From Candidatus Alloenteromonas pullicola (GTDB lineage: Bacteria > Bacillota_I > Bacilli_A > RFN20 > CAG-826), in contig DVMV01000009.1 of the NCBI GenBank assembly GCA_018714785.1, positions 1 to 37,130 of the forward strand: DNA of 37,130 nt, written 5' to 3'. How positions within the stretch are numbered: position 1 is the stretch's first letter; every line of letters begins with the position of its first letter. The notes under the pieces were generated by a model, which saw only the letters and a list, made by a program, of their open reading frames with translations, searched no databases and was not told the origin of the DNA. Made by a program: the position numbers and the translations under genes. Shown here piece by piece: positions 1 through 37,130 of the stretch.

Positions 1-51
1 AATTGCGTATTTACTTCGATGGAATCGGAATGTAAGGGCTACCACAAAAAC

Positions 52-80
52 TTTACACAACCGCCGAGCCTGTCTAAAAT
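52..80 (+). promoter_or_regulatory. Putative sigma-70-type promoter of the maltodextrin operon
   Basis: TTTACA (52-57), 17-nt spacer, TAAAAT (75-80); predicted leader of ~106 nt before the ATG at 193. Confidence 0.5.
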
Positions 81-192
81 AACCTCGTTGATTAAAAGTT
101 ACTAAGGGAAAGAAGGGGTTTGGCTTGACTAGTCATAGCTTGAACAGCCTCCTCGTTATCCCGAACTAATTTTGGAAAGGAGAAAGTAATTA

Positions 193-708
193 ATGATCAA
201 CAAGAAGCTAACCGCGATGCTACTGGGCGTTGTTGGCCTTGGCCTAGCCGCATGCGGGCCCACTGAGTCGGAAGGAAGTTTCACTCAGAAAACCGACTGG
301 AAGCCGACTCTGGTGAATCTTCAGGTTGTCGGCAACACCTTCGGCAATTGGACCCCGTCTCCCGAGAACCCGCATTTCACTCTCATTGAGGGAACCGATC
401 CGAAAGTCTACGAACTCGATTTGACCTTCGATTCGCTGACCTTGGAAGACGGAAAGTCCAAAATAGAATTCAAGTTCGCGTTTAACGACATGTGGGGGGG
501 CGATCTTGCTTTTGGCGCTCTAGACCCGAAATCGCCGGCTTATTCGTCCTTCACCTCAGCGGCGCTAGACAAGGAAGGAAAGCCCGACCCCTCCGGCAAC
601 CTCGTTCCTGTTGAGGTAGGGACCTATCACTTTGAGTATCGCTACTGGTATGCCATGGATTCGGCCAACTACTCGGCCCAATTCCAGGTGAGCAAAGTCA
701 CCGCCTAA
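193..708 (+). CDS. Small lipoprotein, possibly carbohydrate/starch-binding
   Basis: Strong SD (aaaggag) before ATG; signal peptide with LAAC lipobox; beta-rich composition; directly upstream of malE-like gene. Confidence 0.8.
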   Translation: MINKKLTAMLLGVVGLGLAACGPTESEGSFTQKTDWKPTLVNLQVVGNTFGNWTPSPENPHFTLIEGTDPKVYELDLTFDSLTLEDGKSKIEFKFAFNDMWGGDLAFGALDPKSPAYSSFTSAALDKEGKPDPSGNLVPVEVGTYHFEYRYWYAMDSANYSAQFQVSKVTA

Positions 709-733
709 CCTTAGTTAGAAGGAGAATCAAGCA

Positions 734-2053
734 ATGAACAAGAAACTAGTCGCCACGCTGAGCCTATCGGCTCTCGCCCTAATCGCCTGCGGGGGGGGGA
801 AAGGCTCTGGCAACAACGCCAAGATCGTTGTCTGGGGACCGGACAAAGAGGAACCGGTCGTCAAGCAGATCGTCGATGCCTACAACGCCGCCAACCCCAA
901 CGACAAGATCGAATACACCTTCGTCGCCATCACCGAGGCCGACGCCGGGACCACCGTCGCCAACGACCCGACCGTCAAAGGCTACCCGTCGCTATTCGCC
1001 CTTGCCGATGACCAGCTATCCAACCTGACCACCATCAAGGGAATCGTCAACCCGCTGGGAACCGCCGCCGCTGAAGAGATCCGCGCCAACGACGTCGAGA
1101 CGGCCATCACCGCCGCCAGCATCGACGGCAACCTATATGCCTACCCGATCTCCGTCGACAACGGCTACTTCCTATACTACGACAAGCGCATCTACACCGA
1201 GGATGACGTCAAGACCCTCGAGACCGTCCTCGAGAAGGCCGCGGAAAACGAGCGCACCTTCGTCATGGACGTCCCCAACGGCTACTATTCCGCTTCCTTC
1301 TTCATGTCTCCGCAAGTCTGCGGCACCGACTCGCTCGGCTACGAGTACCTGCCGAGCGCCGATGGCACCAAGCAGATCGCCAAGTACGAGTGCAACTGGG
1401 ACAACGATGCCGGCGCCGAGATGGCCCTCGAATCATCGAAGCTCATGGTTCAATACGGTGCCAACACCAGCGACACCAACTCCACCTGGCTCGCCGTCGA
1501 CGACAACGGGCTCATGGGCCAAGGCGCGAAACTCGCCGCCTGCGTGTCTGGCATGTGGATGGCCGACCACCTCGGCTCCACCTGGGGCGCCGATAACGTT
1601 GGGGCCGTCAAACTCCCGACCCTTGCCGGGAACCAGCTCTCTTCCTTCGCCGGAACCAAGCTCTACTGCGTGAACTCCTACGCCACCGTCGCTGAGCAGA
1701 CCACCGCCCACAAGCTGGCCCAGCTGCTCACCAACAAGGATAGTCAGCTCATCCGCTACAAGCTGCGCAACTCCATCCCCTGCAACAAGGACGCCCAAGC
1801 CGACGAGAGCTACACCAGCACCCTCGCCAGCAACCCGACCGTCGCTGCCCTACAAACCCAAAGTCAATTCGCTGCCGTTCAGTCGGTCGCCGCTGAGTCT
1901 GCTTATTGGACCGTTGGCGAAGGCATCGGCGATGTCTTGACCAAGGGCACCTACACCGAGAACGACGTTACCACCACCTTGGACACCGTGGCCAAGTGGA
2001 AGACGTACCTTAGCGGTGCCTTGTCCGCCATCACCAACCCGGCCGGTCTATAA
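734..2053 (+). CDS. malE: Maltose/maltodextrin ABC transporter substrate-binding lipoprotein (MalE-like)
   Basis: SD aaggag; lipobox LIAC; 'KIVVWGPDKEEPVVKQIVDAYNAANP' typical of family 1 extracellular solute-binding proteins; followed by MalF/MalG-like permeases. Confidence 0.88.
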   Translation: MNKKLVATLSLSALALIACGGGKGSGNNAKIVVWGPDKEEPVVKQIVDAYNAANPNDKIEYTFVAITEADAGTTVANDPTVKGYPSLFALADDQLSNLTTIKGIVNPLGTAAAEEIRANDVETAITAASIDGNLYAYPISVDNGYFLYYDKRIYTEDDVKTLETVLEKAAENERTFVMDVPNGYYSASFFMSPQVCGTDSLGYEYLPSADGTKQIAKYECNWDNDAGAEMALESSKLMVQYGANTSDTNSTWLAVDDNGLMGQGAKLAACVSGMWMADHLGSTWGADNVGAVKLPTLAGNQLSSFAGTKLYCVNSYATVAEQTTAHKLAQLLTNKDSQLIRYKLRNSIPCNKDAQADESYTSTLASNPTVAALQTQSQFAAVQSVAAESAYWTVGEGIGDVLTKGTYTENDVTTTLDTVAKWKTYLSGALSAITNPAGL

Positions 2054-2068
2054 TCTCACCGTCTTTTC

Positions 2069-2096
2069 AAGGAAGGGGGCTCAAACCCCCTTCCTT
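2069..2096 (+). terminator. Strong intergenic hairpin (terminator-like/attenuator)
   Basis: Perfect 11-bp stem AAGGAAGGGGG-CTCAAA-CCCCCTTCCTT, followed by only a weak U-tract (ctatcattc). Confidence 0.6.
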
Positions 2097-2111
2097 CTAT
2101 CATTCTTCGGA

Positions 2112-2149
2112 TCGCTCTCCTTTGCTATCTAGGTATCGAAGGATAGCGA
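2112..2149 (+). repeat. Second inverted repeat in the malE-malF intergenic region
   Basis: TCGCTCTCCTT (2112-2122) vs AAGGATAGCGA (2139-2149), 10/11 pairing; alternative pairing GCTATC (2124-2129)/GATAGC (2142-2147). Confidence 0.5.
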
Positions 2150-2174
2150 CCCTGCATCTTGGAGCATTTGTACA

Positions 2175-5102
2175 ATGGAAGAAAAAGATTCCGCACCGTT
2201 GCTCAATGAGCAAGAGGTGTCACAACTCAAACGCGAGGATGACTTCCTTCCTGCTTATATATGGGTGCCCGCGGCCATTTGGCGCGTGATTAAGGGCATC
2301 GTATTATGGGTCGTTGGGTTTGTCATCGATATCTTGGCTTCCCTTTGGAACGCCTGCGTTGCCGTTTATCGCGCCGCCACGAAGGGTACTAAGGCCCTTT
2401 GGAAAGGCGTTAAGTCGATTGGGCATAAATTTCGCTACAACGACATCTGGGGACGTTTAAGCTTCGGCCTGTTTGGCGTTTCCCACCTTGCTCATCGGCG
2501 CTATGTCAACGGTTTAGTGATGCTCGTATTCGAGATCGTCTATATCGTTTTCTTCGCCATGAACGGCATTGGGTCGATTGCCTCTCTTTCCAATCTTGGT
2601 GACATCAAGAAGTCGACGGTGACCGTCGACCCAATCACCGGCATAGGGCAAGCCACTCCCGCCGACAACTCTGTGCTTATCCTTGTTTACGGTATTTTAT
2701 GGGTAATTTCAATCTTCCTTTTCCTCTATGTTTGGAAGAGGTCGATCGATGCCGGCTATAAGAACTACCGCATTACCCATTACGAGGACTTCGTCCGCCG
2801 CGAGGAGACCGCCAAGCCGTATTCTGACCTCATCGACCGCGACATTGCGGAGCATGAGCTGTATACCTATAGCCTGAGGGAGCTTCGCGAGCGCTACTCG
2901 GAGGTCTATTCCTCGTTGCAGGAAAAAGCCAGTATTGGCAAAAACGGCAAGCCGTCGGAGATGGATAAGGCGTATTTCCGCTACATCCTGGATTCCACCA
3001 TCACCTACCGCAAGCAGTTCCATTCCGAACTGACCGCCCTCAACCGGAAAAAGGGCAAGATGGAAGAGTCTTTGCAGGCTTACCTAGATGAGCCGAAGGC
3101 AGCCAAGCGAGTCGAGGAGCTGCAGGCCCTTTCCAAAGACGCCGAGGAAAAGTACGCAGCCGCCATGGCCAAGATCGACGAGCTGCCGTCTTCCGCCACT
3201 CCGGAGGAGATAAAGGAAGCCAAGTCTGGGATCCATGGGCTTCGCCTCAAGAAAATATTGGCGGAGAACCGGCTGGTTGGCTACCGCCAGTCGCGCACCG
3301 ACAAAGCCGATAAGCGCCGGGCCAAGATCCGCCTGGTGTCGACCAAAATCGAGGAGCTGGAGAAGAACGATATGCCGTTCTCGACCATCGATTCGGTCGA
3401 GAACCAGAGCCAGTTCGGCAAGTTCAACGTCTACTACCGGCGGCTTGCCGACCTCGACCGGTCCATCCTCTTCTACAGCAACTATCAGGAGTTCGTTGAG
3501 GCCTACAAGCACGGGCTGGAGAACTATCAGGAGGCTAATGCCGCCAACCTATCGAGCCGCGAGGCCCTGACCAAGGAGAATTCCGAAAAGCTCTCGGCGA
3601 TCGCCGAGCAATACGACGCAATCGAGACCCGCCGCAATGGCCTGATCGCGGAGATGTCGCAGGAGAAGGAAAGGCTAAAGGTCGCCCTCACCCAAATCGG
3701 GGCCGACGATTCCCTTTCTGAGGCCGAGAAGAAAGCCAAATCGGCTGAAGCCAAGGCCGCCTGCGCCTATAACCTCAAGACGCTGAAGGGCAAGATACTC
3801 TCCCTCCCAAGCAAGAAGGAGGTCAAGGCTTCGCGCAAGGAGGACGTGGTCAATACCAACAGGGCATATAAGCGCGATTACAAGGGGCTTCGCGTCGATT
3901 ACACCCCCGAGGAATACGCCGTCTACTGCGCCGCCAACAAGATGATCGTCGACTATGGCTTCGACTACGTCTTCGCCAACGAGAAGGCGAAGAAGGAGAT
4001 TAAGGAGAAGCCGCTATCCGACGACCAAGTCAAGCAGAAGCTCGAGGATGCAGAGCAGAAGCGCCGAGAATACGTCGAGGCAACACCCACCAAATTCGAC
4101 GGTAAGCCCAAAACTTTGCTTGAGCAGCTCAAATCGCTCTTCGACGAAAACTTCCACATCTTCCTTCTGGCTTTGCCGGTTCTCGGCGTCATCTTCTTCA
4201 CGATCATGCCGCTCGCGCTCTCGATCATGGTCGCGTTCACCAACTTCAACAACCAGAATCAGCCGCCGACGGCCGGGTTCTCCTGGATCGGATGGGACAA
4301 CTTCGCAAAATTGCTGCTTGGCAGCGGCTCGGGGCAAGGAAGCCTCGCGGCCGGCATGTCCCGCACCATCGTCTGGACGTTCGTCTGGGCCATATGCGCC
4401 ACCTTCTCCAACTACTTCCTGGGCATAATCATGGCCTTGCTCATCAACAAGGACGGAATCAAGCTGAAGGGCTTCTGGAGGTTCATGTTCATGATCTCCA
4501 TCGCGGTCCCGCAGTTCATCTCCCTCATCGCCATGAACATCCTTCTGTCGAACACCGGCGCCCTCTCCGCCCTTTACCAGCAGCTGACCGGATCGCCGCT
4601 TAACTTCGCGATTGGACACAACCCGGCCGACGTCACCAGGACCAAGGTGATTATCATCCTCGTCAACATCTGGATCGGTGTTCCCTACACCATCCTCTCG
4701 ACATCCGGCATCCTGATGAACATCCCGCGCGATCTCTACGAGTCCTCGAAGATCGATGGGGCCAACGCCTTCGTGCAGTTCACCAAGATTACCTTGCCGT
4801 ACATCTTCTTCGTCACAGGCCCCTCGCTCATCCAGAGCTTCATCGGCAACATCAATAACTTCGGCGTCATCTACTTCCTAACCGGAGGCGGCGCCACATA
4901 CGATGAGACGGTCTTCAACCGACTCCTCGGCGAGACCGACCTGCTTATCACCTACATCTACAAAGTCGTCACCTCGGTCAACAACTCCGACTTCGGCTTA
5001 GCCTCCACGATCGGCATATTCGTCTTCGTGATCTGCGCCTTCATCTCTCTCGTCATGTATAACCGGTCTAGCGCCGTCTCCGGGGAGGATACGTTCCAAT
5101 GA
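2175..5102 (+). CDS. malF: Maltodextrin ABC transporter permease (MalF-like) with N-terminal TM domain and ~430-aa coiled-coil insertion
   Basis: C-terminal third has binding-protein-dependent permease TMs and EAA-like loop 'IPRDLYESSKIDGANAFVQFTKITLPYI'; N-terminal TMs, then a long charged helical region. Confidence 0.85.
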   Translation: MEEKDSAPLLNEQEVSQLKREDDFLPAYIWVPAAIWRVIKGIVLWVVGFVIDILASLWNACVAVYRAATKGTKALWKGVKSIGHKFRYNDIWGRLSFGLFGVSHLAHRRYVNGLVMLVFEIVYIVFFAMNGIGSIASLSNLGDIKKSTVTVDPITGIGQATPADNSVLILVYGILWVISIFLFLYVWKRSIDAGYKNYRITHYEDFVRREETAKPYSDLIDRDIAEHELYTYSLRELRERYSEVYSSLQEKASIGKNGKPSEMDKAYFRYILDSTITYRKQFHSELTALNRKKGKMEESLQAYLDEPKAAKRVEELQALSKDAEEKYAAAMAKIDELPSSATPEEIKEAKSGIHGLRLKKILAENRLVGYRQSRTDKADKRRAKIRLVSTKIEELEKNDMPFSTIDSVENQSQFGKFNVYYRRLADLDRSILFYSNYQEFVEAYKHGLENYQEANAANLSSREALTKENSEKLSAIAEQYDAIETRRNGLIAEMSQEKERLKVALTQIGADDSLSEAEKKAKSAEAKAACAYNLKTLKGKILSLPSKKEVKASRKEDVVNTNRAYKRDYKGLRVDYTPEEYAVYCAANKMIVDYGFDYVFANEKAKKEIKEKPLSDDQVKQKLEDAEQKRREYVEATPTKFDGKPKTLLEQLKSLFDENFHIFLLALPVLGVIFFTIMPLALSIMVAFTNFNNQNQPPTAGFSWIGWDNFAKLLLGSGSGQGSLAAGMSRTIVWTFVWAICATFSNYFLGIIMALLINKDGIKLKGFWRFMFMISIAVPQFISLIAMNILLSNTGALSALYQQLTGSPLNFAIGHNPADVTRTKVIIILVNIWIGVPYTILSTSGILMNIPRDLYESSKIDGANAFVQFTKITLPYIFFVTGPSLIQSFIGNINNFGVIYFLTGGGATYDETVFNRLLGETDLLITYIYKVVTSVNNSDFGLASTIGIFVFVICAFISLVMYNRSSAVSGEDTFQ

Positions 5103-6013
5103 AATCGCAAAAAGCCTCAAAGATCATCTCCCTGACCATCGTCTACGTCATACTCGCGGTTTGCGCCATCGTCTGGGTCCTTCCCTTCGTCTGGCTGATA
5201 ATGCAGTCGTTCGGCTACAATGCCAGCGGGAAATCGAGCTTCATGCCCGATTGGTCCACTGCCACCTTCGCCAACTACGGCTATCTCTTCACCGGCGGGA
5301 CGCCCGACTATCAGACGACCGGCAGCTCGCTGGACATCAATCCGTACAACGGGCTAAGCTACTATCTCACCTGGTTCCTCAACACCTTCGTGATCGCGGT
5401 CATCTGCTGCATCATCAACACCCTGTTCGTGCTTATGGTCGCCTATGCCATGAGCCGCTTCAGGTTCAAAGGGCGCCAGATGCTGATGAAGCTCAACCTG
5501 ATACTTGGCATGTTCCCTGGGTTCCTAGGCATGATCATCATGTATTGGGTCATGAAGGAGATATTCCACCTTCAGGGCACGTTCTGGGCGCTAATCTTCA
5601 TCTACTCCGCCGGATCCGGCATGGGATTCTTCATCTCCAAGGGGTTCTTCGACACGATCTCGAAATCCATCGACGAGGCCGCCCAGATCGACGGGGCCAA
5701 CAAGGCCCAGATCTTCTGGAACATCATATTGCCGCTGTCGAAGCCGATCGTCGTCTACACGATCCTAACGGCCTTCATGTCACCCTGGGGCGACTACATC
5801 ACCTCGAGCTATATCATTGGCTTGCAGAACACATCGCAGTGGACGATCGCCATCGGGTTGTATAAGTGGGCCACCGACCTCAACTACGCCTCGGTCTACT
5901 ACACCCGCTACGCCGCCGGGTCGGTCGTCATCGCCGTCCCGCTCGCAATACTGTTCATCGCGACTCAGAAATACTACGTCGCCGGCGTCACCGGCGGAGC
6001 CGTCAAAGGCTAA
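5099..6013 (+). CDS. malG: Maltodextrin ABC transporter permease (MalG-like)
   Basis: ATGA overlap with malF; EAA motif 'SIDEAAQIDGANKAQIFWNIILPLSKP'; multiple TMs. Confidence 0.88.
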   Translation: MKSQKASKIISLTIVYVILAVCAIVWVLPFVWLIMQSFGYNASGKSSFMPDWSTATFANYGYLFTGGTPDYQTTGSSLDINPYNGLSYYLTWFLNTFVIAVICCIINTLFVLMVAYAMSRFRFKGRQMLMKLNLILGMFPGFLGMIIMYWVMKEIFHLQGTFWALIFIYSAGSGMGFFISKGFFDTISKSIDEAAQIDGANKAQIFWNIILPLSKPIVVYTILTAFMSPWGDYITSSYIIGLQNTSQWTIAIGLYKWATDLNYASVYYTRYAAGSVVIAVPLAILFIATQKYYVAGVTGGAVKG

Positions 6014-6023
6014 AAGGAGAAAT

Positions 6024-7667
6024 ATGAAAAAACGGCAGATGTCCTTAGGGGCGCTAGTGTTGCCCTTGGCCACCTGCCTTTTTTCCTGCCAATCGAGCAA
6101 AGGGCCGACCGTGGACCCGTCGCTGAATCCGATTGGGCTGGAAGAAGGCAATGGCGACCTCGGGATCTCCTCGACCCCGAATAACGAAGGCGGATCGCTC
6201 CATTACGAGATATTCGTTAGGAGCTTCTGCGACTCCGACGGGGATGGGATCGGCGACTTCAACGGGGTGGCTTCAAAGGCCGATTACCTGCAATCGCTGG
6301 GAATCGGCGAGGTCTGGCTGATGCCAATCGGCCCCTCGCCCAGCTACCACGGCTACGACGTGAGCGACTATTACTCAGTCAATCCCGACTTCGGCACCAT
6401 GGAGGAGTTCGAGGCGATGGTCGATACGCTCAACGAGCATGGCATCCGGGTTACGATAGACATGGTGCTGAACCACTCGGCCAACACGAACCCGTGGTTC
6501 AACGAATCCTGCGAAGACTACTCCGAAGGCTATCAAGGCGCGGACTCAAAGGCCGACTGGTACATGTGGAGCGACACCCAGGTAAGCGGCAATTACCACA
6601 ATTACCTGGGCAAATACTACCTCGGGGCCTTCTCGCCATCGATGCCCGACTTCAACTGGGACTCCCCTTCCTTGCGCTCCGAGATGAAGAAGATCCTCCA
6701 GTTCTGGATCGGAAAGGGCGTCCAGGGGTACCGGCTCGACGCCGTGAGGTACTACTACGAGGAGAACGTGGCCAAGAACATTGAGGCCCTCGATTACATC
6801 GCTGAGTGCTGCCGCGAGGTCGACCCCGATTTCTACATCGTCGGGGAGAACTGGGGCAACGGGCTCGATTACCTAGACTACTACGCCTCCGACATCGACT
6901 CGTTCTTCAACTTCAACACCTCGATCGCCTATTCCAGCGGCACGACGATCATCTCCTCGGCCAAACTGCTCAATTCCGGGGATTCCTACGTCGCGACCGT
7001 CGCCAACAGCCAGAAGGCCGTCAAGGAGAAAAACCCCTCCTCCTACAACTCGTTCTTCATCGCCAACCACGACACCGACCGGGCCAGCAAGTCGCTTTAC
7101 GGCGACTACGCCAAGGTCGGGGCGGCGATAGTCTACCTGCTCCCGGGGACCCCGTATATCTATTATGGCGAGGAGATTGAGCTTTGGGGCGTCAGGGGGA
7201 GCGAGGGCACCGACGCGATGCGCCGCCTCCCGATGGTCTGGGGCGAAGGGCACGAGGCGGAGGAGTGCGATTTCCCCGACAAAACCGCCTCCTACCTGAA
7301 AGCCGAAGCCGAGCAGAACCAAGTCAAGGAAGGGGTTTATGACCAGCTGGGGGACCCGTTCTCGCTGCTTAACGTCTACCGCAAGATCGCCGAGGTCAGG
7401 AACAGCTACCCCTTCATAAGGGACGCCCAGATGAAGGCCATCGCCACCAAGACCCGCAACTTCTTCGCCTATGAGTTGATCGGCGAAGGAGAGGGCGAGG
7501 ACATCGTCGTGGTCATCAACGGCGACGACGTGGCCGCCGAGCTCAACCTAAGCGACTACTCGTCGTTCCACCTCGACAACGAGGTCCAGACCATGGGCCT
7601 GAAGGCGAGCTGGAAAGGCGGGAAGCTTGGGCTTGGGGGATATTCGATCGCCGTCTTGAGCAAGTAG
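6024..7667 (+). CDS. Lipoprotein alpha-amylase family glycosidase (GH13)
   Basis: SD aaaggag before ATG at 6024 (the ORF-track start at 5817 is an upstream extension); lipobox LFSC; GH13 motifs DMVLNH, GYRLDAVRYY, IVGENWG, ANHDTDR. Confidence 0.9.
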   Translation: MKKRQMSLGALVLPLATCLFSCQSSKGPTVDPSLNPIGLEEGNGDLGISSTPNNEGGSLHYEIFVRSFCDSDGDGIGDFNGVASKADYLQSLGIGEVWLMPIGPSPSYHGYDVSDYYSVNPDFGTMEEFEAMVDTLNEHGIRVTIDMVLNHSANTNPWFNESCEDYSEGYQGADSKADWYMWSDTQVSGNYHNYLGKYYLGAFSPSMPDFNWDSPSLRSEMKKILQFWIGKGVQGYRLDAVRYYYEENVAKNIEALDYIAECCREVDPDFYIVGENWGNGLDYLDYYASDIDSFFNFNTSIAYSSGTTIISSAKLLNSGDSYVATVANSQKAVKEKNPSSYNSFFIANHDTDRASKSLYGDYAKVGAAIVYLLPGTPYIYYGEEIELWGVRGSEGTDAMRRLPMVWGEGHEAEECDFPDKTASYLKAEAEQNQVKEGVYDQLGDPFSLLNVYRKIAEVRNSYPFIRDAQMKAIATKTRNFFAYELIGEGEGEDIVVVINGDDVAAELNLSDYSSFHLDNEVQTMGLKASWKGGKLGLGGYSIAVLSK

Positions 7668-7679
7668 GGTATCCCAAAT

Positions 7680-7703
7680 GGCAGCCAAAAGGCTGCCTTT
7701 TCT
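7680..7703 (+). terminator. Rho-independent terminator after alpha-amylase
   Basis: GGCAGCC-AAAA-GGCTGCC followed by TTTTCTTT. Confidence 0.85.
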
Positions 7704-7732
7704 TTATCCTTCCCTGCTAGTAGAATAAGCGC

Positions 7733-7990
7733 ATGCCACGCGCCAAACGTAACGCCAAGCAGATGATGGAGGACATCGACTCCGCCGAGGGGCTTTCCGC
7801 CACCAGGGGAACCGATGCCGAGCTCGCCAAGCAAGCGAAGAAAAAGGCGAGGGAGGAACGTTCCTCGATCGCCAAGAAGAACCGGATGTACACCATAGCC
7901 TACGTCCTTATCGCCATCGCCGTCTTCGGGCTGGGGCTATTGGTCATCGCGCTGATGAATCTGGCGATTTACGGCGAATTCGGGCTTTAG
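7733..7990 (+). CDS. Small membrane protein with charged N-terminus and one C-terminal TM helix
   Basis: 85-aa ORF; hydrophobic segment 'MYTIAYVLIAIAVFGLGLLVIALMNLAIY'; TAGAAT box 6 nt before ATG. Confidence 0.6.
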   Translation: MPRAKRNAKQMMEDIDSAEGLSATRGTDAELAKQAKKKAREERSSIAKKNRMYTIAYVLIAIAVFGLGLLVIALMNLAIYGEFGL

Positions 7991-9042
7991 GCCTTGCCGT
8001 CCTCGTCTTTGACGTCCATGCTCTCCGCCGCGGCGAGCTTGGTCACGTATTCGGGGTCGGTGTAGGACGAGAGCGCCTTCGCCCCGACCACCATCTCGTC
8101 GATGTCGTCGTTGAAGACGGTGCTTTGGGAGTTGTCGATGAGGACGATGCCGGATATGGTCTCCAAAAACGGCTCTCTCTTCTGGAACAATATGCAGTAA
8201 AGCAGATTGAGGAAGTAGGGGAACGCCAAAAGCAGGGTCGCCGTGTAGGCGTTGAGGAATATCGCGGTCAGGAGGGGCAAAGGCAGCCCGACTAGGGCTT
8301 TGGCCAGGATCCTGACGGCGCTGGTGCGGTAGCCGTCCTTCCCGCAGGTGCCGACGCGAAGCAACGCATCCCCGAGGCTGCCGCGGTTCTTCGTGAGGAA
8401 TGGGATGACCGCCATGAAGACGGCGTAGGAAAGCAAGAACGAGGAAACCACCCCGTACATCGTCGAGGTGTTGATGTAGACGAGGTTCGCCTCATATTCG
8501 GGGTCGATTTCCTGGAGCATCATCTTTAGATACGAATAGGCGTCGGAGTAAATTGAGCGGACGTCCTCCTCGCCCCTTTTCCCGAGGTCGTCGCTCTTCT
8601 GGCCAATCTGATTGACGTCGGGAAGGCCGTCGACCAGGATATACGAGAAATACTGGGTTTTGTAATTGGTCGGGCTCGGATCCTCCGGGAGGCGGAGGAC
8701 GTTGACGTTGTAATAGGCGATGAGGCTATACCCTTCGGGGACGAAGAGGTCCTCTATCTCCTCCGGGAACTCCACGAAATAGAAGTCATCCACCGCCTGC
8801 TTGAACTCTTCCTGGCTGCTGTTCGACGGGAGCTTCAGGTCGAGCGAGGTGAGCAATGAATCGTTGTAATCGTTGGCTTCTTCGATGGCGTGGCTGTTTA
8901 TCGTTATCGGATAGCAGACGGAGAAATAAACCGCGATCCAAGCGACGATTATGAAGAGGAAATTCAGCGCCGATCCGAGGAGTATCCTCGGCAGGCTGGC
9001 CGGCTCGACCCCAAGATTTTGGTTTCTATTCCTCTTCGCCAT
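7987..9042 (-). CDS. RDD-like membrane protein with large extracytoplasmic insert
   Basis: Start placed at 9042 (MAKRNRNQ..., purine-rich SD); TM segments flank a ~170-aa polar loop; 'LVGLPLPLLTAIFLNAYTATLLLAFPYFLNLLYCILFQKREPFLETISGIVLID' resembles an RDD C-terminal half. Confidence 0.65.
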   Translation of the reverse strand: MAKRNRNQNLGVEPASLPRILLGSALNFLFIIVAWIAVYFSVCYPITINSHAIEEANDYNDSLLTSLDLKLPSNSSQEEFKQAVDDFYFVEFPEEIEDLFVPEGYSLIAYYNVNVLRLPEDPSPTNYKTQYFSYILVDGLPDVNQIGQKSDDLGKRGEEDVRSIYSDAYSYLKMMLQEIDPEYEANLVYINTSTMYGVVSSFLLSYAVFMAVIPFLTKNRGSLGDALLRVGTCGKDGYRTSAVRILAKALVGLPLPLLTAIFLNAYTATLLLAFPYFLNLLYCILFQKREPFLETISGIVLIDNSQSTVFNDDIDEMVVGAKALSSYTDPEYVTKLAAAESMDVKDEDGKA

Positions 9043-10042
9043 CTTCGCCGCCCTTCCTTCCTTTTGCCATCCGCTCATTGAATTCCTCCTCCTCGGCCGG
9101 ATCGAGGAACCACAGCGACTCATCGGATTTGGCCACCACGCTTCCGGCTAGGTAGTCGTGGAGGGAACGGTGCTTCTTGGTGAAAAGCGCCATGGTGTAG
9201 GAAATCAAAAGCGTCGCCCCGAAACTCGCCACCGCCCCGGCCACCTCCGAAAGGAAGAAGGCGAGAAAGCGCCATATCAGCTTGGGGCGCGGGTAGACGT
9301 AGCCTTTGTCGGTCAGCACGGCGAGCTTCAAGATCTTCTTCCCGAACGTCTCGCCGTTTGGATAGCAAAGCGGCACCAGCAGGAAGAAAACGGCCATTGA
9401 GGCGAAGATGACCGGAACCGCCATTCCGATGGCGAAGAAGGCGTCGGAGTTTATCTCGTCGTTGGCGGCTTTGATGGCCGGGTCGTTGGAAAGGCTCGTC
9501 ATCGCCTCGTCGTAGGTTTTATAGAGGAAATCATAGGCCACGAGCTCCTCGGTGCCCTCCTTGAACCTCGCCCGGTAGATGCCGTCTTCGAGATAGACGC
9601 GCTCGACCGGCGAGCTGTCGTCGCCTATTAGCATTATCGAGGTCTCGAATCCCTCGAAGCTGACGTTCTGGTTCCCGAAATCGGTGGCCTTTTCGGTCCA
9701 ATACAGCGTCAGGGCGGTCAATAGGTAGAACTCCTGCTCCTGCCCATCGTAATAGACGGTGGTGGAGAAGAAGTCGGTGGTCTTCGACACCGTCCCATAG
9801 GCCAGGGGGTCGACCGCCGCCCCCGAGAATTCGGAATACAGCCCGGAGTCGAGCTTGCGCTGGTTTATGATCGACTCGTTGGCCTGGAAGGACTCGGCGT
9901 CCACCACGAAGGGCAGAACGCAGGGGAAATAGACGATGCAGGACAAGGCGATGGAGCAGACGAGGTCGAAAAGGAAGGCGAAAGCCCGCCTCCACATCCC
10001 GCCCAAAACGATTATCTTCGCGGTTTTCTTGGTTCGTTCCAT
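9026..10042 (-). CDS. RDD family membrane protein with large extracytoplasmic insert
   Basis: Start placed at 10042 (MERTKKTAK..., SD-like agaag); 'MWRRAFAFLFDLVCSIAL' and 'FGKKILKLAVLTDKGYVYPRPKLIWRFLAFF...FTKKHRSLHDYLAGSVVAK' are RDD-like; ~190-aa loop between TM1 and TM2. Confidence 0.78.
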   Translation of the reverse strand: MERTKKTAKIIVLGGMWRRAFAFLFDLVCSIALSCIVYFPCVLPFVVDAESFQANESIINQRKLDSGLYSEFSGAAVDPLAYGTVSKTTDFFSTTVYYDGQEQEFYLLTALTLYWTEKATDFGNQNVSFEGFETSIMLIGDDSSPVERVYLEDGIYRARFKEGTEELVAYDFLYKTYDEAMTSLSNDPAIKAANDEINSDAFFAIGMAVPVIFASMAVFFLLVPLCYPNGETFGKKILKLAVLTDKGYVYPRPKLIWRFLAFFLSEVAGAVASFGATLLISYTMALFTKKHRSLHDYLAGSVVAKSDESLWFLDPAEEEEFNERMAKGRKGGEDGEEE

Positions 10043-10231
10043 AGGATCTTCTTTTATATCTAGATAATATGCGCGCATAAGACCATTCAGGCAAGGCAAA
10101 CAAGAGCCGTTTGCGGCCATTTCGGCAAATCAGGCTAAGTAAATCGGTTTCCTTGGCGAAGCCGGGGGCTTCCGTAACCAGAGAAGGCCTCCCCGGCGGG
10201 CAAAAGGGAACGGGGAAGTGGGGATTTTTAC

Positions 10232-10260
10232 TTGAAAGCCCTTTCAAAGCAAGCCATAAT
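10232..10260 (+). promoter_or_regulatory. Promoter of msmX-like gene with overlapping cre/LacI-type operator
   Basis: TTGAAA (10232-10237), 17-nt spacer, CATAAT (10255-10260); perfect 7-bp-arm inverted repeat TTGAAAG-CC-CTTTCAA at 10232-10247. Confidence 0.65.
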
Positions 10261-10360
10261 ACACGCTAGATAGGCAGGGCAAGCACCTGTCCCGCGGCGG
10301 AGCGAAGTGATCGCATCTGCCAAGGGGTCGTATTTGCGTGCCATCAAAAGGAGATCAACA

Positions 10361-11527
10361 ATGGCAGAGAAACTTGAGAAGCTCCACCTCGACGAAGAGA
10401 AGATCGAGAATGTGGCTTCGGCCGAGGAAACCGACGACGCCCACAAAGGGGCTTTCGTGTCGCTTCGGCACATCGACAAGGTCTACGACAACAACGTCCA
10501 GGCCGTATTCGACTTCAATTTGGACATCGCGAAGCATGAGTTCATCGTCTTCGTCGGCCCCTCGGGGTGCGGCAAATCGACCACCCTCCGCATGGTGGCC
10601 GGTCTTGAGGACATCACCCGCGGCGAACTCTACATCGACGGCGAGCTCTGCAACGACAAGCAGCCGAAGGACCGCAACATCGCCATGGTCTTCCAGTCAT
10701 ATGCCCTTTATCCCCATATGTCGGTCTACGACAACATGGCGTTCGGCCTCAAGATCGCCCACCTCCCGAAGGCGGAGATCGACAAGCGCGTCCACGACGC
10801 CGCGAGGATCCTCCAGATCGAGCAATACCTAGACCGCAAGCCGAAGGCCCTCTCCGGCGGACAGAGGCAGCGCGTCGCGCTAGGCCGCGCCATCGTCCGC
10901 AACGCCAAGGTCTTCCTCATGGACGAGCCGCTATCCAACCTCGACGCCAAGCTGCGCGTCCAGATGCGCTCGGAGATAGTCAAGCTCCACCAGGCGCTCG
11001 GGGCGACCACCATCTACGTCACCCACGACCAGACCGAGGCCATGACCATGGCCAACCGGATCGTCGTAATGAAGCTCGGCCGCATACAGCAGATCGGATC
11101 GCCTAAGGAGATATACAACAACCCGGCCAACCTCTTCGTCGCCGGCTTCATCGGATCGCCGTCGATGAACTTCCTCAAGTCGAAAGTTGCCAAGAAGGAA
11201 ATCGAGTTCAAAGGCGGGAAGAAGATGAAGCTCCCCGATTCCTTGCTAAAGGGGAAGAACATCGAAGGCGACGTGATCTTCGGCATCCGCCCGGAGGACA
11301 TCCACATCGCCACCGCCGAAGACAAGGGCGACAACGTCATCGAGGCCGAGGTCAGGGTTGCCGAGCTATTGGGCGCGGAATACTACCTGCACTGCGACTT
11401 CGGAGGCATCGATTTGGTCGCGAAGTTCCCGGCCGAGAAGGAAATCAAACCCGGCGATAAGGTCGACATGGCCTTCACGCTGAAGAAGGCCAAGTTCTTC
11501 GACCCCGAAAGCGAAGCTGCGCTATAA
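10361..11527 (+). CDS. msmX: Sugar ABC transporter ATP-binding protein (MsmX/MalK/UgpC type)
   Basis: SD aaaggag; Walker [10 protein letters not shown], signature [14 protein letters not shown], Walker [14 protein letters not shown]-loop [10 protein letters not shown]-terminal regulatory/TOBE-like region. Confidence 0.93.
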
Positions 11528-11533
11528 GGGATG

Positions 11534-11561
11534 GGGCCAACGCTTTGTTGGCCCTCTTTTC
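11534..11561 (+). terminator. Rho-independent terminator after msmX
   Basis: GGGCCAAC-GCTTT-GTTGGCCC followed by TCTTTTCTT. Confidence 0.85.
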
Positions 11562-11603
11562 TTAATCGACAGGCAATATGGCAAAAACATCAAGGAGTCG
11601 TCA

Positions 11604-14600
11604 ATGAAAAAACGGATTATAGGGATAGCCGCCTCGGCCTTGGCGCTATTGGTTGGCTGCGCGCCGGCTAGTTCCAGCAGCGAAAGCTCAACCAAGGAGC
11701 CCACCAGCACGTCGACGCCCGATGAGTCGAGCTCCGAGCCGATCAGCAGCTCGGATACCCCCATCTCAACGAGTTCCTCAAGCTCGACCAACGCCGGCAT
11801 CTCGGTGGATGACTGGGACGGCATCATCCGCGTTTATTACCGGGGGACCGATGGGTCGGAGGCCGGGAAGAACATCTATGTCTGGAGCGAATCGATGGCA
11901 GGACTCGAGTACGAGTTCACCGGAACCGAGGATGGCTATGGCGTATACCGCGATTTCGATTGCTCAGACCCGACCTTCGCCGGGAAGTTCACCGAGAACT
12001 TCTATTTCATCATCAAGAACCCAGGCACCTGGAGCGGGCAAAGCTCCGACACGGTGGTGCCGCTGGCCAAGATGGCCGCCGGCGGGGAGATAAAAGACGG
12101 GCGGCGCTGGCTTTACATCTACGCCGTGGACGGCGAGGGGAGCGACATCGACACCTTCCCAACCAAGCTCGATGCCCTCGGCGACAACATCACCACCACC
12201 TACCTAACCTCGGATTGGAGCAGCATCCACGTTGAGGGCTCGGCCGCGATCGACCGTCTGGTGATCTACGGCCTGAGCACCGAGTACTACGAGCTGTCGA
12301 TCCCGGAGCAGAACGCCCAGCTGCAGAACTTCCTGATCTGCGACAACAAATACGAGGAGGACCTCATCTCCGTCGACGTCCCGGTCGATGGCGGGGTCGA
12401 TCCCCAGACCACCTATCGGGTCACCGCCTACTTCAAGTCCAACCCGAGCCGGGCCAAGACCAAGTACGCGACTCCGTATAGGCTTTACGACACCGATAAA
12501 TTCGCCTCCGACTACACCTACGCCGGGCACGATCTCGGCGTCACCTACACCAAACAGGCCACGACCTTCAAGGTCTGGGCACCGACCTCGGCCCGCGTCA
12601 GGGTCTACGTCTACGACTACGGCACGCCGCAGTCGCTAGCCAGCAAGGACGATCCCAACTACGGACAGCTCGACTACCGCCTCGTCTACACCCTCGATTA
12701 CCTAGGGGATGGCGTGTACGGCAAGACCATAGAGGGCGATCTTGAGGGCAAGTTCTATCAATTCAACCTTTATTACGACGAGACCAGCCACCTTTCCATC
12801 GACCCCTACGCTAAGGCAAGCGGAATCAACGGAATCCGCGGAGCCATCATCGACTTCGACAAGACCGACCCCGAGGGGTGGGACGACGTCTCTTTCGATC
12901 CGCTGATGTCGCCCAATGACCTTACCGTCTATGAGGTCCACGTCCGCGATTTCACCATCGACGAGACCTGGAACACCCGCAACAAGGACGTGAAGCGCGG
13001 CACCTACCGGGCCTTCGTCGAGCCCGGAACCACCTACAACGGGGTGACCACCGGCTTCGACTCGCTGAAGGAGCTGGGGGTCAACGCCGCGCAGATCCTG
13101 CCGATATTCGACCAGGACAACGAGGAGCGCACCTACGACACCTTCGATTCCGACGGAAACCTCATCAGCCATTACGAGCCGACCTACAACTGGGGATACA
13201 ACCCGGAGAACTACAACGTCCCCGAAGGCATGTACTCCTCCGACCCGTATGACCCGTATTGCCGCATAAGGGAGCTCAAATACATGATCCAGCAGCTCGC
13301 CGATGCGGGGATTCGGACGATTATGGACGTCGTCTACAACCACGTCTCCTCGGTCGCGAGCCATCCCTTCACGATCTTCGCCCCGAGGTATTACTTCCGC
13401 TACACCGAGGACGGCTACCTCATCGACGACACCGGGGTCAACAACACCGTTAACTCCGACCGCCCGATGGCTTCCGCCTTCATCGTCGACTCCATCGACT
13501 GGTGGGCCAGCGAGTACAAGATGAAGGGCTTCCGCTTCGACCTGATGGGCGTCATCGACACCGCCACCATGCGCAAGGTCAAGGACAGCCTCTATGACAT
13601 CGACCCCGAGATCGTGGTCTACGGTGAGGGGTGGACCGGCGGCGGATCGCACGCCAGCTCGCCATCCGACATCGCCAACGTCTACGCCAAGCTCCGCGAC
13701 AACGGCAAAGGCAGCGTCGGCGTCTTCAACGACTGCGGCCGTGACGGCATGAAGGGGAACACCACCTGGGCCAACGTCACCCCGACGACCGGCAACTTCC
13801 TCGACTCCCTCGCCCCGAGCAGCAATTCGATATACAACGCCGCCACGATGTACATCGGCGAGAACCGCGACCGGAAGAACTCCGGCCTCGCCACCCCGCC
13901 GGAGATGACCGTCAACTACATCTCCTGCCATGACAACTACACCCTCTACGACCAGCTCAACTACCAGCTCAACGGCCCGTCGAGCGCTGGGGCAGACCAC
14001 CTCAACGCCATCGAGGCCACCGTGGCCTCGACCGCGATGCTGCTCTCTGGCGAAGGCATCGCCTTCATCCACGGCGGCGAGGAGATATTCCGCACCAAGC
14101 TGATGAAGCGGGGGGACCCGCTGTTCGACCAGTTCGTCGACACCTATGGCGCCGCCAGCGATGGCACCTCCAGCTGGATAGCCGGGGACGGCGTCGAGAT
14201 CGACGACGACACCTGGCTCGTCCGCAACTCCTACATGTGGGGGGACGCGGTCAACTCCTACAAATGGGACCGCAAGTACCAGTACAAGCAGTATTTCGAC
14301 AAGTACGCCGAGGCCATCCACGCCCGCAACGAGCTCATCGAGGAGGGCTACCTAGGCCACAGCGAGTCCGAGGTCAACTCGGGGGCCGCCAGCCTATTGT
14401 CCACCATAAGGGACGGGCTTCCGGCTATGGGGGCCAAGTTCCTCAATGAGGACGGCGGCCAGGTGATATCCCTCCTCTCCGGGAGGGTGATCGGCGGCAA
14501 CATCACGATGCCGCTGGGCCAAGAGGTCGCCAAAGGCAGCTACGAGATCGTCTACTCCAGCTCCCTCAACCGCCTTGGGCAGACCATCGATTTGGGCGAT

Positions 14601-14660
14601 GCCATCGAGCTGTCGCGCTTTGAGGCGCTTATACTCCGCTACCAAGGGGGCAGCCTATGA
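11604..14660 (+). CDS. pulA: Lipoprotein type I pullulanase (GH13 with N-terminal CBM-like and CBM48-like domains)
   Basis: SD aaggag; lipobox LVGC; Ser/Thr-rich linker; type I pullulanase signature YNWGYNPENYNVPEGMYS; GFRFDLMGVID, VVYGEGW, YISCHDNYTLYDQL. Confidence 0.92.
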   Translation: MKKRIIGIAASALALLVGCAPASSSSESSTKEPTSTSTPDESSSEPISSSDTPISTSSSSSTNAGISVDDWDGIIRVYYRGTDGSEAGKNIYVWSESMAGLEYEFTGTEDGYGVYRDFDCSDPTFAGKFTENFYFIIKNPGTWSGQSSDTVVPLAKMAAGGEIKDGRRWLYIYAVDGEGSDIDTFPTKLDALGDNITTTYLTSDWSSIHVEGSAAIDRLVIYGLSTEYYELSIPEQNAQLQNFLICDNKYEEDLISVDVPVDGGVDPQTTYRVTAYFKSNPSRAKTKYATPYRLYDTDKFASDYTYAGHDLGVTYTKQATTFKVWAPTSARVRVYVYDYGTPQSLASKDDPNYGQLDYRLVYTLDYLGDGVYGKTIEGDLEGKFYQFNLYYDETSHLSIDPYAKASGINGIRGAIIDFDKTDPEGWDDVSFDPLMSPNDLTVYEVHVRDFTIDETWNTRNKDVKRGTYRAFVEPGTTYNGVTTGFDSLKELGVNAAQILPIFDQDNEERTYDTFDSDGNLISHYEPTYNWGYNPENYNVPEGMYSSDPYDPYCRIRELKYMIQQLADAGIRTIMDVVYNHVSSVASHPFTIFAPRYYFRYTEDGYLIDDTGVNNTVNSDRPMASAFIVDSIDWWASEYKMKGFRFDLMGVIDTATMRKVKDSLYDIDPEIVVYGEGWTGGGSHASSPSDIANVYAKLRDNGKGSVGVFNDCGRDGMKGNTTWANVTPTTGNFLDSLAPSSNSIYNAATMYIGENRDRKNSGLATPPEMTVNYISCHDNYTLYDQLNYQLNGPSSAGADHLNAIEATVASTAMLLSGEGIAFIHGGEEIFRTKLMKRGDPLFDQFVDTYGAASDGTSSWIAGDGVEIDDDTWLVRNSYMWGDAVNSYKWDRKYQYKQYFDKYAEAIHARNELIEEGYLGHSESEVNSGAASLLSTIRDGLPAMGAKFLNEDGGQVISLLSGRVIGGNITMPLGQEVAKGSYEIVYSSSLNRLGQTIDLGDAIELSRFEALILRYQGGSL

Positions 14661-15745
14661 GAAAGGCTTTATTCGCCATCGCCTGCGGTGCGCTGCTATG
14701 CTCCTGCGGGGGAGGGGGCTCCTCATCCACGGGGCAGACCAAATACCAGTCCTTCACCATCACCTTCGTGTCCAACGGGGGCACGGAGGTGAAGCCGCTG
14801 CAGGTCGAATACGGCGAGAAAGCGGCCAAGCCCGCCGACCCGACCAAGGGCGAGGATGAGTTCCTCGGGTGGTTCGTGGACGCCGTCTGCGTGACGCCGT
14901 TCGACTGGGACATCGAGATAACCTCCGACTGGACGCTTTACGCCGGGTGGGGCGAGGAATCAGAGCCAACCGACACCACGCCCGAGCCGGGCCCAGATAC
15001 CAGCGACACGACGCCGGACCCCGAACCGACCTCGCTCACCATCTACTTCCGCGATGCCAGCTGGTGGAACGCCGATGAGGCCGTGGCCTACATCAAGGTC
15101 GACGGGGCCGGCAGCACCGCGCTCGGCACGCCGATGTCGCACCTGCGCTTCTGCCCGACCGTCAATTCGCAGATCGGTTACAACTACTGGTCATACACCA
15201 TTGAGGAATACGACGCCGACACAACCGTGCAGTTCTTCCGCGGCTCGAAGGCCGGGGATGACTGGAACGCCCACACCGGGGTCGTATCGCTATCCGACCG
15301 GGATGGCCACGATCTATACGACATCAAGGATTCCACCGCCACCTGGGGAGCCGATTTCTTTGGTTCCTGGGCGGACTACGACGAGTCGGACCTCGGCAAT
15401 CCCGACGCCCCTGAGGTGATCGATGCCCGGGCCTACGTGGTGGGCGACGGCAGCTTCGCCTCGGCCGCCTGGAAAGTCAGCGGCGGCATCGCCCTGATCG
15501 ACGACCCAGCCAACCCGAACCTGGTCAAAGCGACCGGCGTGGAATTCGCGGTGGGCGACCTGTTCAAGGTCACCGTGCCCGACACCAACGCCTGGATCGG
15601 CTATCCTGGGCTCACCGGATCGCTTAAGGGCGCCAACTTCGTCGACTCCGGCAGCGACTCCAACATCGAGGTCGCCATATCCGGCACATACGACATAGCC
15701 TTCGACTTCTCGTCGAATTCGATAAGCATCGCCTTAGCGGCCTAA
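14657..15745 (+). CDS. Multidomain lipoprotein: InlB-B/Listeria-Bacteroides-type repeat plus putative starch-binding module
   Basis: ATGA overlap with pulA; lipobox LLCSC; 'ITFVSNGGTEVKPLQVEYGEKAAKPADPTK..FLGWFVD...WTLYAGW'; then WW-containing beta module shared with the next gene. Confidence 0.82.
   Translation: MRKALFAIACGALLCSCGGGGSSSTGQTKYQSFTITFVSNGGTEVKPLQVEYGEKAAKPADPTKGEDEFLGWFVDAVCVTPFDWDIEITSDWTLYAGWGEESEPTDTTPEPGPDTSDTTPDPEPTSLTIYFRDASWWNADEAVAYIKVDGAGSTALGTPMSHLRFCPTVNSQIGYNYWSYTIEEYDADTTVQFFRGSKAGDDWNAHTGVVSLSDRDGHDLYDIKDSTATWGADFFGSWADYDESDLGNPDAPEVIDARAYVVGDGSFASAAWKVSGGIALIDDPANPNLVKATGVEFAVGDLFKVTVPDTNAWIGYPGLTGSLKGANFVDSGSDSNIEVAISGTYDIAFDFSSNSISIALAA
15034..15414 (+). repeat. 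Shared beta module, copy 1
   Basis: Encodes LTIYFRDASWWNADEAVAYIKV...LRFCPTV...YNYWSYTI...DWNAHTG...HDLYDI...YDESDLGNPDAPE. Confidence 0.75.
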
Positions 15746-15755
15746 GGGGGGAACC

Positions 15756-17918
15756 ATGAAAAACAGAATACTTATATTGCCGTTGGCTCTGCTGGGGCTA
15801 GGGCTTGCCGCCTGCTCGCCCGAGCCAAGCGTCAGCCATAGCAGCATCCAGGACGGGACCGACTCCACGCAGGCCTCATCGAGCCAGCAGCCTACCTCGA
15901 GCAGCTCCTCGACGGGCTCCGAGCCATCAAGCGACTCCTCGTCGAGCACCGAGCCGGATAGGCTTACCTTCACCATCTACTTCCACAGCAACGGTGGGAC
16001 CGAGGTCGAGCCGGAGACCGTCTTCGAGGGCGATCTGGCCACCGAGCCGGAAGACCCGATCCTTGATGGCTTCACCTTCGACGCCTGGTATGAGGACAAA
16101 GCCCTGACCAAGCCGTTCGATTTCCTGACGCCCATCCATTCCGATTGGCATCTTTACGCGGGATATACCGAGGAAGGGGCGACCGTCGTCGACCCCGAGC
16201 CGTTCACCCTCTATTTCCGCGACGCTAGCTGGTGGAGCACCGATGGGGCGAAAGCTTTCGCCAAGCTCGGCAGCGAGGGGGAGGACTACGGCGCGGAGAT
16301 GGAGAACCTCCGCTTCTGCAACGATGAGTACCAGGGCGTAGGGTACAACTATTACAAAGTCGACATACCCGACGTCAACGCCACCCCGACCCTCACCATC
16401 TACCGCATGGGACTGACCGAGGGCCTCCTTAGCTATTGGGGGGCCTACACCGCGACCATCGACCTCACCGAGCGGGGCGAGCACAACCTTTACGACATCA
16501 AATCGACCGAGGCCACCTGGGACGGGCCGGTCGAGGGCGTCTGGGGCGACTATGACCCCAACGACCTCGGCAACCCGGATGCCCCCGAGCCGCCGATAAA
16601 CACCGATGAGGTCTACCTTAAGGGCAGCTTCAACGGCTGGTCCGAGGACGATTCGTACAAGCTCGAGGGCGACCCCGAGGCCAAGGGCATCTACTCGATC
16701 AGCGACGTCTACATGCCCGAGGGGAGCGCCTTCAAGGTCCACGACGTGACCAACAGCATCTGGGCCGGCTATTCGCTCATCACCGCCGACAGCCCGGTCA
16801 AGGAAGAGCTCACCAGCGACGCCGACGGCAACGCCGTCACCCTCATGGAGGGGACCTACGACATAATCTACGGCCGCGGCGAGGGCGGGGCCTACCTCAC
16901 CATCAGCGGCGACCTCAAGGAGCCGGTGACCTACTCGCTTCTCGTCGGCGATGATTCCCGGCCGATGAGGAAGACGTCCGAGCAGGCCAGCATCGAGCAG
17001 ACCCTGCTGCTGCAGGGCGATGAGTTCACCATCTCCAGCTCGGAGGGCGATTCCTATGGCTATGCCGACCTCTCCGCCGCAATCGAGCAGATTGAGGAAG
17101 GGGAGGGCGGCGCCATCAAGGCGCTCCAGGAGGGCTATTACACCATCTCGCTCTCCTTCGGCGCCATGGAGATCGGCGTCGAATACGTTGGCGCCGAGAA
17201 GGCCACCACCGATATCTACTTCTCCTCCCCCAACTGGTGGAACCAGGCCGGGGCGGCCACCTACGTCCAGCTCGATTCCGAGCCGGAGCAGAAGATGGCC
17301 GAGCTCCGTTTCTGCCCGACCGTCTCCACCGTCGAAGGGTACAAGTACTGGTCGATCAGCATCGACGACATCGACCAATACTCGACCATAACCTTCCTCC
17401 GCTGCAGCGCCAGCGGCGAGGACTGGGGGGCCAGGACCGGGGCGATTAGCCTCGACGAGCGGGGCGAGAACGACCTCTACGACTGCTCCTTGGCGACCGA
17501 GGCCTGGTATGGTGATGGAAACCTCACGGTTGGCAGCTGGGCCGCATACGACCCCAACGACCGCGGCAACGTCGACGCCCCCGAGCCGATCCGGGAAACC
17601 TATCTGATCGGCTCTGGTTCCTGGATTGGCGAGGGCGACGAGTTCACCATAGCCTCGGGCATCAAGATGGAAGCCAACACCGCGACCGAGGTCAAGCTGC
17701 TCGGGCTGGCGCTTGAGGCCGGCGACGAGTTCGCCATCTCCGACCTCGGGACCACCTACGGGTTCTCCGCGCTGAAGAGCAACGAGCTGGTCGGCACCGC
17801 GCTTAAGGAAGGCGCGGACGGCCAGGTCGTGGTCGAGGAGGAAGGGACCTACGACTTCTATTTCGACTTCAATAGCGCCTCTAGCGGCGCCCAAAGCCTT
17901 TGGGTTGCGAGGCTCTAA
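15756..17918 (+). CDS. Multidomain lipoprotein: InlB-type repeat, two shared beta modules, CBM-like 'LKGSFNGW' domain
   Basis: Lipobox LAAC; Ser-rich linker; FTIYFHSNGGTEVEPETVF...LYAGY; modules beginning YFRDASWW and YFSSPNWW; 'VYLKGSFNGWSEDDSYKLEG'. Confidence 0.85.
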   Translation: MKNRILILPLALLGLGLAACSPEPSVSHSSIQDGTDSTQASSSQQPTSSSSSTGSEPSSDSSSSTEPDRLTFTIYFHSNGGTEVEPETVFEGDLATEPEDPILDGFTFDAWYEDKALTKPFDFLTPIHSDWHLYAGYTEEGATVVDPEPFTLYFRDASWWSTDGAKAFAKLGSEGEDYGAEMENLRFCNDEYQGVGYNYYKVDIPDVNATPTLTIYRMGLTEGLLSYWGAYTATIDLTERGEHNLYDIKSTEATWDGPVEGVWGDYDPNDLGNPDAPEPPINTDEVYLKGSFNGWSEDDSYKLEGDPEAKGIYSISDVYMPEGSAFKVHDVTNSIWAGYSLITADSPVKEELTSDADGNAVTLMEGTYDIIYGRGEGGAYLTISGDLKEPVTYSLLVGDDSRPMRKTSEQASIEQTLLLQGDEFTISSSEGDSYGYADLSAAIEQIEEGEGGAIKALQEGYYTISLSFGAMEIGVEYVGAEKATTDIYFSSPNWWNQAGAATYVQLDSEPEQKMAELRFCPTVSTVEGYKYWSISIDDIDQYSTITFLRCSASGEDWGARTGAISLDERGENDLYDCSLATEAWYGDGNLTVGSWAAYDPNDRGNVDAPEPIRETYLIGSGSWIGEGDEFTIASGIKMEANTATEVKLLGLALEAGDEFAISDLGTTYGFSALKSNELVGTALKEGADGQVVVEEEGTYDFYFDFNSASSGAQSLWVARL
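16203..16593 (+). repeat. Shared beta module, copy 2
   Basis: Encodes FTLYFRDASWWSTDGAKAFAKL...LRFCNDEYQGVGYNYYKVDI...ERGEHNLYDI...YDPNDLGNPDAPE. Confidence 0.75.
17204..17590 (+). repeat. Shared beta module, copy 3
   Basis: Encodes TTDIYFSSPNWWNQAGAATYVQL...LRFCPTV...YKYWSISI...ERGENDLYDC...YDPNDRGNVDAPE. Confidence 0.75.
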
Positions 17919-17920
17919 GG

Positions 17921-20713
17921 ATGAAGAAAGCGTTTTATGGGCTCACGATAGGCGCCTTTTGCGGGCTTATCGCGGGCTGCACGCCGGCGGGGCAGGTCGG
18001 GCAGAGCGGGAGCAACAACCCGGTCGTGGTCTCGACCGCGCCGAGCTACACCGTCTTCTTCAACGCCCTTGAGGGGAACTTCGCCAACCCCGTGCAGACC
18101 TTGCGCGAGGGGGCGGTGCTTTCCGCCCCGACCTACAAGCCTTTCTACGATGGCTATAGCTTCATCGCGTGGTGCCTCGAGTACGACGAGTCCACCAAGA
18201 TGGGCAAGGCCGGGACCGAGGTGACCTTCCCCTACGTGGTGGATGGCAACGTGGTCTTCTACGCCCGCTACCAGAAGCAGGAGGGCAGCCACCACACCCA
18301 GGAGGAGGTCGACCAATACATGGCGGACCTCGCCAAGAACAGCGAGGACAACCACCTCTACTACCATTACTACCGCTACGACAACACCCCCGCCTCCTAC
18401 GCCGACTGGGACGTGTGGGCCTGGCCATATAGGCCTGAGGCCGCCGAGGGGCACAAGTTCGACTTCGTCGGCAAGGACACGGGCGCCCAGGCCACCATCG
18501 ACGACTTCGGCGGGGCCTACGTCGACATCGACCTCTCCGCCACCTACGACTCGGGCTGGGACTCCGCCAGCAAGCAGTTCCTGACCGTCCCGATGAGCTT
18601 CGAGGGGGCGACCTCGGTTGGCCTGCAGATTGTCAGGACCAGCTCCAGGACCGGGGGATCCGGGTTCTGGGTAAACGACGGGAGCAACCTCTTCGTCACC
18701 CTCTCCGACTACGCTTTGCCGCTAGAGGGCGGCGGGACCGCCTACCACGTCTTCGTATTGCAGGATAGGGTGCAGCTATCGGTCTCCCCGACCCCGATCA
18801 CCGTGACCGAAAGTCCGTTTGACGATGACGACGGGACCAACGTCACCTACGGCGACTCCAAATACGACGACGTCGACTGGGACGCCGAGTACCAGAGGAT
18901 GGACACCGCGCCCGACTTCACCTCGATCGGCGTCGGCTACCAGATAATGGTGTCGAGCTTCGCCGACTCCGACGGCGATGGGTTCGGCGACATCTACGGC
19001 ATCGAGCAGAAGCTCGACTACCTAGACGACCTCGGGGTCAAGGCGCTCTGGCTTACCCCGATCCAGCTCAGCGATTCCTACCACGGCTACGACATCAGCG
19101 ATTACACCTTGGTCGACCCGAAGTTCGGCTCGAGGGAGTCCCCGGCCGCCAAGGCCAACGGCGGGGCGGTGAGCGAGGCCACGGCGATGGCCGACTACGA
19201 GTCGCTGCTATCCGCCGCCCACAGCCGGGGCATGAAGGTCATCATGGACCTCGTCCTCAACCACACCTCGACCGCCAACAACTGGTTCGTCTCCAGCGCC
19301 AACCTCGACCAGGAGCACCGCGGGTTCTACCAGTGGGGCAACCACCTGACCGACGCCGAGCACATCAGCGAGGACAACTACTGGTACCCATACGGCGACC
19401 ACGCCTATTCCTACTACGCCAAGTTCGGCTCGGGGATGCCGGAGCTCAACTACTCCTACTCCGCCACCCGGGACGCCGTCATTGAGATGGCCCTCGACTG
19501 GTGCGCGAAGGGGGTCGACGGCTTCCGCCTCGACGCCGTCAAGCACATCTTCATGAAGGACGAGGTGAGCTCCACCGCGGGCGACAGTATCGTCAACGAC
19601 ATCTCGGCCTCAGGCAACTACTCGAGCGACCTCACCAAGAACCTCAACTTCTTCGATGAGCTCAACGAGGCCGTCAAGACCAAGTACCCGTCGGCGTTCT
19701 TCGTCGGCGAGAACTTCGACGGCCACGCCTACCACGTCGCGCCGTACTACGAGTCCTTCGACTCGATGTTCGACTTCTATTCCTACTTCAACCTCACCTC
19801 CGCCGCGGCGACCGGCCTCACCAACACCACCAACGCCTACGGCACCGCCAGCGGGTTTTTGCAGAACAGCTCGACCTACACCATCTCGGGCGACCAGAAC
19901 CCCAACAGCGGCATCACCGCCGGCACCGACGGCATCTTCAACGCGGCCGATGGCAAGCAGTGGAACTTCCCCGCGGTCTACGACACCTACAACGCCTACC
20001 GCGGCGACACCTCGCTGCCGGGCCTATTCACCTCCAACCACGACATAGCCAGGGTCATCAACCGCGTGGCCGGCACCGGCGACGCCTCGGGCATCCAGGC
20101 CCAGGGCAGCGTCAACGCCTACAACTACGCCAAGTACCTGGCCTCCTCCAACCTAGTCAAGATCGCCGAGCTGATGTTCCCCGGGCTCACCTGGGTCTAC
20201 TACGGCGACGAGATCGGCCTGACCGGCAACTTCCCGGATGGCAAGGATGGGCAAAGCGATTACGCCGACCTCGCCTACCGCCAGCCCATGAAGTGGGCGC
20301 AGGGCCAGCAGGTTGGCGATGGCAGCCTCGCCACCGAATACGGCGTGACCGGATCGGGAATGGAGGTCGCCCTCGATTCCTTCAACGCCTCGGGCACCGT
20401 CAAATCGGTCGCCGACCAGCTGGAGGACCCGAACTCGACCTTGTCGACGATGAAGGAGTTCATCGCCCTCAAGAACTCGACCCCGGCCCTCATAATCGGC
20501 GACATCGAGGCCAGCAACTTCGCCTCCGGCAACCTCGCCGCCAACGTCCTTTGCTTCTCCAGGACCCTCGGCGACGTCAAGATCAAGGTCGCGATCAACT
20601 TCAACAACACGGCGATGTCTGCCTATGGGTTGGAAGGCACCGTGCTCGCCTTCTATAACGGCGCGACGCAGTCTAGCCTCCCATCTCTTAGCGCAATAGT
20701 CGTGCAGGAATAG
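17921..20713 (+). CDS. Lipoprotein alpha-amylase family glycosidase (GH13) with N-terminal InlB-type repeat
   Basis: ATG at 17921; lipobox IAGC; 'YTVFFNALEGNFANPVQTL...NVVFYARY'; GH13 motifs IMDLVLNHTS, GFRLDAVKHI, FVGENFDG, FTSNHDIAR. Confidence 0.9.
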   Translation: MKKAFYGLTIGAFCGLIAGCTPAGQVGQSGSNNPVVVSTAPSYTVFFNALEGNFANPVQTLREGAVLSAPTYKPFYDGYSFIAWCLEYDESTKMGKAGTEVTFPYVVDGNVVFYARYQKQEGSHHTQEEVDQYMADLAKNSEDNHLYYHYYRYDNTPASYADWDVWAWPYRPEAAEGHKFDFVGKDTGAQATIDDFGGAYVDIDLSATYDSGWDSASKQFLTVPMSFEGATSVGLQIVRTSSRTGGSGFWVNDGSNLFVTLSDYALPLEGGGTAYHVFVLQDRVQLSVSPTPITVTESPFDDDDGTNVTYGDSKYDDVDWDAEYQRMDTAPDFTSIGVGYQIMVSSFADSDGDGFGDIYGIEQKLDYLDDLGVKALWLTPIQLSDSYHGYDISDYTLVDPKFGSRESPAAKANGGAVSEATAMADYESLLSAAHSRGMKVIMDLVLNHTSTANNWFVSSANLDQEHRGFYQWGNHLTDAEHISEDNYWYPYGDHAYSYYAKFGSGMPELNYSYSATRDAVIEMALDWCAKGVDGFRLDAVKHIFMKDEVSSTAGDSIVNDISASGNYSSDLTKNLNFFDELNEAVKTKYPSAFFVGENFDGHAYHVAPYYESFDSMFDFYSYFNLTSAAATGLTNTTNAYGTASGFLQNSSTYTISGDQNPNSGITAGTDGIFNAADGKQWNFPAVYDTYNAYRGDTSLPGLFTSNHDIARVINRVAGTGDASGIQAQGSVNAYNYAKYLASSNLVKIAELMFPGLTWVYYGDEIGLTGNFPDGKDGQSDYADLAYRQPMKWAQGQQVGDGSLATEYGVTGSGMEVALDSFNASGTVKSVADQLEDPNSTLSTMKEFIALKNSTPALIIGDIEASNFASGNLAANVLCFSRTLGDVKIKVAINFNNTAMSAYGLEGTVLAFYNGATQSSLPSLSAIVVQE

Positions 20714-20725
20714 GCAAAACCGATT

Positions 20726-20756
20726 AGCCTCGGCATCAGCCGGGGCTTTTTCTTTT
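20726..20756 (+). terminator. Rho-independent terminator at end of starch cluster
   Basis: AGCCTCGGC-ATCA-GCCGGGGCT followed by TTTTTCTTTT. Confidence 0.85.
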
Positions 20757-20765
20757 GCCCGCGAT

Positions 20766-20773
20766 GCTATAAT
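20766..20773 (+). promoter_or_regulatory. Extended -10 promoter (TGCTATAAT) upstream of glycosyltransferase
   Basis: TGC-TATAAT with hexamer at 20768-20773, 10 nt before the ATG at 20784; no SD in between. Confidence 0.6.
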
Positions 20774-20783
20774 CTATGCCGGT

Positions 20784-21545
20784 ATGAAGTTATCCATCAT
20801 CATCCCGGTCAAGGACCAATCCGAGGCGCTGCTTAGCAACCTTAGGCAGAAGGTGCTGCCTTTCTTCGATTCCAAGAAGGGCCTCACCTACGACGTCATC
20901 GTCGTGCCCAACGGCTCGAGCGAGCAGCAGCGCAGGCTGCTGGAGGAGGGATTTGAGTCGCTTCCGGCCAATTGCCGGCTGCTCGATTTCGACCCGGTCG
21001 GGGCCAAGGGAAGGGCCGTTCGCCGCGGGCTTTTGGCGTCCGAGTGCGACTACGACCTCGTCTTCGACGCCGACCTCGCGACCGATCTGCGCGCATTCGA
21101 CGCGATCTACCCGCGCATCGGGGAATACGATGCCTTCCTGGGCAACCGCGACGATCGCCGCTCGATCACCAACAAGCGGCCGCTGCTACGCAAACTGGGG
21201 CATTTCGTGTCCAAATCCATGGTCAAGATCCGGTTCGGGATGAAGGGCGTCGGCGACACGCAGTGCGGCTTCAAGTGCTTCCGCGACCCGGTCGCCAAGG
21301 CCATGGCCTCCCGCCAGATAATCGACGGGATCGCCTACGACGTCGAGCACTGCTATTTCCTCTGCCTAAACAAATTCCGCCTGATATCGATACCCGTCAT
21401 CTGGCTAAACGACGAGAAGGGGACCTCCATCCCATTCGCGAAGAGCTCGAAGGAGTTCTCCAAGGACCTGGGGCGAATAAAGAGGAACCGGAAGAGCTAC
21501 ATCCTGAGCAAGCAGGAGAAGGAGTCCATCGATGCTGATAGATAG
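20784..21545 (+). CDS. GT2-family glycosyltransferase (dolichyl-phosphate beta-glucosyltransferase-like)
   Basis: MKLSIIIPVKDQSE, IVVPNGSSE, GAKGRAVRRGLLAS, VFDADLATDL, DTQCGFKCF. Confidence 0.85.
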   Translation: MKLSIIIPVKDQSEALLSNLRQKVLPFFDSKKGLTYDVIVVPNGSSEQQRRLLEEGFESLPANCRLLDFDPVGAKGRAVRRGLLASECDYDLVFDADLATDLRAFDAIYPRIGEYDAFLGNRDDRRSITNKRPLLRKLGHFVSKSMVKIRFGMKGVGDTQCGFKCFRDPVAKAMASRQIIDGIAYDVEHCYFLCLNKFRLISIPVIWLNDEKGTSIPFAKSSKEFSKDLGRIKRNRKSYILSKQEKESIDADR

Positions 21546-22800
21546 GGCCGTGATCGAAGTCAGGAGCGGCAAAGGCGGGGATGGGGCCATCTCGTTCCTG
21601 CAGGAGAAGAACATGCCCAAGGGCGGCCCCGACGGGGGCAATGGGGGCCGCGGGGGCTCGGTCTACATCAAGGCCGACAAGTCCATAAACACCCTTTTGG
21701 CGTACCGCCATTCGAAGGTCATCGCCGCCGAGGACGGCGGGAAGGGCGACAAGAAGCTGCGCTTCGGCGAATCCAAGCCCGACGTCTACGCCCTCGTCCC
21801 CTGCGGGACGGTCGTCATCGACGAGGCCTCCGGCCGGATCGAGGCCGATTTAAGCGAGGACGGGGTGACCTACCTCGCCGCCAAGGGCGGGCGGGGCGGG
21901 AAGGGCAACGCCTGCTTCAAGAGCTCGCGCCTGCGCGTCCCGAGGTTCGCCGAGAACGGTCACCCGGGGGAGCGCCGCCGGCTGGTTCTTGAGCTGAAGC
22001 TCCTCGCCGACGTGGGGCTCATCGGCTTCCCGTCGGTCGGCAAGTCCACCTTGCTCAACCTGCTTTCCCACGCCAACGCGGTCACCGCCGACTACCCATT
22101 CACCACCTTGGTGCCGAACCTCGGCGTCGCCACCACCCCGGACCGCTCCGAGCAGTTCGTGGTCGCCGACATGCCGGGCCTAATCGAGGGGGCAAGCCAG
22201 GGCAAGGGCCTCGGGTTCGCCTTCCTGCGCCACATCGAGCGGTGCCGGGTGCTGGTGCATCTGGTGTCGATGTCGGGCGAGCGCGACCCATATGAGGACT
22301 ACCTCAAGATCCGCAAGGAGCTAACCGAGTACGGGGCCGGGCTGGAGGACCGCCCAGAGATCGTGGTCGCCTCGAAGATGGACGAGGAGGGGGCCGCGGA
22401 AAGAAAGGCCGAATTCGACGCAAAGCTCGGGCGTCCATCGGTTGGGCTTAGCGCCTACACCGAGGAAGGCGTCAAGGAATTGCTCTACAAATGCGCCGAG
22501 CTTCTCCGCAATACCCCGGTTTTCCCGCAGAAAGTGGAGACGTCGGAGGAGAAGGTATACGACGCCACCAAGCTGCAGCCGGCGTTCGTGATAAAGCGCC
22601 CGTCGGCCAACCTATTCGTCATCGAGGGGGAGCAGGTGATGGGGCAATACGCCCTGATGAACCTATCCACCGACCAGGGGGTGGCGAGGCTATTGTCCTA
22701 CCTCGACAAGCTCGGGGTGGAGCAGGCGCTGCAGGAAAAAGGCGCCAAGGACGGCGACACGGTGCGGATCGGCGAATTCGAGTTCGTATACGCTTCATAG
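21532..22800 (+). CDS. obgE: GTPase Obg/CgtA
   Basis: Gly-rich Obg domain KGGPDGGNGGRGGSVY; G1 GFPSVGKSTLL; DMPGLIEGASQGKGLGF; C-terminal OCT domain. Confidence 0.95.
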   Translation: MLIDRAVIEVRSGKGGDGAISFLQEKNMPKGGPDGGNGGRGGSVYIKADKSINTLLAYRHSKVIAAEDGGKGDKKLRFGESKPDVYALVPCGTVVIDEASGRIEADLSEDGVTYLAAKGGRGGKGNACFKSSRLRVPRFAENGHPGERRRLVLELKLLADVGLIGFPSVGKSTLLNLLSHANAVTADYPFTTLVPNLGVATTPDRSEQFVVADMPGLIEGASQGKGLGFAFLRHIERCRVLVHLVSMSGERDPYEDYLKIRKELTEYGAGLEDRPEIVVASKMDEEGAAERKAEFDAKLGRPSVGLSAYTEEGVKELLYKCAELLRNTPVFPQKVETSEEKVYDATKLQPAFVIKRPSANLFVIEGEQVMGQYALMNLSTDQGVARLLSYLDKLGVEQALQEKGAKDGDTVRIGEFEFVYAS

Positions 22801-22827
22801 CGCCGCGATTTGCTCTATAATTCAACC

Positions 22828-22923
22828 ATGGGCGGGAAAAAGGACATATTGTCGCTGTCGGCGCCGCTATTCATCGCCGCCGCATTGCTGCTATTCGCCA
22901 TCATCTACCTGCTTAGCCTATGA
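22828..22923 (+). CDS. 31-aa single-TM micro-protein
   Basis: ATG...TGA encodes [31 protein letters not shown]; stop overlaps ruvA start (ATGA); TATAAT 6 nt before ATG; below the ORF-track cutoff. Confidence 0.5.
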   Translation: MGGKKDILSLSAPLFIAAALLLFAIIYLLSL

Positions 22924-23477
22924 TCTATTCGCTTAAGGGAATCATCTGCGACGTCGGCAAGGACCGCGTCGCCATCGACCTAGGGGACATCGCCTACGAG
23001 CTTTTGGTCGCCCGCCCCGAGGAATTTCGCCTCGGGCAGGAGGCCTTCCTGTATTGCCACGAGTCCATAACCCAGGACGACCATTTCCTGGTCGGCTTCT
23101 CATCGAAGCTGGAGAAGGAGGCCTTCCAGTCGCTGATCTCGGTCAAGGGGATCGGCCCGAAGACCGCCCTGTCGGCCCTTTCGAAGACCAACCCGGAAGA
23201 CCTCTTCAAGGCGATCTACAGCAACAACACCGCCTACCTCAAGAAGCTCCCGGGCATCGGCCCTAAGGCCGCGGCCCAGATAATACTCGACCTCCAGGGG
23301 AAGCTCGTCACCTCCGGGACGGCCAACGCCACGATGTACGACGAGGTGAAGTCGGCCCTCAAGCAGCTCGGCTTCAAGTCGAAGGAGATCGACGACGCGC
23401 TGGCCTCGATATCCGAGCCCGGGCTCGATTCCGGCGAGGTCCTCCGGATGGCCTTAAAGAAACTGCATAGGCAATGA
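22920..23477 (+). CDS. ruvA: Holliday junction branch migration protein RuvA
   Basis: [11 protein letters not shown]; HhH motifs [14 protein letters not shown] and [16 protein letters not shown]; followed by ruvB. Confidence 0.94.
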
Positions 23478-24481
23478 AAGACTCATTATTGGACGCCCAC
23501 CGCAAGAAGGGGGAGGAGCAAAGCGAGCTCAGCCTCCGCCCGCAGACCCTGGGCGAATACATCGGGCAATCGGCCAACAAGGCCAACCTTTCGGTGTTCA
23601 TCAAAGCCGCCAAAAGCCGCGGCGAATGCCTAGACCACACCTTGCTCTACGGCCCGCCTGGCCTTGGCAAGACGACGCTCGCCTACGTCATCGGCAACGA
23701 GATGGGCGGGCACGTCAAGCTCGTCAACGGGCCCTCGATCGAGCGGCCGGGCGACCTCGCCGCCATCCTCTCCGAGCTCGAGCCGGGCGACATCCTCTTC
23801 ATCGATGAGATCCACCGACTGCCTAGGGCGGTCGAGGAGGTGCTTTACGGGGCCATGGAGGACTTCTCGCTATCCATCGTGGTCAGCCAATCCGGCTCGT
23901 CGCGGTCGATAACCATGCCGCTGCCGCCCTTCACCTTGGTGGGCGCGACGACCAGAAGCGGGGGGCTGAGCGCCCCTCTTCGGGCGAGGTTCGGCATCTC
24001 GATGAAGATAGATTTCTATTCCGAGGACGAGCTTTTCCAGATCATCATGCGGACCTCCAGGGTTCTCAAGACGCCGATCGAGGAGGATGCGGCCAGGCTG
24101 CTGGCCAAGCGCAGCCGCGGGACCCCGAGGATCGCCAACCGGCTGTTCCGCCGGGTCCGCGACTTCGCCACCGTCGAGGGGAAGGAAATCGTCTCCACCA
24201 AGGAGGCCGACAAGGCCTTGACCGCCCTCCGCATCGACGACCTGGGGCTCGATGAGGTCGACGTGAAGTACCTCCGGACCATCATCGAGCGGTTCCGGGG
24301 CGGGCCGGTCGGCCTTGAGTCGATCGCCGCCTCGATCGGGGAGGAGGTCGACAACCTCGAGGACGTCTGCGAGCCCTACCTGCTCATGTCGGGGCTCATC
24401 AACCGCACCCCGCGGGGAAGGGTCGCCACCGAGAAGGCCTACGCCCACCTGCACATCACCCACCAGATGCTGCTTTTCTAG
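23474..24481 (+). CDS. ruvB: Holliday junction branch migration helicase RuvB
   Basis: [55 protein letters not shown]. Confidence 0.96.
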
Positions 24482-24495
24482 TAACCATCGCGGTT

Positions 24496-24544
24496 TTGCC
24501 CATCAAAAGCGGGGCAAAGGCGCCAATTATCTCTTGATGGGCAA
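24496..24544 (+). repeat. Inverted repeat with alternative inner hairpin between ruvB and secDF
   Basis: TTGCCCATCAA (24496-24506) / TTGATGGGCAA (24534-24544) perfect 11 bp; competing TTTGCCC (24495-24501) / GGGCAAA (24512-24518). Confidence 0.55.
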
Positions 24545-24615
24545 TAATCTCGATAGTATGCTTTTAAAAGTCGCGTGAATTATTTATAATTCAGCCGAAT
24601 TCGAAAGGAAGAAAC

Positions 24616-27438
24616 ATGCGCCGATATATATCCTACATCATCCTCTGCGCAGCCGCGCTTATCGGGGTTGGGGCCTCGGTGGCGCCGACGATCGAGGGGA
24701 TGGAGGCCGATTTGGCCTATGCCCAGGGCAAGACCCTCTACTTCAAGGCGTCGCACTACGTCGAGGGGTCGCTCGACGGCAATTACTCGGATTTCCTCGA
24801 CTCCACCGACATCGATGCCTCGGGCAACCCCGTCATCGAGGACCTGGCCGACACCGTCTCGGAGAGGCTCAACATCTGGGGGATGAGCGAATACGACGTC
24901 TCCACCGAGGGCTACGACACCATCGCCGTCACCTTGCGCGCCGCCGATTCGAGCCAGACCCAGTACTCCTACCTCGAGCAGTACCTTTCCTTCTCGGGCC
25001 AGGATTACGAGCTAGGGGCCTCCGACACCACCCACGACGATTACCCCGACGCCGACGTGCTGGCCGACATCATCGACGGGCAGGAAGCCCGCATCGAGAA
25101 CATCGACATGGGACAATACAAGGTCCCCGTCGTCGTCGTGCCGCTTCATGAAGGCGACGAATACAAGGAAGCCTTCCTCAACCTTATTACCTACTGCAAC
25201 GACAACACCACCAAGTCGACCACCGACGAGACCACCGGCGAAACCACCGAGGGCACCTCGACCCTGTTGGTCGTCTGGGCCAACCGGCAGGAGGGCGACG
25301 AGTACTCCCAGGCCAGCGAGGACCCCAACGTGCAGTCCCGCATCCTGACCGTGGAGAGCACCGCCAACGACAATGCCGTCTGGTATGAAGACGGCGACGA
25401 GGACAAGGAGACCCCTTACCTCCAGCTCGTGCCGGCGTCTGAGGCCTTCACCAGCGATCGGCAATACGACCCGACCAAGACCAAGGAGGCATATGAGGCC
25501 GCGGTCTTCCTCCGCAACATGGTCAACGCCTCATCGCTAGGCGAATACCGGCTCAACTTCACCTATTCCGCCGACACCCCGGCGACCGTTGAGCAATTGG
25601 TCACCATCGGGAACTACTCCGTATCCCCGGCCTTCGGAAGGACGCTGATCTGCGTGATCGTCGGCTTCGCCATAATCGCGGTAATCGCCGCGCTGTTCGA
25701 TAGGATCTTCGCCCTCGCCCACGTCTCGGCCTTGGCGCTGTCCGTCTTCGCCGCCTTCGGGACCTTCGTCGCCTTCGGCAGCCAGTTCAACATCGCCGCT
25801 TTGCTCGCCCTGGCCCTGATCGCCGGTTTGCCGCTTTTCGGCTCGCTATACTACTCCGCCAAGCTGAAGGATGAGCTATACAAGGGCCGCACGCTCAAGA
25901 AAGCCAACCAGGAGGCCGGCAAGAAGGCCGTCTGGCCGACCGTCGATGCCGGCATCATCGCCATCATCATCGGCATCTTCGTCTACTTCTTCGCCGGCGA
26001 CCTCGCCTCGAAGGCCGGCGTCGTCTTGGTATTCGGCGGCTTCTTCGCCACCTTGGTCAACCTCATATTCACCAGGATCGCGAGCTACCTGCTCTGCACC
26101 GATTCCACCATGCAGTCGAGCTTCCCCAAGCAGCTGCACGTCGATTCGAAGAAGATCCCCGACCTCATGAAAGAGGAGAAGCAGACCTACTTCGGCCCCT
26201 TCGCCAACCATGACTTCTCCAAGGGGAAGATATACGTGGGCGTCCTGACCGCAGTGTTCATCCTCGCCGGCATCGGCACGATGATCGGGTTCGGGGTCAC
26301 CAACTCAGGCAACATCTACAACGACTCCGCCTACCGCCAGGAGGAGACCGTCCTCCACATCTCGGTACGCAGCGACTCCAAGGACAGCATCAACGTCGCG
26401 AGCCTCTCCGGCATCGAATCGATAACCGGCGAGGACGCCGACGGCAACCCGAACCTCCTGTCGGCCATCAAGATCGGCGACAAGACCATCGAGGAGCTAT
26501 CCACCGACGTGACCTTGTCCGATACCCCGAAGGCGGTCTACGTAACCGCCGACGCCGGCACCGGAACCACCTATTACTGGTGGTACTACCAGATCACTTT
26601 GTCCGAACACTTCCCGCTATATGGCGACAATGGGGCCGAGGCCCTATATGAGGTCAGCTACGCCGACGTGCTCGGCGACGATGGCCACCTCACCTTCGGG
26701 GAGCCCTTCGAGATCGGATTAAACGACGCCATCAACGACTACATCCTAGGAGAGCTGGTCTCCGAGGAAGACCTCTTCACCGCCGAGTTCGCGACCGTCG
26801 TCCCAAGCGTCTCCCAGCCCGACATCGGCCAGTTCTCGCTCGGACTTGGCCTTGGCATCTTGCTCGCCGGCGTCTACATGATGCTCCGCTACCGCCCCTC
26901 GCGCGGCCTGGCGGCACTGCTCATCTCCGCCGCCTCGAGCTACGTCTGCCTCTCGTTCTTCGTCTTCACCAGGATGTCGGTGACGCCGCTGGTGGCCATC
27001 GGCTGCCTTGGGGCAGCGCTGCTGAGCTTCCTGCTCGCCGTCTACACCGCCGATAGGGAGAAGGAGCTCGTCCGCTTCAACCGCGACAAGACCCTCTCCG
27101 CGCTTGAAATCCGCCGCGACGCGGCCAAGCGGGCCACGGGCATGGAGGCCGGTAACGCCTTCCTGCTGTCCGTCTTCATGGCTTACCTCGCCTTGGTGTT
27201 CTTCGCCTTCGGCCCGGCGGCCTACGCCTATCCTTACCTCAACGTCCTGCTCGGCGTGTTCTTCGCCTTGGCCCTGGTGCTTTGCGTCTACCCGCTTCTT
27301 GAGATGCTCTTCGTGAAGCTGTTCGCCAAGATGCAGCCCAAGCACAAGGTCAAGCACAAGAAGAAGGTCGGCGGCCAGCTCATGAAGAAGAAGGGCTCGG
27401 AGCCGGAAGAGGCCGTGTTCATCGGGATCAACGACTGA
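24616..27438 (+). CDS. secDF: Divergent SecDF-like protein-export membrane protein
   Basis: SD aaaggaag; N-terminal TM, large soluble domain, TM bundle, second soluble domain, second TM bundle; position between ruvAB and recJ/relA. Confidence 0.75.
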   Translation: MRRYISYIILCAAALIGVGASVAPTIEGMEADLAYAQGKTLYFKASHYVEGSLDGNYSDFLDSTDIDASGNPVIEDLADTVSERLNIWGMSEYDVSTEGYDTIAVTLRAADSSQTQYSYLEQYLSFSGQDYELGASDTTHDDYPDADVLADIIDGQEARIENIDMGQYKVPVVVVPLHEGDEYKEAFLNLITYCNDNTTKSTTDETTGETTEGTSTLLVVWANRQEGDEYSQASEDPNVQSRILTVESTANDNAVWYEDGDEDKETPYLQLVPASEAFTSDRQYDPTKTKEAYEAAVFLRNMVNASSLGEYRLNFTYSADTPATVEQLVTIGNYSVSPAFGRTLICVIVGFAIIAVIAALFDRIFALAHVSALALSVFAAFGTFVAFGSQFNIAALLALALIAGLPLFGSLYYSAKLKDELYKGRTLKKANQEAGKKAVWPTVDAGIIAIIIGIFVYFFAGDLASKAGVVLVFGGFFATLVNLIFTRIASYLLCTDSTMQSSFPKQLHVDSKKIPDLMKEEKQTYFGPFANHDFSKGKIYVGVLTAVFILAGIGTMIGFGVTNSGNIYNDSAYRQEETVLHISVRSDSKDSINVASLSGIESITGEDADGNPNLLSAIKIGDKTIEELSTDVTLSDTPKAVYVTADAGTGTTYYWWYYQITLSEHFPLYGDNGAEALYEVSYADVLGDDGHLTFGEPFEIGLNDAINDYILGELVSEEDLFTAEFATVVPSVSQPDIGQFSLGLGLGILLAGVYMMLRYRPSRGLAALLISAASSYVCLSFFVFTRMSVTPLVAIGCLGAALLSFLLAVYTADREKELVRFNRDKTLSALEIRRDAAKRATGMEAGNAFLLSVFMAYLALVFFAFGPAAYAYPYLNVLLGVFFALALVLCVYPLLEMLFVKLFAKMQPKHKVKHKKKVGGQLMKKKGSEPEEAVFIGIND

Positions 27439-28988
27439 TGGATAGCCTGAAGGAAAGACTGAAGCGATATTATTCTCTTGATGAGGAGGGATATGCCCGC
27501 ATCTGCCGGGAACCCTCCTTTTCTTACCTCCCGTCGCTTTCGAAAAGCCTCGCCGCCCTCGAGGCGAAGTCTAGGATCGCCGAGGCCATCAGGGAGGGGC
27601 AGAGGATCCTTATCTACGGGGACTACGACTGCGATGGCATCATGGCCACCTCGATAATGGCCAGGGCGCTGTCTTTGCTTGGGGCGAACTTCGACTTCTT
27701 CATACCCAGCCGCTACACCGATGGGTACGGCCTCACCATGGAGAACGCCAAGAAGATCCTCCGGGCGGGATATCGCCTGCTGATCTGCGTCGACAACGGG
27801 GTGGGCTGCCTTGACCAGATCGCCTTATTGCTCGACAAGGGCGTGGAGACGATCGTCATCGACCACCACGACCTGCCCGCGGCCTTGCCGCCCTCGCGCT
27901 CGCTCATCCACGACCGCTTGCTGCAAAGCCTAAGCGTCAAGACCTCGGCCGGGGCGCTAACCTTCTATTTCTCATGCCTTTTGCTGGGCAAGGTCGACGA
28001 GGAGTCGCTTTTCATGGGGGCGACCTCGGTCGTCTCCGACATGATGCCGATGAAGGGGGAGAACGCCTTGCTCGTCTCCTTGGCCAACCGGCTATCGCGG
28101 CAAGGGGTGGGCGACAGGATTTGCCGCCTCGCCGACTCCGAGCTCATCGACGAGCGGGCGCTTTCGCTGCGCTGCATCCCCGCGATCAACGCCGTCGGGC
28201 GGATCGAGGTGGGGCATAAGGCAAGGGCCTTGGTCCCGTATTTCGCGCGGCTCAAAGTCGACCCCAGCCCGGCCTATGCGCTGCTAAAGGAAGACAATGA
28301 GCGGCGCAAGGCGCTGAGCAACGAGGCCGAGGGCAAGGCCAAGGTCGACCCAAGCGCCCCCGGCTGCTTCCAGCTGAGCGACCTCATAGAAGGGCTTAAC
28401 GGCCTATTGGCCAACCGGCTATTGGAGGAGACCGGCAAGCCGTCTTTGGTCCTAAGCAAATCCTACGCCCATCCCGGCTACTACGTCGGGTCGATGCGCG
28501 GCAAAGGCGACTTCGACTGCGCGGAGATGGTGGAACCGATAAGGGATTCGCTCTCAAGCTTCGGCGGCCATCAGAAGGCGGCGGGGCTTAGCCTGAGCGA
28601 GTCCAATCTGGGGCTGCTGAAGGACCGCTTCCTATCCTATTGCCGCTCGCTTAGCAGCCTAGAGGACGAACCGCAGCCGAGCATCCCGCTGGAGCTTTCC
28701 GAGGCCAACCTCGACTCCTACCGCGTGATAAGGAGCTTCGGGCCCTTTGGCGTCGACCACCCCGAGCCGGTGTTCGAGCTATCCATGGACGCGGCGTCGC
28801 TGCAATACTCGAAGACCGAGAGGCTGTGCACCCCGCTAGGCAAAGGGGTCAGGGTGTTCTCGTTCTCCTTGTTCCGCAAAGACCTACCGAGCATGGGGAA
28901 GATCGCCTTCTCCGGGACGTTCTCGCTTAGCAAGAAGATGGGCCGGGCCAGCCTCACTTTCTACGCAAATTCCTATAGACTGCTATAA
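27438..28988 (+). CDS. recJ: Single-stranded-DNA-specific exonuclease RecJ (DHH family)
   Basis: Motif ILIYGDYDCDGIMATSI; VIDHHDLPA; SFGGHQKAAGLSL; TGATG overlap with secDF. Confidence 0.88.
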   Translation: MDSLKERLKRYYSLDEEGYARICREPSFSYLPSLSKSLAALEAKSRIAEAIREGQRILIYGDYDCDGIMATSIMARALSLLGANFDFFIPSRYTDGYGLTMENAKKILRAGYRLLICVDNGVGCLDQIALLLDKGVETIVIDHHDLPAALPPSRSLIHDRLLQSLSVKTSAGALTFYFSCLLLGKVDEESLFMGATSVVSDMMPMKGENALLVSLANRLSRQGVGDRICRLADSELIDERALSLRCIPAINAVGRIEVGHKARALVPYFARLKVDPSPAYALLKEDNERRKALSNEAEGKAKVDPSAPGCFQLSDLIEGLNGLLANRLLEETGKPSLVLSKSYAHPGYYVGSMRGKGDFDCAEMVEPIRDSLSSFGGHQKAAGLSLSESNLGLLKDRFLSYCRSLSSLEDEPQPSIPLELSEANLDSYRVIRSFGPFGVDHPEPVFELSMDAASLQYSKTERLCTPLGKGVRVFSFSLFRKDLPSMGKIAFSGTFSLSKKMGRASLTFYANSYRLL

Positions 28989-28989
28989 T
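28982..28989 (+). promoter_or_regulatory. Extended -10 promoter (TGCTATAAT) upstream of relA
   Basis: TGC-TATAAT with hexamer at 28984-28989, 8 nt before the ATG at 28998. Confidence 0.6.
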
Positions 28990-28997
28990 CTAGAACC

Positions 28998-31229
28998 ATG
29001 GAAAGCAAACAAGAGAAGACATTGCTGCCCAACGGCGGCTACCCGATGCACACCTTCGAGGACCTCAAGGAGCGGTATTGCACCTACATCACCAACCCGG
29101 ATGACCGGAAGATGATCGAGGACGCCTACCAATTCGCCAAGCAGAAGCACGAAGGTCAGTTCCGCAAATCGGGCGAGCCTTACATCCACCACCCGATCGA
29201 GGTGGCCTATATATTGGCGAGCCTGCAGTCGGGACCGGCGACCATCGCCTCCGGATTGCTCCATGACGTGGTCGAGGACACCGACGCCACCATCGAGGAC
29301 ATCCAAAACCGCTTCGGGGAGGACGTGGCGAAGATCGTCGACTCATTGACCAAGATCCAGCGGATGAAGCTATCCAGGATGACCGCCGCCGACTTCGAGG
29401 CGGAGGACCACCGGAAGATATTCCTCGGGATGGCCAACGACGTGAGGGTCATCATCGTCAAGCTGGCCGACCGGCTCCACAACATGCGGACGCTCGATTC
29501 GCTTTCCCCCGAGCGGCAGAAGGGGCTGGCCAAGGAGACGATCGAGGTATTGACCCCGATCTGCCACCGGCTCGGTATCTCGACCATCCAAAGCGAGCTC
29601 GAGGACCTCTCATTGAAGTACCTCGAGCCGGAGAAGTACCAGGCCATACTCGATCTGGTCAACAAGAAGTACGAGAACCGCAAACACTCCCTCGAGGCCT
29701 TGAAGAAGCGCATCGCCGACATCATGCTCGAGCACAAGATCCCGGTGCGGATCGAGTCGCGCGTCAAATCGATCTACTCGATATATAGGAAAATGTATCA
29801 GAAGGGCCATAACTTCGACGAGATTTACGATGTTTTGGCCATCCGCATCATAACCAAGACCGTCATCAACTGCTACGAGATACTGGGGATAATCCATTCG
29901 ACCTACAAGCCCATCCCGGGAAGGTTCAAGGATTACATCGCCATGCCCAAGCCCAACCTCTACCAGTCGCTGCACACCTCGATCGTCTCCGGCGACGGAT
30001 CGATATTCGAGGTGCAGATAAGGACCGATGAGATGAACCAGGTCGCCGAGACCGGCGTCGCCGCCCACTGGAAGTACAAAGAGGGCGGCCACTACAACGC
30101 CAAGGAGGAGCAGAAGGAGATCGAGGAGCAGCTGCACTGGTTCCGCGACTTCGTCTCGCTCTCGGGCGAGGCCAATGGGAAGAGCGCCTCGGAGTACATG
30201 GAGGCCCTTTCCAACGACATCTTCGGGGCCAACGTCTACGTCTTCACCCCGCTGGGGAAGGTCATCGACCTGCCGACCGGGGCGACCACCCTCGACTTCG
30301 CCTATAAGATCCACACCAAGGTCGGCGACTCGGCCGTCGGGGCGGTGGTCAACGGCTCATTGGTCCCCCTGAACACCGTGCTGAAGACCGGCGACGTCTG
30401 CGAGATCCGCACCTCGAAGACCAGCCCGGGGCCCAACGACTCCTGGCTTGAGATCGCCAAGACCAGCTACGCGAAGAGCAACATCCGCCGCGCGCTGCAG
30501 AAGCGCGACGCCGAGCAGGCCAAGCAGGAGCGCATCAAGCAAGGCCGCCAGATCCTGCTCGACTCCTTCAAGGAGGCCGGGATCGCCGAGGAATCGGAGA
30601 TGAACAGGCTCCTCGACTCGGAGAAGATGCACAACGAATACCACTTCGACTCGATGGATGACCTCTATTCGATGGTGGCCCTCAAGAACCCATCGGCATC
30701 ATCGATCATGGATTTCCTGCGCATCAGGAAGAAGGCCGGATTCGAGTTCAAGCGGTCCTCGAAATCCAAGACCGACGCCTCAGGCAACCCGGTCGTCGTC
30801 TCCGGGGCAACGTCAGGGCTCGCGGTAACGCTGGGGAAATGCTGCTCCCCGATACCCGGGGACGACATCGTCGGCTACATAACCAAGGGAAAGGGCATCA
30901 CGATCCACCGGCGCAACTGCCCCAACGTGGCTTCCGAGCAGAAGCGGCTCATCGACGCCGAGTGGCGGCCCGACCTCGGCATATCGACCTATCCCGTCGA
31001 CATCGAGGTCTACGCCAACGACAGGGTGGGGCTGGTCGCCGACATACTCCAGTGCTTCGCCGCCAAGGGCGTCGGGGTCAGCCAGATGTCGGCCAGGCTC
31101 ATCCAGGCGACGATGAACGACATCGTCTCGCTTACCGTCTCCGTCCCCAACGCCAAGACGCTGTCCGACTGCTTCGCCGACCTGCTCGGGGTCAAAGGCG
31201 TCTTCTCGGTCAACCGCGTGACCCATTGA
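28998..31229 (+). CDS. relA: Bifunctional (p)ppGpp synthetase/hydrolase RelA/SpoT
   Basis: HD domain YIHHPIEVAYILA, LLHDVVEDT; synthetase RFKDYIAMPKPNLYQSLHTS; TGS VFTPLGKVIDLPTGATTLDFAY; C-terminal ACT. Confidence 0.96.
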   Translation: MESKQEKTLLPNGGYPMHTFEDLKERYCTYITNPDDRKMIEDAYQFAKQKHEGQFRKSGEPYIHHPIEVAYILASLQSGPATIASGLLHDVVEDTDATIEDIQNRFGEDVAKIVDSLTKIQRMKLSRMTAADFEAEDHRKIFLGMANDVRVIIVKLADRLHNMRTLDSLSPERQKGLAKETIEVLTPICHRLGISTIQSELEDLSLKYLEPEKYQAILDLVNKKYENRKHSLEALKKRIADIMLEHKIPVRIESRVKSIYSIYRKMYQKGHNFDEIYDVLAIRIITKTVINCYEILGIIHSTYKPIPGRFKDYIAMPKPNLYQSLHTSIVSGDGSIFEVQIRTDEMNQVAETGVAAHWKYKEGGHYNAKEEQKEIEEQLHWFRDFVSLSGEANGKSASEYMEALSNDIFGANVYVFTPLGKVIDLPTGATTLDFAYKIHTKVGDSAVGAVVNGSLVPLNTVLKTGDVCEIRTSKTSPGPNDSWLEIAKTSYAKSNIRRALQKRDAEQAKQERIKQGRQILLDSFKEAGIAEESEMNRLLDSEKMHNEYHFDSMDDLYSMVALKNPSASSIMDFLRIRKKAGFEFKRSSKSKTDASGNPVVVSGATSGLAVTLGKCCSPIPGDDIVGYITKGKGITIHRRNCPNVASEQKRLIDAEWRPDLGISTYPVDIEVYANDRVGLVADILQCFAAKGVGVSQMSARLIQATMNDIVSLTVSVPNAKTLSDCFADLLGVKGVFSVNRVTH

Positions 31230-31231
31230 CG

Positions 31232-31260
31232 TTGCCCCCCGCCTTAAGGCGGGCTATAAT
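31232..31260 (+). promoter_or_regulatory. hisS promoter containing a perfect 16-bp palindrome in its spacer
   Basis: TTGCCC (31232-31237), 17-nt spacer, TATAAT (31255-31260); CCCGCCTTAAGGCGGG at 31238-31253. Confidence 0.65.
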
Positions 31261-31292
31261 CAGCACGAAATCCAACAAGGAGTCTATTCGAC

Positions 31293-32591
31293 ATGGCGAT
31301 ACAAGCAGTGAAGGGCACCCACGACCTATACGGCGACGAGGCCTATGCCTACCAGTACATCGAGGAGGTTTTCTCCGCGGTGGCCGAGCTATACGGCTTC
31401 AAGCCGATGGAGGTCCCGGTCATCGAGCACACCGAGGTCTTCTCCCGCTCCACGGGGGAGGGCTCCGACGTCGTCAGGAAGGAGATGTACACCTTCCTAG
31501 ACAAAGGGGATAGGTCTTTGACCCTCCGGCCGGAGTTCACCGCCGGGGTGATGCGCAGCATCGTCGAGAACAAGCTCTACGCGACCCCGGATCTGCCGCT
31601 GAAGCTATATTACTGCGGGCCGGTGTTCCGCTACGAGCGGCCCCAGCTCGGCCGCTACCGCGAGTTCCGCCAAGCCGGCATCGAGGCGGTGGGGGAGGAT
31701 TCCGCCTACCTCGACGCCGAGGTCATGGCCCTCGCCGTCCGGGTGCTCGACATGCTCGGGTTCCAGGACGTGAAGCTGTTGGTCAACACATTGGGGACGG
31801 CCCAGACAAGGAAGCGCTACCGCGATGCCCTGGTCGACTACTTCGCACCCAAGATCGACTCGATGTGCGACGACTGCAAGGAGCGCCTCAGGCTCAACCC
31901 GCTAAGGATACTCGACTGCAAGGTCGAGGCGGACCAGGAGATCGCCAAAGGGGCGCCTAAGATGTCCGACTTCCTATCCGATGAGGACCAGAAGCGGTTC
32001 TACCTCACCCTCTCGATACTAAACGACATCGGGATCTCCTATGAGATCGACCCGACGCTGGTGCGGGGGCTCGACTACTACGGGCAGGTCGTCTTTGAGG
32101 TCCACGCCAAATCGAAGGAGGGCAAGGACTACGGGGCGTTGCTCGGCGGCGGCCATTACGATGGATTGCTAAGCGAGCTCGGCGGCCCGAAGGAATGCGA
32201 CCACGGCGTCGGCTTCGCCCTCGGGGTCGAGCGGCTCTACTCGGTATGCCGGGACAACGGCCTGCTCGACGGCCTCTACTCAGGCCCCGACCTATACCTT
32301 ATGCCCTTGGGGGAGAAGGCCCAGCAGGACACCCCGCGCCTAGCCGAGCAGCTTAGGGCGCTTGGCTATTCCTGCCTCGCCCCCTATGCGACAGGCAAGC
32401 TCGGCTCCTACTTCAAGAAGGCCGAGCGGGCCAAGGCGAGATACGCCGTCATCTACGGCGAGGAAGAGCTTGAGAAAGGCGAGGTCCAGCTCAAGGACCT
32501 GCGCAAGAAGGAGCAGCTCACCGTGAGGATCGAGGAGCTGCAGGAGAAGCTCGACTCCCTATTCGGGGAAGGCGAGCACCATCATCACTAA
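31293..32591 (+). CDS. hisS: Histidyl-tRNA synthetase
   Basis: SD aaggag; AVKGTHDLYGDEA; motif 2 FRYERPQLGRYREFRQAGIE; LVRGLDYY; ends GEGEHHHH. Confidence 0.95.
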   Translation: MAIQAVKGTHDLYGDEAYAYQYIEEVFSAVAELYGFKPMEVPVIEHTEVFSRSTGEGSDVVRKEMYTFLDKGDRSLTLRPEFTAGVMRSIVENKLYATPDLPLKLYYCGPVFRYERPQLGRYREFRQAGIEAVGEDSAYLDAEVMALAVRVLDMLGFQDVKLLVNTLGTAQTRKRYRDALVDYFAPKIDSMCDDCKERLRLNPLRILDCKVEADQEIAKGAPKMSDFLSDEDQKRFYLTLSILNDIGISYEIDPTLVRGLDYYGQVVFEVHAKSKEGKDYGALLGGGHYDGLLSELGGPKECDHGVGFALGVERLYSVCRDNGLLDGLYSGPDLYLMPLGEKAQQDTPRLAEQLRALGYSCLAPYATGKLGSYFKKAERAKARYAVIYGEEELEKGEVQLKDLRKKEQLTVRIEELQEKLDSLFGEGEHHHH

Positions 32592-32601
32592 GAGGGAATT
32601 T

Positions 32602-34338
<1,737 letters not shown>

Positions 34339-34378
34339 TATAGTCAATAGACCACATAACCCATAGGAGGGAAAGCAA

Positions 34379-36340
34379 ATGGAGAAGAAGCACGACCCCA
34401 AGCTGACCGTAGCCGCCATCAGGGCGCTGGTCATCGACGAGATCAACCGCGCCAAAAGCGGGCACCCCGGGATGGCGCTAGACGCCGCCCCGGCCCTGTA
34501 TGCCCTCTTCCGCGACCACCTCATCGCCGACCCGGAGCACCCGGATTGGCCAAACCGCGACCGCTTCGTGCTCTCCTCCGGCCACGCGAGCAGCCTGCTT
34601 TATGCTATGCTCCACGTCTCCGGCTATCCCCTTTCGATGGACGACCTCAAGTCGTTCCGCCAGCTCGGCTCGAAGACCCCGGGACATCCCGAATACGGGC
34701 ACACCCCGGGCGTCGACGCGACCTCCGGCCCGTTGGGGCAGGGGCTCGCCCAGGCGGTCGGCATGGCCATCGCCGAGAAGGCGATCCGCAGCGCCTACCC
34801 CGAAGGCGAGCGGCTTTGCTCGCATTTCACCTATTGCCTATGCGGGGATGGGGATTTGCAAGAGGGCATCTCGCAGGAAGCCATCTCGCTGGCCGGGCAT
34901 CTTCGCCTGAATAAGCTCATCGTCATCTACGACCGCAACGGCTCGACCCTCGATGGGCCGACCGATGATTCGCTATCCGAGGACATCAAGGGGCGCTTCC
35001 TCGCCTCGGAATGGAACGTCCTCGAGGTCAAAGACGGCAACAAGGTCGAGGACGTCTCCGAGGCCCTGTCTAAGGCCAAGCGCAGCCGCGCCCTCCCGAC
35101 CCTCATCATAATGAACACCATCATCGGCTATGGCTCGGAAAAGCAGGGCACCAACAAGGTGCACGGCGAGCCGCTAGGCGAGGAGGATGGCCAGCATGCC
35201 AAGAAGGTATACGGCGTCTCCTGGGGCGAGTTCGTCGTCCCCGAGGAGGCCTACGCCGACCTCCGCGATTCCTTCGCCGCCCGCGGCAAGAAGGCCTTCG
35301 CCCGCTACCAAAACGAGCTGTTGGCCTATGAGAAAGACCACAGGAAGGACTTCGAGGTCTACAAGAAGGCCCTCTCCCGCGACGTCGGGCAGTTGCCTAG
35401 CCGCGATATATCGGCTTTGAAATCGGAAGCGACCCGGAGCAGCTCCGGGGCCATGCTCGCCCTATATAGGAAGGCCATACCCTGGTGCATCGGGGGCTCG
35501 GCCGACGTGGCTGGGTCGACCAAGACCGACGTCAAGGGGCTCAAGCGCTTCCCCGAAGGCGGGGACATGCGCTATGGCATCCGCGAGTTCGCCATGGCCG
35601 CCGCCCAAAACGGCATATTGCTCCACGGCGGATTGCTTTCCTACTGCGCCTGCTTCCTGGTCTTCTCCGACTACATGAAGGCCGCGATCAGGATGGCGGC
35701 GCTCGAGCATCTGCCCGCCATCTACCTCTTCACCCACGATTCGCTCGCGGTGGGGGAGGATGGGCCGACCCATGAGCCGATCGAGCAACTAGCCGCCCTA
35801 AGGGCGATGCCTAACCTCAACCTCATCCGCCCGGCCGACGCCAAGGAGGCCGAGGGGGCCTACGCCATCGCCTTCAAGAGCCGCCGCACCCCGACCGCCA
35901 TCGCGCTCACGCGCCAGGTTTTGCCGGTGCTAGAGGCGACCGACGCCGCCAAGGTTGCCCTGGGCGCCTATAAGGTGCTCGAGCCCAAGCGCGACAAGCC
36001 CGACGTCACGATAATCGCCACCGGATCTGAGGTTTCCCTGGCTCTAGAGGCCGCCGAGATCCTCATCAAGCGCGGCTACGTCATGGAGGTCATCTCCGCC
36101 CCCTGCCTTAGGCTACTAGACGAGAACCCCTCCTACGCCAAGAAGCTGCTCTCCACCCCCTATGCCAAGCGGGTGAGCCTCGAGATGGGCTCGACCTACG
36201 GGTGGGGCAAATACGCCAAGTTCAACATCGGGGTCGACGACTTCGGGGCCTCGGGGAAGGCCGATGATGTCCTAGCCGAATACGGCTTCACCCCGGATAA
36301 GGTGGCCCAGAGGATTGCCTCCTTCCTGCCGAAGAAGTAG
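34379..36340 (+). CDS. tkt: Transketolase
   Basis: SD aggaggg; INRAKSGHPGMALDAAP; GDGDLQEGISQEAISLAGHL; THDSLAVGEDGPTHEPIEQLA. Confidence 0.95.
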   Translation: MEKKHDPKLTVAAIRALVIDEINRAKSGHPGMALDAAPALYALFRDHLIADPEHPDWPNRDRFVLSSGHASSLLYAMLHVSGYPLSMDDLKSFRQLGSKTPGHPEYGHTPGVDATSGPLGQGLAQAVGMAIAEKAIRSAYPEGERLCSHFTYCLCGDGDLQEGISQEAISLAGHLRLNKLIVIYDRNGSTLDGPTDDSLSEDIKGRFLASEWNVLEVKDGNKVEDVSEALSKAKRSRALPTLIIMNTIIGYGSEKQGTNKVHGEPLGEEDGQHAKKVYGVSWGEFVVPEEAYADLRDSFAARGKKAFARYQNELLAYEKDHRKDFEVYKKALSRDVGQLPSRDISALKSEATRSSSGAMLALYRKAIPWCIGGSADVAGSTKTDVKGLKRFPEGGDMRYGIREFAMAAAQNGILLHGGLLSYCACFLVFSDYMKAAIRMAALEHLPAIYLFTHDSLAVGEDGPTHEPIEQLAALRAMPNLNLIRPADAKEAEGAYAIAFKSRRTPTAIALTRQVLPVLEATDAAKVALGAYKVLEPKRDKPDVTIIATGSEVSLALEAAEILIKRGYVMEVISAPCLRLLDENPSYAKKLLSTPYAKRVSLEMGSTYGWGKYAKFNIGVDDFGASGKADDVLAEYGFTPDKVAQRIASFLPKK

Positions 36341-36349
36341 AATGCAGCC

Positions 36350-36682
36350 ATGAAAGACTACGTCCTCATCAACAACTATTCCCGGCTTGGCAAGCTAGGC
36401 ATCTCGCGCAACGCCATCGCCTCGGTGGCCTCCTACGCCGTCGAGACCTTCGCCGGGGTGGCCGTCAGCAAGAAGAAGGCGCTCTTCTCCATCGAGCGGG
36501 GCGTCAAGGTCTCGCTCACCCGCGACGGCAAGGCCATCGTGAAGATCGACATCGACGTCTCGGTCGACGCCCCGGTGCAGACATTGGCCACCGCCATCCA
36601 GAAGGAGGTCGCCTCCGCCATCGCCCTTTCCTGCGACACCGTGCCGCTGGAGGTGCAGGTGCGCGTGGCGAAGATATCTTGA
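36350..36682 (+). CDS. Asp23/Gls24 family protein
   Basis: LGISRNAIASVASYAVETFAGV...VDAPVQTLATAIQKEVASAIALSCDTVPLEVQVRVAKI. Confidence 0.82.
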   Translation: MKDYVLINNYSRLGKLGISRNAIASVASYAVETFAGVAVSKKKALFSIERGVKVSLTRDGKAIVKIDIDVSVDAPVQTLATAIQKEVASAIALSCDTVPLEVQVRVAKIS

Positions 36683-37110
36683 GGTTCGACCGCCTGCTAA
36701 TAGCCTACCAGAAGCTGACATTAGCCCCGATAATCGGGGCTTTGCTTTCGCTTATAAGCGAGTTCCTATCCTATTTCGAGGTCCCCTATGGCGGATCGCT
36801 CCGCCTTGGGCTGGTGGGGGCGCTCGAAGGTTATCTGCCCGGCTTCACCCCGATACTCGTTAGCCTGCTGGTGCTTGCCTTCACCGTGCCGTTTTGCCTA
36901 TTCGCGGCCAAAGGAAGGCTAGCTTTCCTTTTCCCGGTGCTTGGCTATTTCGCCATCGATCTCGTCTGCAGTTTCTTCGTTAACGCCCCGCTAGGGGAGA
37001 AGGCGATTGACATCGCCAGCCGCTTCCTGGTCTTGTGCCTGTTTGGTGTCGACGTGCTGCTATATTTCCTAGCCAAGCGCGAACTGAGCAAAGAAAACAG
37101 TGTCCAGTAG
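36679..37110 (+). CDS. Small multi-TM membrane protein, TTG start
   Basis: TTGA overlap with upstream stop; ~4 hydrophobic segments; no family recognised. Confidence 0.6.
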   Translation: MRFDRLLIAYQKLTLAPIIGALLSLISEFLSYFEVPYGGSLRLGLVGALEGYLPGFTPILVSLLVLAFTVPFCLFAAKGRLAFLFPVLGYFAIDLVCSFFVNAPLGEKAIDIASRFLVLCLFGVDVLLYFLAKRELSKENSVQ

Positions 37111-37130
37111 TAAACTTGCTCTTAATGATT

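Follow-up and report, generated by a model that had tools for sequence, protein, structure and literature searches.

A lineage-specific domain, predicted to be all-helical and placed by homology in the cytoplasm, within the MalF-type permease of a predicted maltodextrin importer

What is a charged helical stretch of several hundred residues doing in the middle of a sugar permease? The question is raised by one gene in the window, the whole stretch of 37,130 nucleotides of Candidatus Alloenteromonas pullicola DNA analysed here. The insertion that it encodes is called type 1 below, and the gene lies in the following setting:

734..2053, + strand: MalE-type sugar-binding lipoprotein (PF13416)
2175..5102, + strand: MalF-type permease carrying the insertion, an intact open reading frame of 975 aa (PF00528; MalF is its best NCBIfam and PDB match)
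5099..6013, + strand: MalG-type permease (PF00528; best NCBIfam match MalG)
6021..7667, + strand: GH13 amylase with a lipoprotein-like signal (PF00128), a conserved neighbour in most insertion-bearing loci
10307..11527, + strand: MalK/UgpC-type ATPase, likely the energy subunit (NF008653, 486.9 bits against a cut-off of 432)

Further amylase- and pullulanase-like proteins are encoded beyond the ATPase region, and on this gene content the locus is a predicted starch/maltodextrin uptake locus. Several other genes accompany it. Upstream of the MalE gene is a small lipoprotein-like gene (193-708, 171 aa) with no Pfam match, whose relatives are found at the corresponding position of several type 1 loci. 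Two overlapping genes for RDD-like membrane proteins lie on the minus strand at 7987-10120, and similar ones are found near several type 1 loci. At 14657-17918, between the pullulanase-like and amylase genes, two adjacent open reading frames each have a Listeria-Bacteroides repeat domain near their start.

The permease itself can be divided into four parts:

2253..2435, + strand: long amphipathic, hydrophobic N-terminal helix, residues 27-87 (a single helix in the AlphaFold2 model)
2436..2786, + strand: N-terminal module of two transmembrane helices, residues 88-204 (114-132 and 166-191 by hydropathy)
2787..4133, + strand: inserted helical domain (type 1), residues 205-653 (alignment to short-linker MalF; 21 of 279 genomes; AlphaFold2 pLDDT 88.7)
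4134..5099, + strand: permease core with the EAA loop, residues 654-975 (PF00528)

The PF00528 core covers residues 748-961 and scores 57.1 bits, against a Pfam gathering score of 26.4. The EAA loop is found at residues 855-875 (YESSKIDGANAFVQFTKITLP), and 14 relatives all have its E856, G862, I872 and P875. Core score and EAA loop together assign the 975-aa protein to the CUT1 type I ABC importer permeases, and with the loop intact, the ATPase should still be able to dock. MalF is the closest NCBIfam model: the MalF equivalog NF008232 aligns through the C-terminal half of the model only, and its score of 147 bits is below the curated cut-off of 392. Ahead of the core, residues 27-87 are strongly amphipathic with a period of 3.62 (0 of 1000 shuffles were as strong), and the module at 88-204 has a mean pairwise identity of 0.52.

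Hydropathy finds membrane segments at 38-56, 114-132 and 166-191, and the next one is at 662-680, so that none lies between 191 and 662, as the topology proposed in the initial annotation would have it. The insertion fills this gap, with the N-terminal membrane module before it and the first transmembrane helix of the core after it. It had been described as about 430 aa at 2790-4110, which the boundaries found here closely match: residues 205-653 make 449 aa, of which 19% are Lys or Arg, 18% Asp or Glu and 10% Ala. In the short MalF relatives of the order, the module-to-core linker is mostly 17-27 aa by alignment; these relatives do lack the insertion, as had been said of canonical MalF. The post-insertion helix aligns with the helix that opens the core in type I permeases, the match to AlgM1 starting at query residue 660. 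By homology, the insertion site would be the cytoplasmic TM2-TM3 loop of MalF, and since the next helix is the equivalent of MalF TM3, which starts on the inner side of the membrane and ends on the outer one, the insertion should face the cytoplasm. The cytoplasmic location suggested at the outset is supported in this way, the insertion directly preceding the TM3-equivalent helix. In E. coli MalF the TM2-TM3 loop is short, and it is the periplasmic P2 loop that is large, about 180 aa. Here the large P2 loop is missing, with only about 45 aa between helices 662-680 and 724-757 by hydropathy. A P2 loop in a shifted position is ruled out, because the insertion is at the wrong place and on the wrong side. 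Twenty further genomes carry the insertion at the same site, some copies within long contigs, and this recurrence argues against chance or an assembly fault; with identical architecture in 21 genomes, a gene fusion, frame or assembly artefact is ruled out.

For the domain and an alignment of 14 sequences, AlphaFold2 returns a mean pLDDT of 88.7 and a pTM of 0.53. Nearly the whole model is helical, the longest helix reaching 74 residues, and when the full-length protein is modelled, confidence is highest in the insertion. A disordered linker is ruled out by this ordered prediction. The arrangement of the parts relative to one another is unsure, the pTM being only 0.53. The parts, described as hubs and arms, are these:

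2958..3179, + strand: arm A, long helices, residues 262-335, the second half variable in length
3375..3554, + strand: hub 1, residues 401-460, constant in length (motif YGKFN.YY...FY.NY...N..N)
3555..3803, + strand: arm B, residues 461-543, variable in length
3804..4007, + strand: hub 2, residues 544-611 (motif LP..K...KEE...AYKRD.K.LK..YT)
4008..4133, + strand: exit segment, residues 612-653, constant in length and leading into the membrane (motif P..F.GKP)

An alignment of 18 insertions has 14 invariant positions, clustered in 401-460, 544-611 and the exit segment. Segments 401-460 and 612-653 are of equal length in all relatives, and 544-611 ranges from 66 to 86 aa. Lengths in the arms vary more widely: 13-92 aa for the segment at 305-342, 27-50 for 461-510 and 21-48 for 511-543. 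Between close pairs, dN/dS is 0.055-0.108 in the insertion, compared with 0.009-0.091 in the core. The insertion is thus clearly under purifying selection, mostly weaker than that on the core. Disorder without conservation, which had been named as the outcome that would overturn the idea of a domain, is not what is seen, given the pLDDT of 88.7 and the 14 invariant positions.

Is the domain a coiled coil? When hydrophobicity is averaged over the family, a period of about 3.5 residues is found in helices 203-226, 307-335, 343-397 and 437-510 (1-18 of 1000 shuffles were as high), and none is found in the hub helices 402-435, 547-571 and 578-611. A heptad test on the single sequence over the whole insert is not significant (28 of 100 shuffles). 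The insertion is therefore only partly a coiled coil, with coiled-coil-like arms and a hub without heptad periodicity. The charged coiled coil first proposed stands as far as composition and the periodic arm helices go, but the most conserved part is the non-periodic hub. Searches of the insertion against Pfam, NCBIfam and PDB sequences find no family, only helical matches at chance level, and Foldseek against the PDB gives no match better than E 0.5. An F-BAR-like fold was rejected, the Foldseek matches having E-values above 1 and low TM-scores. A literature search found nothing relevant on a MalF with a cytoplasmic coiled-coil insertion. What is new here is a putatively cytoplasmic domain, of no family in the libraries searched and undescribed so far, in an otherwise ordinary sugar permease.

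With the insertion alone as query, matches are found in 8 of the 31 genomes of the genus and in 21 of the 279 of the order, where the insertion is 402-542 aa long, and profile A1, built from 18 insertions, recovers exactly the same 21. In samples drawn evenly from the class (395 genomes) and the phylum (372), all matches but two are in members of the order. These two, G555 (E 4e-4) and G653 (E 1e-4), lie outside the order and are weak partial profile hits that look like coiled-coil noise. All type 1 copies are inside MalF proteins, 932-1069 aa long. The source genome has one copy in an incomplete assembly of 1.05 Mb in 41 contigs, and metagenome-assembled genomes are among the carriers. Of the 279 order genomes, 190 match the MalF core at E ≤ 1e-40, most of the matches listed being frames of 500-550 codons. 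The type 1 domain is found in a minority of close relatives, and is neither widespread nor annotated in the libraries searched; wide spread with annotation, named beforehand as a refutation, did not appear.

The same loop holds other insertions. Another 23 genomes of the order have a type 2 insertion of about 345-500 aa there (proteins L082-L089 and L157-L168), with the distinct motifs HTYDKYNDY and EDEVS..NG. Homology between types 1 and 2 is not detectable by hhalign (probability 3-4%, E 0.01), and treating them as one domain was rejected, E 0.01 and a probability of 4% not being enough. Type 2 is related to inserts of about 200 aa such as that of L173 (hmmsearch E 6.5e-29). What type 1 has in common with these is limited to the exit segment of about 40 aa next to the membrane (E 5e-6), so that residues 612-653 are partly common to other insertion types. 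No genome has both types, with about 1.7 expected by chance, and mutual exclusion is too weak to claim. The largest loop, 989 aa, is in the 1514-aa MalF L169 (G092 C2), and about 100 residues in its last part match type 1 (hhalign E 1.4e-7, one comparison). Linker lengths between TM2 and TM3 in the order are 17, 71, 118, 209, 221, about 350-560 and 989 aa, the charged, helical-looking additions of 71-118 aa being those of L176 and L174. The MalF TM2-TM3 loop is thus a repeated site of domain gain. A maximum-likelihood tree built from core sequences only groups all type 1 proteins in one clade (100/100) and all type 2 proteins in another (100/98), so that the type of insertion follows the permease lineage. 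Proteins of the order's two families are intermixed in the type 1 clade, suggesting either cassette transfer or old paralogy with loss. Additions of other kinds are also seen. Two short-linker MalF proteins, L170 and L171, have a charged, helical-looking extension of about 190 aa at the N-terminus and not in the loop. In the source genome, the oligopeptide-type permease L002 (C5, ~39995-40552) carries behind its first membrane helix a Ser/Thr/Gly-rich insertion of about 430 aa that probably lies outside the cytoplasm.

What could the type 1 domain be for? A conserved hub that hardly changes in length, joined to arms that do, is what a binding platform fitted with spacers would look like, and it leads to a docking reading. 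The account that we tentatively find most plausible is that of a folded, lineage-specific, all-helical cytoplasmic MalF domain of a maltodextrin importer that would serve as a platform on which a partner from the cytoplasm docks. Such a domain would have grown in the TM2-TM3 loop, its last hub segment running straight into the membrane and its hub carrying the long coiled-coil-like arms. The partner, which could be a regulator or an enzyme of sugar processing, would bind to the conserved hub, with the arms as spacers or clamps beside the ATPase. We infer both the partner binding and its purpose. In a comparison of neighbourhoods, no gene for a cytoplasmic protein was found to be both conserved beside insertion-bearing loci and specific to them. 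The domain is not needed for transport as such, since short MalF paralogues without it are kept in related genomes. The loop has gained different domains more than once, which points to a useful place for attaching cytoplasmic proteins.

An unlikely alternative is that the domain acts directly on MalK, hub or arms bracing the MalK dimer and gating its closure in place of MalK-borne regulation. Regulation of the ATPase, like the scaffolding of transporters, had been suggested at the outset. Its position beside the ATPase, again by homology, would suit this, and so would the ATPases themselves: those near type 1 loci are of one plain kind, 74-76% identical to that of the window, whereas those near short MalF are more divergent (mostly 46-58%) and some have C-terminal extensions. 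But an ATPase is within reach at only 10 type 1 loci, and L090, a short MalF, is also near a similar one (72% identical over the sequenced part). The MalE-MalF-MalG-GH13 order is common to most type 1 and type 2 loci, while in many sampled short-MalF loci MalK adjoins MalG instead. The MalK proteins L177 and L178, encoded next to short MalF, have C-terminal extensions; the type 1 MalK proteins are without these. The ATPase pattern fits, without proving, a division in which one system has its cytoplasmic control on the permease and the other has it on the ATPase.

Self-association of the arms, gathering transporters into membrane arrays, is distinctly unlikely: the long helices have a hydrophobic period of about 3.5 residues and arm length varies as that of spacers does, but conservation is strongest in the non-periodic hub and not in the arms. 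A tolerated expansion, in which a permissive cytoplasmic loop gathers charged helical sequence of little function, is quite improbable: linkers in the order do range from 17 to 989 aa, different insertions share one site and the insertion evolves faster than the core, but the hubs keep constant lengths and invariant residues in 18 divergent copies from two families, close-pair dN/dS is about 0.1 or lower, and the insertion is kept in small genomes.

The docking reading can be taken further. In known maltose importers, cytoplasmic control acts on MalK. It is conceivable, if doubtful, that large folded domains on the cytoplasmic side have arisen in this one MalF loop at least twice independently within a single order, as a new permease-borne docking or regulatory module that replaces MalK-borne regulation. 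A large folded domain that is borne by the permease and conserved within one permease lineage, with a different domain in its place in sister lineages, would offer regulators or enzymes a new attachment place on a sugar importer.

Among known systems, E. coli MalF (MalFGK2; PDB 2r6g, 3fh6 and 9nxc) is the best fold match. The core of the window's permease aligns with it over residues 701-961 (E ~1e-36), and it has the same MalEFG setting and extra N-terminal membrane helices ahead of the core. It differs in its loops, with a short TM2-TM3 loop and a P2 of about 180 aa, compared with about 450 aa and about 45 aa here. The type 2 long MalF proteins have a large insertion at the identical site and the same MalE-MalF-MalG-GH13 locus, but their insertion is not detectably homologous, is absent from the 21 type 1 genomes and has the L173-like inserts of about 200 aa as its kin. 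The short MalF paralogues of the order (500-550 aa) share the N-terminal module, the core and the MalEFG context, and differ in having a linker of mostly 17-27 aa where the domain would be. Since some of these are found in the same genomes, they provide a ready-made comparison.
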